Assembly (NCBI RefSeq): GCF_030549615.1
Contig: NZ_CP130832.1
Location: forward strand, 4,548,501-4,612,500
Direction: 5' to 3'
DNA from: Stenotrophomonas sp. 610A2
GTDB taxonomy: Bacteria > Pseudomonadota > Gammaproteobacteria > Xanthomonadales > Xanthomonadaceae
DNA: 64,000 bases
A program made the position numbers and the translations under genes. The notes below the pieces were generated by a model. The model was not told where the DNA came from and ran no database searches. It saw only the letters and a program-made list of their open reading frames with translations. Below are positions 1 through 64,000 of this stretch, piece by piece. Each line of letters opens with the position of its first letter. Positions within the stretch are counted from its first letter, which is position 1.

Positions 1-184
1 ACAGCAGACGTTTGATGAATGAAAAAGCGACCCCTTCACTCAACGGATCATCCTTATGGGCCTCTTGATACTGTCGATACTTCTCCTCGCCCTGAGTCCT
101 GAAAATCTTGTCTGACTCATTCAAATCAAACATTGCACTTGATGCAACGCCAACTACAAGCCGGTCTTTCAACTCGTATGCCAC
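1..184 (-). CDS. 5'-nucleotidase family protein, N-terminal part (runs off window)
   Basis: The reverse strand reads from a GTG at 184 without a stop to the window edge, giving 61 residues. The peptide has the features of the N-terminus of PF06189-type 5'-nucleotidases: a hydrophobic strand ending VVGVASSAMFDL, then ES..IF, a QG..KY..YQ stretch and a PL..GVAF motif. These enzymes dephosphorylate nucleoside 5'-monophosphates in the cytoplasm. An AGGGGA stands about seven bases before the GTG. Base composition is more AT-rich than the genes to the right, which suggests acquired DNA. The 3' part lies outside the window, so integrity cannot be judged. Confidence 0.7.
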   Translation of the reverse strand, partial: MAYELKDRLVVGVASSAMFDLNESDKIFRTQGEEKYRQYQEAHKDDPLSEGVAFSFIKRLL

Positions 185-559
185 GACATTCCCCTGTGAC
201 TGTCAACTGCCTAGTAAACGGATCAGTGGATCCGGTTAGCGACCTCTCCGCAAAGCACCTTGTGGTGAGCTTTTCCCTGATTGAGCTCGATCTTAAGGCG
301 GCAGGATCCGGCTAACAAGCCAATGTAAAGCGGTGCCCAGAGATAATTCTGAAAGATCATATAGCCTGAGCTGAAGGAATATGGAGCTCCGTTTTGTGTC
401 AATAAACGATATCTACGCCTCAATCCAAAAAATTTGGGACATAGACACTCTCAGTTAGATCTCCATATTCTTGCCAGGACCATCGGGTAGCTGAAAATGA
501 GGCAAGTGGTCTACCATGCCTCCATCCCGGCAGATCCCGGGCGCCAGACGCACTTTTCC
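185..559. other. AT-richer gap without a convincing gene
   Basis: This stretch between the nucleotidase fragment and the epimerase is poorer in GC than the rest of the window. It contains only short open frames, such as 66 codons on the minus strand at 223-423 and 25 codons from an ATG near 380, with no recognisable motif. It presumably holds the promoters of the two divergent flanking genes, and may be decayed DNA at the edge of an acquired segment. Confidence 0.4.
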
Positions 560-1453
560 GTGAACGCTCTTATCACCGGTAGTTCAGGCCGGATTGGCCG
601 CGCAATCTACAGCGCGATTGCCGCAGACCATGAGGTCATTGGCCTCGACCGTTCCCCTTTCTCCTGCTCATCGCTTATCGGTGATTTCACCGATGACCGG
701 CTGCTGCAACAAGCATTGCAGGGCGTCGATGTGGTCTTCCACACCGCTTCGTACCATGCGCCGCATGTTGGCCTGGTATCTGATAGCGAGTTCGAGCGGG
801 TCAATGTTGCGGGCGTGCAACAGTTACTGGAAGCCGCACAGCAGGCAGGCGTGATGCAGGTGGTCTATACCAGTACCACCGCACTCTATGGCGATGCTGT
901 CGCCGAGCAAGGTTGCACGTGGATCGACGAATCCGTGACGCCGCAGCCCAGGACGGTGTATCACCGCAGCAAGCTGGAAGCCGAGCAGATCCTGGCTGAC
1001 TGGTCCGGTGCGGGGCTGACCCGCAGCATCATCCGCATGTCGCGCTGTTTCCCGCAGCCTGCGGACCAGATGTCGGTGCTACGCCTGCATCGCGGTATTG
1101 ATGTCCGCGATGTTGCTGATGCGCATGTGGCGGCGTTGGCGCTGCCGGCTGGATCATTTAGTAGATTTGTCGTCAGCGGCTCTACGCCGTTCCAGCCCGA
1201 AGACCTTGAGCAGTTGGGACGCAATGCAGTGGAAGTCCTGCGCCTGCGCTGCCCCGAGTTGGTGGCCGAGCACCAGCGCCGTGGTTGGCCGCTGCCGTCG
1301 GTAATTGATCGGGTGTATGACAATTCTGCCATCCGTCGGGCGCTGGGTTGGGAGCCTGCTCATGGGTTCAGCGAAGTGTTGGCGCAGGTGGATCGGCGTA
1401 GTCTGGAAGTGCTGCCGTATACGCGGGACTTTGTTGACAGGACAGTCGATTGA
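560..1453 (+). CDS. NAD(P)-dependent epimerase/dehydratase (extended SDR)
   Basis: This 297-residue protein is an extended short-chain dehydrogenase/reductase that would oxidise or epimerise a sugar or similar substrate in the cytoplasm. The N-terminus has a Rossmann motif GSSGRIG right after the first strand, a D at the end of the second strand (GLDRS) and the catalytic YHRSK about 130 residues further. I chose the GTG at 560 because the family begins just before the glycine motif; an in-frame ATG at 497 would add 21 unrelated residues. Neither start has a strong ribosome binding site. It is transcribed towards the AraC gene, with a REP-like palindrome between them. The substrate cannot be told. 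Confidence 0.75.
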   Translation: MNALITGSSGRIGRAIYSAIAADHEVIGLDRSPFSCSSLIGDFTDDRLLQQALQGVDVVFHTASYHAPHVGLVSDSEFERVNVAGVQQLLEAAQQAGVMQVVYTSTTALYGDAVAEQGCTWIDESVTPQPRTVYHRSKLEAEQILADWSGAGLTRSIIRMSRCFPQPADQMSVLRLHRGIDVRDVADAHVAALALPAGSFSRFVVSGSTPFQPEDLEQLGRNAVEVLRLRCPELVAEHQRRGWPLPSVIDRVYDNSAIRRALGWEPAHGFSEVLAQVDRRSLEVLPYTRDFVDRTVD

Positions 1454-1486
1454 TCCGGCCCGATGTCGTTTCGATTGAGTTCGCTT

Positions 1487-1512
1487 GCTTCGCGGCTTAC
1501 GCCGCCCCTACA
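1487..1512 (-). repeat. GTAG-headed REP (SMAG-like) palindrome
   Basis: A single REP unit reads GTAGGGGCGGCG on the minus strand and continues into a stem closing on GCCGCG. It sits between the convergent epimerase and araC genes and may act as a transcript end. The same unit recurs near 30055, 30164, 40776, 40849, 47265, 47367 and 62095. Confidence 0.75.
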
Positions 1513-1531
1513 AACAGCCGGACAGCGGGTG

Positions 1532-2494
1532 CTACTTCAGCTGCGAGGGTGATGTGCCGTATTGGCGCTTGAACGCGGCGCTGAAGCTGCTGGTGTGCGC
1601 GTAGCCGGCGATGGTGGCTGCCACATCCACGGGCACGCGCTGCCGCAGCAGTGCCTGGCGGGCGCGTTCCAGCCGCAGCTCACGCTGGTAGTTGGCGATG
1701 CTTTGACCATGGCAATGCTGGAAGCCTCGCTGCAGGTCCACCGCATTGGTGCCGAGCTGGCGCGCCATCTGCGCGATGCTCAGTGTGTCGGCCTCTCCAC
1801 TTTGCAACCAATGCTGCAGGCGGGTGACGCAGCGCTGCAGGTGTGCACCCAAAGGCTTTTCGCTGCCTTCGCTGGCCAGTGTTTGCAGCACGTCGGCCGC
1901 CAGCTCCAGGGCAAAGCTTTCCTGCTGCAATCGGCGCAGCAATGGCAGCGAACCGGTCCTGTTCTCCAGCAGTTGCGCCGCCCGCTGCAACAACGGCGCC
2001 GGTGGCCGCCATGCATGGTTGTCGGCGTGGCCATTACAAACGCGTGCCAATCGGGCGCTGCCGCTTGAATCGGCCTGCAGCTGCCGCCGCAACCAGTCAC
2101 CGCTGAGGTGCAGGCTGACCTTGCCTTCCTGTCGCCCGGCCTGCCAATGGCGCTGGAAGCTTTCTTCCTCACGCAGGTGGACAAGCATGGTCGGCATGCG
2201 CCGATGGTTGCCCTCCAGCCGCAAGCGATGCCTGCCGATGGCAACGTCGGCCTCGCCATCCACCAGGAAGCCGGCAGTGATGCCCGGTGCCAGACGGTTG
2301 TGGCTGCAGCCTCCCACCATGTCGCGGCTACGGCTCAGGTAGAGCGACACGCCATCGTCCAGCGCGTGCACCTGCTGCCAGCCGGCCAGCACCGGCGTGG
2401 CGTCGGCCATGCCGGCATCGAAATCAACCTGCCCGCCCAGCGCGTTTGCTGCGGTCATTAGTTCGGCGCAGGTGAAAACCTGCATGCAGGGCAT
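1532..2494 (-). CDS. AraC-family transcriptional regulator, PchR-like
   Basis: A 320-residue regulator with a C-terminal AraC/XylS DNA-binding domain of about 100 residues. Two helix-turn-helix segments are visible, one around SIAQMARQLG and one around VAATIAGYAHTSSFSAAFKR. The ~200-residue N-terminal domain resembles the sensor part of PchR-type siderophore regulators, which activate divergent receptor genes when the ferric siderophore is inside the cell. The open frame runs from a TTG inside the inverted repeat of the neighbouring IS30 element. The likely native start is the ATG at 2494, with AGGA about ten bases upstream; an ATG at 2485 is also possible. The IS lies only 16 bases before this start, so the native promoter has been displaced. 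Context (permease and IutA-like receptor) supports a role in siderophore uptake. Confidence 0.8.
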   Translation of the reverse strand: MPCMQVFTCAELMTAANALGGQVDFDAGMADATPVLAGWQQVHALDDGVSLYLSRSRDMVGGCSHNRLAPGITAGFLVDGEADVAIGRHRLRLEGNHRRMPTMLVHLREEESFQRHWQAGRQEGKVSLHLSGDWLRRQLQADSSGSARLARVCNGHADNHAWRPPAPLLQRAAQLLENRTGSLPLLRRLQQESFALELAADVLQTLASEGSEKPLGAHLQRCVTRLQHWLQSGEADTLSIAQMARQLGTNAVDLQRGFQHCHGQSIANYQRELRLERARQALLRQRVPVDVAATIAGYAHTSSFSAAFKRQYGTSPSQLK

Positions 2495-2510
2495 CCCGGA
2501 ATTTGGTCCT

Positions 2511-2535
2511 GGCGCTCTCAACCGGTCATTGCAAC
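2511..2535 (+). repeat. IS30 left terminal inverted repeat
   Basis: This terminal repeat overlaps the transposase stop codon, as is common in compact IS elements. Its outer end abuts the leader of the AraC gene. Confidence 0.85.
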
Positions 2536-3665
2536 GCCTGGCTGAGCTTCTCAGCCGGCGTCATGAAGTCCAATGTCTGTCGCGGACGTTGATTCAATCG
2601 TAACGCAACTTTGTTCAGTTCCGCCTGCGAGTAGACCGACAGATCCGTTCCATTGGGGAAGTACTGGCGTAGCAACCCGTTGGTGTTCTCGTTGCTGCCG
2701 CGCTGCCAGGGGCTCTGTGGATCACAGAAGTACACGGCCACCTGCGTGGCGATCGTGAAGTCGCGGTGGCTGGCCATTTCCATGCCGCGATCCCATGTCA
2801 GTGATTTTCGCAGGCGCGCTGGCAGACGACGCACCTGACGACTCAGCGCACTGACCACGCTTTGCGTGTCCTTCCCATCGACTTTGACAAGCATCGTGAA
2901 GCGCGAGTGTCGCTCCACCAGCGTGGCAATGTGGCTGTTCCTGGCACCACTGAGCAGGTCGCCCTCCCAGTGGCCGGGCACGGCCCGATCCGATACGTCG
3001 GCAGGTCTGTCGCGGATGGAAACGGCGTCCCTGATACCGCCTCGTGGCTGGCGTGTGGCCTTCTGCGAGCGGCGCATCAGGCGATGGGTGCGCAGATGAG
3101 CCACCAGCTCCTTCTTCAGCACGCCACGCGCCTGGATGAACAGGCTCCGGTAAATGGTCTCGTGCGACACCTGATGTGTCTCGTCATGAGGAAAATGCCG
3201 CTTCAGCCAGCGGGCTATCTGCTGGGGCGACCATTGCAGCGAAAGCTTGCCTGCTACCCGCCGCCGCAGTGTGCCATATCGGGCCAGACGGCAAGGCTTC
3301 GGGCGACGGGCGTTATCCCAGGCGCGCTCATCGGCCCACGTCGCGCGATACCCCTTGATGCCGCCGTGGCGCCTCACCTCGCGACTGACGGTAGACGTTG
3401 GTCGCCCCAAGCGCCTGGCAATCTCGCTCAGGGAAAGGCTGCCTGCCAGGCCGCGCGAGATCTCTTCACGCTCATGTAGCGTCAGCGTACGAGGCGAGCG
3501 CGTGCGAGGCGCTGGAGCGATACCGCCTCGCGAGGCGAGCACACCCCATACCGAAGCCGGATGTTTGCCCAGATCACGGGCAATCTCGCTGCACGAAGCA
3601 CCTTCTCGCCAGCGCATCCACAGTGCCTGCTTCTGCGCCAATGACAATCCAGGTCGACCCATCAT
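2526..3665 (-). CDS. IS30-family transposase
   Basis: A 379-residue DDE transposase that catalyses excision and integration of the surrounding element. The N-terminal half holds two helix-turn-helix segments, including LSLSEIARRLGRPTSTVSREV, typical of IS30. The catalytic core shows the three acidic positions in GHWEGDLL, LTWDRG and GSNENTNGLLRQYFP, in the expected order. The frame is uninterrupted and of normal length, so the enzyme is probably functional. I chose the first of two adjacent ATGs at 3665 because GGAGGG stands nine bases upstream. Confidence 0.93.
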   Translation of the reverse strand: MMGRPGLSLAQKQALWMRWREGASCSEIARDLGKHPASVWGVLASRGGIAPAPRTRSPRTLTLHEREEISRGLAGSLSLSEIARRLGRPTSTVSREVRRHGGIKGYRATWADERAWDNARRPKPCRLARYGTLRRRVAGKLSLQWSPQQIARWLKRHFPHDETHQVSHETIYRSLFIQARGVLKKELVAHLRTHRLMRRSQKATRQPRGGIRDAVSIRDRPADVSDRAVPGHWEGDLLSGARNSHIATLVERHSRFTMLVKVDGKDTQSVVSALSRQVRRLPARLRKSLTWDRGMEMASHRDFTIATQVAVYFCDPQSPWQRGSNENTNGLLRQYFPNGTDLSVYSQAELNKVALRLNQRPRQTLDFMTPAEKLSQALQ

Positions 3666-3702
3666 CGCACTTGCCCTCCCGGTCAGCAGCAACACCTATG
3701 AT

Positions 3703-3727
3703 GTTGCATCGACCGGTTGAGAGCGCC
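3703..3727 (-). repeat. IS30 right terminal inverted repeat
   Basis: This is the mirror copy of the repeat at 2511-2535 with two mismatches. It ends two bases before a 12-base direct repeat that may be the binding site of the displaced regulator. Confidence 0.85.
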
Positions 3728-3729
3728 CT

Positions 3730-3762
3730 GCCTAAATTTTCCTTCGCTGCGCCTAAACTTTC
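3730..3762 (+). promoter_or_regulatory. Candidate AraC/PchR-type operator (two direct repeats)
   Basis: GCCTAAATTTTC at 3730-3741 and GCCTAAACTTTC at 3751-3762 match at 11 of 12 positions and start 21 bases apart, two helical turns. Paired direct repeats with this spacing are usual for AraC-family activators. They lie upstream of the siderophore-uptake operon, next to a candidate Fur box. The assignment is inferred from context. Confidence 0.5.
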
Positions 3763-3769
3763 AATGGTA

Positions 3770-3784
3770 TTGATAACTATTCTT
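3770..3784 (+). promoter_or_regulatory. Candidate Fur box
   Basis: TGATAACTATTCTTA matches 11 of the 14 informative positions of the 7-1-7 Fur consensus TGATAATNATTATCA. It lies about 55 bases before the start of a siderophore receptor operon, where iron-dependent repression by Fur would be expected. Confidence 0.55.
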
Positions 3785-3840
3785 ATTTGAGGGTTCGCGT
3801 ATGGGCGCCTCTTCCCCGTATTCAGTGAAGGCAAGTGGCA

Positions 3841-4227
3841 ATGGGTTTGACGATCAAGCAGGCGGCCGTGGTCCGCGCCGTCTTCCATGATGAAGTCAGC
3901 GCGGACGAGATCCGCCACTGGCTGCAGCGTGTGGAGGATTTGATCGCGGCCGCCACGCCGTTCTACTTCATCGCCAGCACCGTACCCGGCGCCAGCTTCA
4001 GCGACGATTACCGCGCCATCCAGGCGGTCTGGTACAAGCAGCACAAGCCCGCCTTCCGTGTTTACTGCAAGGGCCTGGTGCGCGTTGCCAGCAGCACCGC
4101 CGAGCAGCAGAGGCTGGATACACCGGCCCTGCATGCGGCCTGGGGCGTGCCCTATTACGTCACCATCGACGACGCCGATGGCATGCGCTGGGTCGGCCAA
4201 CAGCTGGAGCAGGTCGATGCGCACTGA
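3841..4227 (+). CDS. Uncharacterised small protein of the siderophore-uptake operon
   Basis: I do not recognise this 128-residue protein. It has no signal peptide or membrane segment, so it is probably cytoplasmic. It is moderately acidic with several aromatic residues in the middle (WYKQHKPAFRVYCKG). The ATG at 3841 is preceded by GAAGG at a good distance; a GTG six bases upstream is closer to that site and less likely. Its last codons overlap the start of the permease gene by 11 bases, so translation is probably coupled. It is the first gene after the candidate Fur and AraC sites. A role in handling the imported siderophore is possible but only inferred. Confidence 0.65.
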   Translation: MGLTIKQAAVVRAVFHDEVSADEIRHWLQRVEDLIAAATPFYFIASTVPGASFSDDYRAIQAVWYKQHKPAFRVYCKGLVRVASSTAEQQRLDTPALHAAWGVPYYVTIDDADGMRWVGQQLEQVDAH

Positions 4228-5437
4228 ACACGGCGCGGCCTCCCGTTTCGGCCTTGGCGTCATCGTGGCGCTGTACATGGCACATGCGCTGCCGCTGTAT
4301 TTCTACAACGTGGCGGTACCGGCCATCCTGCGCAGCCAGGGCGTGGATCTGCGCTGGATCGGCATGTTGTCGCTGCTGTACCTGCCGTGGGCATTCAAGT
4401 TCCTGTGGGCGCCGCTGGTGGACCGCTGGCACCTGCCTGCCCTGGGCCGTCGCCGCAGTTGGTTGTGGCTGACCCAGTTGTTGTTGCTGGTCGGCATCCT
4501 GGTACTGGCCTTCACCGGCCTGGACCATAGCCTGACCGTGTTCGTGCTGGTCGGCATGTGGATCTCCACCATCGCCGCCACCCAGGACATCGCCATCGAT
4601 GGCTATACGGTGGAAGCACTGGCACCGGCCGAGCACCGCCTGGGCAGCATGGCGCAGAGCGTGGGCGTGGCGCTGGGCAGCATGGTCGGCGGCGCAGGCG
4701 TGCTGTGGCTGTACGAAACCCGCGGCTGGAACGTGGCCCTGCTCAGCCTGGCGGCGATGAGTGCGCTCACCCTGCTCGCCGTACAGCAGATCAACGAGGT
4801 GCCGCGCCCGGCGGCCAGCCAGCGGCCGAGCGTTCTGCGTGCGCTGCGCCGGCCTGAGCTGCGCTGGGCGCTGCTGCTGATCGTGCTGTATCGCATGGTG
4901 GAAGCACCGGCGATGGCGATGATCAATCCGCTGCTGGTCGACCAGGAGTGGAGCCTGACCGAGATCGGCCTGCTGATTTCGGTGGGCGGTGCCGGCGTTG
5001 GTTTGCTGGCTGCCATCGGCGCGGCCTGGCTGCTCAAGCAGCGCAGTGCCGAACAACTGCTGATGCACGCCGGTTGGTGGCGCACGCTGCTGTATGTGCT
5101 GCTGGCCGGCCTGCTGTACAGCGGTGTGCTTGCCTCCTCGCAGTTTGGGCTGGGCGTGCTGGTGATCGCCCTGCTCGCCCTGCGTTACGTCGCCATGACC
5201 AGCCTGTATGCCTTGTTCATGCGGCTCAGCTCGCGCGAGCAGGCCGGTACCGATTTCACCTTGCTGGTGTGCTTCGAGCTGCTGATCTTCTTCATCGGTG
5301 GTGCCTTGTCCGGCTTCCTCGCCAAAGGCCTGGGTTACCCCGCTTATTACGTGGCGCTGGCGATCGTCTCCGCGCTTGGGCTGCTGTTGTGCCGGCCGCT
5401 GCTGCGCCGCTTCGCGCCCTCTCCTTCTTCTCCCTGA
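4217..5437 (+). CDS. MFS permease, FptX/RhtX (AmpG-related) siderophore-uptake type
   Basis: A 406-residue inner-membrane protein with about 12 hydrophobic segments. The start region reads FYNVAVPAILRSQG and a cytoplasmic loop reads DRWHLPALGRRRSW, both typical of the AmpG-like branch of the major facilitator superfamily. A second conserved block is ATQDIAIDGYTVE. FptX and RhtX, in the same branch, import ferric pyochelin and ferric rhizobactin 1021. The position between a regulator/receptor pair supports the same role, since the receptor belongs to the IutA/RhtA group and no ABC importer is present. The frame stays open upstream, but the ATG at 4217 overlaps the preceding gene and gives the family length. 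The exact ligand is unknown. Confidence 0.82.
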   Translation: MRTEHGAASRFGLGVIVALYMAHALPLYFYNVAVPAILRSQGVDLRWIGMLSLLYLPWAFKFLWAPLVDRWHLPALGRRRSWLWLTQLLLLVGILVLAFTGLDHSLTVFVLVGMWISTIAATQDIAIDGYTVEALAPAEHRLGSMAQSVGVALGSMVGGAGVLWLYETRGWNVALLSLAAMSALTLLAVQQINEVPRPAASQRPSVLRALRRPELRWALLLIVLYRMVEAPAMAMINPLLVDQEWSLTEIGLLISVGGAGVGLLAAIGAAWLLKQRSAEQLLMHAGWWRTLLYVLLAGLLYSGVLASSQFGLGVLVIALLALRYVAMTSLYALFMRLSSREQAGTDFTLLVCFELLIFFIGGALSGFLAKGLGYPAYYVALAIVSALGLLLCRPLLRRFAPSPSSP

Positions 5438-5454
5438 TACGTTCCGAGGACACC

Positions 5455-7707
5455 ATGCGGCATACCGCAGCAACGCTTCCGCTCGCCCTGCTGAGCCTGG
5501 CCATCAGTGGCCAGCTGGCAGCACAGGCCAACACCACCAGCGGCACCCGCCAGCTGGATGCAGTCAGCGTCACCGCCGTGCGCGGTGCGCGCAGCGTGGC
5601 CGAGATCGCCGGCACCGTGTACGCCATCGAGCGCGAGCAGATCGCCCAGCAGACCGCTGCCGGCCGCAGCACCGCCGACATACTCGGCCAGCTGGTGCCG
5701 TCACTGGCACCGGCCAGTGGCACCACCAGCAACTACGGCATGACCATGCGTGGCCGCAGCGTGCAGGTGATGATCGATGGCGTGCCGCTGACCGGCGCAC
5801 GCGATGGCTCGCGCCAGCTCAACAGCATCTCGCCGACGATGATCGAGCGCATCGAGGTGATCTCCGGTGCCACCGCGTTGTACGGCGCCGGTGCCAGCGG
5901 CGGCATCATCAACATCATCACCCTGCAGCCGGGCGATGCGCCGGTGCAGCTGGCCAGCCAGCTCGGCCTGCGCACGCCTTCGGATGTATCCAGCGACAAC
6001 CTGGCCTGGAATGCCGCGCAGACCATGACCGTGCGCGGTGACAGCTTCAGCGGTGCCTTCGGTATCGCCTACGGCCGCCAGGGCGCATCGCTGGATGCGC
6101 ATGGCCGCCGTATCGGTCCGGAGATCGCCCAGACCGACCGTCAGGACACCGAGACCAAGGAACTCAACGCGCGCCTGGAGTGGGCGCTTACCCCGGCCCA
6201 GCAGCTCAGCGTAGGCCTGCGTTGGTATGACGACCAGCAGGACAGCGACTACGGCCCGGATTACGGCCCGCGCCTGGCCGTACTGTTCAACCCCGCTTTC
6301 CAGCCCAGCCACAACGCCGTCGATGGCCTGCAGTTGAACGCACAGCCACGCACCCGCCACCAGGGCATCAATGCGCAGTACCGCAACCGCGATGTGTTCG
6401 GCGGCCAGGAGCTGAGCGTGGAAGCCTATTACCGCAATGAGCAGGGCCGCTGGTTCCCGTCGGTATCGACGCTGGTGCATCCGGCGCTGCCGGGCGGCTA
6501 TGCCTATGTGGCCATGCAGTCCAATACCGACATTGACGTCTGGGGCCTGCGCAGCGCCCTGCACAAGAGTTTCGATATCGGCGGGCGCAGCCTGCAGCTG
6601 TCCTATGGCGTGGACCATGAGCGCGAAGAGGACAGCCAGCGCGGGCAGATGTACGACATCAACCGCTTCATCGCCAGCAACGGCCTGAACTACGTGCCGA
6701 CCGCGCAATACGCGATGGGCCCGGATGTGCGCGTGGACACCACCGGCCTGTTCCTGCAGGCCGATCACGCGCTGAGCGAACGTTTCAGCGTGCAGGCCGG
6801 CGTGCGCCACCAGATCCTGCGCAACAATGTGGCCGATTCGCTGCCCTACACCGAGGCAATCACTGCCGACGCTGTGGCCGGCTATCAGCCGCAGCTGCTG
6901 GCCGGTGGCCGCGTGCGCCATTCGCAGACGCTGTTCAATGCCGGCGTGGTCTACAAGTTCAGCGATGCGCAGCAGTTGTTCGCCAACTTCTCGCAGGGTT
7001 TCAGCCTTCCCGATACGCAGCGCATGCTGCGCGACGTACCGGCCAACTTCGTCATCGACAGCCGCAACATCGGTCCGATCAAGGTCGACAACTACGAATT
7101 GGGCTGGCGCTTGAACAACACGCAGCTGCAGAGCGCAGTGACCGCGTTCTACAACCGCTCGGACAAGACCGTGCAGTTCAACCGCAACTACAGCGTGTCG
7201 GTAGCCGATACCGACGAGCGCGTCTACGGCGTGGAGGCCAACCTGCGCTATACGCCTACCGCGCAGCTGGAACTGGGTGCCAGCGTGGCCAGCACCCGCG
7301 GTCAGTACCGTGATGCCGCCGGCCAATGGCGTGAGCTCAACGCGTTCCGCGTATCGCCGTTGAAGGCAGGCGTGCATGGTCAGTGGCGCTTTGCCAACGA
7401 TAGTCTGCTGCGCCTGCAGGGCCAGGCCGTCGGTGGCACTGATGATGCGTGGCGTGATGCGCAGCTGGCCTCGGCCAGCCCAAGCATCCGTGCGACGCCG
7501 GCGGCGAAAATCCGTGGCTATGCGGTGTTTGATCTGATTGGGGAGCTGCCGCTGGCTGGTGGGCGCTTCAGTGTTGGGGTCTACAACCTGGCGGACCGTG
7601 AGTACAAGACGGTGTATGGCCAACAGGCGGAAGCGACCTACGGCAAGATTTCCAGCGTGCCGGCGCAAGGGCGTACGTTTGGAGTTGGGTATCGGATCGA
7701 ATACTGA
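5455..7707 (+). CDS. TonB-dependent siderophore receptor, IutA/RhtA-like
   Basis: A 750-residue outer-membrane receptor that would bind a ferric siderophore, probably of the aerobactin/rhizobactin type, and import it with TonB energy. A signal peptide ends near AISGQLAAQA. A TonB box (LDAVSVTA) follows, and then a plug domain with SVAEIAGTVY, NYGMTMRGRSVQVMIDGVPL and ERIEVISGATALYGAGASGG, all closely resembling IutA. The rest is a 22-strand-type barrel with FSQGFSLPD and YELGWRL, ending in aromatic residues (GRTFGVGYRIEY) as expected for outer-membrane insertion. It starts 17 bases after the permease stop and is the last gene of the operon. The frame is intact. The ligand is inferred from resemblance only. 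Confidence 0.88.
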   Translation: MRHTAATLPLALLSLAISGQLAAQANTTSGTRQLDAVSVTAVRGARSVAEIAGTVYAIEREQIAQQTAAGRSTADILGQLVPSLAPASGTTSNYGMTMRGRSVQVMIDGVPLTGARDGSRQLNSISPTMIERIEVISGATALYGAGASGGIINIITLQPGDAPVQLASQLGLRTPSDVSSDNLAWNAAQTMTVRGDSFSGAFGIAYGRQGASLDAHGRRIGPEIAQTDRQDTETKELNARLEWALTPAQQLSVGLRWYDDQQDSDYGPDYGPRLAVLFNPAFQPSHNAVDGLQLNAQPRTRHQGINAQYRNRDVFGGQELSVEAYYRNEQGRWFPSVSTLVHPALPGGYAYVAMQSNTDIDVWGLRSALHKSFDIGGRSLQLSYGVDHEREEDSQRGQMYDINRFIASNGLNYVPTAQYAMGPDVRVDTTGLFLQADHALSERFSVQAGVRHQILRNNVADSLPYTEAITADAVAGYQPQLLAGGRVRHSQTLFNAGVVYKFSDAQQLFANFSQGFSLPDTQRMLRDVPANFVIDSRNIGPIKVDNYELGWRLNNTQLQSAVTAFYNRSDKTVQFNRNYSVSVADTDERVYGVEANLRYTPTAQLELGASVASTRGQYRDAAGQWRELNAFRVSPLKAGVHGQWRFANDSLLRLQGQAVGGTDDAWRDAQLASASPSIRATPAAKIRGYAVFDLIGELPLAGGRFSVGVYNLADREYKTVYGQQAEATYGKISSVPAQGRTFGVGYRIEY

Positions 7708-7735
7708 GGCCTACGAGCACCAGGGACGCTGGTAG

Positions 7736-7776
7736 CCCCTCTCCCGTTTACGGGAGAGGGGTTGGGGTGAGGGGAA
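7736..7776 (+). repeat. Short intergenic palindrome, CTCTCCCG type
   Basis: CCCCTCTCCCG and CGGGAGAGGGG form an 11-base stem followed by the tail TTGGGGTGAGGGG. This short form occurs many times in the window and looks like the head and tail of the longer composite elements. Confidence 0.8.
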
Positions 7777-7807
7777 GCTTCTAGCAAGCAGACCCGTTGC
7801 TTTAAAA

Positions 7808-7937
7808 GCTCCCCTCATCCGCCCCTTCGGGGCACCTCGCTCCGCGCCCCGGCCCCGCGTAGCACGCGGGGCGTACGAACAGTCACGAGCCTTTGGCTCG
7901 TAAGCGCCTGTTCTTAACCCCGCGCGCGGGAGAAGGG
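7808..7937 (-). repeat. Composite structured repeat, copy 1
   Basis: On the minus strand this reads as a head (CCCTTCTCCCGC...GCGGGG), a hairpin ACGAGCC/GGCTCGT enclosed by AACAG/CTGTT, a hairpin GCCCCGCGT/ACGCGGGGC, the block CGGGGCGCGGAGCGAGG, and a tail with GCCCCGAAGGGGC. Copies at 33367 and 61911 share the skeleton, but their hairpin arms differ in a compensating way. Confidence 0.7.
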
Positions 7938-7962
7938 ACATTCAAGCTCCGCTTGGGCTGAC

Positions 7963-9864
7963 TTACCGCTTTGCCGCCAAAATCCGCGTCAACAGGTCCG
8001 CCGTCCCCGCAATCCGCCGCAGATGCGGATAGCGCAGCCCTTCGCGGTAATCGATACGCACGGTGCGGAAGCTGTCCGCCTGCCGCACGATCAACTCGAT
8101 CGGCGTGCCACTCTGCTTGCCATCAATCAGCGCCTGCTTGATCCGCCCGCCGCTGTAAGCCAAACCATTCACCGCAATAACCGTCACATCCTTGGCCAAA
8201 CCTGCCTTGAAGGCCGGGCTGTCCCAACCAACCGCCTGCAGCACGCCATCGCTGCCGATCTTCAAACCCAAGGAATACTGCAGATCGGTAGCGCCATCGG
8301 CCTCGCCATCCGCAACCACAAGATTCGGCTGGTCATCGAAGTACAGCTCCCAACCTGCCGCCGCCAAACCATCCGGCGCCTTGCCATCGCGCGCATCCAG
8401 ACGGCTACCGATGAAGGCATCCCAGTTGCCGGGCTGCACGGCTTCCAGGCCCTGCATCACATCGGCGCGGTCATACAGGCGGATCTCGCCCTGCTTGCCG
8501 CCCTGGTGGAAGCGCTTGGCGAAATCGTCCAGCGTGACCTTGCCTTTGGAAAGGCTGCGCAGGCGCGCATCCACCCCCAGCCACAACAGCGTGCTCTCGT
8601 TGTAGAACTCGAACGCACGCTGCCAGTCGGCCCAGGCCTGCGGCTTGGAATTGAAATCGAGGATGCCCTGGTGCACGGTGTCGTGCAGGTCGCGCCATTG
8701 CCGGCCCGGCTGGGTTGCGTAGTTGGCCTGCAGCTGGGCCAGCATCGCCATCGCGTAGTCCGGCTTCCACAGCCCTGAGCGCGCAGCCAACACTACCGCC
8801 CAGTACTGGGTCTGGCCTTCGTACATCCACAACTCGTCGTTGTGCATCGGCGCGTTGTAATGCGGCACCCAGGTTGGGCGCGGGCGCCAGGCCTTGCCTA
8901 CCCATGCGTGCGCGTACTCGTGCGGCAGCAGGTCGTTGTCGAGGAAGGGGCGCTCGCCGCGCAGGTAGCCGTCGTGCATGCCGTTCTCGCTGCTCTGCGC
9001 ATGCTCAAGGCCGATGCCGCTGAACACATCCGATACCGCCAGCAGGAAGTTGTAGCGGGTGTAAGGGCGTGAACCGAACACCGCATCGGCCTCGCGTACC
9101 AGCGCGCGGTGCGCATCCAGCACCTTGGCATCAGCCTGCAGGCCCTGCGGGTTCTCGCCAACCACGTCCAGCCACACCGGCTGTTTGGATGCCTCATCCA
9201 GCGCGAAGCGCTTGAAATACTGGCCAGCGAATACCGGCGAATCAATCAAGGTCATCAGCGACACCGGCGCGTACTGCTCGCTGCCGCCGCTGCGATGGGC
9301 CACATCGAGCGCGGTGCCGCTTTGCCAGCCGTCGGGCAAGCGCAGGCTCGGCTTTACCTGGATACCGCGTGCGTCATAGCCGGCCGGGTACAACAGCACG
9401 CGATGCCATTGCAGGTCGAGCATGTTCGGTGTCATCGCCACCCGGCCCTGGTCGCTGGCCGTCGGTGACAGGTACTGGAATTCGATATCGAGCGTGCTGA
9501 CGCCCTCGGGCACCTGCAGCTGGAAGGCATACATGTCGCCGGAGTCGCGCGTCCACTGCAGCGTCTGGCCGTTGCCGCGGATTAGCAGCCCAGCGATCTG
9601 GTTGATCGGGCCGGTAGGCGCATGGTTGCCGGGTATCCACTGCGGATACCAGAGCGTCAGCTCACCGGCCGACACCGGAATGCGCTGATGGACTCGCTGG
9701 ATGCGCCGCTGAACGTCGCTGGCATCCACCTCCAGCTCGATGACGCCTGGATAGCTTGCCTGCACCAGCATCGCCGCTGCCCGTGCATCCGGCGGCTGCG
9801 CCTGCAAGCACGCCAGCGGAGCAAAGCCCAGCACCATCGCCACCAACCACTTCCGTCCCTGCAT
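7963..9864 (-). CDS. M61 family metallopeptidase with PDZ domain, secreted
   Basis: A 633-residue peptidase of the glycyl-aminopeptidase family M61. A signal peptide (about 23 residues, ending LACLQAQ) predicts export to the periplasm. The β-rich N-terminal domain is followed by the thermolysin-like zinc motif HEYAH at residues 315-319, and about 20 residues later by WMYEGQTQYW, which carries the third ligand. A PDZ domain near the C-terminus contains GLKIGSDGVLQAVGWDSPAFKAGL. The ATG at 9864 was chosen because AAGGGG lies about ten bases upstream; the codon before it is a GTG. It is transcribed towards the receptor gene, with repeats between. A paralogue lies at 27981-29900. Natural substrates are unknown. 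Confidence 0.88.
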   Translation of the reverse strand: MQGRKWLVAMVLGFAPLACLQAQPPDARAAAMLVQASYPGVIELEVDASDVQRRIQRVHQRIPVSAGELTLWYPQWIPGNHAPTGPINQIAGLLIRGNGQTLQWTRDSGDMYAFQLQVPEGVSTLDIEFQYLSPTASDQGRVAMTPNMLDLQWHRVLLYPAGYDARGIQVKPSLRLPDGWQSGTALDVAHRSGGSEQYAPVSLMTLIDSPVFAGQYFKRFALDEASKQPVWLDVVGENPQGLQADAKVLDAHRALVREADAVFGSRPYTRYNFLLAVSDVFSGIGLEHAQSSENGMHDGYLRGERPFLDNDLLPHEYAHAWVGKAWRPRPTWVPHYNAPMHNDELWMYEGQTQYWAVVLAARSGLWKPDYAMAMLAQLQANYATQPGRQWRDLHDTVHQGILDFNSKPQAWADWQRAFEFYNESTLLWLGVDARLRSLSKGKVTLDDFAKRFHQGGKQGEIRLYDRADVMQGLEAVQPGNWDAFIGSRLDARDGKAPDGLAAAGWELYFDDQPNLVVADGEADGATDLQYSLGLKIGSDGVLQAVGWDSPAFKAGLAKDVTVIAVNGLAYSGGRIKQALIDGKQSGTPIELIVRQADSFRTVRIDYREGLRYPHLRRIAGTADLLTRILAAKR

Positions 9865-9912
9865 CACGCCCCGCCCCTTGCCTGAAGTCTTCTCATCCTA
9901 GCCCGCCCGGCT

Positions 9913-10548
9913 TCAAACGGGCATCCGTCGCCAGACCAGGCAACGGTTGTTGGCCGGCATCGCCGCGTCCTCTTGCAGCTCCAGCTGCTGCGCGCGTGCC
10001 AGGGCATCGACCACCTCGAAATCACGGATGCCCGAGCGCGGATCGCGCGCCTTCAGCCAGCCATCGAAGTTGCGGTTGCTGTCGCTGGTGAAGGCGCCGT
10101 TGTAGTTGAACGGGCCATAGGCGATGAACAACGCATCGGGCGCCATCAGCGCCGGCAACCCGGCGAACAGCGCCTGCACTTCCTCCCAGCCCATGATGTG
10201 CAGGGTGTTGGCGCTGAACACGGCGTCGAAGCCAGCCACGCCGTCATGCAGCGGCAGCGGTGGCGAGGGCTGCAGGCCCGCGCCAACCACTGCCTGCAGT
10301 TCCAGCGGCGCGGGCGTGTTCGGCAGTGCCGCCTCGTCCAGCCACTGGCGTATCCCGGGCAGGTAGTCGCGGTGATCACTGGCCTGCCAGCGCAGCCACG
10401 GCATCGCGGCAGCGAAATGCACGGCGTGCTGGCCGGTGCCGCTGCCGATCTCCAGGACCGTGTGGGCCTGACCCAGATGCTGCTGCAGTACCTGCAGGAT
10501 GGGCGCGCTGTTGCGCTCGCAGGATTCGGAGTACGGCTTGCTGCTCAT
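9913..10548 (-). CDS. DUF938 class I SAM-dependent methyltransferase
   Basis: A 211-residue cytoplasmic protein of the DUF938 family. It begins KPYSESCERNSAPIL, then has the SAM-binding loop VLEIGSGTGQHAVHFA, then ASDHRDYLPGI for the second strand. The later blocks ANTLHIMGW and GPFNYNGAFTSDSNRNFDGWL are also typical. The acceptor substrate of the family is not established. I chose the ATG at 10548 because the family starts there and GAGG lies about ten bases upstream, although the frame stays open further. It is divergent from the first tldD gene, with about 150 bases between. Confidence 0.85.
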   Translation of the reverse strand: MSSKPYSESCERNSAPILQVLQQHLGQAHTVLEIGSGTGQHAVHFAAAMPWLRWQASDHRDYLPGIRQWLDEAALPNTPAPLELQAVVGAGLQPSPPLPLHDGVAGFDAVFSANTLHIMGWEEVQALFAGLPALMAPDALFIAYGPFNYNGAFTSDSNRNFDGWLKARDPRSGIRDFEVVDALARAQQLELQEDAAMPANNRCLVWRRMPV

Positions 10549-10701
10549 CGTTCTGGGCCTCGGGATACGAAGCAGATTGTGCCGCAGTGCCTGTTTGGCG
10601 CCATGCATGACCATGGTCACTTGTGCGTGAACCCCCGCGCCACCGAGATTCAAGGGTCTTGTGCGATGCGCAGCATCGCTGGCTCTGGAGTTCCGCCCCT
10701 C

Positions 10702-12342
10702 ATGCAACGCCGCCAGTTTCTTTCGCTCTCCGGCCTCGGCCTCGCCGGCTTCATGCTGCCCAATGCGCAACTGATTGCCGCCGAAGAATTATTGGCCCCG
10801 GCCGATGTGGCCAAGAAGAAGCTGCTGGCCGACACCGTGCTGGCGCTGGCCAAGCAGGGCGGTGCCAGTTACTGCGACGTGCGCATCGGTCGCTACCTCA
10901 ACCAGGCCATCGTCACCCGCGAAGACAAGGTACAGAACGTCACCAACAGCGAGTCGGCCGGCGTCGGCATCCGCGTGATCGTCAATGGTGCCTGGGGCTT
11001 TGCCGCCAGCAACCAGTCCACGGCGCAGGGCGTAGCGGCCGCGGTGGCACAGGCGATTGCCATTGCCCGCGCCAACGCGAAGATCCAGACCAAGCCGGTG
11101 CAGCTGGCACCCACCCCGGGCGTGGGCGAGGTGCAGTGGAAGACGCCGATCCGCCAGAACGCGATGGCGGTACCGGTCAAGGACAAGGTGGATCTGCTGC
11201 TGTCGATCAATGCAGCGGCGATCAATGCCGGCGCCAACTTCATCAACTCGCAGCTGTTCCTGGTCAACGAGCAGAAGTACTTCGCCTCCAGCGATGGTTC
11301 GTGGATCGACCAGGATGTACACCGCATCTGGCTGCCATTCACCGCCACCGCCATCGACAAGGCCAGCGGCAAGGCCAGCGGCAAGTTCCGCACCCGCGCC
11401 GGGCTGTCGGCGCCTGCAGGCATGGGCTGGGAGTTCCTCGAAGGCAACGCCGCCGACAAGCATCAGCTGCCGGGTGGCGTGGTGGCCTACGGCCATTCCT
11501 ATGACCCGGTCGAAGATGCCATCGCCGCCGCCAAACAGGCGCGTGCCAAGCTCACTGCGCCGTCGGTGAAGCCTGGCAAGTACGATCTGGTACTGGATCC
11601 ATCCAACCTGTTCCTGACCATCCACGAGAACGTTGGCCATCCTTTGGAGCTGGACCGTGTGCTTGGCTACGAAGCCAACTACGCCGGCACCAGCTTCGCC
11701 ACGCTGGACAAGCGCGAAGCGGGCTTCCGCTGGGGCAGCGACATAGTCAACTTCACCGCCGACAAGACCGTGCCTTACAGCCTCGGTGCGGTGGGCTATG
11801 ACGATGAAGGGGTGAAGACCAAGCAGTGGGATCTGGTCAAGGACGGCATCCTGGTCAATTACCAGGCCACCCGCGACGAGGTGCATATCCTTGGTGAGAA
11901 CGCCTCGCACGGCTGCAGCTATGCCGACTCGTGGAAGAGCGTGCAGTTCCAGCGCATGGCCAATGTGTCGCTGGCACCGGGCAAGACGCCGTTGACCCCG
12001 GCGCAGATGATCAAGAACGTGGAGAACGGCATCTACATCCACGGCCGTGGTTCGTACTCCATCGACCAGCAGCGCTACAACGCGCAGTTCGGTGGGCAGC
12101 TCTGCTACCAGATCAAGAACGGCGAGATTGCCGGCATGGTCGAGGATGCGGCCTACCAGATCCGCACGCCGGAGTTCTGGAATGCCTGCAGCGCGATCTG
12201 CGATGAGCGCGATTTCCGTATGGGCGGTTCGTTCTTTGACGGCAAGGGCCAGCCGGGGCAGGTGTCGGCGGTATCGCATGGTTCGGCGACCACGCGCTTT
12301 GATGGGGTGAACATCATCAATACGGCGCGGTCGTTGGGGTAA
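10702..12342 (+). CDS. TldD-type metallopeptidase with twin-arginine signal, paralogue 1
   Basis: A 546-residue TldD/PmbA-family protein. TldD is the catalytic subunit of a zinc peptidase that with TldE processes unfolded peptides and some RiPP precursors. The zinc motif HENVGH (HExxxH) is at residues 308-313, followed by PLELDRVLGYEANYAG. Unlike Escherichia coli TldD, the protein begins MQRRQFLSLSG followed by a hydrophobic stretch and AEE, a typical Tat signal. A short in-frame repeat KASGKASGKF is absent from the paralogue at 14581. I chose the ATG at 10702 because it places the RR motif at the N-terminus; an ATG at 10666 is possible. TldE lies 4 kb downstream beside the second copy. Confidence 0.85.
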   Translation: MQRRQFLSLSGLGLAGFMLPNAQLIAAEELLAPADVAKKKLLADTVLALAKQGGASYCDVRIGRYLNQAIVTREDKVQNVTNSESAGVGIRVIVNGAWGFAASNQSTAQGVAAAVAQAIAIARANAKIQTKPVQLAPTPGVGEVQWKTPIRQNAMAVPVKDKVDLLLSINAAAINAGANFINSQLFLVNEQKYFASSDGSWIDQDVHRIWLPFTATAIDKASGKASGKFRTRAGLSAPAGMGWEFLEGNAADKHQLPGGVVAYGHSYDPVEDAIAAAKQARAKLTAPSVKPGKYDLVLDPSNLFLTIHENVGHPLELDRVLGYEANYAGTSFATLDKREAGFRWGSDIVNFTADKTVPYSLGAVGYDDEGVKTKQWDLVKDGILVNYQATRDEVHILGENASHGCSYADSWKSVQFQRMANVSLAPGKTPLTPAQMIKNVENGIYIHGRGSYSIDQQRYNAQFGGQLCYQIKNGEIAGMVEDAAYQIRTPEFWNACSAICDERDFRMGGSFFDGKGQPGQVSAVSHGSATTRFDGVNIINTARSLG

Positions 12343-12354
12343 GGTGTAGAGCTG

Positions 12355-12392
12355 CCCTCACCCCAACCCCTCTCCCGCAAGCGGGAGAGGGG
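12355..12392 (-). repeat. Short intergenic palindrome, CTCTCCCG type
   Basis: This short-form element has a stem CCCCTCTCCCGC/GCGGGAGAGGGG. It lies 12 bases after the tldD stop codon and may end transcription. Confidence 0.7.
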
Positions 12393-12448
12393 CTATCAGG
12401 TCGCAGGCTTGGCCGTGGACTCGCAGATCGCAGGCCTAGCCGTAGACA

Positions 12449-12501
12449 CCCTTCTCCCGTCTACGGGAGAAGGTGCCCCGAAGGGGCGGATGAGGGGAAG
12501 C
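12449..12501 (+). repeat. Short intergenic palindrome with GGGGCGGATGAGGGG tail
   Basis: A head stem CCCTTCTCCCGT/ACGGGAGAAGG is followed by a second small hairpin GCCCCGAAGGGGC and the tail GGATGAGGGGAAGC. It ends two bases before the stop codon of the convergent SDR gene. Confidence 0.75.
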
Positions 12502-12503
12502 TT

Positions 12504-13277
12504 TCAGCGCGTCGTATACCCACCATTGACCAGGATCGTCTGCCCGGTCATCCACCAGCCCTCCGACACCAGGAAGCGCACCCACGGCACGATGTCCTCG
12601 ATGTCGGTCAGCCCGGTCCTGGAGAACGGCGACAGCGCCGCCGCGGTCTTGTGGTAGGCCACCGCATCCGCACCCTCGGCCGGATAGAAGAACGAGGTAT
12701 CCATCGGCCCCGGGCCAATCGCGGTCACTGAAATCCCACGTTCGCCAAATTCCTTGGCCGCCGCACGCGTGTAGTGCTCCACCGGTGCCTTGGTACCCGC
12801 ATAGCTGGAATAGAACGGTGTGAATGCGCCCAGCAAGGACGTCACCAGCGTGCACACCTTGCCGTTGTCGGCGAGGTGGCGACCGGCTTCTTTCAGGAAG
12901 AAGAATGCGGTCTTGTTGTTCACCGCATCCATGGCGTCGAACTCGGCCTCGCTTATCTGCGTCATTGGCTTCTTCAGAACCTTGCCTACCGTGTTGATGG
13001 CAATGTCGATGCTGCCCAAGGCCTGCTTGGCATCACTGAACAGCTGCTCCATCGCCGCAGCCGAGGTCAGGTCGGCCTGGAACAGATGTGCATTGGCGCC
13101 GGCTGCGCGCACCGCTGCGGCGGTGGCCTCGGCCTCTGCACGCGCGGCCTCACTGTTGTAGTGGATGGCGACGCCGCTGGCGCCTTGGCGGGCGAAGTCG
13201 CGGGCCAACAGGCCGCCAAGGTTCTTGCCGCCGCCGGCAATGAGGACGGTCTTGCCGTGGATGCGATGGTCGGTCAT
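12504..13277 (-). CDS. Short-chain dehydrogenase/reductase (classical SDR)
   Basis: A 257-residue cytoplasmic oxidoreductase. The cofactor loop is IAGGGKNLGG, a variant of the usual TGxxxGIG with an N in place of I. The active site shows SLLGAF with Ser and YAGTK with the catalytic Tyr and Lys. The protein ends WMTGQTILVNGGY, typical of classical SDRs such as FabG-like enzymes. The substrate cannot be read from the sequence. It is divergent from a LysR gene 107 bases away, which probably controls it. Confidence 0.85.
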   Translation of the reverse strand: MTDHRIHGKTVLIAGGGKNLGGLLARDFARQGASGVAIHYNSEAARAEAEATAAAVRAAGANAHLFQADLTSAAAMEQLFSDAKQALGSIDIAINTVGKVLKKPMTQISEAEFDAMDAVNNKTAFFFLKEAGRHLADNGKVCTLVTSLLGAFTPFYSSYAGTKAPVEHYTRAAAKEFGERGISVTAIGPGPMDTSFFYPAEGADAVAYHKTAAALSPFSRTGLTDIEDIVPWVRFLVSEGWWMTGQTILVNGGYTTR

Positions 13278-13329
13278 GGCGAACTCCTGTGGCTTGGGGG
13301 AATGCCAACAGAGCCTATCGACTTGGTTT

Positions 13330-13376
13330 TCCGGATAAAGCCGGTCATTCTGACTTCACTTGTCGGCCTATCCGGA
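13330..13376. promoter_or_regulatory. Candidate LysR operator between SDR and LysR genes
   Basis: TCCGGATA at 13330-13337 and TATCCGGA at 13369-13376 are perfect inverted half-sites in the 107-base divergent promoter region. LysR regulators commonly bind separated dyads in such regions. The spacing (31 bases) is rather wide, so this remains tentative. Confidence 0.35.
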
Positions 13377-13384
13377 CAATCGCC

Positions 13385-14284
13385 ATGGATCGTATCGAGC
13401 TCTACCGCGTGTTCGTGCGGGTGGTGGACTGCGCCGGCTTCACCCGCGCCGCCGATCAGCTCAACCTGCCGCGCTCCACCGTGTCCGAAGCGGTACGCAC
13501 GCTGGAACAGCGGTTGGGCACGCGGTTGCTCCACCGCACCACCCGCCAGGTAACGCCCACGCAGGATGGAATGCTGTTCCATGCCCGCTGCCAGCAGTTG
13601 ATCGCCGACGTGGACGAAGCAGAGCAGTTGTTCCGGCAATCACCGCAGGCACTGAGTGGGCGGATCAAGGTAGATGTGCCCGGGCGCATCGGTCGCCTGA
13701 TCATTGCTCCGGCGTTGCCTGGCTTCCTGCAGGCCTATCCACAGATCGATATTGAGCTTGGCATGACCGACCGCAGCGTCGACCTGATCGAGGACGGCGT
13801 GGATTGCGCGTTGCGGGTAGGTCCATTGCAGGACTCGCGACTGGTGGCGCGCAGCATGGGCCAGCTGCCGCTGATCAACGTGGCCAGCCCTGCGTATGTG
13901 GAGCGGCATGGACTTCCCACGCATCCTTCGCAGTTGGTTGCGCACTGGGGCGTGCTGTATGCCTCGCCCGGCAACGGCCGGGTCGAGGCCTGGGAATGGC
14001 GTGAGAACGGCGTACTGCGCAGCCAGCCACTTGCGGGACGTGTCACCGTCAACAGTGCCGAGGCCTATATCGCCTGCTGTGTTGCAGGCTTGGGGCTGAT
14101 CCAGATTCCCGTCTATGACGTACGTGCCGAGCTGGCGGTTGGCAGCCTGCTGGAAGTGATGCCCGCGTATCGCGCAGATCCAATGCCGATGCATCTGCTG
14201 TTTCCGCACCGCCGCCATCCTTCGCAACGGCTGCGGGTGTTCGTGGATTGGTTGCAGCAGGTGTTGCTGGAGGTGGTTGGATGA
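13385..14284 (+). CDS. LysR-family transcriptional regulator
   Basis: A 299-residue regulator with an N-terminal winged helix-turn-helix (residues about 1-60, AADQLNLPRSTVSEAVRTLEQ) and a C-terminal effector-binding domain beginning near GRIKVDVPGRIG. The strand ending GVDCALRVGPL is typical of the CrgA/aromatic-response subgroup. It is divergent from the SDR gene, the common arrangement of a LysR regulator and its target. The ATG at 13385 sits at the standard family start (MDRIELYRVFVRV). The effector is unknown. Confidence 0.88.
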   Translation: MDRIELYRVFVRVVDCAGFTRAADQLNLPRSTVSEAVRTLEQRLGTRLLHRTTRQVTPTQDGMLFHARCQQLIADVDEAEQLFRQSPQALSGRIKVDVPGRIGRLIIAPALPGFLQAYPQIDIELGMTDRSVDLIEDGVDCALRVGPLQDSRLVARSMGQLPLINVASPAYVERHGLPTHPSQLVAHWGVLYASPGNGRVEAWEWRENGVLRSQPLAGRVTVNSAEAYIACCVAGLGLIQIPVYDVRAELAVGSLLEVMPAYRADPMPMHLLFPHRRHPSQRLRVFVDWLQQVLLEVVG

Positions 14285-14325
14285 TTGGATGGTTTGCCTG
14301 CTCGCAGGCAAATCAAAAGCGTACA

Positions 14326-14414
14326 CCTCCCCAGCCCTCCCCTTGGCCTATGGCCAAAGGGAGGGGGCGCACTCCCTCCCTTTCGCGCAGCGAAGGGGAG
14401 GGCTGGGGAGGGGT
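14326..14414. repeat. Long imperfect inverted repeat, CCTCCCC family
   Basis: The outer arms CCTCCCCAGCCCTCCCCTT and AAGGGGAGGGCTGGGGAGG are complementary over about 19 bases. They enclose smaller stems such as TTGGCCTATGGCCAA. This is the most complete copy of a family also present at 25601, 48301 and 51935-52242. It lies in the leader region of the second tldD gene. Confidence 0.75.
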
Positions 14415-14580
14415 CGCCCTTCGCAGAAAGTCACAAAAATGTTGGCTCTTCCATGCCTAAAGTCACTACCGCTGCAAACACCTGCCCGCAAGAATCGAAC
14501 AGTTCGCAGAACACCGCGAAGCCACCGTCGTTTGTTGCCGTAGCGCCCGCCTTGCGGGCCTTGCCCCGTGGAGAGCAGCC

Positions 14581-16215
14581 TTGCAGAGACGTGACTTCCT
14601 AGCCCTGACCGGGCTTACCGCTGGCGGCCTGATGGTGCCGTCCCTGTTTGGCAAGGCCATCGCCGCCGAACAACTGCTGACAGTGCTCGATCCGGCCCTG
14701 AAGAAGCGCCTGGCCGACGACGCGCTCAATGCCGCACGCGCCGCCGGCGCCACTTACTGCGATGTGCGCATTGGCCGCTACCTGCGCCAGTTCGTGATCA
14801 CCCGCGAGGACAAGGTCCAGAACGTGGTGAATACCGAGTCCACCGGTACCGGCATCCGCGTCATCGTCAATGGTGCCTGGGGCTTTGCCGCCACCAATGA
14901 CCTCAGCCCGGCCGGTGTGGTCAAGGCCGCGCAGCAGGCCGCCGCCATTGCCAAGGCCAATGCCAAGGTGCAGACCGCGCCGGTGCAGTTCGCCAAGGCA
15001 CCGGGTTACGGCGAGGTCAGCTGGCGCACGCCGATCAAGAAGAACGCGATGGAAGTGCCGATCAAGGACAAGGCCGATCTGCTGCTGGGCGTGAATGCCG
15101 CCGCCATCGGCGCCGGCGCCAGCTTCGTCAATTCGATGCTGTTCCTGGTCAACGAACAGAAGTACTTCGCTTCCACCGACGGCTCCTACATCGACCAGGA
15201 CGTGCACCGCATCTGGGCACCGATGACGGTCACCGCCATCGACAAGGCCAGCGGCAAGTTCCGCACCCGCGCCGGTCTGTCCTCGCCGATGGGCCTGGGC
15301 TACGAATACCTGGATGGCGACGCCTCCGGCAAGACCGTGCTGCCCAATGGCGTCACCGTCTACGGCCAGTCCTATGACATGCGCGAAGACGCCATCGCCG
15401 CCGCCAAGCAGACCCAGGAAAAGCTCAAGGCACCGTCGGTCAAGCCGGGCAAGTACGATCTGGTCCTGGACCCGTCGCACACCTGGCTGACCATCCACGA
15501 AGCCGTCGGCCATCCGCTGGAACTGGACCGCGTGCTCGGCTACGAAGCCAACTACGCCGGCACCAGCTTCGCCACCCTGGACAAGCGCGAGCAGCGCTTC
15601 CAGTACGGCAGCGACAAGGTCAACATCTTCGCCGACAAGGTGCAGCCGGGCTCACTGGGCGCCGTTGCCTACGACGATGAAGGCGTGAAGACCAAGCGCT
15701 GGCCGCTGATCAGCGACGGCAAGCTGGTCGACTACCAGACCATCCGTGACCAGGCGCATATCCTCGGCAAGACCGAGTCCGATGGCTGCTGCTACGCCGA
15801 CTCCTGGTCCAGCGTGCAGTTCCAGCGCATGGCCAATGTGTCGCTGGCGCCGGGCAAGACCCCGCTGTCGGTGGCTGACATGATCAAGAACGTCGAGAAC
15901 GGCATCTACATCATCGGTGACGGTTCGTTCTCCATCGACCAGCAGCGTTACAACGCGCAGTTCGGCGGCCAGCTGTTCTATGAAATCAAGAACGGCCAGA
16001 TCACCCGCATGCTCGAGGACGTGGCCTACCAGATCCGCACCCCGGAATTCTGGAACGCCTGCAGCGCCATCGCCGACGAACGCGACTACCGCCTGGGCGG
16101 TTCGTTCTTCGACGGCAAGGGCCAGCCAGGCCAGGTCTCGGCCGTGTCGCACGGCTCGTCCACCGCCCGTTTCGACGGCATCAACGTCATCAATACCGCG
16201 CGCAGCCTCGGCTGA
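14581..16215 (+). CDS. tldD: TldD-type metallopeptidase with twin-arginine signal, paralogue 2
   Basis: A 544-residue TldD-family protein closely similar over its whole length to the protein at 10702-12342. The zinc motif HEAVGH is at residues 306-311. The N-terminus MQRRDFLALTGLTAGG followed by AIAAEQ is a strong Tat signal with a plausible cleavage site, so export is predicted. The start is a TTG at 14581 with GGAG eleven bases upstream; no nearby ATG gives the signal. The tldE-type gene follows after 21 bases, so the two are probably co-expressed and form the peptidase. Which paralogue is the true partner of TldE is inferred from adjacency. Confidence 0.87.
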   Translation: MQRRDFLALTGLTAGGLMVPSLFGKAIAAEQLLTVLDPALKKRLADDALNAARAAGATYCDVRIGRYLRQFVITREDKVQNVVNTESTGTGIRVIVNGAWGFAATNDLSPAGVVKAAQQAAAIAKANAKVQTAPVQFAKAPGYGEVSWRTPIKKNAMEVPIKDKADLLLGVNAAAIGAGASFVNSMLFLVNEQKYFASTDGSYIDQDVHRIWAPMTVTAIDKASGKFRTRAGLSSPMGLGYEYLDGDASGKTVLPNGVTVYGQSYDMREDAIAAAKQTQEKLKAPSVKPGKYDLVLDPSHTWLTIHEAVGHPLELDRVLGYEANYAGTSFATLDKREQRFQYGSDKVNIFADKVQPGSLGAVAYDDEGVKTKRWPLISDGKLVDYQTIRDQAHILGKTESDGCCYADSWSSVQFQRMANVSLAPGKTPLSVADMIKNVENGIYIIGDGSFSIDQQRYNAQFGGQLFYEIKNGQITRMLEDVAYQIRTPEFWNACSAIADERDYRLGGSFFDGKGQPGQVSAVSHGSSTARFDGINVINTARSLG

Positions 16216-16236
16216 TCGTCAAGGAGCTTCTGAACC

Positions 16237-17571
16237 ATGAGCATCTTCACCGAACAGGAAGCCAAGGCCATCCTGGACAAGGTCATCGCGCTGTCCAAGG
16301 CCGATGAATGCACCGCCACGCTGGCCGGCTCGGTCGACGGCAACATCCGTTTCGCGCTGAACAACGTCTCCACCAGCGGCATCGTCAGCAACGCCGAACT
16401 GGCCGTGCAGGTCGCCTTCGGCAAGCGTGTTGGCACCGCCTCGATCAACGAGTTCGACGACGCTTCACTGGAGCGCGTGGTACGCCGTGCCGAAGACCTG
16501 GCCAAGCTGGCGCCGGAGAATCCGGAATTCATGCCGGCCATCGGCAAACAGCAGTACCGCTCGACCCCGACCTTCAGCGAATCAACCGCGGCAATCACCC
16601 CGGACTTCCGCGCACAGGTGGCAGCAGACTCCATCGCGCCCTGCCGTGGCCACGGCCTGATCGCTGCCGGCTTCCTGGAGGACGGCAACGGATTCGTTGC
16701 CATCGCCAACAGCAACGGCAACTTCGGTTACCAGAAGACCACCAACTTCAACTACACCTGCACCGTGCGTACCGAAGACGGTCGCGGCTCGGGCTGGGTG
16801 GGCCGCAACCTCGCCAACGCCGCCGACTTCAAGGCCGACCAGGACATCGAGATCGCCAAGCGCAAGGCCACCGAATCGGCCGAAGCCAAGGCACTGGAGC
16901 CGGGCAAGTACACGGTGATCCTGGAGCCGGCGGCCGCCGCTGGCCTGATCAGCTTCATGATGAATTTCTTCAGTGCACGCTCGGCCGATGAAGGCCGCAG
17001 CTTCCTGTCCAAGAAGGGCGGCGGCAACAAGTTGGGCGAGCAGGTCTACGACAGCAAGGTCAACCTGTTCGCCGATCCGTGGCATCCGGATGCAGCGGTG
17101 CTGCCATGGGACGGCGAAGGCATGCCGCGCGAGCGCATCGCCATCATCGAGGACGGCAAGGTCGCCAACCTGGATTACTCGCGCTACTGGGCACAGAAGC
17201 AGGGCAAGACCGCCAAGGCCAGCGCCGGCAACCTGCTGATGAGCGGCGGCACCAAGTCGATCGCCGAGCTGGTGCGTGGCACCGAAAAGGGCATCCTGGT
17301 CACCCGCACCTGGTACATCCGCATGGTCGACCCGCAGACCGTGCTGCTGACCGGCCTGACCCGTGACGGCACCTTCTACATCGAGAACGGCCAGATCAAG
17401 CATCCGGTGAAGAACTTCCGCTTCAACGAATCGCCGGTGATCATGCTCAACAACATCGACGAGCTGGGCAAGCCGGTGCGCGTGGCCGGTGACGAGTCCA
17501 GCTTCGTGATGATGATCCCGCCGATGAAGCTGCGTGACTTTACGTTCACGTCGCTGTCGGATGCGGTGTAA
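16237..17571 (+). CDS. tldE: TldE/PmbA-type peptidase subunit
   Basis: A 444-residue protein of the TldD/PmbA family lacking the HExxxH motif, as in TldE (PmbA), the non-catalytic partner that forms a heterodimer with TldD. Recognisable blocks are NIRFALNNVSTSG near the N-terminus, then EPGKYTVILEPAAAAGLISFM where TldD has its zinc site, and TRTWYIRMVDPQTVLLTGLTRDGTF near the C-terminus. There is no signal peptide, although the upstream TldD has a Tat signal, so either TldE stays inside or it is carried along with TldD. AAGGAG lies about 11 bases before the ATG. The 13-base repeat array starts three bases after its stop. Confidence 0.85.
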   Translation: MSIFTEQEAKAILDKVIALSKADECTATLAGSVDGNIRFALNNVSTSGIVSNAELAVQVAFGKRVGTASINEFDDASLERVVRRAEDLAKLAPENPEFMPAIGKQQYRSTPTFSESTAAITPDFRAQVAADSIAPCRGHGLIAAGFLEDGNGFVAIANSNGNFGYQKTTNFNYTCTVRTEDGRGSGWVGRNLANAADFKADQDIEIAKRKATESAEAKALEPGKYTVILEPAAAAGLISFMMNFFSARSADEGRSFLSKKGGGNKLGEQVYDSKVNLFADPWHPDAAVLPWDGEGMPRERIAIIEDGKVANLDYSRYWAQKQGKTAKASAGNLLMSGGTKSIAELVRGTEKGILVTRTWYIRMVDPQTVLLTGLTRDGTFYIENGQIKHPVKNFRFNESPVIMLNNIDELGKPVRVAGDESSFVMMIPPMKLRDFTFTSLSDAV

Positions 17572-17573
17572 GG

Positions 17574-17660
17574 GCTTTTAGCTCTGGCTTTTAGCTCTGG
17601 CTTTTAGCTCTGGCTTTTAGCTCTGGCTTTTGGCTCTGGCTTTTGGCTTTTGGCTTTAGC
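17574..17660 (+). repeat. Tandem array of a 13-base unit
   Basis: Four perfect copies of GCTTTTAGCTCTG and one with a single change follow each other from 17574 to 17638. They are followed by a decayed TTTTGGC run. The array begins three bases after the tldE-type stop codon. It resembles the GCTTTG hexamer arrays elsewhere in the window and is a likely length-variable locus. Confidence 0.85.
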
Positions 17661-17677
17661 AGTTGCACTTGCTCCAT

Positions 17678-17793
17678 CCCTTCTCCCGCCTGCGGGAGAA
17701 GGTGCCCCGAAGGGGCGGATGAGGGGAAGCTCTTGCTCCACGTGCTTTAGGAGCACCCTCACCCCAACCCCTCTCCCGCACGCGGGAGAGGGG
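17678..17793. repeat. Two short palindromes in opposite orientation
   Basis: A head-plus-GGATGAGGGG-tail element at 17678-17730 points rightward. A TTGGGGTGAGGG-tail element at 17756-17793 points leftward. They lie between the 13-base array and the DUF4159 gene and probably interrupt read-through from tldE. Confidence 0.75.
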
Positions 17794-17819
17794 CTTTCAG
17801 CATCCTGAGATTTTCGCCT

Positions 17820-18536
17820 TTGTCCTCACCCCGTCTGACGCGAGCGCAATTCCTTCACCTGCTGCTGGGCGGCGCGGTGAGCGCCGCCTTGCCGGGTATC
17901 GCGCGGGCGCAGGCCAGCCGCTACGACTTCTGGTTCACCCGCCTGCGCTACGACTCCGGCGACTGGGACGTGGACGCGCGCATGCCGTCCAACCTGATCA
18001 CCTCGCTGGTCGATTACACAACGCTGCGCGTGGACCCCAAGGAACACGTTATCGCGCTGTCCGACCCGAAGATGCTGGCCGCACCGTTCTGCTACCTGGC
18101 CGGCCACAAGCTGGTCGAGTTCAATCCGGAAGAACGCCGCAACTTCGAACGCTATGTGCGCAACGGTGGCTTTGTCTTCGTCGATGACTGCAACCACGAC
18201 ATCGACGGCCTGTTCGCCACCTCCTTCGAAGCACAGATGCGCAGCATCTTCGGCGCAAACGCAATGAAGAAACTGCCCAACACCCATGCGATCTACAACA
18301 GCTTCTTCAAGTTCCCCGAGGGCCCACCGGCCACCGGCTTCGAACTCAACGGCTGGGGTGATGACCTGGTCCACGACTACCTCAAGGGCATCGAGATCGA
18401 TGGCCGGCTGGGCGTGCTCTACAGCAACAAGGACTACGGCTGCGAATGGGACTACGACTGGCGCAACAAACGCTTCCTGGCCGAAGACAACACCAAATTC
18501 GGCGTGAACATCGTGATGTACGCACTGACGCACTGA
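17820..18536 (+). CDS. DUF4159 domain protein, exported
   Basis: A 238-residue protein of the DUF4159 family. The N-terminus LTRAQFLHLLLGGAVSAALPGIARAQA is a signal peptide with a clear AxA-type site but only one arginine, so Sec export is more likely than Tat. The mature part has YDFWFTRLRYDSGDWD at the front and the block RYVRNGGFVFVDDCNHD, which resembles ThuA/glutamine-amidotransferase-like folds. DUF4159 proteins accompany MoxR and DUF58 genes in many bacteria, as here, but their role is not established. The TTG start at 17820 gives the shortest product that keeps the signal peptide; the ribosome binding site is weak. The next gene follows after 16 bases. Confidence 0.8.
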   Translation: MSSPRLTRAQFLHLLLGGAVSAALPGIARAQASRYDFWFTRLRYDSGDWDVDARMPSNLITSLVDYTTLRVDPKEHVIALSDPKMLAAPFCYLAGHKLVEFNPEERRNFERYVRNGGFVFVDDCNHDIDGLFATSFEAQMRSIFGANAMKKLPNTHAIYNSFFKFPEGPPATGFELNGWGDDLVHDYLKGIEIDGRLGVLYSNKDYGCEWDYDWRNKRFLAEDNTKFGVNIVMYALTH

Positions 18537-18552
18537 CCCCACAGGTGACCGC

Positions 18553-19536
<984 letters not shown>

Positions 19537-19551
19537 TACGAACGCTGACGC

Positions 19552-20454
19552 ATGGCCGCCGCCGCGCCACCGCTGATCCCCGCCGATGTGCGCAGTCGCC
19601 TGCGCAGCCTGCGGCTGTGGCCGCAGCGGGCCAGCGGCAGCCGTGGCATCGGCGCGCATGCCAGCCGCAGCCGTGGTGCCGGTTTGGAATTCGCGCAATA
19701 CCGCGCCTACGAGCCGGGCGATGAGCTGCGGCAGATCGACTGGAAGCTTTATGCGCGCTCGGACCGCTTCTTCGTGCGCGAGTCCGAGCGCGAAAGTCCG
19801 ATCACCGTCTGGCTGCTGCTCGATGCCAGCGCCTCAATGGCACAGGCCGATCAGGCACGGCCCGACTGGCAGCGCCTGGACGCGGCCAAGGCATTGGTCG
19901 CCTGCCTTGTCGAGCTGGCGATGCAGCAGGGTGATGCCTTCGGCCTGATCGCACTTGGTGGTGATGCCGTGCAGTTGCTGCCGGCCGGCAACGGCCTGCG
20001 CCAGCGTGATCGGCTGCACCTGCAGCTGCATGGGTTGAAGGCTGCAGGACAATGGCCACCACAGCAGAAGCTGTCGCCCTTATGGGAGCGCATCGCCAGC
20101 AATGATCTGGTGGTGATGATCGGCGATGGCTTTGATGCCGCAGGTGTTGAACTGGCCGAGCGCCTGGCCAAGGCCGGCCGCGACGTCACCCATCTGCAGC
20201 TTCTGACGGTGGAAGAGCGTGATTTTCCGTTCCGCGATGGCCATCGTTTTCGTGATCCGGAAACCGGCGATGAGCTGCTGAGCGATGGCGCAACGGTGCG
20301 CGCCGAATACCTCGCCCGTTTCAAGGAAGCACAGCACATGCTGGACGCACGGCTGCAGGCCGCCGGCATCCGCCATGACACCGCCTATCTCGATGAAGCC
20401 ATCGACGCGCCGTTGCAGCGCCTGTTCGGGCGCCGTGCCGGGAGCGGTGCATGA
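19552..20454 (+). CDS. DUF58 domain protein
   Basis: A 300-residue protein with the DUF58 signature RAYEPGDELRQIDWKLYARSDR followed by FVRESERESPITVWLLLDASASM. The DASAS motif belongs to the VWA-like fold and could bind metal. There is no membrane segment, so it is probably cytoplasmic or membrane-associated through partners. DUF58 proteins are the regular partners of MoxR ATPases. The stop codon overlaps the start of the next gene in ATGA, implying translational coupling. Confidence 0.9.
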   Translation: MAAAAPPLIPADVRSRLRSLRLWPQRASGSRGIGAHASRSRGAGLEFAQYRAYEPGDELRQIDWKLYARSDRFFVRESERESPITVWLLLDASASMAQADQARPDWQRLDAAKALVACLVELAMQQGDAFGLIALGGDAVQLLPAGNGLRQRDRLHLQLHGLKAAGQWPPQQKLSPLWERIASNDLVVMIGDGFDAAGVELAERLAKAGRDVTHLQLLTVEERDFPFRDGHRFRDPETGDELLSDGATVRAEYLARFKEAQHMLDARLQAAGIRHDTAYLDEAIDAPLQRLFGRRAGSGA

Positions 20455-21599
20455 GCCTGCTGTGGTTGTTCCCAGCTGGCTTCCTTGCATTGGCAGCACT
20501 GTTGCTGCCGCTGCTGATCCACCTCGCCCGCCGCAGCGAGCAACGCATCATCGATTTCGCCGCGCTGCGCTGGCTATCAGCCAGGCCGCGTCCGCGCCGC
20601 CGCATCCGCTTCGACGAATGGCCGCTTCTGGTACTGCGCTTGCTGCTGCTGGCCTTGCTCGCCGTCCTGTTGGCACGGCCAGCACTGACGGGGGTGCCTG
20701 ATACCCAGCCGCGCGTCGCGGTGTTACCCGGTGTTGATCTTGCCGCCGCCCAACGCGCCGTGGGTAATGCCGATGCACAGTGGCTATGGTTGGCGTCGGG
20801 CTTCCCGAAAATCGACAAGACCGCAGCGCCGCAAGGTCCACAGCCAGTATCCAGCCTGTTGCGTGAGCTGGACGCATCGCTACCTGCCGATGCCACGCTC
20901 ACCGTGGTTGTCCCGTCGATAGTCGATGGGCTGGACCCACAACGGCCACAGCTCTCGCGTGTGGTGCGCTGGCAGGTACTTGAGCAGAGCGCAGCTGCCA
21001 ACAAACCAGCCGTCATTGCCGCGCCGGAACTGCAGATCCGCCACGACGAAGTTGGCAAGCAAGGCTTGCGCTATCTCAATGCGGTCGCCAGCGCGTGGCG
21101 TGGACCAAAGCCAGAGACGGCAGACGACACCGTCGCATTCGGAAATGACGACAAGCTGCGCGTCTGGCTGTCGGCCAAGCCACTACCCGCCGATACCGGC
21201 ACATGGCTGCAGCGCGGCGGCCGCCTGCTGGTGGATGCACGCACACCGGTGCCCACCGACGCACAGCGCACACCACTATGGCGTGATGCCAACGGTGTGC
21301 TGGTAATCGAACAGATTGGCACGGCGCAAGGCCAGTGGCTGCGTTTCGCAACACCATTGCAGCCGGCAAGCTTGCCGACGCTGCTTGACGCGAATTTCCC
21401 GAACGACCTGCGCGGTGTGCTGCAGGCTGCGCCGACGCCACGGCGCGCGCTCGCAGCAACGATGCAACCGGAGACCGGCGCTGCCCCGTACCCTCAGCCC
21501 GCAACCGAGCTGAACCATTGGCTGCTGTTGGCGATTGCCCTGCTGTTCCTGCTTGAGCGCTGGCTGGCCAGCGCACCGCGTCGCCGGGGCCAGGCATGA
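20451..21599 (+). CDS. BatA-like membrane protein (N-terminal aerotolerance-type domain)
   Basis: A 382-residue membrane protein. The first ~85 residues match the BatA N-terminal region: LFPAGFLALAALLLPLLIHLARR, then WPLLVLRLLLLALLAVLLARP, two membrane segments separated by an arginine-rich loop. A long region that should lie in the periplasm follows. It lacks a clear MIDAS motif, so the VWA domain is absent or degenerate. A third membrane segment (HWLLLAIALLFLLERWLA) is near the end. Start and stop overlap both neighbouring genes by four bases. Confidence 0.8.
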   Translation: MSLLWLFPAGFLALAALLLPLLIHLARRSEQRIIDFAALRWLSARPRPRRRIRFDEWPLLVLRLLLLALLAVLLARPALTGVPDTQPRVAVLPGVDLAAAQRAVGNADAQWLWLASGFPKIDKTAAPQGPQPVSSLLRELDASLPADATLTVVVPSIVDGLDPQRPQLSRVVRWQVLEQSAAANKPAVIAAPELQIRHDEVGKQGLRYLNAVASAWRGPKPETADDTVAFGNDDKLRVWLSAKPLPADTGTWLQRGGRLLVDARTPVPTDAQRTPLWRDANGVLVIEQIGTAQGQWLRFATPLQPASLPTLLDANFPNDLRGVLQAAPTPRRALAATMQPETGAAPYPQPATELNHWLLLAIALLFLLERWLASAPRRRGQA

Positions 21600-23752
21600 G
21601 CGCGCCCTCTCTTCTGCGCGCTGCACGGCGACGCACGCTGCTGATTGCCTTGTCCGCCGGCCTGCCGCTGGCACTGGCTGTCGGCGTGCTGGCAACGCGC
21701 ATGTTCGGCTTCGACGCCGGTTACATCACCACCACGGCGGCCTTGCTGGTTGCTGTTGGCGTCGCGGTTTGGCGTGCACGCCGCCTGGATCCGCGCTGGC
21801 TGGTCGCGCGTCTGAACGATCACCCGCGTTTCGAGGACAGTGCTGACCTGCTGTTCGCCACCGCCCCCACGCTCAACCCGCTGCAGCAACGCCAGCGCCG
21901 CCATGTCGAACAGCGCCTGCAAAGCAATCCGCCGGACCTGCGTCCTGCCTGGCCCTGGCGGCGACTGTTGTTGTGCCTGTTGGCTGCCGCGCTGATCGCG
22001 GGTGCTGCGCTGCTGTGGCCGCGCGCTACAGCCACCGCTCCAGTTGTCGCTGGTGGAAGCGCCACCGAAACTGCCGCGACGGACTGCACACCTGCATTGC
22101 GCGGCAGCTGGCTGCAGATCACGCCCCCGGCCTACAGCGGCCAGGCAGCAACGGCCGGCGACAAGCTCGATGCACGCGCCCTGCAAGGCAGCCGTCTGCA
22201 ATGGCGCCTGCAGTTCGCACCACAGCCGCAGCAAGTGTGGCTGCAGTTCCACGACGGCCGCCGGGTAGCATTGCAGCGCGATGGCGATTACTGGCGCGCT
22301 AGCGAGGTGCTGCAGCGTGCAGGCCTGTACCGCATCCAGACCGAACCGGCGATGGCAGCTGCTGGACGCGCCTATCGCCTCGATGTGGTGGTGGACCGCC
22401 CGCCGCAGGTCAAGGTCATCGAGCCAGCGCAGACACTCAACCAGGCAGCGCCGCGTCAGCGCATGTGGCAGCTGCGCTTTGAAGCCAGTGACGACTTCGG
22501 CGTCAACAGCGCCGCGACGCTGGATATCACCACGGCAAAAGGCAGCGGCGAAAACATCAGCTTCCAGCAACGCCAACTGACGCTGAGTGGCAGCGGCCCG
22601 GCGACGGCGCGACGCTTTGCCTACAACGCTGACTTGGCTGCACTAGGCCTTGAGCCGGGTGACGAAGTAGTCGCCCGCCTGACCGTACGCGACAACCGCA
22701 GCCCGCAGCCGCAGGAAGCGCGCAGCGCCAGCCTGATCCTGCGCCTGCCCAGCGAACAACAGGTGCAGGCCAGCGATCTGGAAGGCGCGATCAAGAAGGT
22801 GATGCCGGCCTATTTCCGCAGCCAGCGGCAGATCATCATCGACGCCGAAGCCCTGCTCAAGCAACGCGGCAGCCTTGATGCCGATACCTTCATCAAGCGC
22901 TCCGATGCGATCGGCGTGGACCAACGCATCCTGCGCCTGCGCTATGGTCAGTTCCTCGGCGAAGAAGCCGAAGGTGGTGCGAAGGCACCGCCGACCGGCG
23001 ACCTGCCCACAGGTGACGCCGCAAGCAGCGAAGGGCATGCGGATCACGCCGATCATGCCGAAGATGATGGACACGGCCACGACCACGGCGGCACAGCTGA
23101 AAGCACACCGGTGTTCGGCAGCGCCACCGACGTGCTGTCCGAGTACGGACATACCCACGACCACGCCGAAGCCGCCACCCTGCTCGATCCGCAGACCCGC
23201 GCCATCCTCAAGTCCGCGCTCGACCAGATGTGGCAGTCCGAGGGCCACCTGCGCCAGGGCCATCCGGACCAGGCGCTGCCTTACGCTTACAAGGCGCTGG
23301 CCTTCATCAAGCAGGTACAGCAGGCCGAGCGCGTCTATCTGGCCCGCGTGGGCAGCGAGCTGCCGCCTATCGACATGGCGCGCCGCATGACCGGCAAGCG
23401 CGATGGGCTTGGCAATCGCAGCGTGCAACTGGCAGCGCGTCCTGCAGGTGATGCTGTCGTTGCGAGCGCATGGCATGCATTGGCATCCAGCGACGAGAGC
23501 GTCGATCTTGATGCCTTGTCGCGCTGGCTGGACGCAAACCCCAATGCCGTACCGGATGCACTGGACGTCGTTGCCGCGATAGACGCGCTTCGCCAGCAGC
23601 CCGATTGCCGCACATGCCGCAACGCACTGCGTGCACAACTGTGGCCGGCACTGCGACGTGCTGAGGGACCTCCCGCGCGCCGCGCTGCCGCGGACGCCAG
23701 CGGCCGCCGCTACCTTGAAGCACTCTCGGCACCGCAGGAGCCAGCACGATGA
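21596..23752 (+). CDS. DUF4175-like membrane protein with histidine-rich segment
   Basis: A 718-residue protein resembling DUF4175. Two membrane segments lie near the N-terminus (LLIALSAGLPLALAVGVLA; TTAALLVAVGVAVW) and a third around LLLCLLAAALIAGAALLW. A large extracytoplasmic part is followed by helical segments (GAIKKVMPAYFRSQRQIIIDAEALL; LKSALDQMWQSEGHLRQG) typical of the family. Residues about 480-520 are packed with histidine and aspartate (HADHADHAEDDGHGHDH and GHTHDHAE) and could bind zinc, nickel or another metal. It overlaps both neighbours by four bases. Its role within the MoxR-type block is unknown. Confidence 0.75.
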   Translation: MSAPSLLRAARRRTLLIALSAGLPLALAVGVLATRMFGFDAGYITTTAALLVAVGVAVWRARRLDPRWLVARLNDHPRFEDSADLLFATAPTLNPLQQRQRRHVEQRLQSNPPDLRPAWPWRRLLLCLLAAALIAGAALLWPRATATAPVVAGGSATETAATDCTPALRGSWLQITPPAYSGQAATAGDKLDARALQGSRLQWRLQFAPQPQQVWLQFHDGRRVALQRDGDYWRASEVLQRAGLYRIQTEPAMAAAGRAYRLDVVVDRPPQVKVIEPAQTLNQAAPRQRMWQLRFEASDDFGVNSAATLDITTAKGSGENISFQQRQLTLSGSGPATARRFAYNADLAALGLEPGDEVVARLTVRDNRSPQPQEARSASLILRLPSEQQVQASDLEGAIKKVMPAYFRSQRQIIIDAEALLKQRGSLDADTFIKRSDAIGVDQRILRLRYGQFLGEEAEGGAKAPPTGDLPTGDAASSEGHADHADHAEDDGHGHDHGGTAESTPVFGSATDVLSEYGHTHDHAEAATLLDPQTRAILKSALDQMWQSEGHLRQGHPDQALPYAYKALAFIKQVQQAERVYLARVGSELPPIDMARRMTGKRDGLGNRSVQLAARPAGDAVVASAWHALASSDESVDLDALSRWLDANPNAVPDALDVVAAIDALRQQPDCRTCRNALRAQLWPALRRAEGPPARRAAADASGRRYLEALSAPQEPAR

Positions 23753-25479
23753 TGGCTTGGCTCCCGCTTGCGTTGATTGCATTGGCCGTGGTGTTGGGCA
23801 GTCTGCGCTTCGCGCTATCGCCACGACCTTCCGCACCGCGTCTTGCCGCGTTTTTGTTGCTGCAGCTTGCAGCCGGGATGTTGCTCTATTTCACATTGCA
23901 GCCACCATCGCGTCCCGGACACGCTGGAACGCTGGTTGTAGCCACGGCAGGGGCTGGTGCCGCTGACCTGGCTGCCGTGCCCGCGGCGGCCTATGTGCGC
24001 CTGCCCGAAGCGACGACCTTGCTGTCAGCAGCAGCGGCGCCGGATCTTGCAACCGCATTGCGCCAGCATCCCGGCACGCGCGAGCTGGTGATCGTCGGCC
24101 AAGGCCTGCCTGCACGTGATCGTGATATCGCGCTGCCGCCGCTGCGTTTCCTGCCCGGCCCTGCACCACGGGGGCTGGTGGAGTTGCAGGCGCCGCCGTT
24201 GCTCGCGCCGGGTGCGGCCTTTACCGTGCACAGCCGCGTGCAGGGCCTGTCTGATGCCCGCGTCGAACTGCTGGACCCTGCCGCTCATCGTGTCGATATC
24301 AGTGCTGTTGACGCAGCAGGCCGTACGAACCTGCGTGCCAGCGCCCGCGAGCCCGGCGACGTGGTCTTTACGCTGCGCGTGTTGGATGCCGGCGGCAAGA
24401 TACTGGACCAACTTCCGGTACCCGTGCGTGTACGCGCAAGCACTGCGCCAAGCATCCGCGTGCTCGCCGGTGCACCTGGTCCTGAACTGAAGTACCTGCA
24501 GCGTTGGGGCAGCGATATCGGCGCAAAGCTGCAGACCAGCATGTTGATCGGTGGCGGCTTGCAGATGGGCGATGCGCCGGCCTCTCTCGATGCTGCCAGT
24601 CTCGCCCGCATGGACCTGCTGCTGCTCGATGAGCGCCGTCTTGCAGGCCTGTCATCCACGCAACGGGCAGCAATCACCGAAGCCGTACGCGGCGGATTGG
24701 GCGTACTGGTCCGCACCAGCGGCGCCCTGGATGCAAATGCGCGCCGCGCTTTGCACGAATGGGGACTGGAAACCCGCGGTGGTGACCAGACCCGGCCGGT
24801 CACTCTGCGCACTGTGAGCGACGCGGAGCAGAGCAAGGCCCCCCTCGCAGTCGAGCGCTTCAATCTGGAGTTCGACGGCACTGACGTTGTGCCTTTGTTG
24901 CGTGGCGTAGATGGCACTGCGATAGGCGGCTGGCGTGCGCTCGGGCTGGGTCGGGTTGGCGTGCTGCCGATCACCGACAGCTATGCGCTGGTGCTGGCTG
25001 GCCATGCTGACGTCCACGCCGAGCTATGGAACGCCGCCTTGGCGAGCGTGGCCCGGTCACTTCCTGGCTCACCAACCCTGCAATTGCCTGCGTGGGCCTG
25101 GAGTGGCGAACGCGTCGGCCTTTGCGGACTGACCACTCCCGCGCAGATGGTCGCCGAGGATGGCAGTCGTACCGAACTACTGCCCGATCCTTCCGCTGGC
25201 AACTGTGTTGCAGCTTGGCCACAGGTGGCCGGATGGCACCGCGTTGAAGCAGGCGAACAGCAACAGAGCATGCTGCTGCTGGATCCGGAGAAAGCAGTCG
25301 CATTGCATGCACAACAGATGCGCGATGCGACGTTTGCATTGAGCGGCAGTGCAGTGCGTACAACCCCACTGCCGATCCCGGGGCCGCGTTGGCCCTGGTT
25401 GCTGGGGTTCGTGCTGATCGCCTCCTTGCTTTGGTGGCTGGAGCGCAGGCGAACGGGTGGAGCGGCACCGCAAGACTGA
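23749..25479 (+). CDS. Membrane-anchored protein of the MoxR block, function unknown
   Basis: A 576-residue protein I cannot name precisely. Two membrane segments lie at the N-terminus (WLPLALIALAVVLGSLRFAL; LAAFLLLQLAAGMLLYF) and one at the C-terminus (PWLLGFVLIASLLWWL), so the ~480 residues between should be periplasmic. That region contains an immunoglobulin-like stretch around VELLDPAAH and VVFTLRVLDAGGKI. A Rossmann-like stretch around RMDLLLLDERRLAGLSSTQR is reminiscent of the amidotransferase-like domain found in similar MoxR-linked proteins. It overlaps the previous gene by four bases and closes the block. Confidence 0.7.
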   Translation: MMAWLPLALIALAVVLGSLRFALSPRPSAPRLAAFLLLQLAAGMLLYFTLQPPSRPGHAGTLVVATAGAGAADLAAVPAAAYVRLPEATTLLSAAAAPDLATALRQHPGTRELVIVGQGLPARDRDIALPPLRFLPGPAPRGLVELQAPPLLAPGAAFTVHSRVQGLSDARVELLDPAAHRVDISAVDAAGRTNLRASAREPGDVVFTLRVLDAGGKILDQLPVPVRVRASTAPSIRVLAGAPGPELKYLQRWGSDIGAKLQTSMLIGGGLQMGDAPASLDAASLARMDLLLLDERRLAGLSSTQRAAITEAVRGGLGVLVRTSGALDANARRALHEWGLETRGGDQTRPVTLRTVSDAEQSKAPLAVERFNLEFDGTDVVPLLRGVDGTAIGGWRALGLGRVGVLPITDSYALVLAGHADVHAELWNAALASVARSLPGSPTLQLPAWAWSGERVGLCGLTTPAQMVAEDGSRTELLPDPSAGNCVAAWPQVAGWHRVEAGEQQQSMLLLDPEKAVALHAQQMRDATFALSGSAVRTTPLPIPGPRWPWLLGFVLIASLLWWLERRRTGGAAPQD

Positions 25480-25537
25480 AGTAATTGATGGCTTGGAAAG
25501 AGCAACATCAACAGCGCCCCCTTCCGCCCTTCAGGCA

Positions 25538-25643
25538 CCTTCCCCCGCATGCGGGGGAAGGCAAGTCAGCAGCAGATAGTGCGTCGGGGCGCATGATCTG
25601 CCCCCTCCCTTTGCCGAAGGCAAGGGGAGGGTTGGGGAGGGGT
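25538..25643. repeat. Two palindromic repeats after the MoxR block
   Basis: CCTTCCCCCGC and GCGGGGGAAGG form a near-perfect palindrome at 25538-25561. A CCTCCC-family element with GCCGAAGGC in its loop lies at 25601-25643. No open frame of interest lies in the ~317-base gap to the next gene. Confidence 0.65.
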
Positions 25644-25747
25644 GCCTTTCGCATTGGATTGCGGCCACACCTACGTGCAACCAATCCAGCAACACCTTGA
25701 ACCCCATCACTGATTGATCTTCCCCTTCACCCGCGAGCGGGCCCGCT

Positions 25748-25770
25748 GCGGTAGAACCACAACCGCAGGG
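25748..25770 (+). promoter_or_regulatory. Hairpin in the leader of the amidase gene
   Basis: CTGCGGT and ACCGCAG pair around a nine-base loop, ending 26 bases before the start codon. It could influence translation or be a protein-binding dyad; no family was recognised. Confidence 0.3.
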
Positions 25771-25796
25771 GGTTCCAAGCTTTGGGGGTCCTACCG

Positions 25797-27743
25797 ATGA
25801 TGCACCGTCATACCGCCGTGCTGCTGTCTGCCGTCATCACCAGTGCCGTGGTTGTTCCCGCACTTGCCCAAACCACGATCAAGGCACCTGTTGCCAACAA
25901 CGAACAGGTGCTGGACATGCAGTTGAAGATGGAAGAAGCACGTATGCTGCCCTTGCGGGCGATGTATCTGCGCTACTTCCAGCAAGCCTATCGACGCTAC
26001 CCCAGTATCCCGCGCGGCACGCTGGAGTCGTTGGCGTTTGTGCAGAGCCGCTGGTCGCCGCTGCAACCCGATGCGCCCGACCAGGATGAAGCGCATCTGC
26101 GCATGCCACCCGCATGGGGCGTGATGGGTTTGTATGCCGGTGGCGGCTTCGAGGATCAGGTTGGCGACGCAGCAAAGCTGCTTGGCGTATCCACAGCTGC
26201 CGTACGCAGCGACGCGGCCACCAATATTCTCGCTGCCGCTGCCTTGCTTGATGCGCAGATCCGCCAGGATCATCCCGGTGCCGGCACTGGCAGCGCACCG
26301 ACAGCTGAAGCGATCCGCCCCGCGCTGATGCGTTACGCCGGCTACGCACCTCGCGGCAGCAACCTGGCTGCACGCAGCGCCGTCGATGACTACGCCCGCA
26401 CCAGCTTCGCCTACGATGTGCTGCTGGCACAGGACCGCGGCGTCAATGATCGCGGCATCGTCGTTCCGGAGCGCGCGATCGCTTGGGAGCAGGCCTTCGA
26501 TGCACCGCAGCTGGTGACCTTGCGCGCGCCAATGGTGCGATTGGACATCAGCAAGGATCACGTTGAAACCGATACGTTCCGAATCGATCCCATCAGCGAA
26601 ACCCTGCAGGACCGCAGCACGGCTATCAGCGCCAGCACGGCTATGCCGTCACTGGATGCCAGCATCCAGAGCACCGACTACGGCCCCGCGATCTGGAGCG
26701 CCGCCTCATCCTCCAACTACGCAGCGTCGCGTTCCGCGGCGATCAGCGCGGTGACCATCCACACCACGCAAGGCAGTTATGCCGGCACCATCTCCTGGTT
26801 CAAGAATGCTTCCGCCCAGGTCAGCGCTCACTATGTGATCCGCTCTTCCGATGGCCAGGTAACGCAGATGGTCCGCAATGCCGACACCGCCTGGCACGTC
26901 GGCAGCCAGAACAGCTACACCCTCGGCATCGAGCACGAAGGCTATGTCGACAACAGCTCCTGGTATACCAATGCGATGTACGACGCTTCAGCAGCATTGG
27001 TACGCCACTTCTGCGCAACCTATAGCGCGATCAGCTGTACCAGCGCCTACAGTGGCGCGTCCAGCAGCGGCATCAACGTGTTGCCCACCAGCGTCAAGAT
27101 CAAGGGCCACCAGCACTACAGCGGGCAGACGCACACCGACCCCGGCATCAACTGGAACTGGTCAAAGTACTACGGCCTGCTGAATCCAGGCAGCGGCGGC
27201 GGTACCGGAACGATTACCTATCTGGATCGCTTCGAGAGCAGTGTTGACCATTTCGATACCAGCCCCAGCTATTCGGGAAGCACCACCGGTATCAGCACCG
27301 CATCCACGGCTGCACGTGATTGCACCACGCAGAAGAATGGAAGCTGCTCGCTGCGCGTGTTGCTGAAGGACAACACCGCGAGCACTGCCGATTGGGCAGT
27401 GCGCTTGTTGTCGGGTAGCGGTGCACCTGCCAGCAACACCGCATTGACACGTGCCAATGGGGTTGTTGGCTTCTGGGTGTGGAGTGGCGGCACCGGAACC
27501 ACGGTTGGCATTGGCATCGATGACAGCGATGGCACCGAGATATCAACCAGCAAGGCTGTCGCAGCCAACACCTGGACCTATGTATCGTGGGCCTTGAACG
27601 ATGCGGCGCAGTGGAACGCGTGGGTGAACGGTAACGGCGCGATCACCGGCAGCAGTGTCACGCTGGATGCGATCTGGTTGTATCACGCCAATACCGCGTA
27701 TGACCTCAATGTGTATATCGATGATGTGCAGGTAGCGAATTGA
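25797..27743 (+). CDS. Exported N-acetylmuramoyl-L-alanine amidase, multidomain
   Basis: A 648-residue exported cell-wall hydrolase. A signal peptide ends at VVPALAQ. Residues about 30-190 resemble a lysozyme-like/transglycosylase fold (GTLESLAFVQSRW, then AWGVMGLYAGGGF, then ATNILAAAALL). Residues about 310-450 form an Amidase_2 domain with zinc-ligand candidates in AVTIHTTQG, LGIEHEG and KGHQHYSGQTHTDPG. After a GSGGG linker, a ~170-residue β-rich domain starting YLDRFESS and ending NVYIDDVQVAN resembles LamG or carbohydrate-binding sandwiches. I chose the ATG at 25797, with GGGGG upstream, rather than an in-frame TTG at 25782. It could serve in peptidoglycan turnover or be secreted against other bacteria. 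Confidence 0.82.
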   Translation: MMHRHTAVLLSAVITSAVVVPALAQTTIKAPVANNEQVLDMQLKMEEARMLPLRAMYLRYFQQAYRRYPSIPRGTLESLAFVQSRWSPLQPDAPDQDEAHLRMPPAWGVMGLYAGGGFEDQVGDAAKLLGVSTAAVRSDAATNILAAAALLDAQIRQDHPGAGTGSAPTAEAIRPALMRYAGYAPRGSNLAARSAVDDYARTSFAYDVLLAQDRGVNDRGIVVPERAIAWEQAFDAPQLVTLRAPMVRLDISKDHVETDTFRIDPISETLQDRSTAISASTAMPSLDASIQSTDYGPAIWSAASSSNYAASRSAAISAVTIHTTQGSYAGTISWFKNASAQVSAHYVIRSSDGQVTQMVRNADTAWHVGSQNSYTLGIEHEGYVDNSSWYTNAMYDASAALVRHFCATYSAISCTSAYSGASSSGINVLPTSVKIKGHQHYSGQTHTDPGINWNWSKYYGLLNPGSGGGTGTITYLDRFESSVDHFDTSPSYSGSTTGISTASTAARDCTTQKNGSCSLRVLLKDNTASTADWAVRLLSGSGAPASNTALTRANGVVGFWVWSGGTGTTVGIGIDDSDGTEISTSKAVAANTWTYVSWALNDAAQWNAWVNGNGAITGSSVTLDAIWLYHANTAYDLNVYIDDVQVAN

Positions 27744-27783
27744 TCATTGCCTGGGTGCTGCTGTTCTAGCCCTTCTCGGGTTG

Positions 27784-27972
27784 GGATGAGGGGGCTTTTG
27801 ATCCTGCTGGTAAGGCCCCTGCCGAGCATGGCTCGGCACTACAGGAACTGCTTTGGCTTTGGCTTTGGCTTTAGCTTTAGCCCTTCTCCCGCGTGCGGGA
27901 GAAGGGTTGGGATGAGGGGAAGCTTTTGATCTTGCTGGTAACGCCCCTGCCGAGCATGGCTCGGCACTACAG
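27784..27972. repeat. Duplicated SMAG unit with hexamer array and palindrome
   Basis: SMAG units on the minus strand (GTAGTGCCGAGCCATGCTCG) lie at 27815-27842 and 27943-27970, exactly 128 bases apart. Each is preceded by the same stretch GATGAGGGG...CTTTTGAT...TGCTGGTAA. Between them lie five GCTTT(G/A) hexamers (27850-27879) and a CTTCTCCCGC palindrome (27881-27922). The arrangement suggests a local duplication. Confidence 0.8.
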
Positions 27973-27980
27973 TTCCCCGT

Positions 27981-29900
27981 TTACTTGCGGGCGGTGAAGA
28001 TCGGCGTTAGGTAATCCGTGCTGCCTTCGATCCGCTCCAGCGTCGGGTAGCGCAGGCCACCGTGGTAATCGATGCTCAGCGTGCGGTACACGTCCATTTC
28101 CTTTACCAGCAGTCGTACCGGTTGCTTGCTGTCCTTGGCCGCACGTACCGCTTCCTCCAACTCGTCGGCACTGTATTGCAGGTCGTTCACTGCCAACACC
28201 TGCATGCCGGTGCCAACACCTGCATTGAACGCAGCGCTGTCCCAACGCACTTCATTGACGTAACCGGCCGGGCTCAAGGAGACACCCAACGAGTAGATGA
28301 AATTGGCGCCACGGCCCTTCATCGTCGACTTGAAGTAGGCGCTGGGCTTGTCCTTGTAGACCAGCTTCCAACCCGCCGCTTCAATGCCACCAACAAGCCC
28401 GGTCCTGCGCTCCAGGCGATCACGCAGGAACTGCGACCAGTCACCAGTCGGCTGCACTTGTTCCAGGGTCGCGGCGACATCGTCATAGGTGTAGGTGTCG
28501 GGACGTTCCCATTGGCCATCGTTCTGGCCGAAGAAAGCCTTGGCGAAATCGTCCAGGCTGCGCTTGCCACCGCTGAGCGTGCGCAGGCGCACGTCGGCTT
28601 CCAGCCACAGCATCTGCCCGCCCTGGTAGTAATCCTCGCTCATCTGGTAGCCGCGATAGGGCTTGGGCTTGCGCCGCGCGATCACCGGATCATTGGTGGT
28701 ATCACCAAGTGAACGCCATTCCAGACCGGCGCGGTTATCGGCGTAGGTCGCCGCCACGATCGCCAAGGCTTCGCGCGAGGCGTCCTGCGGACGGATGCCA
28801 GCGCGCGCGGTCAGCACATTGCCCCAGTACTGGGTCTGTCCTTCGTACACCCACAGCAGGCTGCCCTGCATCGGCACGTTGTAGTTCAAGGTGGCCAGGT
28901 CAGCCGGGCGGCGGTACTTGCCGTCCCAGGAGTGGGTGTATTCATGGCCGAGCAGATCGCTGCTGCCGACCTTGGCATCCCAGCCACTGAAGTAATCGCG
29001 GTCCTCGCTGTTCTCGCTGGAGCGCTGGTGTTCAAGACCAATGCCACCGAGCTGGTTGGTCACCGCGAACAGGAAGTCGTAGTGATCGTAATGCTCGGCG
29101 CCGAACAGCTTGCGCGCCTGCGTCACCAGCGCGCGGTGCTGCTCGATGTGCTCGGGCTTGGCTTCAAGGTCCTTTGCGCGGTCGGCAAACACGTTCAAAC
29201 GCACCGGGCGGGTGCCGGCCGGCGCCAGATCGAACGTGCGATGGTAGCGGCCGGCGAACACCGGCGAGTCGACCAGGATTTCCAGGTTGGTCGGCGCATA
29301 GGTGACGGTGTCGCCATTGCGACTGGCTACCGTCAGCGCACTGGCCGCCTCCCAGCCCTGCGGGTAGCGCGCACTGGCCTGGTAGGTGATGGCATGCGCG
29401 GCGTGACCGGCCGGATACAGCAGCATCGCGTTCCATTGCAGGTTGAGCATGTTTGGTGTCATCACCGTGCGGCCCTGGGCCGAGTCGGTGGGACTGAGGA
29501 ACTGGAAGTCCATGCGCAGTTCGGTGACGCCCTCGGGCACCTGCACGTTGAAGGTATAGACATCGAGCGGATCGCGTACCCACTCCAGGCGCTGACCGTT
29601 GCCGTTGATGATCAACCCGGCCAGCTTCTCGATCTGGCCACTGGGCGAGTGATTGCCCGGCAACCAGGCCGGGTAGTGGAAACGCTGCAGGCCCGGCTGC
29701 ACCGGCACTGTCTGCCGCACCTTGAACACGCGCTGGCCCAGATCGGTCGCATCGACCTCAAGCCGGATGGTGCCCGGGTATGCCGCCTCGCTGATTTTGA
29801 CGCCGCGTGCGTCCACGTCCGGCACCTCCGGCGCCGCGTTGGCCAAGCCCATGGCGGCCATCAGGGCCAACCCCAGCACTGCAGGACGGAACACATGCAT
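27981..29900 (-). CDS. M61 family metallopeptidase with PDZ domain, secreted, paralogue 2
   Basis: A 639-residue homologue of the protein at 7963-9864. The signal peptide is MHVFRPAVLGLALMAAMGLANA, so the mature enzyme is periplasmic. The zinc motif HEYTH is at residues 319-323, followed by LLWVYEGQTQYWGNVL with the third ligand. The C-terminal PDZ domain contains SLGVSLSPAGYVNEVRWDSAAFNAGV. I chose the ATG at 29900 because it gives the signal peptide directly and GAGAGG stands about nine bases upstream; the frame is open 18 codons further. The next gene on the same strand (OmpA) is about 300 bases upstream, with SMAG/REP units between. Confidence 0.88.
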   Translation of the reverse strand: MHVFRPAVLGLALMAAMGLANAAPEVPDVDARGVKISEAAYPGTIRLEVDATDLGQRVFKVRQTVPVQPGLQRFHYPAWLPGNHSPSGQIEKLAGLIINGNGQRLEWVRDPLDVYTFNVQVPEGVTELRMDFQFLSPTDSAQGRTVMTPNMLNLQWNAMLLYPAGHAAHAITYQASARYPQGWEAASALTVASRNGDTVTYAPTNLEILVDSPVFAGRYHRTFDLAPAGTRPVRLNVFADRAKDLEAKPEHIEQHRALVTQARKLFGAEHYDHYDFLFAVTNQLGGIGLEHQRSSENSEDRDYFSGWDAKVGSSDLLGHEYTHSWDGKYRRPADLATLNYNVPMQGSLLWVYEGQTQYWGNVLTARAGIRPQDASREALAIVAATYADNRAGLEWRSLGDTTNDPVIARRKPKPYRGYQMSEDYYQGGQMLWLEADVRLRTLSGGKRSLDDFAKAFFGQNDGQWERPDTYTYDDVAATLEQVQPTGDWSQFLRDRLERRTGLVGGIEAAGWKLVYKDKPSAYFKSTMKGRGANFIYSLGVSLSPAGYVNEVRWDSAAFNAGVGTGMQVLAVNDLQYSADELEEAVRAAKDSKQPVRLLVKEMDVYRTLSIDYHGGLRYPTLERIEGSTDYLTPIFTARK

Positions 29901-29986
29901 CAGCAACCTCTCGTATGTCTGAGAAGACCATGATGCGACAAGCCCGACCGGCATGACACGGGCCGATGGTCATCTGCAGATCATCG

Positions 29987-30190
29987 GTAGTGCCGAGCCA
30001 TGCTCGGCAGGGGCCTCATGCACCAACCAATGATCACCAGATTGCCCGGCTTTTTAGGAGCGGCGTAAACCGCGAAGCCACGAATGCCTGCAAGCTGGGC
30101 ATTCGTGGCTATTGCTATTCGGCCGGGTTGGATCTGGCTGTCTGCTGCTTCGGTGGGATTCCTGGCTTCGCGGCTTACGCCGCTCCTACA
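29987..30190. repeat. SMAG unit plus an inverted REP pair
   Basis: A GTAGTGCCGAGCC SMAG unit is at 29987-30014. A REP unit TAGGAGCGGCGTAAACCGCG is at 30055-30078 and its inverted partner at 30164-30190. Between them CCACGAATGCC and GGCATTCGTGG form a further hairpin. Apart from these, the 304-base gap between the M61 and OmpA genes shows no gene. Confidence 0.8.
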
Positions 30191-30204
30191 AACAAAGCGC
30201 GGGC

Positions 30205-31377
30205 TTACGTGCGAACGAATATCTCCACGCGACGATTCAACTGCCTGCCGCCCGGGTTGTCCTTGCCATCCACCTCATTGGGCGCAACCGGCTGCGATTC
30301 ACCATAGCCATGTGCTGCCGCGTCGGTGGCACTGCCGCGCTCGCGCAATGCGGCCAGCACGGCCTGGGCACGGCGCTCGGAAAGATCCTGGTTGTAGTCG
30401 TCGCTGCCCTTGGAGTCGGTATGGCCGCGGATCTCCATCGCGCTGGATGGCACCTTGCCCAGCGCCGTCGCCAGCACATCCAACACCTTGCCTGCATCAG
30501 GACGAATCACGTCCTTGTCGAAATCGAACAGCACCTTGTCGTTGAGGGTGATCACATAGCCACATGGCGCGCCCGATGGCTTGAACTTGTCCAGCAGCGG
30601 GAATTTGCCGGCCGGCGGCAATGGCGGCAGCGGTGCCATCTTCACTTCACGCGGGACCGCGCCGATGGTGCCGGTGCCGTCGCCGCGGTTCTCGACGATG
30701 CCTTCAGGGCCGCCGATCCATTTGCCTGAACCGTCAGCGTTGATCTCGATGTTGCCATCGCTGCCAACCCAGCTGCCCGAACCGTCGCCATGGTTCTCGA
30801 TGCTGCCGAAGCCACCTACCCAACTGCCGGCACCCTTGCCGTCCAGTTCGATGGTGCCGTGCGCACCCACAAAGGTGCCGGAGCCATCGGCATTCACCTC
30901 GAAGGTGCCGGCCTCGTTGACCACGCTGCCGCTGCCATCCGGCTTCACCTCCACCACGCCATCGCCGGTCACCGCCTGGCCACTGCCATCGGCACCGATG
31001 TTGAACACGCCATGGCCGCCGACGCGTTCCAGATTGCCTTGCGCATCGACATTGGTGAAGCCGCTTTCATTGACCAGCCCACCATCGGTGGCGCAGTTTG
31101 CAGGGCGTACCGTGATGCCTGAAAGCGGATCGATCAACGACTGCATCGACTGCTCAAGACGCTTCTGCGCCGGGCCGCTGCCGATGATGCTGGGCACCAC
31201 GATGGTCGGTATCACCGGAAATTCAATGCTGCCTGCAGTCAGCACTTCCGCGCTGGACTGCGTTGCTGCAGGGGCCGCTGCAGGCGCGGCAGCAGGCGTT
31301 TGATCGGCAGGTGCGTCGCGCCCGCAGGCGGCGACAAGAACGCTGAGACAAGCCAGTGACAGGACAGCAACACGCAT
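30205..31377 (-). CDS. OmpA-family lipoprotein with internal GSG repeats
   Basis: A 390-residue lipoprotein. The signal ends LVAACG, a lipobox with the acylated Cys near residue 18. Residues about 95-235 hold six to seven degenerate repeats of ~20 residues with the pattern DGSGxWVGxxGxIExxx, which could form a β-solenoid spacer. The C-terminal ~110 residues are an OmpA domain that binds peptidoglycan (LFDFDKDVIRPDAGKVLDVL, then IRGHTDSKGSDDYNQDLSERRAQAV, then NRRVEIFV). It probably links the outer membrane to the cell wall. GGAG stands eight bases before the ATG. Confidence 0.87.
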   Translation of the reverse strand: MRVAVLSLACLSVLVAACGRDAPADQTPAAAPAAAPAATQSSAEVLTAGSIEFPVIPTIVVPSIIGSGPAQKRLEQSMQSLIDPLSGITVRPANCATDGGLVNESGFTNVDAQGNLERVGGHGVFNIGADGSGQAVTGDGVVEVKPDGSGSVVNEAGTFEVNADGSGTFVGAHGTIELDGKGAGSWVGGFGSIENHGDGSGSWVGSDGNIEINADGSGKWIGGPEGIVENRGDGTGTIGAVPREVKMAPLPPLPPAGKFPLLDKFKPSGAPCGYVITLNDKVLFDFDKDVIRPDAGKVLDVLATALGKVPSSAMEIRGHTDSKGSDDYNQDLSERRAQAVLAALRERGSATDAAAHGYGESQPVAPNEVDGKDNPGGRQLNRRVEIFVRT

Positions 31378-31462
31378 GCAGCAACTCCATTTGTGCGGGA
31401 GCAGGCATTGTTGCCAAGGCGCCGTTCAATTTCCGTGACCGCGTTGGACGAGTGCGTGTCTA

Positions 31463-32368
31463 TCAGCACTCATCCAAGGCAGCGAACGAGCTTGCAAGGT
31501 GATCGATGAACAAACGCACCGACGGCAGCAAGCCTCGCCTGGAAGGAAACACCGCATGGATGATTTCCTTTGGCGGTGCCCAGTCCGGCGCGACATTGAC
31601 CAGTTCCCCGGCCTCCAGGGCTTCACGCACGATCATCGTCGGCAGCTGCGCCACCCCAACACCGGCCAATGCCGCCGCCCGCAACGCTGTCATGCCGCGG
31701 GTGATCAGGCGCGGCTGATGCGGTACTTCGGCGGTCGCGCCATCGGGGCCGATCAGGCGCCAGACGTGTTCGCCCTGCGGCACACCAAGCGCGACGCTGG
31801 GCAGCAGGTGCAGATCCGCGGGTCCATGCGAATGCCCATGCGTCTGCAGCAATGAAGGGGCCGCCACCAGGCACTGGGTACGTTCGCCCAATACCTTCAG
31901 CACCAGCTCGCTGTCCTCCAACGGTGGCGGGCGCACGCGGATGGCGACATCCACGCCTTCGGCGATGACGTCGACGCGGCGGTTGGTGGCATCCAGGTGC
32001 ACTTCCACATCCGGGCAGTGCGCCATGAACTCGGCCACCATCGCCGCCACCCGGAAATCCAGCAGCATGGTCGGGCAGCTGACCCGCACCACACCGCGCG
32101 GCTGCGAACGGGTCAGTTCAATGGATTCGGCCGCAGCCTCGGCCTCCACCAGCATCGCCCGGCAGTGCGCGTAGAAGGTCTGGCCGACCTCGGTGACCGA
32201 AAAGTGGCGGGTGGAACGCTGGATCAGGCGTACGCCCAGCCGCTCTTCCAGCAGCGCTATACGCCGGCTCAACTTGGATTTGGGCTCGCCCAGCGCGCGC
32301 CCGGCCGGGGCAAAGCCGCCGTGCTCGACCACCTTGGCAAAGTAGTAGAGGTCGTTCAGGTCCTGCAT
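31463..32368 (-). CDS. LysR-family transcriptional regulator, divergent to pirin
   Basis: A 301-residue LysR regulator starting MQDLNDLYYFAKVVEHGGFA. The N-terminal winged helix contains GRALGEPKSKLSRRIALLEERLG. The effector domain includes RGVVRVSCPTMLLDFRVAAM and VDVAIRVRPPP. I chose the ATG at 32368 because the family begins there; an upstream TTG is in frame. It is divergent from the pirin gene with a 124-base shared promoter region, and pirin is probably its target. The same pairing of LysR and pirin is common in proteobacteria. Confidence 0.88.
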   Translation of the reverse strand: MQDLNDLYYFAKVVEHGGFAPAGRALGEPKSKLSRRIALLEERLGVRLIQRSTRHFSVTEVGQTFYAHCRAMLVEAEAAAESIELTRSQPRGVVRVSCPTMLLDFRVAAMVAEFMAHCPDVEVHLDATNRRVDVIAEGVDVAIRVRPPPLEDSELVLKVLGERTQCLVAAPSLLQTHGHSHGPADLHLLPSVALGVPQGEHVWRLIGPDGATAEVPHQPRLITRGMTALRAAALAGVGVAQLPTMIVREALEAGELVNVAPDWAPPKEIIHAVFPSRRGLLPSVRLFIDHLASSFAALDEC

Positions 32369-32492
32369 CGCGGCTCCAGTGTTCACCAAATAGGACTATC
32401 AGACCACTTTTTACCGTCTACCGGGGTTATCGTCCCAAATCTAATCTTCACTCCAACGCCGGCGCACACCGCGCCGCCCAAGGAGCAGACAG

Positions 32493-33359
32493 ATGAAGAA
32501 GATCAGTGGCCTGTACAGCGCGCCCCGCCCGCATTGGGTCGGTGATGGCTTCCCGGTCCGTTCGTTGTTTTCGTACAACACCCATGGACGCCAGCTCAGT
32601 CCGTTCCTGTTGCTGGACCATGCAGGCCCGGCCGAGTTCGAGCCGGCGCAGACCCCACGCGGCGTCGGCCAGCATCCACACCGCGGTTTCGAGACCGTCA
32701 CCATCGTCTATGACGGTGAAGTGGCGCACCGCGACTCCACCGGCGCCGGTGGCGAGATCGGCCCGGGTGACGTGCAGTGGATGACCGCTGCCTCCGGCAT
32801 CCTGCATGAGGAGTTCCATTCCGAAGCCTTCACCCAGCGTGGCGGCAAGCTGGAAATGGTGCAGTTATGGGTCAACCTGCCGGCCAAGGACAAGATGTCC
32901 ACGCCGGGCTACCAGAACATCAGCAATGCCGACATCCCGGTGGTGCCGCTGGCCGATGGTGCCGGTACGGTGCGGGTGATCGCCGGTGAGTTCGGCGGCC
33001 AGCGCGGCCCGGCCCGCACGCATACGCCGATGGACGTGTGGGATATGCGCCTGTTGCGTGACCAGCACACCACCCTGCAGTTCGCGCAGGGCCACACCGT
33101 GGCGATGGTGATCCTGCACGGCACCGTGCTGCTCAACGGCAGCCAGGTCGCCCGTGAAGGCCAGCTGGTGCTGTTCGACCGGCAGGCCGGCGAAGTGCAG
33201 CTGGAAGCCAATGCCGACGCCACCGTGCTGGTGCTGGCCGGTGAACCGATCGACGAACCCATCGCCGGCTACGGCCCGTTCGTGATGAACACCCAGGAAG
33301 AAATCCGTCAGGCGATGGACGACTTCAACGCCGGCCGCTTCGGCCAGATCGCAGCGTAA
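32493..33359 (+). CDS. Pirin family protein (bicupin)
   Basis: A 288-residue pirin. The N-terminal cupin carries the metal-binding set HPHRGFETVTIVYDGEV, then GDVQWMTAASGILHEEF, giving three histidines and a glutamate. The second cupin domain (residues about 150-260) has no full metal site, as usual. Pirins bind iron and several have quercetinase activity or regulate metabolism. AAGGAG lies seven bases before the ATG, a strong ribosome binding site. Two cysteine-hydrolase genes follow downstream on the same strand, separated by palindromic repeats. Confidence 0.92.
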   Translation: MKKISGLYSAPRPHWVGDGFPVRSLFSYNTHGRQLSPFLLLDHAGPAEFEPAQTPRGVGQHPHRGFETVTIVYDGEVAHRDSTGAGGEIGPGDVQWMTAASGILHEEFHSEAFTQRGGKLEMVQLWVNLPAKDKMSTPGYQNISNADIPVVPLADGAGTVRVIAGEFGGQRGPARTHTPMDVWDMRLLRDQHTTLQFAQGHTVAMVILHGTVLLNGSQVAREGQLVLFDRQAGEVQLEANADATVLVLAGEPIDEPIAGYGPFVMNTQEEIRQAMDDFNAGRFGQIAA

Positions 33360-33366
33360 TGCTCAA

Positions 33367-33484
33367 GCCCCTCTCCCGTAAGCGGGGTGAGAGGGGCAGC
33401 TTGCGAACCATCGGTTCGCTGCCCATCGAACGCCCTTGCGCCAGCGCAAGGGCAGGGGCGCGGAGCGGGGGTTGGGGTGAGGGC
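33367..33484 (+). repeat. Composite structured repeat, copy 2
   Basis: The head stem is CCCCTCTC/GAGAGGGG. Hairpin 1 is GCGAACC/GGTTCGC at 33403-33419, enclosed by GGCA/TGCC. Hairpin 2 is GCCCTTGCGC/GCGCAAGGGC at 33432-33453. The shared block GGGGCGCGGAGCG and the tail TTGGGGTGAGGG follow. It is nearly identical to the copy at 61911 and structurally equivalent to the copy at 7808. Confidence 0.75.
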
Positions 33485-33608
33485 GAACGAAGCCAACACC
33501 AAACAAACAGCCGCGAAATCCCCGATGACAGGGCACGCCCCGGTCATCTCTTCCTGCACCACTGCAATCTGCGCGGTGCGATGCCATCCAGAGCAAGAGA
33601 GTCTCGCC

Positions 33609-34298
33609 ATGTATACCTTCCCTCAAGTAGCCAACTTCAACGGCGCAAAACCCGTCATCGATCCGGACAACGTCGCGATGCTGTTGATCGACCACCAGAG
33701 CGGCCTGTTCCAGACCGTGCACGACATGCCGTTCACCACGCTGCGGCGCTTGGCCTCGACGCTGGCCAAACTGGCCTCGCTGGCGAAGATCCCGGTGATC
33801 ACCACCGCCTCGGTGCCGCAGGGCCCGAACGGCCCGCTGATTCCGGAGATCCACCAGAACGCACCGCATGCGAAATACGTGGCGCGCAAGGGTGAAATCA
33901 ACGCCTGGGACAACCCCGACTTCGTGCAGGCCGTAAAGGACACCGGCAAGCAGCAACTGATCATCGCCGGCACCATCACCAGCGTGTGCATGGCATTCCC
34001 GTCGATTGCAGCGGTGGCCGATGGCTACCAGGTGTTCGCGGTGATTGATGCTTCCGGCACCTACTCCAAGCAGGCACAGGAAATCACCCTGGCGCGGATG
34101 ATGCAGGCCGGCGTGGTGGTGATCGACGTGGCTGCGGTCGCCTCCGAGCTGCAGAAGACCTGGAACCGCGAAGACGCCGCCGAATGGGCGCAGGCGTACA
34201 CCAACATCTTCCCCAACTACCAACTGCTGATCGAGAGCTACAGCAAGGCACAGGACGTTGTGACCAACCACGAGCAGCTGGATTCGCAACGCAGCTGA
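33609..34298 (+). CDS. Cysteine hydrolase, isochorismatase-like (YcaC-related)
   Basis: A 229-residue hydrolase of the isochorismatase-like superfamily. The nucleophile aspartate region is MLLIDHQSGLF, a lysine is present in ARKGEINAWDN, and the catalytic cysteine is in ITSVCMAFPS, preceded by the usual cis-peptide region. This set fits the Asp-Lys-Cys triad. I chose the ATG at 33609 with AGAGAG upstream; the frame is open further but covers the structured repeat. It is a paralogue of the YcaC-like protein encoded next, and both may belong to the LysR/pirin locus. The substrate is unknown. Confidence 0.85.
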   Translation: MYTFPQVANFNGAKPVIDPDNVAMLLIDHQSGLFQTVHDMPFTTLRRLASTLAKLASLAKIPVITTASVPQGPNGPLIPEIHQNAPHAKYVARKGEINAWDNPDFVQAVKDTGKQQLIIAGTITSVCMAFPSIAAVADGYQVFAVIDASGTYSKQAQEITLARMMQAGVVVIDVAAVASELQKTWNREDAAEWAQAYTNIFPNYQLLIESYSKAQDVVTNHEQLDSQRS

Positions 34299-34316
34299 AG
34301 CAAGCCACTGAGCAAG

Positions 34317-34460
34317 CCCCTCTCTCGCTGGAGAGGGGTTGGGGTGAGGGCAGACCGAAGCCAGCGATAAACAAACCATCCAATTCTTTCAGCGTCACAG
34401 CAGTGCGCAACCGCACCCTCTTCCGCCCCTTCGGGGCACCTTCTCCCGGAGGGAGAAGGA
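34317..34460. repeat. Two short palindromes between the hydrolase genes
   Basis: A TTGGGGTGAGGG-tail element points rightward at 34317-34350. A CCCCTTCGGGG-containing element points leftward at 34416-34460, ending 17 bases before the next start codon. Confidence 0.7.
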
Positions 34461-34476
34461 AACATCGGAGCCTCCC

Positions 34477-35103
34477 ATGAGCAAGCCCTACACCCGCCTC
34501 GACAAAGACAACGTCGCCGTCCTGCTGGTCGATCACCAGACCGGCCTGCTGTCGCTGGTCCGCGACATCGACCCGGACAAGTTCAAGAACAACGTGCTGG
34601 CGCTGGCCGATATCGCCAAGTACTTCAAGCTGCCGACCATCCTCACCACCAGTTTCGAGAACGGCCCCAACGGCCCGCTGGTGCCGGAGCTGAAGGCCTT
34701 GTTCCCGGATGCGCCGTATATCGCCCGCCCCGGCCAGATCAATGCCTGGGACAACGAGGACTTCGTCAAGGCAGTCAAGGCCACCGGCAAGAAGCAGCTG
34801 CTGATTGCAGGCGTGGTCACCGAGGTCTGCGTGGCGTTCCCGGCTCTGTCAGCGCTGGCCGAGGACTTCGAGGTATTCGTTGTCGCCGATGCCTCGGGCA
34901 CCTTCAACAGCATGACCCAGCAGGCCGCGTGGAGCCGCATGGAACAGGCCGGCGCACAACTGATGACCTGGTTCGGCGTGGCCTGCGAGCTGCACCGTGA
35001 CTGGCGCAACGACGTGGAAGGCCTGGGCACCTTGTTCTCCAACCACATCCCCGACTACCGCAACCTGATCACCAGCTACACCACGCTGACTGCCGGCAAG
35101 TAA
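34477..35103 (+). CDS. ycaC: YcaC family hydrolase
   Basis: A 208-residue protein very similar to Escherichia coli YcaC, an octameric cysteine hydrolase of unknown physiological substrate. Matching blocks recalled from that protein include VAVLLVDHQTGLLSLVRDI, GPNGPLVPELKALFPDAPYI, VVTEVCVAFPALSAL with the catalytic Cys, and WFGVACELHRDWRND. The lysine seen in the upstream paralogue's ARKG motif is replaced here by ARPG. The ATG at 34477 follows GGAGCC. A terminator-like hairpin lies about 20 bases after the stop. Confidence 0.9.
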   Translation: MSKPYTRLDKDNVAVLLVDHQTGLLSLVRDIDPDKFKNNVLALADIAKYFKLPTILTTSFENGPNGPLVPELKALFPDAPYIARPGQINAWDNEDFVKAVKATGKKQLLIAGVVTEVCVAFPALSALAEDFEVFVVADASGTFNSMTQQAAWSRMEQAGAQLMTWFGVACELHRDWRNDVEGLGTLFSNHIPDYRNLITSYTTLTAGK

Positions 35104-35124
35104 GGCCAGCGCCCAAGCCACAAG

Positions 35125-35153
35125 GACGCCGCCAGCCCACCGGCGGCGTCTTT
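35125..35153 (+). terminator. Rho-independent-type terminator after ycaC
   Basis: GACGCCGCC and GGCGGCGTC form a nine-pair stem with an eight-base loop, followed by TTTG. The T-run is short, so termination may be partial. Confidence 0.6.
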
Positions 35154-35244
35154 GCATGAATACGCAGGCACTATCCGAAGGTCCAGTTCCCCGCATCGCC
35201 GCTGCCGCGCTACCGTCCCCCGGTTGCTCTCCCACGGTATCCCC

Positions 35245-36666
35245 ATGCAGCCCACTACCCAAGACACCGCCTCGGCGCGCTTTGCGATCCGCTGTGCGAA
35301 TTTCGCCGAACGCTGGTTCCCCGACTCCTGGGTGTTCGCCGCCCTCGCCCTGGCCGCTGTCTCCCTGGCGGCGCTGTCCATTGGCGCCGCCCCCACCGAC
35401 ACCGCCAAGGCCTTCGGTGACGGCTTCTGGAGCCTGATCCCCTTCACCATGCAGATGGCCTTCGTGGTGATCGGTGGCTATGTGGTGGCGTCTTCCGGCC
35501 CGGCCTCACGCTTGATCGATCGGCTGGCCCGCGTGCCGAAGAACGGCCGCAGTGCGGTCGCACTGGTCGCCATCGTGTCGATGACCGCATCGTTGTTGAA
35601 CTGGGGCCTGAGCCTGGTGTTCGCCGGCCTGCTGGTGCGTGCATTGGCACGCCGCAGTGAGCTGAAGATGGATTACCGCGCCGCCGGTGCGGCTGCGTAT
35701 CTCGGCCTGGGTGCGGTATGGGCCCTGGGCCTGTCGTCCTCGGCCGCACAGCTGCAGGCCAACCCGGCCAGCCTGCCGCCGTCGATCCTGTCGATCACCG
35801 GCGTCATCCCGTTCACCGAAACCATCTTCCTGTGGCAGTCCGGCGTGTTGCTGGCCGCGCTGGTGGTGGTATCGCTGATCATTGCCTACGTCACCGCACC
35901 GGCCGCCAACTCGGCGCGCGATGCCGCTGATTGCGGCGTGGACGTCATGAGCGATGCGGCACCGATCAAGGCCAAGCCCACCCGCCCCGGCGAGTGGTTG
36001 GAGCACAGCCCGCTGCTGATCCTGCTGCTGGTGGCGCTGGCTGCGGGTTGGTTGATCCACGAGTTCAGCACCAAGCCGGCGATCCAGGCGATCTCCGGAC
36101 TGAACACCTACAACCTGCTATTCCTGATGGCCGGCGCGCTGCTGCATTGGCGACCGCGCAGCTTCCTCGATGCGGTCTCGCGCGCCGTTCCGTCGACCAC
36201 CGGCGTGCTGATCCAGTTCCCGCTGTACGGCTCCATCGCCGCCATCATGACCACGGTCAACGGCAGCGAAGGCCATAGCGTGGCCCACATCATCTCCACT
36301 TTCTTCACCCAGATCGCCAGCCACGACACCTACGCGCTGCTGATGGGCAGCTACTCGGCGGTGCTGGGCTTCTTCATCCCCTCCGGCGGTGGCAAGTGGA
36401 TCATCGAAGCCCCGTACGTAATGCAGGTGGCCAATGAACTGCATTACCACCTCGGCTGGTCGGTGCAGATCTACAACGCCGCCGAAGCTCTGCCCAACCT
36501 GATCAACCCGTTCTACATGCTGCCGCTGCTCGGCGTACTCGGCCTGAAGGCCCGCGACCTGATCGGCTTCACCTTCGTGCAGCTGCTGGTGCACACCCCG
36601 CTGGTGTTGCTGCTGTTGTGGGCGCTGGGTGCGACGCTGGCCTATACGCCGCCTGTAATGCCTTGA
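35245..36666 (+). CDS. Short-chain fatty acid transporter, AtoE type
   Basis: A 473-residue inner-membrane protein with about 11-12 hydrophobic segments, of the AtoE (short-chain fatty acid transporter) family. Typical blocks are ERWFPDSWVFAALALAAVS near the start, VSMTASLLNWGLSLVFAGLL, and SGGGKWIIEAPYVMQVANEL followed by NAAEALPNLINPFYMLPLLG near the end. AtoE imports acetoacetate or butyrate-like acids. I chose the ATG at 35245; the frame is open 31 codons further, through terminator sequence. It stands alone, with a strong terminator downstream. Confidence 0.9.
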   Translation: MQPTTQDTASARFAIRCANFAERWFPDSWVFAALALAAVSLAALSIGAAPTDTAKAFGDGFWSLIPFTMQMAFVVIGGYVVASSGPASRLIDRLARVPKNGRSAVALVAIVSMTASLLNWGLSLVFAGLLVRALARRSELKMDYRAAGAAAYLGLGAVWALGLSSSAAQLQANPASLPPSILSITGVIPFTETIFLWQSGVLLAALVVVSLIIAYVTAPAANSARDAADCGVDVMSDAAPIKAKPTRPGEWLEHSPLLILLLVALAAGWLIHEFSTKPAIQAISGLNTYNLLFLMAGALLHWRPRSFLDAVSRAVPSTTGVLIQFPLYGSIAAIMTTVNGSEGHSVAHIISTFFTQIASHDTYALLMGSYSAVLGFFIPSGGGKWIIEAPYVMQVANELHYHLGWSVQIYNAAEALPNLINPFYMLPLLGVLGLKARDLIGFTFVQLLVHTPLVLLLLWALGATLAYTPPVMP

Positions 36667-36692
36667 TGGGTTATCGCAATTGTTGAAAGCAG

Positions 36693-36722
36693 AACGCCAC
36701 GCAAAGCGTGGCGTTTCTTTTG
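36693..36722 (+). terminator. Strong rho-independent terminator after the AtoE-type gene
   Basis: AACGCCACGC and GCGTGGCGTT form a ten-pair stem around AAA, followed by TCTTTTGT. It stands 27 bases after the stop codon. Confidence 0.88.
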
Positions 36723-36747
36723 TAGTGCCGAGCCATGCTCGGCAGGA
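36722..36747 (+). repeat. SMAG unit (GTAG-headed)
   Basis: GTAGTGCCGAGCCATGCTCG continues to GGCAGGAGC. It directly follows the terminator, in the gap between convergent genes. Confidence 0.8.
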
Positions 36748-36797
36748 GCTTTCCAAGCCAGAATCATCCAACAGCAATATGGCACCAACAGCACAAG

Positions 36798-37577
36798 TCA
36801 GCTGAAAACCACCTTGGTACCGACCACCTTCACTGTGCCTGCTTTTTTCAGACCGGCGATCAGGACCTCGACTTCTTGACTGTCAATCTTGTTCTGGAAG
36901 TGCGCCGCGATATGTTTCTTCAGCGCAGCCAAAGATCCAGGCCGTCCACTTTTTGCCTTTGTCAGCAGCTCTTTCATTCGAGCGAGCTTTTCTGCCGCGG
37001 TCATCGCTTTCGCCTGCACTGCTTTCTTGGGCACGGAAACCACGGCTTTCTTCACTGGAGGCGGCGCCTTCTCAACCACGATCGTTACGGCCTTTGCAGT
37101 TTTTTTCACTGACGCCGTCGGTGCAGGTGCAGGTGCAGGTGCAACCGGAGCATTAGCCAGCACAGGCTTGAACAGCGGCATATCACCAACCGCTGCCGAG
37201 CGGCATGCAAGAATCTTCTTCGTCTTCAGATGCTGGACCAGAGGATCGAATCCAGTGTCCTTGGAAATGATGTGGAAAAATCCACGTGGATCTACTCCCG
37301 CCAACTGACCAATATAGAAGGCGATGTGGAAATCCAAGGCGTTGGAACCATTCCCGGATATCCGCACATAGTCGGCACGCTCGCGCATCGCCTGCATCTG
37401 GATTGCCAGTTCCGACGACAGTTTGGTCTGCGCGGCACCAACGAATACCCAGAGACGGACATCCTCACGATCAAGCAGATTCAGATCGGTCGGCTGGACG
37501 TTCTCGTGATCGACCAACACGTAGTTGATGCGCCGGTTCTCTACCGGCACCAGCTTCGCAATAGTTTCAATCTGCAT
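36798..37577 (-). CDS. PIN/NYN-like domain protein with Lys/Ala/Pro-rich linker
   Basis: A 259-residue protein in three parts. Residues ~15-140 look like a PIN/NYN-type nuclease fold with acidic positions in VLVDHENVQ, NALDFHIAFYIG and SKDTGFDPLV, in the order expected for a metal-dependent RNase. Residues ~150-195 are a linker rich in Lys, Ala and Pro, histone-H1-like. The last ~60 residues (SLAALKKHIAAHF, then EVEVLIAGLKKAGTVKV) look like a small winged-helix nucleic-acid-binding domain. I chose the ATG at 37577, with AGGGGA upstream; the frame is open 28 codons further. No antitoxin-like partner is adjacent. An RNA-processing role is inferred from the fold only. Confidence 0.65.
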   Translation of the reverse strand: MQIETIAKLVPVENRRINYVLVDHENVQPTDLNLLDREDVRLWVFVGAAQTKLSSELAIQMQAMRERADYVRISGNGSNALDFHIAFYIGQLAGVDPRGFFHIISKDTGFDPLVQHLKTKKILACRSAAVGDMPLFKPVLANAPVAPAPAPAPTASVKKTAKAVTIVVEKAPPPVKKAVVSVPKKAVQAKAMTAAEKLARMKELLTKAKSGRPGSLAALKKHIAAHFQNKIDSQEVEVLIAGLKKAGTVKVVGTKVVFS

Positions 37578-37774
37578 TCCCTGCAATTCCCCTGCTGCCC
37601 TGTTTCGGATCTTCGCCCAGCATTGCCCGTTTGCCAAACCACACCCTTGAACTGAACACATTCAGTTCGTTGCTTTCGATGCAATTTCGGTAGAACGACA
37701 AATGACCTCCAGCCCATTGCATCCAAATCAGTAACTGCCACGATTCCCCAGCCACCACCCATCAGGAGCCGGCC

Positions 37775-38224
37775 ATGCTGTCAGCTGCACTACGCGTGTT
37801 TGTTGTGGGAATGCTGTGCATCGCCGGCAACGCCGCTGCGGCGCCTCCGGACGCCGCCACCCTGCAGGCCATCGAGGCGACGGCCTACGACTATATGGAC
37901 GGGCAGTTGGAAGGCGACGTCGCGCGGGTGACGCGGGCGCTGCACCCGGACCTGGCCAAGCGCAATGTGGTTACCAATCCCAATGAAACCCTGGGCCTGG
38001 GCCGGATGAGCTCGGACGAGCTGATCCGCTTCACCCGCGAGGGCGCGCTGAAGACGCCGCGCGAGCAGTGGCAGCGGACGGTGACGGTGCTGCAGGTGGA
38101 CGAGGACATCGCCACGGTGCGGCTGGAGAGCCCGTGGTTCATCGATCACCTGCAGATGGGCCGGTTTGATGGGCGCTGGGTGATCGTCAATGCGTTGTGG
38201 CATCGGAAGGTGCGGGGTTCTTGA
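37775..38224 (+). CDS. Putative lumazine-binding/NTF2-like protein, exported
   Basis: A 149-residue protein with a signal peptide (RVFVVGMLCIAGNAAAA) and an NTF2-like domain of the Lumazine_bd_2 type. The clearest blocks are AYDYMDGQLEGDVARVTRALHPDLAKR and then SPWFIDHLQMGRFDGRWVIVNALW, the typical end of the family. The biochemical role is not known. GGAG precedes the ATG by eight bases. A CTCTCCCG-type palindrome follows about 40 bases after the stop. Confidence 0.8.
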   Translation: MLSAALRVFVVGMLCIAGNAAAAPPDAATLQAIEATAYDYMDGQLEGDVARVTRALHPDLAKRNVVTNPNETLGLGRMSSDELIRFTREGALKTPREQWQRTVTVLQVDEDIATVRLESPWFIDHLQMGRFDGRWVIVNALWHRKVRGS

Positions 38225-38264
38225 GTGCATGGGTTGGGCTTTGGGGTCTACGAGCCAGGAGCTT

Positions 38265-38303
38265 CCCCCCACCCCAACCCCTCCCCCGCAGGCGGGAGAG
38301 GGG
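38265..38303 (-). repeat. Short intergenic palindrome, CTCCCCCG type
   Basis: This short-form element has a CACCCCAACCCC tail on the left and a CCCCCGC/GCGGGAG-like stem. It lies between the NTF2-like and DUF3667 genes. Confidence 0.65.
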
Positions 38304-38401
38304 CTTTGCTTCGTTTTGATTTTTTCTTGAACTGATACTGAACAGAACCCGCAAACCCCGCTATCGTATGCGGCTTCCAACCGTTGCCGCCCGCGCCAGC
38401 C

Positions 38402-39583
38402 ATGAGCCAGACCGAAGTCGTGCATTCCACTTCCGAATACGGTGCCTGCGAAAACTGCCGCACGCCGCTGCAGGGCCACTACTGCCATGGCTGCGGGCAG
38501 TCGGCGCATAACCCGCTGAAGAACTTCGGCCATGCGGTCGAGGAAGTCTTCGAATCGTTCTGGCACCTGGATGGGCGCATTTTCCGCACCCTGCGCGATC
38601 TGCTGGTGCCGGGCCGCATCGCCGTCAACTTCCTCAAGGGCCAGCGCGTCGGCTATGTGCAGCCGTTGCGGCTGTTCGTGATCCTCACCCTGTTCACCTT
38701 CTTCGTCGGCAAGCTGACCCTGCATTCCGATGACTTCGGCACCGGCAGCAATGCCGATCCGGCCTTCGCCAAGGCACAGACCGTGGCCGAGGTGGAAGCC
38801 GTGCGTACTGCCCAGGTGGCGCAGATTGAACAACAGCAGCAGGCGAATCCAGCCGCCGCTGCAGCGCTGGCCATGGCCGTGGCGGCGATCAACACATCCG
38901 CTGCACAGCGCACCGCCGAGCTCGAGGCAAAGGCACAGCCGTCCACAGGCAGCGCAACCGACTCGGCGCTGGCGCGCGCCAACGACGCAGCGGACCGCGT
39001 CAGCGCCGAGAACAAGGCTGTCTTCATCAATGTCCCGGTCAACGGCAAACCCTGGGATGCCGAGACCAACCCCATCGTGCTGGAGGGCTGGCCGAAATTC
39101 GTCAGCAACTGGTTGAACCGTCGCCTGGCCAATGGCCAGGCCAACGTCGAGCGCATGGGCAACAAGACCGATCTGTATGTCCAGGCCATCCTGACCTCGC
39201 TGCCCGGCGCGCTGTTCTTCCTGATGCCGATCTTCGCGCTGGTGCTTCGCGCCGCTTACATCCTGCGGCGGCCGATGGGCTACCTCGAACACCTTGTGGT
39301 GGCGCTGTACAGCCACTGCTGGCTGATGCTGGTGCTGTTGACCACCTTCCTGATCGCCGGCATCAGTGGTGCGATCGGCAATGCGGTGGTCAGCTCGATC
39401 TGCGGCTGGGTGTACGCGTTCCTGTGGCTGTCGGTGCCGGTATATCTGTTCTGGATGCAGCAGCGCGTCTACGGTGGCAACCCGATCCTGACGCTGCTGC
39501 GCTACAGCTTCATCGGTTTCATCTATTTCTTCCTGGTCACCTTCGTGGTGATGTACGCGGTGCTGGCCGGCGTGTCGGCTTGA
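38402..39583 (+). CDS. DUF3667 membrane protein with zinc ribbon
   Basis: A 393-residue inner-membrane protein. The N-terminus carries a zinc ribbon (ENCRTPLQGHYCHGCGQ) with two CxxC-like pairs. The DUF3667 region follows (FWHLDGRIFRTLRDLLVPGRIAVNFLKGQR, then QPLRLFVILTLFTFFVG). An Ala/Gln-rich stretch of ~130 residues, probably outside the membrane, precedes four further hydrophobic segments near the C-terminus. The ATG at 38402 starts right before the ribbon. The family has no established function. Confidence 0.85.
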   Translation: MSQTEVVHSTSEYGACENCRTPLQGHYCHGCGQSAHNPLKNFGHAVEEVFESFWHLDGRIFRTLRDLLVPGRIAVNFLKGQRVGYVQPLRLFVILTLFTFFVGKLTLHSDDFGTGSNADPAFAKAQTVAEVEAVRTAQVAQIEQQQQANPAAAAALAMAVAAINTSAAQRTAELEAKAQPSTGSATDSALARANDAADRVSAENKAVFINVPVNGKPWDAETNPIVLEGWPKFVSNWLNRRLANGQANVERMGNKTDLYVQAILTSLPGALFFLMPIFALVLRAAYILRRPMGYLEHLVVALYSHCWLMLVLLTTFLIAGISGAIGNAVVSSICGWVYAFLWLSVPVYLFWMQQRVYGGNPILTLLRYSFIGFIYFFLVTFVVMYAVLAGVSA

Positions 39584-39637
39584 AGCCGGTTTGACACCAC
39601 GGCGCTGCTCACTGCAGCAGAGCGTGATTGACTCATG

Positions 39638-39736
39638 TAGCCCGGGTAAGCGCAGCGCACCCGCGGCTTTTGGCGCATGTTCTGAAGGACTTCCTGCAGC
39701 CCGCTCCCCGGGTGCGCTGCGCTTACCCGGGCTACG
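39638..39736. repeat. Inverted pair of GTAGCCCGGG units
   Basis: GTAGCCCGGGTAAGCGCAGC is at 39638 and its reverse complement ends at 39736. The arms are about 29 bases long with ~40 bases between. The GTAG head suggests another SMAG/REP subfamily. It separates the convergent DUF3667 and rlmF genes. Confidence 0.8.
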
Positions 39737-39746
39737 GCCTGATGGT

Positions 39747-40727
39747 TCAGGCCTGCGTTGCCTGCAGCCACGCCTTGCGCGCAGCAGCTGAGTGGAAGCT
39801 CCAGGCAACAAAGCGGCTCTGCTTGTTGCCCTGTGCCATCGCCACTTCACGCACCTCGGCCGCACCAACCTTGGCCAGCTGCTTGTGGATATCAGCCAGG
39901 TGCTCGCTCTTGGCCACCAGTGAACTGAACCACAGCACCTGATGCTGGATATCCACGCTCTCGCGGATCATCCGGCGCAGGAACGATGCCTCACCACCGG
40001 TGCACCACAACTCGTTGGCCTGGCCACCGAAGTTGAGCGCGGGCGCCTTGCTGGTGCGTGCCTGGGCGCCACCAAGATTACGCAGCTTGCGCTGACTGCC
40101 CTGTGCCGCTTCCTTCGCCGATGCGTGGAACGGCGGGTTGCATAGGGTCAGGTGGAAACGCTCATCGGCCTGCAGCAGGCCGGCGAACAGGTTGCCGCGT
40201 GCATGTTGCTGGCGCAGTTCGATGAGCTGGCCCAGGCCATTGGCCTGCACATTTGCGTTTGCCGCCTTCAAGGCATCCGCATCGATATCACTGCCAAGGA
40301 AGCGCCAGCCGTATTCGGCCTGCCCCAACAGCGGATAGATGCAGTTGGCGCCAACACCAATGTCCAGCGCGCGTACCGCGGGTCCACGCGGAATTGCACC
40401 GTCATTGTCTGCAGCCAGCAGATCCGCCAGACCGTGCAGGTAATCCACCCGACCCGGAACCGGCGGGCAGAGATAGCCGTCCGGAATATCCCAATGTTGG
40501 ATGCCGTAGTCGCTGGCGAGCAGCGCGCGGTTGAGTTCGCGCACGGCAGCCGGGTTGCTGAAATCGATGCTGTCGCTGCCAGCCGGGGTCCGGACCAGGT
40601 ATGCACGCAATGCCGGGTTCGCCGCGACCAGCCGCACCAGGTCATAGCGGCCCTGGTGGCGGTTGCGGGGATGCAGCAGCGGCTGTGCCGCTGCCTGCCT
40701 GTTCGAGCGTTGTGGCCGGGAGATCAT
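39747..40727 (-). CDS. rlmF: 23S rRNA (adenine-1618-N6)-methyltransferase
   Basis: A 326-residue class I methyltransferase matching RlmF, which methylates A1618 of 23S rRNA. Visible motifs are [16 protein letters not shown] near the start, then [35 protein letters not shown], the SAM-binding loop [16 protein letters not shown], and the catalytic [12 protein letters not shown] chose the ATG at 40727; the frame continues upstream only through a REP unit. It is convergent with the DUF3667 gene. Confidence 0.93.
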
Positions 40728-40775
40728 GTTCTTGTTGGGTGCTAGGGGTGACGAACCAGGGCAATCGGTGTGCTT

Positions 40776-40873
40776 GTAGGAGCGGCGTAAGCCGCGAAGC
40801 ACGTACGGCAGCAGATGACATGTACTGCCTGCACCTGAGGCATTGTCAGCTTCGCGGCTTACGCCGCTCCTAC
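40776..40873. repeat. Inverted REP pair (BIME-like)
   Basis: GTAGGAGCGGCGTAAGCCGC is at 40776-40800 and its inverted partner at 40849-40873, with 48 bases between. Each unit is a hairpin, and the pair can also form one long stem. It lies between tmk and rlmF on the same strand. It is the canonical (TAA) version of the unit found inside mrfB. Confidence 0.85.
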
Positions 40874-40888
40874 AGGTTCAACAGCCTT

Positions 40889-41551
40889 CTACAGCTTCAA
40901 ACCCTGCACGTTCTGCAGCAGCTGCGCGCCATCCTCACCCACACGCAGCGCCAGGGCCGCGGCAATCGCCGCATGCGCATCACGCAGCACCTCGGCTTCG
41001 TTGCGGCTGGCATCGATGACCTGCTTGTTGGGCAGATCCAGCTGCTGGAAGATCAGCCGGCAACGCTCCAGGTTCTGCACGGTCTCGAAGTGGTTGGGCT
41101 TGTCGCCACGGGCGCGGATCCGCTCCAGCCCCTGCTCCGGCTGCAGGTCCAGCAACAGCAGCAGGTTCGGGCGCGGCGCGAAATCATTGGCCTGCAGCAT
41201 CTCGTCCAGCGGCAGACCGGCGGCGCCCTGGTAGGCGACCATCGACGGGAAGTAGCGGTCGAGGATGACGACCTCGCCACGGGCCAGGGCCGGGGCAATC
41301 ACCTCTTCCACGTGCTGGCGGCGGTCGTGCAGCAGGTATTCGACTTCCTGCTCCGGGCTCAGCCGGCCGGTGGCGGCAGTGGCGCGCAGGCGGGTGCCCC
41401 AGGGGCCGTTGGTCGGTTCCTTGCCCAGCACCACTTCAGCCCCTGCAGCGCGCAGGTGCTGGGCCAGGGTGTGGGCGAGCGTGGTCTTGCCAGCGCCATC
41501 AATGCCTTCGATGGCAATGAGCAGGCCGCCGGGAATCTGTTGTTTATCCAT
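40889..41551 (-). CDS. tmk: Thymidylate kinase
   Basis: A 220-residue kinase that phosphorylates dTMP to dTDP. The P-loop [10 protein letters not shown] is at residues 15-24. The DR(Y/F) motif appears in [17 protein letters not shown], and the LID region carries [11 protein letters not shown]. Length and order are normal. It is followed by a REP pair and rlmF on the same strand. Confidence 0.95.
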
Positions 41552-41627
41552 GGGCGCTACTTTAATCGGAACCGACCGATATCGGTTGGTCTGGCGCCGC
41601 TGCCGCCATCCCGGGAACAGCCCGGTA

Positions 41628-42128
41628 TCAGCGCTCGGGCACGATGCAGCCGTTGATGGCGCAGTACTCGGCCGCCCGCCGCTGCTCGTCCTCGCTCAGC
41701 TCCGGCGGTGGTCGGGCGATGGCGGACTGGATCTGGTCGGGTCCGCCGGTGATCTTGTTCAGGCCCTGCGCGGCCTTCATCAAGCCGTAGCCGATGCCCA
41801 TCATCAGGTAGCCGCCGCTCATGCCGACCTGCTCAGGCGTAGGTGGCTCGCTCCAGTTCTTGCTGAAACGGTTGGGGGCGGCCTGCACCGGGTTCTTGAA
41901 GCGGTACAGGTCCAGCGGCTCGTCGTCCTCGGGCTTGATCGCACGCACTTCGCCCAGGGTGGTGACATTGCCTTCCCCTGCGGCAGTCTGGGTGGCCTGA
42001 TCTGTCGACGTGGTCACCTCATGCGGCTCGGCGGATCCTGCGGTAGGCGGTGCAGGCGCTTGCTGTGCCTGCGCGGTCACACACACCAATGCGCCTATCA
42101 GTACGAGTATCGACCTATATCGCCGCAT
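41628..42128 (-). CDS. Exported protein of unknown function
   Basis: A 166-residue protein with a signal peptide ([19 protein letters not shown]) and a Thr/Ala/Glu-rich disordered stretch of about 40 residues. A conserved-looking C-terminal part contains [18 protein letters not shown], then [20 protein letters not shown], with two cysteines near the end ([12 protein letters not shown]). I do not recognise the family. I chose the ATG at 42128, with AGGA nine bases upstream; an ATG at 42146 is possible. It is divergent from the IgaA-like gene and precedes tmk on the minus strand. Confidence 0.65.
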
Positions 42129-42300
42129 CCCTGCCAGTCCTATCATGACGGTCTCAAGCTGTACGATTTTACCGACGCGACCTTCAAATTTCGTAGCGGG
42201 TACCGCGGCACTCGTGTTGTCTATTCACATTTAGCGACACGGTGGCCGGCTACATTCAAAGGAAAAAATGGATTTCACCGATCAGTTCATAGGAGGAACG

Positions 42301-42366
42301 ATGGTCAGGATGGCAAGCGCATACGCGCAGTTCAGTGTGACAACCAGGCAAGGGTTGCACTCATGA
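42301..42366 (+). CDS. Possible 21-residue leader ORF coupled to the IgaA-like gene
   Basis: ATG at 42301 follows a perfect AGGAGG four bases upstream. It opens a frame of 21 codons that ends with TGA overlapping the start of the IgaA-like gene (ATGA). An in-frame ATG at 42268 would extend it to 32 residues. The following gene has only a weak ribosome binding site of its own, so this small frame may exist to couple or regulate its translation. The peptide has no recognised motif. Confidence 0.4.
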   Translation: MVRMASAYAQFSVTTRQGLHS

Positions 42367-44561
42367 GCTTCTACATTGTTGTAAAGATACTTCTTCTGGG
42401 CTTCGCCCTCGTCAGCTATCTCATCTATCAGTCAAGGCGTTCAAACAACCACGACGCCTTGATGGTGCTGCGCACGGCACCGGTGACACGCCAGCTGACG
42501 GAACAGGAAGCCGCCGCCCTTGAGCCACTGAAAGTTGCGGAGAAGCTGCTGTTCCTTTCCGAGGTCCGCATCCTGAAAGGGCCTTACCGCCAGCATGGGG
42601 TCAGCATCAATAGCGGCACCACCATGCACGACACCATCAATGATGTGACTGTCCTGCTGCCCTACGACGCCGCAGACTTCCTGGAGAGCGACAACGAAGC
42701 CGAGGTTGTCATCTCCGGCAACATCGCCATCGTCGTTACGCTGAATGGCTTCGACGTGGTTTCGGGACGGCAACGTGCCGCCAGTGGCCCGACAGTAACT
42801 ATGCCAACGGCAGTTTCCGCAGAATCCAAGTCTTCTTCTGACTTGACCAACAGCGACCCGACTCAAACTCCATCGCTCCCGGTACAGAAAAGCGTGGAAT
42901 GGCTGCGCCAGCGCACTGAAACCCCGGTCGAAGCACATCTACGCCTGCGGCAGCGCTGGAACAGGCCGCTGGCATTGGCCTGGCTTGCAGCCGTGATTCT
43001 GCTGTGGCTTGGAGCATGTCGACTGGGACATACCGCGCAGGTGATATTCATCATCTGCGGGCTGGTATGCGTGCTTGCAGGCGCTTTTCTGGTGCTGCGC
43101 CGCCCACGTACAGACACCCGCGTGCAGCGCAAGGTTGATCGCGCCAATGGCCCACTGTTTATTTTTTCGCAACGCACCGCCAACAATGCCGCCGTGGTCA
43201 ACAAGCACGCACTTCTCGGCGACAGTCTCAAGCTGCAACTGCCCGAGCATTGGCAGAACAGCGGTCGCATCACCTCAGGCGAGTCGGTTGAAATTGAAGT
43301 GGATCGTGGCGATGGCCGGGTTCTGGGTCTGGGTGATGGCTGGTCGCTGGAAGACGAGCAACGGCGCTTCCCCGAAGCCCGCTGGCGCACGCCGCTGCTA
43401 CTGACCTTGGTGGGGGCGCTTGGTTTGGTTCTGGCCCTGCTGGGTAGCGATGGACCGGTTTCGGAGCTGAAAGCCAGCGTAGCCGCAATCATGCCAGGCA
43501 CCGTACGTGAAGATACCAGCGCACAGTCTTTGCTACAGGACCCACCATCTACAGGCGACACGCTGCGCATCTCCGGCAGCGGCTATTGCGCGCCCGCGAT
43601 GCAGCGCGATGACTCTGGCGAAATGATTGCCAGCGCCGATTGCAAGCAGATCCGCTGGGGTGGCAGCCCCGTCAAGGTGGGCTCACTCAAGTTGGATCCA
43701 GCGCTCATGGCGCTGTATTCCGGTGATTACCTGCAGACACGCACGTCCAGTTCGCGCGCGATGCTCGCCGCCATGATGGCGGGGGCAAGCGGCTACCCCT
43801 TCGGTGCCTCTCCGTCCACCCTGGAAGTCAGCGGCCTGCATGATCTGGTTGCCCTGCTGGAGACCGTTTGCACAACCTCGTCCAACCAATGCGAAGCGCT
43901 CAAAGCCTCGCTTGCCAGCACTCTGCAACTGGAAGTCCACGATGAAAGCGGGAGCCGGCGGCTGACCGCCTGGCCTGAACTCGCGAGTGAATTGCGAAAG
44001 CTGGGCGATCTTCCGCGCAGTTTCAATTCCATCGAACTCAACCCGGGTGACGTAGATGCCGTCCGCAGGCTCACCCGTGATTTCGCCGCTGCAGACATCG
44101 CCCATGCGCTGGCCCAGCAAACCACGCGCATTCTGGATCAGGGCAAAGGCGGCGTGACCTTGGCATTGGATGAGCGCGCTGCTGCTCCTTCAGCGACAGA
44201 TGGCGGTGCCGATCGTGGCTACGGCAGCGATGACGAGTACAGCTCGAACGGTCTACTGGAACAATGGGCTCGCACCCAACAGCTGCTCGGCAGCGAGTCA
44301 CCGTTTGAAGTGAATGCCCGCGTCATCGGTACGACAAAGGACAATGGTGGCCTGCGCTTGCAGTTGTCGGCATTGGACGGCGACCCGGACAAAACGCCTT
44401 CCGCCATCGGCGGCACCCTGCTGTTGTTGCTCAGCTTGGCACTGGTCGGCAGCCAGCTACCACGACTGGTCATCGGCGTGCGTAATGCCAAGCGCCGGCG
44501 CGCGGCCTTGAACGAGGACCTGCGCAAGCGGCCTCCGCCGGGCCAGCCATTGCTGTTCTGA
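42363..44561 (+). CDS. IgaA/UmoB family membrane protein
   Basis: A 732-residue inner-membrane protein resembling enterobacterial IgaA (UmoB/YrfF), which restrains the Rcs phosphorelay. Five membrane segments are at about residues 4-20, 202-221, 226-246, 343-362 and 683-705, matching IgaA topology. The large periplasmic part carries GDTLRISGSGYCAP and ADCKQIRWGG, closely matching GDTLRISGTGMCN and DCSQIIWND recalled from IgaA. The cytoplasmic loop has LPEHWQNSG where IgaA has AHWQPYI. The frame is open far upstream, but the ATG at 42363 gives the family start. No Rcs genes are visible nearby, so its partner here is unknown. Confidence 0.75.
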   Translation: MSFYIVVKILLLGFALVSYLIYQSRRSNNHDALMVLRTAPVTRQLTEQEAAALEPLKVAEKLLFLSEVRILKGPYRQHGVSINSGTTMHDTINDVTVLLPYDAADFLESDNEAEVVISGNIAIVVTLNGFDVVSGRQRAASGPTVTMPTAVSAESKSSSDLTNSDPTQTPSLPVQKSVEWLRQRTETPVEAHLRLRQRWNRPLALAWLAAVILLWLGACRLGHTAQVIFIICGLVCVLAGAFLVLRRPRTDTRVQRKVDRANGPLFIFSQRTANNAAVVNKHALLGDSLKLQLPEHWQNSGRITSGESVEIEVDRGDGRVLGLGDGWSLEDEQRRFPEARWRTPLLLTLVGALGLVLALLGSDGPVSELKASVAAIMPGTVREDTSAQSLLQDPPSTGDTLRISGSGYCAPAMQRDDSGEMIASADCKQIRWGGSPVKVGSLKLDPALMALYSGDYLQTRTSSSRAMLAAMMAGASGYPFGASPSTLEVSGLHDLVALLETVCTTSSNQCEALKASLASTLQLEVHDESGSRRLTAWPELASELRKLGDLPRSFNSIELNPGDVDAVRRLTRDFAAADIAHALAQQTTRILDQGKGGVTLALDERAAAPSATDGGADRGYGSDDEYSSNGLLEQWARTQQLLGSESPFEVNARVIGTTKDNGGLRLQLSALDGDPDKTPSAIGGTLLLLLSLALVGSQLPRLVIGVRNAKRRRAALNEDLRKRPPPGQPLLF

Positions 44562-44598
44562 GTGTTGGGGCAATGATCGTGACCTGAACTGGACTCCG

Positions 44599-44680
44599 CG
44601 ATCAAAGCACCCCATGCGCCGGATAGCCCGCCGTCTCAGCCCGTGAGACGGCGATGTGCTTCCATGGCGCTCTTTGATCG
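44599..44680 (+). promoter_or_regulatory. Three-tier nested inverted repeat before mrfA
   Basis: The outer arms are CGATCAAAG/CTTTGATCG (44599-44607 and 44672-44680). The middle arms are GCGCC/GGCGC. The inner hairpin is GCCGTCTCA/TGAGACGGC with a five-base loop (44630-44652). The outer stem ends 11 bases before the chosen mrfA start. It could be a terminator for the IgaA-like gene, a structured leader or a small-RNA fold. Confidence 0.6.
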
Positions 44681-44691
44681 GCAGTCCGTGC

Positions 44692-47175
44692 ATGGCGTTT
44701 TCCCTCGCTCCCCGCACCGAAGCCAGCGAACGGGCGCTGGCAACCACCGATGGCCTGCCATCGCGTGACGGCTCGCTGCTCGGCCAGCGCCTGGCCCGCC
44801 GCTACAAGGACCGGGTCACCGGCAGCTTCACCATTCCCGGCCGCGAAGGCAGCTATGCGCCGATTCCGGATGATGTGCCCGAGGCGCTGAAAGCGGCATT
44901 GAAGGCGCGCGGCATCGAGCAGCTGTACTCGCATCAGGCCGAGGCCTGGGACGCCAGCCAGCGCGGCGAGCACGTCGCCATCGTCACTCCCACCGCCTCC
45001 GGCAAATCGCTGTGTTACACGCTGCCGGTGGTAAGCGCGGCGATGCAGGGCAATGCCAAGGCCTTGTACCTGTTCCCGACCAAGGCGCTCGCGCAGGACC
45101 AGGTGGCCGAGCTGCTGGAGCTCAACCGCGCCGGCGATCTTGGGGTCAAGGCCTTCACCTTCGACGGTGATACGCCCGGCGATGCGCGGCAGGCGATCCG
45201 CCTGCATGGCGACATCGTGGTCAGCAACCCGGACATGCTGCACCAGGCGATCCTGCCGCATCACACCAAGTGGGCGCAGTTCTTCGAGAACCTGCGCTAT
45301 GTGGTGATCGACGAGATCCACACCTATCGCGGCGTGTTCGGCAGCCATGTCACCAACGTGCTGCGGCGGCTCAAGCGCATCTGTGCGTTCTATGGCGTGC
45401 AACCGCAATTCATCCTGTGCTCGGCCACCATCGGCAACCCGCATGCGCATGCCGAGGCGCTGGTTGAAGAGAAGGTGCATGCGATCACCGAGTCCGGCGC
45501 ACCGACCGGGCCCAAGCACGTGCTGCTGTGGAACCCACCGGTGATCAACCCGGATCTTGGCCTGCGCGCCTCGGCGCGCTCACAGGCCAACCGCATCGCC
45601 CGCATCGCGATCAAGAGTGGCCTGAAGACCCTGGTGTTTGCACAGACGCGCTTGATGGTGGAAGTGCTGACCAAGTACCTGAAGGACATCTTCGACAACG
45701 ACCCGCGCAAGCCGGCCCGCATTCGCGCCTATCGTGGCGGCTATCTGCCGACCGAACGCCGCGAGGTGGAACGGGCGATGCGCGCCGGCAACATCGACGG
45801 CATCGTCAGCACCTCGGCGCTGGAGCTGGGCGTGGATATCGGCGCGCTCGACGTGGTCATCCTCAACGGCTACCCCGGCAGCGTTGCGGCGACGTGGCAG
45901 CGCTTCGGCCGTGCCGGTCGTCGTCAGCAGGCCGCGCTCGGCGTGATGGTCGCCAGCAGCCAGCCGCTGGACCAGTACGTGGTGCGGCATCCGGATTTCT
46001 TTGCCAACGCGACGCCGGAACACGCACGCATTTCACCGGACCAGCCGCTGATCCTGTTCGACCACATCCGCTGCGCAGCGTTCGAGCTGCCGTTCCTGGC
46101 CGCTGAGCCGTTCGGGCCGATCGATCCGCTGGTATTCCTGCAGGCGCTGGCCGAAACCGAAGTGGTGCATCAGGAAGGCGACCGCTGGGAGTGGATCGCC
46201 GACAGCTATCCCGCCAATGCAGTGAGCCTGCGCGCGGTTGCCGATGGCAACTTCGTGGTGGTGGACCGCAGCGATGGCAAGCAGCAGATCATCGCCGAGG
46301 TAGATTACTCCGCCGCTGCGCTGACGCTGTACGAAGGCGCCATCCACATGGTGCAGAGCACGCCGTACCAGGTGGAGCGGCTGGACTGGGACGGCCGCAA
46401 GGCCTACGTCACCCGTACCCATGTCGACTACTACACCGACAGCATCGACTACACCAAGCTCAAAGTGCTGGACCGCTTTGATGGCAACGGCGCCGGCCGT
46501 GGTGATTCGCATCACGGCGAAGTGCACGTGGTGCGACGCGTGGCCGGCTACAAGAAGATCCGCTACTACACCCACGAGAACATCGGCTACGGCCCGGTCA
46601 ACCTGCCCGATCAGGAACTGCACACCACCTCGGTCTGGTGGCAGCTTCCGCAGGCCACGCTGCTGCGCAGCTTCGCGCAGAAGCAGGATGCGCTGGATGG
46701 TTTCCTCGGTGCCGCCTATGCACTGCACATCGTTGCCACCGTCGCGGTGATGGCCGACGCCCGCGATCTGCAGAAAACGGTTGGCAATGGCGATGGTGCC
46801 TGGTTTGCAATTGCCGACCAGACCGGCCGCGGCCAGCTGCGCGGCAATGAAGCCGGTGAAGCCACGGTGGAACTGATGCAGAGCTTCTTGCCCACGGTAT
46901 ACCTGTACGACAACTTCCCCGGCGGCGTGGGCCTGAGCGAACCGCTATGGCAGCGCCAGGGCGAGCTGGTGCAACGCGCGTTGGAGCTGGTGGAGCGTTG
47001 TGATTGCAATGCGGGCTGCCCGGCTTGTGTTGGTCCGGTGCTGGCTGCGCAGGAAGATGACAAGGGACCAACACCGCGTTCATTGGCATTGACCGTGTTG
47101 TCGCTGCTGTCTGCCGAGCGATGCGATCAGGTGCCGACCATCGTCATGGACGAGGCCGTCGACCTGCTGCCATGA
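44692..47175 (+). CDS. mrfA: DEAD/DEAH helicase with C-terminal DUF1998 domain (MrfA/YprA-like)
   Basis: An 827-residue helicase of the YprA/MrfA group. In Bacillus subtilis, MrfA with the exonuclease MrfB repairs mitomycin C damage. The N-terminal RecA domain has Walker A (TPTASGKS) and the DEIH box in VVIDEIHTYRGVFGSH. The second RecA domain has STSALELGVDIGALD and QRFGRAGRRQQ. The DUF1998 region ends in a cysteine cluster, CDCNAGCPACVGP, near residue 775, a likely metal site. The ATG at 44692 was chosen; a GTG 12 codons upstream lies inside the hairpin. The stop overlaps the mrfB start in ATGA. Confidence 0.88.
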   Translation: MAFSLAPRTEASERALATTDGLPSRDGSLLGQRLARRYKDRVTGSFTIPGREGSYAPIPDDVPEALKAALKARGIEQLYSHQAEAWDASQRGEHVAIVTPTASGKSLCYTLPVVSAAMQGNAKALYLFPTKALAQDQVAELLELNRAGDLGVKAFTFDGDTPGDARQAIRLHGDIVVSNPDMLHQAILPHHTKWAQFFENLRYVVIDEIHTYRGVFGSHVTNVLRRLKRICAFYGVQPQFILCSATIGNPHAHAEALVEEKVHAITESGAPTGPKHVLLWNPPVINPDLGLRASARSQANRIARIAIKSGLKTLVFAQTRLMVEVLTKYLKDIFDNDPRKPARIRAYRGGYLPTERREVERAMRAGNIDGIVSTSALELGVDIGALDVVILNGYPGSVAATWQRFGRAGRRQQAALGVMVASSQPLDQYVVRHPDFFANATPEHARISPDQPLILFDHIRCAAFELPFLAAEPFGPIDPLVFLQALAETEVVHQEGDRWEWIADSYPANAVSLRAVADGNFVVVDRSDGKQQIIAEVDYSAAALTLYEGAIHMVQSTPYQVERLDWDGRKAYVTRTHVDYYTDSIDYTKLKVLDRFDGNGAGRGDSHHGEVHVVRRVAGYKKIRYYTHENIGYGPVNLPDQELHTTSVWWQLPQATLLRSFAQKQDALDGFLGAAYALHIVATVAVMADARDLQKTVGNGDGAWFAIADQTGRGQLRGNEAGEATVELMQSFLPTVYLYDNFPGGVGLSEPLWQRQGELVQRALELVERCDCNAGCPACVGPVLAAQEDDKGPTPRSLALTVLSLLSAERCDQVPTIVMDEAVDLLP

Positions 47176-48263
47176 GCATCAGCCTGGACAAACTGAAAGC
47201 CCTGCGCAAACAGGCGGGGCTGGCGACGGCAGCACCTGCGGAATCAGCGGGGCACCCAGTTGTTGTAGGAGCGGCGTCAGCCGCGAAGCCACCAATGGTG
47301 GACGCTGCAGCATTGCCTGTTGCTCCGGATGCAACTGGCTCTTCGTCGGCTTCGGAGGCGATACCGGCTTCGCGGCTGACGCCGCTCCTACAACAACAGC
47401 CGAAGCAGGAATCCTCGGTATTCGGCTGGGTCGATCAGATCAAGCACAAACCCGCGGTACCGCAGGACGGCGCTGCATTGCGGCGCTTGTTGGCAACACG
47501 CAACCGCGCCATCGCTCCTGCACAACCAATCGAACGTGGCCCGGTTGATCGCGATCTGCCCGGCACCGAAATCGCACCCGGACTGCATCTGATCGAAGCC
47601 TTCATCCCGCAGGCGATTCCAACGCAACCGCTGTCGTTGGCTTTCAGCAAGCGTCCCGAAGAATCAGTCGCGCCACAGGACCTGCTGTTCTTCGATACCG
47701 AGACCACCGGCCTTGCCGGCGGCACCGGCACCCGCGCCTTCATGATCGGCGCCGCCGACTGGCATCACGATGCAGCGCGCGGCGACGGCCTGCGCGTGCG
47801 CCAGCTGATGATGTCGACGATGGGTGCGGAGAGCGCGATGCTGGAGTTGTTCGCGAGCTGGCTGTCACCGACCACGGTGCTGTCCAGCTACAACGGCCGC
47901 TGTTACGACGCGCCGTTGTTGAAGACGCGTTACCGGCTGGCACGGCGTGGTGATCCGATTTCCGCATTGGACCATGTGGATCTTTTGTTCCCGACCCGCC
48001 GTCGCTATCGCGGTACCTGGGAGAACTGCCGGCTGGCGACCATCGAGCGGCAGTTGCTGCTCATCGCACGCGAGGATGACTTGCCGGGTTCGGAAGCGCC
48101 TGCGGCGTGGTTGAGTTATCTGCGTGGCGGCAGCGCGCGCAACCTGCGCCGCGTTGGTGAGCACAACCATCAGGACGTGGTGACCTTGGCGCTGTTGTTC
48201 CTGCGCCTGGTGCAGGCGGAAGCTGATGAGCGGGCGGAGTTGGCACTGGAGGCGGAGCGCTGA
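47172..48263 (+). CDS. mrfB: RNase H-like exonuclease, MrfB/YprB-like, with translated REP pair
   Basis: A 363-residue DEDD-type exonuclease. The first acidic pair is D175 and E177 (FFDTETTGLAGGTG), a further acidic residue is in SALDHVDLLFP, and the C-terminal site is HNHQDVV. The gene overlaps mrfA by four bases, the pairing seen in Bacillus MrfAB, where the nuclease acts with the helicase on mitomycin adducts. The N-terminal ~145 residues are a poorly conserved linker. Residues about 32-74 are encoded by an inverted pair of REP units (47265-47392), giving VGAASAAKPP and [11 protein letters not shown]. The frame stays open because the first unit reads GTCAGCC where the common version has GTAAGCC, which would be a stop here. 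Confidence 0.87.
   Translation: MSISLDKLKALRKQAGLATAAPAESAGHPVVVGAASAAKPPMVDAAALPVAPDATGSSSASEAIPASRLTPLLQQQPKQESSVFGWVDQIKHKPAVPQDGAALRRLLATRNRAIAPAQPIERGPVDRDLPGTEIAPGLHLIEAFIPQAIPTQPLSLAFSKRPEESVAPQDLLFFDTETTGLAGGTGTRAFMIGAADWHHDAARGDGLRVRQLMMSTMGAESAMLELFASWLSPTTVLSSYNGRCYDAPLLKTRYRLARRGDPISALDHVDLLFPTRRRYRGTWENCRLATIERQLLLIAREDDLPGSEAPAAWLSYLRGGSARNLRRVGEHNHQDVVTLALLFLRLVQAEADERAELALEAER
47265..47392 (+). repeat. Inverted REP pair inside the mrfB coding region
   Basis: The left unit (47265-47289) begins GTAGGAGCGGCGTCAGCCGC and the right unit (47367-47392) is its exact inverse. Both arms carry the same change from the common unit, so the stem is kept. The 128-base block lies wholly inside the mrfB frame. 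Confidence 0.9.
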
Positions 48264-48300
48264 GTTTCGGTTGCTCGTCAGTCGTTGCTTGAAGCGCTTA

Positions 48301-48395
48301 CCTCTCCCCAGCCCTCCCCTTGGCTGCGCCAAAGGGAGGGAGCGGAGCTTGCCCCCTCCCTTTCGCCGGAGGCGAAGGGGAGGGTTGGGGAGGGG
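48301..48395. repeat. CCTCCCC-family inverted repeat
   Basis: It runs from CCTCTCCCCAGCCCTCCCC to GGGGAGGGTTGGGGAGGGG, with inner hairpins around TTGGCTGCGCCAA and TTCGCCGGAGGCGAA. It lies between mrfB and the convergent M56 gene, probably as a double-sided transcript end. Confidence 0.75.
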
Positions 48396-48446
48396 TGCTT
48401 TTGCTGTAGCTCTAAAAGCCAAGCACCAGCAAACCCTCCCGGAACA

Positions 48447-50276
48447 TCAACCACCAAGCGGCCGCGCAATCCCACTGCTGATCGCTTCACGGATCATCTG
48501 ATCCGCATCACGGTTGGCCTTGGCGCTGGCCGCTGCCTGCTGCCTGCCCAGCTCGGCCTGCTGCTTGCCCAATGCTGCCTGCTGTGCGGCCAGGCTTTCC
48601 ATCTCCGCACGCATCGCCGGGTTGTCCATTTCCTCGCGCGCTTCATCGATCTTGCGACGCGCTTCAGCGGCCGCACCGCGGCGCGCATCGGCGCTCCCGT
48701 CTGAGGTCAGCGCCAGCTGCGCCTGTTGGCTCGCCAACGCGCCGATCCGCGCACCAATCTCGCCCATGCGCTCACCGATCTCGCCCTGGCGCTCGCCCAG
48801 CCTGCCTTGGCGATCGCCGAGCTTGCCCTGTGCTTCACCCAGACGCACGGTTTCTGCGTGCAGTTGTTCAAAGCGCGACAGCGTGGCGGCGTCGCGAACT
48901 ACATAGCGCTTGCCATCGCGGCGCAGCAGCAGCACGCCGCTGCCATCGTCCAACTGCTTGGCTTCGCGCAGATCCGCAACGGAACCATTCATGACGCTGT
49001 GGTCGCCCTTGATCAGCACATAGCTGTTGGCGTTCTGGTTGCTGGAGAGGTGAATCGTTCCCTGTGTGCGCAACGGAGCCGCGGGGGCTGCCGGTGCCGC
49101 AGGCGGTGCAGGTGGCACGGCCAGTGCCGGTGGCGCGGGCGGCGCAGGAGGTGCGGCCGGCACAGCGGCACCCGCCGCAACCAGATGCAGTTTTGCATGG
49201 GCAGCAGGTGCTGCCGGTGCAACGGGAGCGACCGGGACGACGGGCGCTGCCACAGGTGCGGGTGGTGCCGGCGGCGCAGGCGGTACCGGCATCGCCACCA
49301 GCCGCAGCGGTGCCACGCCAACCAGGGCGACGGCAGCGATGATCAAGGCCGCACCGACGCGCGGGAAAGATGAAGTGTCCTGCAACATGAGCAATCTCCG
49401 CTTGAGGCTTAGGAAGGTCGGCGACGCGCTGGCCAAACCAGCGCCGGGCCGGGGGGCGACGCCCAACTGCAGCAGCAGGCGTCCATAGTGTTGGCGGCAG
49501 TGCCGGTCACCGGCGACCACGGCTGCATCCACCGCTGCTTCGCGGGCGATGCCGTATTCGCGGGCGGCCAGGTGCACCACCGGGTGGAAGAAGAACAGGT
49601 GCTGGGCAAGTGCAGGCACCAGTCCCAGCCACAGGTCATGGCGTTGCAGATGCACCAGTTCATGGGTCAATGCCATGTCCAGCTGGTCATCGCCCATGCG
49701 CTGCAGGCCACGCGCCGGCAACAGCAGCACCGGACGCCATGGGCCGATCAGCTGCGGCGAGTCGATCGCGGTGCTGAGCATCAGTCGCGGTGCGCGGCGC
49801 AGGCCATGCGCATCAGCGGCCAGCGCAAGCGCGGCGTTGAGCTTGTGATCGTGGCAGGGCTGCGCGGCACGCAGCAGGGCACGACTGGCGCGGTACGCCA
49901 GCGCGGTGCGCAAGGCCATCACCAGCACGCCGGCGGCCCACATTGCCATCAACACCAGGCTCCATGACCAGCCGCTGTCCACCGGCAAGGGCTGCATCAC
50001 GATGACTGGCGCGATGGTGGTCGGCGCAGCTTCTGCAGCAGCCTGCACAACCAACGGTGCTGCCTCCACTGCAGGCAGCAGCGGCAGCTCCAGCGGTGAC
50101 GCCCAGAACAGGCCAACCACGGCCTGCACGGCCACCAGCCACCACAGCGCACACTGGGTGCTGGCCGGCAGGCGCCGAACGTAGCGGCACAGCAGCCACA
50201 CCAGACCAGCCAACAGCGCGGTCTGCACGCTGGTTGCCAACAGGCGGCTGCCCAACAACTCAAGCGTCATCGACAT
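48447..50276 (-). CDS. M56 family (BlaR1-type) membrane metallopeptidase
   Basis: A 609-residue membrane peptidase of the BlaR1/MecR1 family. Membrane segments lie near residues 15-32, 40-57 and 107-125, with a further one after residue 300. The zinc motif HELVH is at residues 205-209, facing the cytoplasm. The usual penicillin-binding sensor is absent. Instead, residues ~330-400 are Pro/Ala/Val-rich. The end is a charged repeat-rich region (LGERQGEIGERMGEIGARIG; ALGKQQAELGRQQ) that should form a long helix. It starts three bases after the BlaI-type gene, so the two form an operon. It probably senses an envelope signal and cleaves the repressor. Confidence 0.85.
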   Translation of the reverse strand: MSMTLELLGSRLLATSVQTALLAGLVWLLCRYVRRLPASTQCALWWLVAVQAVVGLFWASPLELPLLPAVEAAPLVVQAAAEAAPTTIAPVIVMQPLPVDSGWSWSLVLMAMWAAGVLVMALRTALAYRASRALLRAAQPCHDHKLNAALALAADAHGLRRAPRLMLSTAIDSPQLIGPWRPVLLLPARGLQRMGDDQLDMALTHELVHLQRHDLWLGLVPALAQHLFFFHPVVHLAAREYGIAREAAVDAAVVAGDRHCRQHYGRLLLQLGVAPRPGAGLASASPTFLSLKRRLLMLQDTSSFPRVGAALIIAAVALVGVAPLRLVAMPVPPAPPAPPAPVAAPVVPVAPVAPAAPAAHAKLHLVAAGAAVPAAPPAPPAPPALAVPPAPPAAPAAPAAPLRTQGTIHLSSNQNANSYVLIKGDHSVMNGSVADLREAKQLDDGSGVLLLRRDGKRYVVRDAATLSRFEQLHAETVRLGEAQGKLGDRQGRLGERQGEIGERMGEIGARIGALASQQAQLALTSDGSADARRGAAAEARRKIDEAREEMDNPAMRAEMESLAAQQAALGKQQAELGRQQAAASAKANRDADQMIREAISSGIARPLGG

Positions 50277-50279
50277 GGC

Positions 50280-50666
50280 TCAATCCTCCCGGCGCTGCGA
50301 CTGCAGCTTGCTGACCAGCGCTTCCAGTTCGGCCAGTTCGTTGTCGCTGACCTCGGCCTTCTCCGACATCCACGCCACGAACGGCGAGATCGATCCCTGC
50401 AGGGTCTTCTCGACGAAGCTGCCAACCGCGCCGTTGACCACTTCCTGCTGCTCGGCGGTGGAGCGGTAGCGATACACGCCCTCGTCCTGCTCGCGCTGCA
50501 GATAGCCCTTGGTGCGCAGGCGCTCCATCATCGTCAGCACGGTGGACCGGGCCAGCCCGCGGGCCTCACCGAAGCGCGCGGCAACCTCGCCGACGCTGGT
50601 GGGTTCGTTCTCTCCGATGTACTGCAACAGGGCCAGTTCCTGGTCCCCGATGGTCTTGCGGCGCAT
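50280..50666 (-). CDS. BlaI/MecI/CopY-family repressor
   Basis: A 128-residue repressor with an N-terminal winged helix (IGDQELALLQYIGENEPTSVGEVAARFG, then ARSTVLTMMERLRTKGYLQRE) and a C-terminal dimerisation helix. BlaI proteins bind TACA/TGTA dyads and are inactivated through an M56 partner, encoded right after this gene. I chose the ATG at 50666; the frame is open 27 codons upstream, but that stretch covers the candidate operators. No β-lactamase gene is adjacent, so the regulated genes are unknown. Confidence 0.9.
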   Translation of the reverse strand: MRRKTIGDQELALLQYIGENEPTSVGEVAARFGEARGLARSTVLTMMERLRTKGYLQREQDEGVYRYRSTAEQQEVVNGAVGSFVEKTLQGSISPFVAWMSEKAEVSDNELAELEALVSKLQSQRRED

Positions 50667-50680
50667 GGCCGTCTCCGTGA

Positions 50681-50719
50681 CTACATTTGTCGTCACGGTA
50701 GATCTGCCTACATTTGTAG
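50681..50719 (-). promoter_or_regulatory. Candidate BlaI operators
   Basis: CTACATTTGTAG at 50708-50719 is a perfect 12-base palindrome of the TACA-N2-TGTA type. CTACATTTGTCG at 50681-50692 is a second site with one change, 27 bases away. Both lie just upstream of the repressor gene, fitting autoregulation. Confidence 0.7.
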
Positions 50720-50763
50720 TCAATAGCCCGGATGGCACCCTGCACACTGCAAGGCTGAATGAT

Positions 50764-51879
50764 TCAGCTGATTGCGCTGTCGATCTGCCAGCGCGCGAAC
50801 TCGCTTTCGAACTCGGCCAGGCTCAACAGGCCGAGACAGGCATGGGCACCGATCGGTAGCGCCTCACCACGGGCAAAGCGGCGCGCCAGCAGCACGGCGG
50901 CAAAGGTCGGAATCTCCGGGCCGTGCAGCATTGGCGCGGTCAGGTCCCAATGCACGGTGTGCTGCAGGCCGCCACGTTGGCCACGCAAGGTGATGCGCAT
51001 GCCGCCCAGATCGGTGCCGAAACGGTCGAACCAGCGCCCTGCTCGGGCGAACACGCCGGCCAAGGCTTCCATCGGCAATGGCAGGCCAATGCGGCGAAGC
51101 CAGGCCATCGCAGCCAGGCAACGCGACAGAAACGGCAACTCCAGCGCCGCGCGGAACCGCACGGTCGCCACGCCTGGATAGCGCTGCACCAGCAATGTGT
51201 GGTCCGGCACATCGCAGGGCGAAGCCAGGCGCGGACCAATGCGGGCGAAGCGTACCGGCTGCGGATCAGCCCAGCCGACCACGGTCTGCCAGCGACCATC
51301 CAACCAGCACTCGAACGGCTTGCCGCAATACGACAGCACCGCGCGCACCGTGGCCATGCCCAGGGGCGTGGCCTGCGCGGGTGCGATCACCATGTCGATG
51401 CTGTGCAGTTGATCGAACTGCGGGGCGAGTGCGTCCACGACTGCGCTGGACAGCGCCGGCAAGGTGCTGGCGCCGCTGATCGCACTGCGTTGTGTCTGTT
51501 CGGCCAAGGCCTGCAGTTGCTGCGGGAAGTCCGCGACGAAATCGCGACCATCGGCCAGGTCGATGTAGTGCATGCCGGCGCGCAGACAGGCCAGAGCCAC
51601 GTCGTAGCCCTGGCCTTGGAAAGGACCGGCGGTGTGGATGACCAGTGCCGCCCGTGTTTCCGCCAGCTGTACTTCGAAATCAGCCGCAGCGGTATCCAGC
51701 CTGCACAGTTCGATTTTCGTCAGATCCACACCAGGCAGATTGGCTGCTGCCTGCATTGGATTGCGGCCCGCGGCGATGACGGTGATGCCCGGCGTGATGG
51801 CAAGCGCACGCACGATGCGCGCACCGAAGTGGCCGTAGCCGCCGAGTACCAGAACACGACAGCTTTCCTGCTGCGACAT
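50764..51879 (-). CDS. Saccharopine dehydrogenase-like NAD(P)-binding protein
   Basis: A 371-residue protein with an N-terminal Rossmann domain (VLVLGGYGHFGARIVRAL) and blocks typical of the saccharopine-dehydrogenase-like superfamily. These are VIHTAGPFQGQGYDVALACLRAG, YIDLADGRDFV and SGASTLPALSSAVVDAL. The C-terminal part lacks an obvious catalytic signature, so the reaction cannot be named. It is probably cytoplasmic. It is separated from the BlaI gene by about 100 bases and followed upstream by a long repeat region. Confidence 0.75.
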   Translation of the reverse strand: MSQQESCRVLVLGGYGHFGARIVRALAITPGITVIAAGRNPMQAAANLPGVDLTKIELCRLDTAAADFEVQLAETRAALVIHTAGPFQGQGYDVALACLRAGMHYIDLADGRDFVADFPQQLQALAEQTQRSAISGASTLPALSSAVVDALAPQFDQLHSIDMVIAPAQATPLGMATVRAVLSYCGKPFECWLDGRWQTVVGWADPQPVRFARIGPRLASPCDVPDHTLLVQRYPGVATVRFRAALELPFLSRCLAAMAWLRRIGLPLPMEALAGVFARAGRWFDRFGTDLGGMRITLRGQRGGLQHTVHWDLTAPMLHGPEIPTFAAVLLARRFARGEALPIGAHACLGLLSLAEFESEFARWQIDSAIS

Positions 51880-51934
51880 CGGATCTTCCTGTGTGGATTG
51901 CCATACAGATTATCGACGAGAGGAGCGTTGCTTG

Positions 51935-52242
51935 GCCCCTCCCCTTTGGCGCAGCCAAGGGGGAGGTTGGGAGGTGGTGGCTTTGGACGTTGCTTGCGCT
52001 GGCTGTTTGATGTTCCAGCGAACAGCACCCCTCCCCAACCCTCCCCTGCGCCTTGCGCAAGGGAGGGAGCAGGTCCGCCGCGCTTCGTGCAAGGGAGGGG
52101 GCTTTTGCCCCTCCCCTTTGGCGTAGCCAAGGGGGAGGTTGGGAGGGGGTGGCTTTGGCCGTTGCTTGCGCTGGCTGTTTGTTGTTCCAGCGAACATCAC
52201 CCCTCCCCAGCCCTCCCCTGCGCCTTGCGCAAGGGAGGGAGC
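51935..52242. repeat. Tandem duplication (period 172) of CCTCCCC-family repeats
   Basis: A 136-base block at 51935-52070 recurs at 52107-52242 with few differences. Each block holds CCCCTCCCCTTTGGCG, then GGGGGAGGTTGGGAGG, a non-palindromic core (GTTGCTTGCGCTGGCTGTTT and TTCCAGCGAACA), and a second palindrome ending GCGCAAGGGAGGGAGC. The ~435-base gap between the two flanking genes holds no gene apart from these repeats. Confidence 0.85.
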
Positions 52243-52314
52243 GAGTGGCGCTCTTCATGCTCCTCTTACACAAACAACAGCACCCTGCATGCATACCACC
52301 GCTTGGAGTCCGCC

Positions 52315-52644
52315 ATGTACCGGATGCTGGTCATCGCCTGTTTCAGCGCCATCACCGCCACTGCCTGCAGCACTGCCCAGGTCAGCCAGGTGCAACCCAT
52401 CGATGGCGTCATCTCCGGCCAATGCCATACCGACATGGTGCGCGGGGCAGTCGGCCTTGCCGCCGGGCCGGATACCGTGGAACGTGCCCGCGTGGACAGT
52501 GACAGCCTGCAGGTGCAGGTAGTGCGCGGCAACGACCAACCCGACAGCGCGGCCTCCATCCAGACCCAGGCATCGACAGGCGGTGAGCGCCTGACCATCG
52601 AAGTCGGCCGCACCAACAACATCACCGCCATCCGCTGCGGCTGA
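52315..52644 (+). CDS. I78 family peptidase inhibitor, lipoprotein
   Basis: A 109-residue lipoprotein with signal and lipobox (CFSAITATACST). The mature part has the I78 features: VERARVDSDSLQVQVVRG, then RLTIEVGRTNNITAIRCG at the end, preceded by an early cysteine (SGQCHTDM) that probably forms a disulphide with the last one. I78 proteins inhibit serine peptidases from the periplasm. The ATG at 52315 follows TTGGAG. A second I78 gene lies at 53789. Confidence 0.85.
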   Translation: MYRMLVIACFSAITATACSTAQVSQVQPIDGVISGQCHTDMVRGAVGLAAGPDTVERARVDSDSLQVQVVRGNDQPDSAASIQTQASTGGERLTIEVGRTNNITAIRCG

Positions 52645-52652
52645 GCCCGCGC

Positions 52653-53672
52653 TCAGCCTGCCCGATGTGCGGCGCGCAGGAAACGCAGTGCCGCGGCCTC
52701 CCATTGGCGGGGGCCGCGCAGGGCCTGCATCGCGCTCAGCTTGCCGTCGCGCCAGCCGTCGAAGACACAGGGATCGATATAGGCCTTGCGGCACACCGCC
52801 GGGGTGTTGCCCAGCATCGCCGCCACCGCGGCGATCACCTGGTTCTGCGATGCGCTCAGCGCGCGCTCGCCACCGGTTTCGGGCACCGGCAGCTGGGCCA
52901 GTTCACGCAACGCCACCAGCGTGCCACCCCATGTGCGGAAATCCTTGGCGCTGAAGTCAGCGCCGGTGGCGTTGCGCAGGTAATCGTTGACGTCGCTTGA
53001 GCTTACCGGCCGCACCTTGCCGTCATCGTCGCGGTACTGGAACAACAGCTGTCCCGGCAGTTGTTGGCAACGCCGCACCAGCGCCGATAGTTGCCGGTCA
53101 TCGATGACCATGGCCTGCGCCTGGCCAGACTTGCCACGGAAGCGCAACCGCGCCTTGCCTTGGCCAGCACGTTCCAGATGTCGGTTGCGCAGCGTGGTCA
53201 GCCCATAGGAATGGTTGTCGCGTGCATAGGCATCGTTGCCGATGCGGGCAAGCGTGCGGCCCATCACCGCAATCACTATCGCCAACACCTTCTCGCGTGG
53301 CAGGCCGGGCAAGGCCAGGTCGCTGCGCACGCGCCGGCGCAGGCTTGGCAATGCCTTGCCGAATGCAACAATGCGATCGAACTTGTTGTCACTGCGGGTG
53401 CGTACCCAGTCCGGGTGGTAACGGTATTGCTTGCGGCCACGCGCATCGCGACCGCAGGCCTGCAGATGGCCGTTGGCCTGCGCGCAGATCCATACCTGGG
53501 TATAGGCTGGCGGAATCGCCAGACGCTTGATGCGCTCCAGCGTAGCCGGCGCCCGCACCGTCTTGCCACGCGCATCCACATAGCGGAAGCCGCGCCCGGC
53601 GCGCTGGCGGAGAATGCCCGGTTCGCCATCATGGCTATGACGCAACGCAGACCCTGCCGATGTCGCGGCCAT
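52653..53672 (-). CDS. DNA topoisomerase IB
   Basis: A 339-residue eukaryotic/poxvirus-type topoisomerase that relaxes supercoils by transient 3'-phosphotyrosine cleavage. Visible motifs are GFRYVDARGKTVRAP, IPPAYTQVWICAQANGHLQA, GRKQYRYHPDW, the catalytic block NHSYGLTTLRNRHLE, and the nucleophile Tyr298 in CRKAYIDP. The length is normal. It is convergent with the upstream I78 gene (8-base gap) and divergent from the downstream one. Confidence 0.93.
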   Translation of the reverse strand: MAATSAGSALRHSHDGEPGILRQRAGRGFRYVDARGKTVRAPATLERIKRLAIPPAYTQVWICAQANGHLQACGRDARGRKQYRYHPDWVRTRSDNKFDRIVAFGKALPSLRRRVRSDLALPGLPREKVLAIVIAVMGRTLARIGNDAYARDNHSYGLTTLRNRHLERAGQGKARLRFRGKSGQAQAMVIDDRQLSALVRRCQQLPGQLLFQYRDDDGKVRPVSSSDVNDYLRNATGADFSAKDFRTWGGTLVALRELAQLPVPETGGERALSASQNQVIAAVAAMLGNTPAVCRKAYIDPCVFDGWRDGKLSAMQALRGPRQWEAAALRFLRAAHRAG

Positions 53673-53788
53673 CGCTGCTCCAGCAAATAAACGGTGGCGG
53701 AGTATCGCGCAGTGCTTTGCGACGCAGCGTCAACATGGCCATCACTTGGCGATATGCTTGGCTCGTCCCTCAATAGCTTGGAGTTCCG

Positions 53789-54175
53789 ATGCAATTCCCG
53801 TCGACGCCGCGCGCCCTGCGCCGCCCCGCCGCCCTGATTGCCACCGCTGCACTGCTGCTGGCCCTGAGCGCCTGCACAAAGCCGGCCCCGGAAGAACAGG
53901 ATGAGGCACTGAACCAATCACAGCAGGCCGCCGAGGCCGCTGCCGCTCCCGCTGAAGCCACACCGCCGCCGGGCGCCTGCGACGCCAGCCAGGTGCAGGG
54001 TCTGGTCGGCCAGACCTACAGCGAGGCCATGCAGGCCCAGGCCAAGGAAGACGCCGGTGCCACCGACGTGCGCGTGCTCAAGCCCAACCAGCCGGTCACG
54101 ATGGAGTTCATCGGCGAGCGCCTGAACATCGAAATCGACGACAAGGGCACCATCAGCGGCGTCCGCTGCGGCTGA
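53789..54175 (+). CDS. I78 family peptidase inhibitor, lipoprotein
   Basis: A 128-residue lipoprotein. The signal ends LLLALSACTK, and an Ala/Glu/Pro-rich spacer of ~30 residues follows. The I78 core begins GACDASQVQGLVGQTYSEAMQ and contains the typical ATDVRVLKPNQPVTMEFIGERLNIEID, ending GVRCG. The two cysteines probably form a disulphide. GGAG precedes the ATG by six bases. It is a paralogue of the protein at 52315 and is transcribed away from the topoisomerase gene. Confidence 0.88.
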   Translation: MQFPSTPRALRRPAALIATAALLLALSACTKPAPEEQDEALNQSQQAAEAAAAPAEATPPPGACDASQVQGLVGQTYSEAMQAQAKEDAGATDVRVLKPNQPVTMEFIGERLNIEIDDKGTISGVRCG

Positions 54176-54187
54176 ATTGGCAGCGCC

Positions 54188-54210
54188 AAAGCCTTGCTGG
54201 GCAAGGCTTT
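54188..54210 (+). terminator. Hairpin after the I78 gene, possible terminator
   Basis: AAAGCCTTGC and GCAAGGCTTT form a ten-pair stem around TGG, 12 bases after the stop codon. No T-run follows on the plus strand, so it may be rho-dependent or only stabilise the transcript. Confidence 0.5.
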
Positions 54211-54482
54211 GGTTGCGCTCGCAACGATGTATTGCGGCGTTGCAACAACTGTGATTTAGTCGAACCATCCGGTGACCTCAAGGTGCGCTCCAGGTTGAGC
54301 ACATCATGTGCATTGGATGGGCGCGAGGGCGCTTGGATCAGGCGCAGGACGCCATCGGGGCGTGTGCCGGGTCTTATCCCAACAGCACGTGCGGCAGCAC
54401 GGCGCGAACCATCTGATAGGCATGACGTGCTCTGCGAGCGGGCAGGAGTGTCGCCGCTCACCTGAATCGCACCGAGGCACAG
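54211..54482 (+). other. Leader and promoter region of gltB
   Basis: This stretch holds no convincing gene. It presumably contains the gltB promoter. A GTTGCGCTCGCAAC dyad lies at about 54212-54225. GAGG stands a few bases before the gltB ATG. I see no riboswitch-like fold. Confidence 0.4.
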
Positions 54483-57400
54483 ATGGCAGTCCGCACCCCG
54501 CTAGGGCTTTACGACCCGCAAGACGAACGCGACGCCTGTGGTTTCGGCATGGTCGCGCAGCTCGACGACCAGCCATCGCGCCTGTTGGTGGATACTGCCA
54601 TCGCCGCCCTGTCGCGCATGACCCACCGTGGTGGTGTTGCCGCCGACGGGCTCACCGGCGACGGTTGCGGCCTGCTGTTGCGCAAACCCACCGTGTTCCT
54701 GCGCCAACTGGCTGAAGAAGCCGGCATCGCACTCGGTCCGAATTTTGCAGCGGGTGTGGTGTTCCTGCCGCACGATCCCGTTGCCGCGCAGCGATGTCGT
54801 GAGGAACTGGATGCACAGCTGCGTGCCGCCGGCTGCCATCCGCGCGGTTGGCGTGAAGTCCCTACCGATGACAGCGTTTGTGGCCAGCTGGCGCGCGACA
54901 CGCTGCCGAAGATCGAACAGGTGTTCGTCGATGCCGACATCGACCAGAGCGCCGAACAATTCGCGCTGGCGCTGTTCATGGCCCGCCGCCGCAGCGAACA
55001 GACCCTGCGCGATGTCGCCGACTACTACGTCACCACGCTCAGCGCCGAAGCCATCAGCTACAAGGGCATGGTGCTGCCGGACAAGCTGAGCACTTTCTTC
55101 CCGGACCTGCAGCGCCACGAACTGGCGTCCAGCGTGGTGGTATTCCACCAGCGCTTCTCCACCAACACGATGCCGCGCTGGCCGCTGGCCCATCCATTCC
55201 GCATGCTCGCCCACAACGGCGAGATCAACACCATCGAAGGCAACCGCCACTGGGCGCAGGCGCGCAGCAAGGTGTGGAAGACGCCGAAGTTCGACATCGC
55301 CGAACTCGACCCGGTGATCTCGATGCACGGCTCCGATTCGCAGAGCATGGACAACATGCTGGAGCTGATGGTGGCCGGTGGCATGGAGTTGATCCAGGCG
55401 CTGCGCATCCTGGTGCCGCCGGCAACGCAATCGTTGGAATTCAAGGACGCCGACCTCGCCGCGTTCTACGAGTTTTATGGCTTGAACAGCGAGCCGTGGG
55501 ATGGCCCGGCCGGCATCGTCGCCTGCGATGGCCGCTACGCCGCCTGCACGCTGGACCGCAATGGCCTGCGCCCGGCGCGCTGGATGCTGACTTCCGACCG
55601 CCACTTCCTGGTCGCCTCCGAAGCCGGCGTATGGGAAGTGCCGACCGAGCGCGTGGTGCGCAAGGGCAAGCTCGGTCCGGGCCAGATGATGGCCATCGAT
55701 CTCAAGCGTGGTGACCTGCTCGATTCCGAAGCCATCGACCGCATCAACCGTGCACGTGCGCCGTACAAGCAATGGCTGCACCAGGGTGTGACCTACCTGC
55801 AGACCGAGTTGATCGATCCCTCGCTGGCCGAGGAGCCGTTCGACGAAGCGACGCTGCGCAGTTACCACAAGCTGTTCCAGCTCACGACCGAGGAACTGGA
55901 GCAGGTGCTGCGGCCGCTGGCCGAAACCGGACAGGAAGCCACCGGCTCGATGGGCGATGACACGCCCATCGCTGTGCTCAGCCGCCACACCCGTCCACTG
56001 TACGACTACTTCCGCCAGGCCTTCGCGCAGGTCACCAACCCGCCGATCGATCCGCTGCGCGAAGAATGCGCGATGTCGCTGACCACCCAGCTCGGCAAGG
56101 AGACCAACATCTTCCATGCCGGCGCGGAGACGGTGAACCACGTCATCCTCAACTCGCCAGTGCTGAGCCAGCGCAAGCTACGCCAGTTGCTGAAGATGGA
56201 GCAGTACGTCGAGCGCAATCGTTTGATCGACCTGTCCTACAGCGTCGAGGAAGGTTTGAAAGCCGGCATCGAGCGCATCTGCGGCGAGTGCGAGCAGGCC
56301 GCACGCGATGGCGTGGTGATGTTGTTGCTGTCCGACCGCTACCCGGTCGCCGACCGGCCGATGGTGCATGCACTGCTGGCCACCAGCGCCGTGCATCACC
56401 ATCTCTCGAAGGTCGGGCTGCGCTGCGACGTCAACCTGATCCTGGAAACCGGCACCGCCCGCGACGCGCACCACATGGCCTGCCTGCTGGGCTTTGGTGC
56501 GACCGCGGTGTATCCGTATCTCGCCTATCAGACGCTGTTCGACCTGGGCCGGCGCGGCATCCTGCAATTGAAGAAGGGCGGTGAGGTTTCACAGATCGGC
56601 CGCAGCTACCGCAAGGGCATCTACAAGGGCCTGAGCAAGATCATCTCGAAGATGGGCATCTGCACCATTGCCAGTTATCGCGGCGCGCAGCTGTTCGAGA
56701 TCGTCGGCCTGGATCCGGATGTGGTTGAACTGTGCTTCCCGGATACCGCTGCCCGCATCGGCGGCGTGGGCCTGGCGCGTCTGGATACCGAAGCACGCGA
56801 GCTCACCGTGCGTGCCTGGAACGATCTGGCGCAGCCGGAAGTAGGCGGCCTGCTCAAGTACGTACACGGCGGCGAATACCATATGTACAACCCGGACGTG
56901 GTGATGACGCTGCAGCGCGCATCACGCACCGGCGATGCCGAAGACTGGCGCAAGTACATGGACGCGGTGCATTCGCGCCCGACCTCGGCGCTGCGCGATC
57001 TGCTGCAGCTCAAGCCGGCGGCAACGCCGGTGCCATTGGATGAAGTGGAACCGGCCGAGGCACTATTCAAGCGCTTCGATACCGCCGCCATTTCCCTGGG
57101 CGCACTGTCGCCGGAAGCGCATGAAGCGCTGGCGATTGCGATGAACCGCCTCGGTGGCCGCTCCAACTCCGGTGAAGGCGGCGAAGATCCCGCGCGCTAT
57201 GGCACCGAGAAGCGTTCCAAGATCAAGCAGGTGGCCTCCGGTCGCTTTGGCGTCACCGCCGAATACCTGGTCAATGCCGAAGTGCTGCAGATCAAGGTCG
57301 CGCAGGGCGCCAAGCCCGGCGAAGGTGGCCAGCTGCCCGGCCACAAGGTCAACGAGCTGATCGCACGCCTGCGCTACGCCAAGCCCGGCATCGGCCTGAT

Positions 57401-58937
57401 CTCGCCGCCACCGCATCACGACATCTATTCGATCGAAGATCTGGCGCAGCTCATCTACGACCTGAAGCAGGTCAATCCGGATGCGTTGGTATCGGTGAAG
57501 CTGGTCTCACATGCAGGCGTCGGCACCATTGCTGCCGGCGTGGTAAAAGCCGGCGCCGACCTGATCACCGTATCCGGCCACGACGGTGGCACCGGTGCCT
57601 CGCCGATCAGTTCGATCCGCTATGCCGGCGTGCCGTGGGAACTGGGCGTGGCTGAATCGCACCAGGCGCTGGTCGGCAACGACCTGCGCAGCCGCACCAT
57701 CCTGCAGACCGACGGTGGCCTGAAGACCGGCCTGGATGTGGTCAAGGCCGCCCTGCTCGGCGCCGACAGCTTCGGCTTCGGCACCGGCCCGATGATCGTG
57801 CTCGGCTGCAGGTACCTGCGCATCTGCCATCTCAACAACTGCGCAACCGGCGTCGCCACCCAGGACGAGCGCCTGCGTGCCGGCTACTTCACCGGTCTGC
57901 CGGAACGCGTGGAGAACTTCTTCCGCCTGTTGGCTGAGGAAGTGCGCGAGTGGCTGTCGTACCTGGGCGTGCGTTCGCTGGATGAAATCGTCGGCCGCAC
58001 CGATCTGCTGCAGCAGCTGGAAGTGTCGCCGCGCGAAGGCGTCAAGGTCGATCTGTCGCGCCTGCTCGCGCCTGCGCATTACGACGGCGCGCATTGCGCC
58101 GCGCAGCGCCTGTACCAGTCGCCAGACAGCCTGGCCACGCAGATGGACAACCTGCTCGCCGCTGCCATCGCCAACAAGCAGGGCGGTGAGCATCGCTTCC
58201 TGATCCACAACACCGACCGCTCGGTGGGCACGCGCCTGTCCGGCACCATCGCCCGCGCGCATGGCAACCACGGCATGAGCGAAACACCGTTGAACCTGCG
58301 CTTCCGCGGCACTGCCGGGCAAAGCTTCGGTGCGTTCAACGTCGGCGGCCTGAACCTGGAAGTGGAAGGCGAAGCCAACGACTACGTTGGCAAAGGCATG
58401 GCCGGCGGCCGCCTGGTGGTACGCCCACCGCGTGGCGCCCGCTTCGAGGCCCGCAACACCGCCATCATCGGCAACACCTGCCTGTACGGTGCAACCGGCG
58501 GCGAGCTGTTTGCCGCAGGACGCGCCGGCGAACGCTTCGGCGTGCGCAACTCCGGCGCACTGGCGGTGATTGAAGGCGCCGGCGACCACTGCTGCGAATA
58601 CATGACCGACGGCGTGGTCGCAGTGCTTGGCAAGGTCGGCCTGAACTTCGGTGCCGGCTTCACTGGTGGTTTGGCCTATGTGCTCGACGTCGATCGCGAT
58701 TTCGTCGACCGCTACAACCACGAGCTGATCGACATTCATCGCATCTCGACCGAAGGCTTCGAGAACCATCGCCAGCACCTGCACACCTTGATCGGCCGTC
58801 ACCGCGAGTTGACCGGCAGCATCTGGGCGCAGCAGATCCTCGATGAGTTCCGCGATTACGTCGGCAAATTCTGGTTGGTCAAACCCAAGGCCGCCAGCAT
58901 CGAGTCGCTGGCCGAGTCTTTGCGCCGCGCCGCTTGA
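54483..58937 (+). CDS. gltB: Glutamate synthase, large subunit
   Basis: A 1484-residue large subunit of NADPH-glutamate synthase, which makes two glutamates from glutamine and 2-oxoglutarate. Cys19, in DACGFGMVAQ, is the expected amidotransferase nucleophile after removal of a short propeptide. The central domain, the FMN-binding synthase domain (GEGGEDPARYGTEKRSKIKQVASG; SGHDGGTGASPISS) and the cysteines of the 3Fe-4S cluster (C1109, C1115, C1120 in CRYLRICHLNNCATG) are all visible. A C-terminal β-helix (GGRLVVRPPRGARFEARN) follows. Length and order are normal. The small-subunit gene follows after 134 bases containing palindromes. Confidence 0.97.
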   Translation: MAVRTPLGLYDPQDERDACGFGMVAQLDDQPSRLLVDTAIAALSRMTHRGGVAADGLTGDGCGLLLRKPTVFLRQLAEEAGIALGPNFAAGVVFLPHDPVAAQRCREELDAQLRAAGCHPRGWREVPTDDSVCGQLARDTLPKIEQVFVDADIDQSAEQFALALFMARRRSEQTLRDVADYYVTTLSAEAISYKGMVLPDKLSTFFPDLQRHELASSVVVFHQRFSTNTMPRWPLAHPFRMLAHNGEINTIEGNRHWAQARSKVWKTPKFDIAELDPVISMHGSDSQSMDNMLELMVAGGMELIQALRILVPPATQSLEFKDADLAAFYEFYGLNSEPWDGPAGIVACDGRYAACTLDRNGLRPARWMLTSDRHFLVASEAGVWEVPTERVVRKGKLGPGQMMAIDLKRGDLLDSEAIDRINRARAPYKQWLHQGVTYLQTELIDPSLAEEPFDEATLRSYHKLFQLTTEELEQVLRPLAETGQEATGSMGDDTPIAVLSRHTRPLYDYFRQAFAQVTNPPIDPLREECAMSLTTQLGKETNIFHAGAETVNHVILNSPVLSQRKLRQLLKMEQYVERNRLIDLSYSVEEGLKAGIERICGECEQAARDGVVMLLLSDRYPVADRPMVHALLATSAVHHHLSKVGLRCDVNLILETGTARDAHHMACLLGFGATAVYPYLAYQTLFDLGRRGILQLKKGGEVSQIGRSYRKGIYKGLSKIISKMGICTIASYRGAQLFEIVGLDPDVVELCFPDTAARIGGVGLARLDTEARELTVRAWNDLAQPEVGGLLKYVHGGEYHMYNPDVVMTLQRASRTGDAEDWRKYMDAVHSRPTSALRDLLQLKPAATPVPLDEVEPAEALFKRFDTAAISLGALSPEAHEALAIAMNRLGGRSNSGEGGEDPARYGTEKRSKIKQVASGRFGVTAEYLVNAEVLQIKVAQGAKPGEGGQLPGHKVNELIARLRYAKPGIGLISPPPHHDIYSIEDLAQLIYDLKQVNPDALVSVKLVSHAGVGTIAAGVVKAGADLITVSGHDGGTGASPISSIRYAGVPWELGVAESHQALVGNDLRSRTILQTDGGLKTGLDVVKAALLGADSFGFGTGPMIVLGCRYLRICHLNNCATGVATQDERLRAGYFTGLPERVENFFRLLAEEVREWLSYLGVRSLDEIVGRTDLLQQLEVSPREGVKVDLSRLLAPAHYDGAHCAAQRLYQSPDSLATQMDNLLAAAIANKQGGEHRFLIHNTDRSVGTRLSGTIARAHGNHGMSETPLNLRFRGTAGQSFGAFNVGGLNLEVEGEANDYVGKGMAGGRLVVRPPRGARFEARNTAIIGNTCLYGATGGELFAAGRAGERFGVRNSGALAVIEGAGDHCCEYMTDGVVAVLGKVGLNFGAGFTGGLAYVLDVDRDFVDRYNHELIDIHRISTEGFENHRQHLHTLIGRHRELTGSIWAQQILDEFRDYVGKFWLVKPKAASIESLAESLRRAA

Positions 58938-58945
58938 CGGCTTGA

Positions 58946-60517
<1,572 letters not shown>

Positions 60518-60540
60518 GGTCGGGTCCGCGCCAAGAGCGC

Positions 60541-60820
60541 CCTCACCCCTACCCCTCTCCCGTTGAAACGGGAGAGGGGATTACTTCGGCATTGTTTGTC
60601 TAATAGCCGCTGAGTTCGCTGCTTCGGCTATTGACTCTGGCTGTTGGCTTTGGCTTTGGCTGTTGGCTTTGGCTTTGGCTGTTGGCTTTGGCTGTTGGCT
60701 TTGGACTATCCGTTCACCCGATAGCGCCGCATTCCCTTCTCCCGCATGCGGGAGAAGGTGCCCGGAGAGCGGATGAGGGGAGCTTTAGCTTTAGCTTTAG
60801 CTTTAGCTTTGGCTTTAGCT
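60541..60820. repeat. Palindromes and GCTTTG/GCTGTTG arrays before the MGS-like gene
   Basis: A leftward palindrome is at 60541-60579. A GGCTTT/GGCTGTT array is at about 60639-60702, and a head-plus-GGATGAGGGG element at 60734-60780. An AGCTTT hexamer array is at 60781-60820, ending about 69 bases before the next start codon. No gene is convincing in this 371-base gap. Confidence 0.8.
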
Positions 60821-60888
60821 CCAACGCCACCAACAAGCCGGCACCCAGCTGCCCTACACTCAGAAACTCCGCACAAAGAGAAGCAGCA

Positions 60889-61761
60889 ATGCGCATCGGT
60901 CTGGCCGCAAACCGTCTCCACCACGAAAGCGCCGACGCTGCGTTGTTCCGTTGGCTACGCGCCAGCGAAAACGGAATCCGCGAACTTGGCGTGGAACTGC
61001 ACGCTGTTGGCCGCACCTACGACGCCATTGCCAGCACCCATCCCCTGCAGGATTACCCCGGACTTCAGCGCTATCCAAACGGCCGCGAAGGTGGCTTGAT
61101 GAAGCTCGTTGCCGAAGTTGTCGGCATGGGAACCCCGGAGCGCACACTCGATGGCGCGATCTACTTCATCGATCCGGTCGATTCCTCGTCCGTCTTCCCG
61201 GAAGCCATCGCACTCAAGCGTCAGTGCGTCATCCACGGAAAGCCCTTCATCTCCACGGTGGCCACCGCACGTGACTGGATTGAAATGGAGCGCATCCACG
61301 CCGGCTTCGCTCCGGATCCAGGCGCAGATGATCTACACGACTTCAGCAAACAGACGCTGGCGCTGATCGCCCACGATGCGCGCAAGCCACAGATGCTGGC
61401 CTTCGCCGCCGAGCACTTCGACGTCTTGTCGCAATTCGAACAACGCATCGGTACCGGCACCACCGGTCAGCGCTTGAACGAGATGGCCTGGAGCCGCGGC
61501 TGGCCACGCGAGCAGGAATGGATCCACCGCTTCCAGAGCGGCCCGCTTGGTGGCGACGCACAGATTGCGGACCGTGTGCTCGAACACCGCTGTCAACGCG
61601 CGATCTTCTTTGAAGACCCGCATGTGGCGCGCCAGCATGAAGCGGACATCCAGCTGCTCGAGCGCGCAGTGACCACGGTCACCGACGATGCGGTATGTAT
61701 CACCGCGCCCAATATCGCAGCCCGCTGGGCAACTGCCGCGCAGATACGCCAGAAAGCCTGA
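60889..61761 (+). CDS. Protein with two methylglyoxal-synthase-like domains
   Basis: A 290-residue protein made of two similar halves. The C-terminal half (from about residue 160) carries MGS motifs: LALIAHDARKPQM, RIGTGTTGQRL and SGPLGGDAQIAD, then AIFFEDPHVARQHEADI. These are the phosphate-binding and catalytic-aspartate regions of MgsA, which turns dihydroxyacetone phosphate into methylglyoxal. The N-terminal half (residues 1-135) has the same outline (IGLAANRLHHES; AIYFIDPVDSSSVFPEAIALK; PFISTVATARDWI) but degenerate site residues. I chose the ATG at 60889; the frame upstream runs through hexamer repeats and is not coding. Typical MgsA has one domain of ~150 residues. Confidence 0.75.
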   Translation: MRIGLAANRLHHESADAALFRWLRASENGIRELGVELHAVGRTYDAIASTHPLQDYPGLQRYPNGREGGLMKLVAEVVGMGTPERTLDGAIYFIDPVDSSSVFPEAIALKRQCVIHGKPFISTVATARDWIEMERIHAGFAPDPGADDLHDFSKQTLALIAHDARKPQMLAFAAEHFDVLSQFEQRIGTGTTGQRLNEMAWSRGWPREQEWIHRFQSGPLGGDAQIADRVLEHRCQRAIFFEDPHVARQHEADIQLLERAVTTVTDDAVCITAPNIAARWATAAQIRQKA

Positions 61762-61763
61762 CC

Positions 61764-61788
61764 GTAGTGCCGAGCCATGCTCGGCATC
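61764..61788 (+). repeat. SMAG unit (GTAG-headed)
   Basis: GTAGTGCCGAGCCATGCTCG begins three bases after the stop of the MGS-like gene and probably marks its transcript end. Confidence 0.8.
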
Positions 61789-61820
61789 GGCTATCCAGGC
61801 GACGCCAGCAGAGCCCCTAC

Positions 61821-61886
61821 GCTTTGGCTTTGGCTTTGGCTTTGGCTTTGGCTTTGGCTTCGGCTTCGGCTTCGGCTTCGGCTTTG
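61821..61886 (+). repeat. Hexamer tandem array, 11 copies
   Basis: Six GCTTTG units are followed by four GCTTCG units and one more GCTTTG. The block structure (6+4+1) suggests growth by slippage from variant units. It lies between a SMAG unit and a composite structured repeat. Confidence 0.92.
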
Positions 61887-61910
61887 GCCCTTGCTCCAGC
61901 TGTTGCTTAA

Positions 61911-62028
61911 GCCCTTCTCCCGCCTGCGGGGTGAGAGGGGCAGCTTGCGAACCACTGGTTCGCTGCCCATCGAACGCCCTTGCGCCAGCGCAAGGGCCGG
62001 GGCGCGGAGCGAGGGTTGGGATGAGGGG
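61911..62028 (+). repeat. Composite structured repeat, copy 3
   Basis: The order is as in the copy at 33367: a head stem, hairpin GCGAACC/GGTTCGC with loop ACT instead of ATC, hairpin GCCCTTGCGC/GCGCAAGGGC, the block GGGGCGCGGAGCGAGGG and the tail TTGGGATGAGGGG. Confidence 0.75.
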
Positions 62029-62094
62029 AGCTCTTGGCTCTTGGCTTTTGGTTATTGGCTTCGCTCAAGCCTTTCCGCGCCGTTGTTGCTACGA

Positions 62095-62119
62095 GCTTCG
62101 CGGCTTACGCCGCTCCTAC
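62095..62119 (-). repeat. REP unit (GTAGGAGCGGCG type)
   Basis: A single canonical REP unit on the minus strand, lying downstream of the rRNA operon terminator. Confidence 0.8.
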
Positions 62120-62146
62120 AAGTGCGCGTGCGCCTTTGTTTCGCAC

Positions 62147-62182
62147 AAAGAAAAACCCCGCTGCTTCTGGCAGCGGGGTTTT
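62147..62182 (-). terminator. rRNA operon terminator (distal)
   Basis: On the minus strand, AAAACCCCGCTGC and GCAGCGGGGTTTT form a 13-pair stem followed by a T-rich run (complement of 62147-62155). It ends the operon just after the second 5S gene. Confidence 0.9.
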
Positions 62183-62192
62183 GGGTTTAAAT

Positions 62193-62306
62193 CCTGACGA
62201 TGACCTACTCTCGCACAGCTTAGGCTGCACTACCATCGGCGCGGCTACGTTTCACTTCCGAGTTCGGGATGGGATCGGGTGGTTCCATAGCGCTAATTTC
62301 ATCAGG
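62193..62306 (-). rRNA. rrf: 5S ribosomal RNA, distal copy
   Basis: A 114-base 5S gene on the minus strand. The closing stem CCTGATGA/TCATCGTCAGG and the conserved internal stretch CCCGATCCCATCCCGAACTC are present, as is GCCGATGGTAGT in the β/γ arm. The sequence is identical to the copy at 62439. It is transcribed downstream of the first 5S gene and its terminator, so it may depend on read-through. Confidence 0.93.
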
Positions 62307-62391
62307 AAGACGGTTTGAGCAGCGCGTTGCGCCGGCTCCAATGCGTTTCCTTGCGGAACTAAAGCCAGGCTGTAAAACACCTGGCTTACAT

Positions 62392-62427
62392 AAAAAGACG
62401 AACCCCGCTGCGTGAGCAGCGGGGTTC
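62392..62427 (-). terminator. Terminator between the two 5S genes
   Basis: GAACCCCGCTGC and GCAGCGGGGTTC form a 12-pair stem with loop TCAC on the minus strand, followed by TTTTT (complement of 62392-62396). The stem sequence is nearly the same as that of the distal terminator, so gene and terminator seem to have been duplicated together. Confidence 0.88.
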
Positions 62428-62438
62428 TTAGATAAAAC

Positions 62439-62552
62439 CCTGACGATGACCTACTCTCGCACAGCTTAGGCTGCACTACCATCGGCGCGGCTACGTTTCA
62501 CTTCCGAGTTCGGGATGGGATCGGGTGGTTCCATAGCGCTAATTTCATCAGG
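62439..62552 (-). rRNA. rrf: 5S ribosomal RNA, proximal copy
   Basis: A 114-base 5S gene following the 23S gene in the usual 23S-5S order on the minus strand. It is identical to the distal copy, 246 bases away, while the flanks differ at a few positions. About 120 bases of spacer lie between it and the 23S 3' end. Confidence 0.95.
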
Positions 62553-62675
62553 GAGACGGTTGGAGCGTCGCCATCCAAACAACGGATTTAGGCGCCTGCC
62601 TCTCATGGATCTTGTGACGTAGCGTGCACTTGGTATCTATCGACATGTCATGTCGGCCAAGGCAACTTGAGGTTA

Positions 62676-64000
<1,325 letters not shown>

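Follow-up and report, generated by a model that had tools for sequence, protein, structure and literature searches.

Introduction

GTAG REP units and dimers have been described inside genes, many of which act in DNA replication and repair (Di Nocera 2013, PMC3733652); in the parts of that paper covered here, intragenic REPs encode 20-30 residues and clusters encode 43-82. The same parts describe Rickettsia palindromic elements (RPE), in-frame palindromic repeats within the genes of proteins that likely work, among which RPE-4 and RPE-6 are CGTC repeats without a dedicated transposase. In the covered sections of Bertels and Rainey 2011 (PMC3116915), inverted REP doublets, termed REPINs or BIME dimers, are extragenic and form the replicating unit, with a common spacing of 71 bp. 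REP classes in Stenotrophomonas are treated in the covered part of PMC3686654. According to the portion of PMC11194089 considered here, the MrfB protein of B. subtilis is a DEDDh exonuclease that acts together with the MrfA helicase; its first 32 residues are predicted to be unstructured, and a core comprising residues 33-279 is active, at a level about tenfold lower.

Here, we analyzed a 64,000-nucleotide stretch of the Stenotrophomonas sp. 610A2 genome (the window), in which the mrfB homologue carries an inverted pair of REP units. This pair shares with the intragenic REPs of PMC3733652 that GTAG-tagged palindromes, arranged as a dimer, lie in a repair gene, but mrfB is not named in the covered parts of that paper, which contain neither a cross-species insert matching its host nor a loop-codon filter. 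It differs from RPEs in its host and in its repeat family, and it differs from REPINs in being intragenic and in being spaced 102. The statement in the initial annotation that translated REP pairs are rarely reported holds in part: in the literature covered, with supplements outside its scope, we found no account of REPs in mrfB or of translated REPs that match host families, but intragenic REPs, many of them in repair genes, are described in PMC3733652. The element is of a known kind in a gene unnamed in the literature covered, and what appears to be new is the comparative pattern, namely an insert that is probably old and shared, near-constant arms, a match to the host type, and a likely filter on the loop codon.

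Results

An inverted REP dimer lies in the mrfB reading frame

The mrfB gene follows its partner mrfA, which encodes a helicase with a Zn-binding MZB domain (Pfam), and the mrfA stop and mrfB start codons overlap (ATGA). We chose the mrfA start codon at 44692 within an open frame that extends up to 44656; the top NCBIfam match of MrfA, TIGR03817, falls under its cut-off (622 vs 874 bits). The features of the locus, in window coordinates, are as follows.

44692..47175, + strand: mrfA homologue (YprA-type helicase; Pfam DEAD, Helicase_C, MZB)
47172..48263, + strand: mrfB homologue encoding 363 aa, assigned by homology to the DEDDh exonucleases (Pfam RNase_H_2, E 2.8e-38)
47172..47219, + strand: conserved N-terminal motif MSISLDKLKALRKQAG, 16 residues, upstream of the insert (87/89 genus loci)
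47259..47397, + strand: whole inverted repeat with 32-nt perfect arms (RNA fold -93 kcal/mol, z -9.4)
47265..47289, + strand: sense REP unit (25/25 to the REP consensus used), with stem 47271-47275 paired to 47280-47284 and loop 47276-47279
47290..47366, + strand: spacer separating the REP units, with similar spacers in related mrfB genes
47367..47391, - strand: antisense REP unit (25/25 to the REP consensus used)
47685..48203, + strand: catalytic RNase_H_2 domain, residues 172-344 (Pfam)

The mrfB gene contains a real REP dimer within a DNA-repair nuclease. Both units are 25 bp, GTAG-type, and inverted relative to each other, with a start-to-start distance of 102 nt; each consists of a GTAG/GTGG 5' tag followed by a palindrome (GTAGGAGCGGCGTCAGCCGCGAAGC), as in GTAG REPs. 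The arms of the longer inverted repeat (47259-47290 and 47366-47397) are each 32 nt long, 100% complementary, and separated by 75 nt. A tandem duplication inside mrfB was rejected as the source of the pair, given that the arms are inverted. The initial annotation correctly placed an inverted REP pair in the mrfB frame and assigned it about 43 linker residues: the two perfect units bound residues 32-74, which comprise VGAASAAKP from the sense arm, a 25-residue spacer, and ASRLTPLLQ from the antisense arm. The sense unit encodes VGAASAAK and reaches one base into the P40 codon, with its loop codon TCA specifying Ser36, and the antisense unit encodes ASRLTPLL and reaches one base into the Q74 codon.

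The closest named relative of this MrfB, from S. terrae DSM 18941, is 90% identical. Residues D175, E177, D246, H331, and D335, which were matched to the DEDDh residues of B. subtilis MrfB by motif order rather than by alignment to that protein, show no variation among 43 aligned proteins. RNase_H_2 was the sole Pfam domain at E 0.001, and the protein ends 19 residues past the nuclease domain; it thus differs from B. subtilis MrfB, for which the covered part of PMC11194089 gives a C-terminal TPR domain. With a mean pLDDT of 46.8, the AlphaFold model was of insufficient quality to search for similar folds. Ten-residue blocks within residues 21-90 averaged 24-31, and residues 15-86 were modeled without secondary structure. 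However, a part of the catalytic domain (241-300) scored equally low (pLDDT 26-33), so the model alone cannot show that the linker is disordered. The variable length and Ala/Pro/Ser-rich composition of the REP-encoded region suggest disorder.

Downstream of mrfB, window positions 48300-48400 hold a C-rich palindromic element (ctcccc...ggggag). In addition, a contig titled Bacillus subtilis SK7B5 (L020) encodes a Stenotrophomonas-like MrfB, and this record seems to be mislabelled or contaminated.

The insert is very probably translated

Since a conserved start motif precedes the insert, the ATG at 47172 overlaps the mrfA stop, and the frame through the insert is open in all 11 loci with a recognizable REP unit, the REP insert is very probably translated. 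An MrfB match was found in 89 of the 91 genus genomes, and MSISLDKLKALRKQAG was present with <=4 substitutions at 87 of these 89 loci, own genome counted; the two loci missing it were L200, which lies at a contig end, and L247. Between our genome (G000; other G numbers denote the Stenotrophomonas genomes compared) and G087, the start motif differs at 2/48 nt and 0/16 residues, and the next 15 codons differ at 17/45 nt. The initial annotation had proposed a comparison across relatives and had held that an mrfB start downstream of the insert would mean that the insert is not translated. The start was found upstream rather than downstream of the insert, and at least one REP-like unit (<=4 mismatches) was found in 11 of 87 mrfB genes.

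This conserved start and its overlap with the mrfA stop, together with the open frame at all unit-bearing loci, argue against the reading that MrfB begins past the insert and that the REP pair serves as a 5' leader element. That reading, which we consider most improbable, draws on the covered parts of PMC3733652, where many N-terminal intragenic REPs were so judged, and on a MAG protein (P0012) annotated from MFGWVDQ, directly after the insert. The P0012 annotation could reflect either a choice of start call or a broken N-terminus.

In the nine database proteins with a readable insert (P0002-P0009 and P0011), the loop residue was Ser except in P0008, which had Ala. A region-limited protein search of limited sensitivity using residues 28-78 returned four proteins at E <=1 among 209 candidates, all of them MrfB, and hence revealed no other translated copies. 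When own-genome REP units were scored by codon usage, none of 115 distinct units, the mrfB pair included, had flanks that both scored clearly as coding; the codon-usage model is too weak for linkers, and this analysis accordingly has little power.

The sense-arm loop codon appears to be filtered against stops

The exact 19-nt REP core occurs in the 4.68-Mb own genome with a GTCA loop in 89 copies and with a GTAA loop in 269, a total of 358 cores in a count that covers A and C loops only, and the reversed control pattern occurs zero times, so the units in mrfB are no chance matches, in keeping with the high copy number of GTAG REPs. In the mrfB sense frame, GTAA gives TAA and GTGA gives TGA, and GTCA gives no stop; the earlier observation that the usual GTAA would introduce TAA here and that GTCA avoids it was thus borne out. 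That this represents a special stop-avoiding change was not. GTCA makes up 89 of the 358 A-or-C cores genome-wide, so a C-type unit may simply have been inserted. The initial annotation had itself attributed the loop base to chance should the variant be common among intergenic copies, which applies in substance to these cores, genic and intergenic copies being unsorted. The companion claim that the change was coupled to preservation of the stem likewise failed, in that the variable A/C base is the third loop base in GCGGC-GTMA-GCCGC, outside the REP stem, and pairs only in the long fold that joins both arms. Moreover, G076 and G087 have loop C in the sense arm and loop A in the antisense arm. 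Matched loops were seen in 24 of 44 sampled +/- dimers (A/A 13, C/C 11; mrfB pair included), a sample biased to C by 30 loci drawn with the C pattern.

The sense loop codon was TCA in all seven palindromic sense arms from six genomes, whereas among the eight antisense arms of the same genomes there were four with C, two with A, and two with CTTG. REPs outside mrfB also vary at this base: one orthologous + unit carries loop A, C, G, and G in G000, G052, G076, and G087, respectively, and A or G loops were found in 68 of the first 100 units listed in G052 and in 45 of the first 100 in G012. Because the sense loop is invariant at a base that varies in the antisense arms and in orthologous REPs located outside mrfB, stop avoidance appears to act as a real filter on the sense arm.

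REP arms are near-constant and mostly match the host REP family

Intact palindromic arms were present in six genomes, namely G000, G076, G087, G052, G071, and G012. In G071 the element is present twice in tandem, and G052 carries an extra antisense unit; both additions comprise whole codons. Pairwise comparisons among G000, G076, G087, and G052 gave 1-3 differences in 51-54 nt of arm sequence and 31-79 in 279-288 nt of non-REP linker. One-sided Fisher tests of arms versus linker gave p values of 5e-5 to 0.007 in five of the six pairs and 0.096 for G087-G052, although the six pairs share branches and the tests are therefore not independent. The differences between arms were ones that also distinguish REP copies across the genome (GTA/GTG tag, A/C loop).

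The preservation of the arms in both protein and DNA among these four close genomes is what vertical inheritance with purifying selection on the peptide would produce, the host-family match then being coincidence. However, only 0-1 of 8 four-fold sites changed in the sense arm vs 27-38 of 122-129 in the catalytic part, albeit with small numbers, and the G012 arms differ from those of G000 at three encoded residues exactly as the host REP core dictates. We consider this reading very unlikely.

We compared the arms with three REP stem types counted over 15, 18, and 16 genomes, G002 being absent from one count. GCGGC-type units number 350 in G076, 463 in G087, and 527 in G052, GCGAC-type units number 4-6, and the mrfB arms are of the GCGGC type. 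G012, conversely, has 280 GCGAC-type units (GCGAC-GTNA-GTCGC) and one GCGGC-type unit, and both of its mrfB arms are GCGAC, with 25/25 matches. An AAGC tail follows only 6 of the 280 GCGAC-type cores of G012, and two of these six are the mrfB arms. The G012 arms thus combine a core of the host type with the tail found on the mrfB arms of other species, which sets them apart from most new insertions of host REPs. In G071, the host counts are 125 for GCGGC-type units and 36 for the CTTG type, and the arms comprise one GCGGC-GTCA, two CTTG, and one GCAGC/GCTGC arm. The last, which is the sense arm of the second copy, has a compensated stem of a type outside the host counts. Nearly every arm in the six intact-arm genomes matches an abundant host stem type, this uncounted type in G071 being the exception.

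Among genomes with few or no units, G001 and G002 had none of the types searched and no recognizable arms, and G075 had 3, 0, and 2 units of the three types and decayed arms. The relationship between a large host family and intact arms is nevertheless a loose dose rule. G014, G081, and G010 have 36, 64, and 21 units of the matching type, respectively, yet their arms have decayed, and G018 has five CTTG-type units, yet 23/25 positions are kept in its second copy. In the decayed sense arm of G010 (L095), one stem pair has undergone a G-C to C-G swap that is nonsynonymous on both sides and keeps pairing. A tree of the catalytic part from 25 chosen genomes grouped G012, G014, G081, G001, G002, and G048 (96/92) as well as G010, G071, G018, and G075 (97/92), and left the G000 group unresolved. 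Since the genomes form about three groups, the host match represents few independent events.

The pairing of the arms could itself be under selection if it acts in mrfAB mRNA or DNA, through attenuation, stability, or control of mrfB versus mrfA translation, with changes being mostly compensatory. Consistent with this, the whole repeat has a strongly negative RNA fold energy and z-score (see the feature list), 95.7% of stem cells pair in 19 hand-chosen mrfB arms (14 distinct), and both-side changes occur at 2/5 stem pairs, with the covariation score reached by 2/500 shuffles, although the covariation tool warns that related sequences may give such scores without structure. On the other hand, the 19 arms were hand-picked and strongly decayed ones omitted, the gene is kept in G075, G010, G001, and G002 with arms decayed or unrecognizable, and 76 of 87 loci have no unit at <=4 mismatches. 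Compensation alone also fails to predict the exact host-family match in G012. Selection on the hairpin is therefore, in our judgment, a fairly unlikely explanation.

The spacers point to one probable old insertion

When aligned to the spacers of the G000 group, those of G012, G071, G014, and G081 outscored codon shuffles in nearly all comparisons. For the G012 spacer, whose orthology is based on ~70 nt, no shuffle among 1000 scored as well against G076, G087, G052, or the second G071 copy (G071b), and shuffles scored as well in 8/1000 cases for G012-G000 and 2/1000 for G012-G081; the figure rose up to 24/1000 for the decayed G010 and G075. As a further control, we used 55 sampled own-genome dimers in both orientations, with the mrfB pair excluded. 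Relatives outscored all of these dimers for the G052 and G081 spacers, and did so save one relative each for the G012 (G075) and G071b (G014) spacers. For the G000 spacer, the own-genome dimer L002 scored 51.5, equal to most mrfB relatives. L002 is a REP dimer at window positions 30054-30189. For a matching control from G012, only two dimers were picked up, both with very short spacers. In BLAST searches of eight genomes with the G000 spacer, mrfB was the top match in G000, G076, G087, and G081; these searches missed mrfB in G052, where nothing was returned, and in G071, G012, and G014, where weak matches lay elsewhere. In the own genome outside mrfB, the best BLAST match was a 30-nt piece (E 0.002). 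Taken together, one old insertion common to several Stenotrophomonas lineages is likely, though not proven. A mobile subfamily of long dimers, to which L002 might belong, is a conceivable but less likely source of the spacer.

Alternatively, the mrfB linker could be a hot spot in which each group acquired its own dimer of the local REP type. REP types and positions do differ (codon 32 in G000 and codon 67 in G012), the mrfB gene of L246 has other in-frame REP-like units, and, as L002 demonstrates, a similar spacer can occur in another dimer. There is also a precedent in the covered parts of PMC3733652, where recB of two Xanthomonas species has different REPs at about the same site. However, the similarity of the spacers, the shared frame, the close arm spacing (102 vs 96 nt), and the rare AAGC tail in G012 argue against independent insertions, which we regard as unlikely.

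Other repeats were observed at mrfB loci. In Pseudoxanthomonas and Lysobacter, GCGAC-type REP-like units with 2-3 mismatches to the search pattern occur where mrfA meets mrfB, shortly before the start of the matched mrfB, at the following locus coordinates.

L025 3883-3978: junction REP-like units, GCGAC type
L028 3906-3927: junction REP-like units, GCGAC type
L038 3802-3973: junction REP-like units, GCGAC type

In L025 and L028, the mrfB linker encodes further peptides that resemble repeats (SLCEARG..., TPPQSSPALRAREE) and may stem from translation of another palindromic repeat family. In L246, mrfB encodes 423 residues ahead of the nuclease motif, a part that includes two REP-like sense units (2 and 4 mismatches) as well as repeated SALDWI..TIRHADP blocks.

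The mrfB arms appear to behave like the genomic REP population

The own genome has two Y1 transposases, with a Y1_Tnp match at G000:C1:2303195-2303503, and at the Y1_Tnp locus L179 an exact REP unit and two units with 2 mismatches are distributed over both sides of the gene. By these matches, a cognate RAYT flanked by REPs exists in this genome, with a putative role in mobilization. The commonest dimer spacing in the own-genome sample was 72 (17/44), compared with 102 for the mrfB pair. Across 184 kb of the own genome, we found seven REP clusters, one of which was mrfB, and five of the six others, which are putatively extragenic, could be placed in at least one relative. At the sites outside mrfB, units were gained or lost and loop bases changed, and the cores were perfect or nearly so. 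The uniformity of the arms therefore looks like a property of the REP population, and the peculiarity of mrfB looks like the constant C in its sense arm.

Discussion

Our analyses slightly favor a model in which a REP dimer was captured in a tolerant linker, is maintained through conversion or re-copying in the same way as the REPs of the genome at large, and is filtered against stops. A dimer of a kind thought to be mobilized by RAYTs would have landed in frame in mrfB of an ancestor of several Stenotrophomonas lineages, within the variable linker that connects the conserved N-terminal motif to the exonuclease domain. Because the linker would tolerate extra residues, the dimer would have stayed and be translated. 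In genomes with a large matching REP family, the arms would tend to stay identical to the family through gene conversion or REP re-copying as the spacer drifts, and in genomes without such a family the arms would decay. The strong coding constraints would be the frame and the absence of stops, such that the sense arm bars GTAA and GTGA and the antisense arm takes any loop seen. The conversion mechanism, the role of the RAYT, and the neutrality and disorder of the encoded residues are what we infer from these patterns; no conversion tract was observed in the mrfB comparisons, and selection on a DNA or RNA hairpin predicts much the same as this conversion model.

A stronger form of the model is that a coding sequence evolves in concert with non-coding REPs. 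The mrfB arms would be repeatedly overwritten from extragenic REPs, or would co-evolve with them, such that residues of a nuclease are set by the local repeat family and selection mainly discards donors that bring stops. We hold this form to be plausible but somewhat short of probable.

It has long been asked whether REPs stay uniform by gene conversion, by transposase copying, or by selection, and a 1988 review reportedly proposed gene conversion. A REP pair inside a gene can be aligned at a constant position, where the presence or absence of a stop codon serves as an inherent readout of selection. The mrfB locus could thus allow the rate and direction of REP replacement to be measured across strains, and it suggests that a repeat family may thereby write protein sequence.
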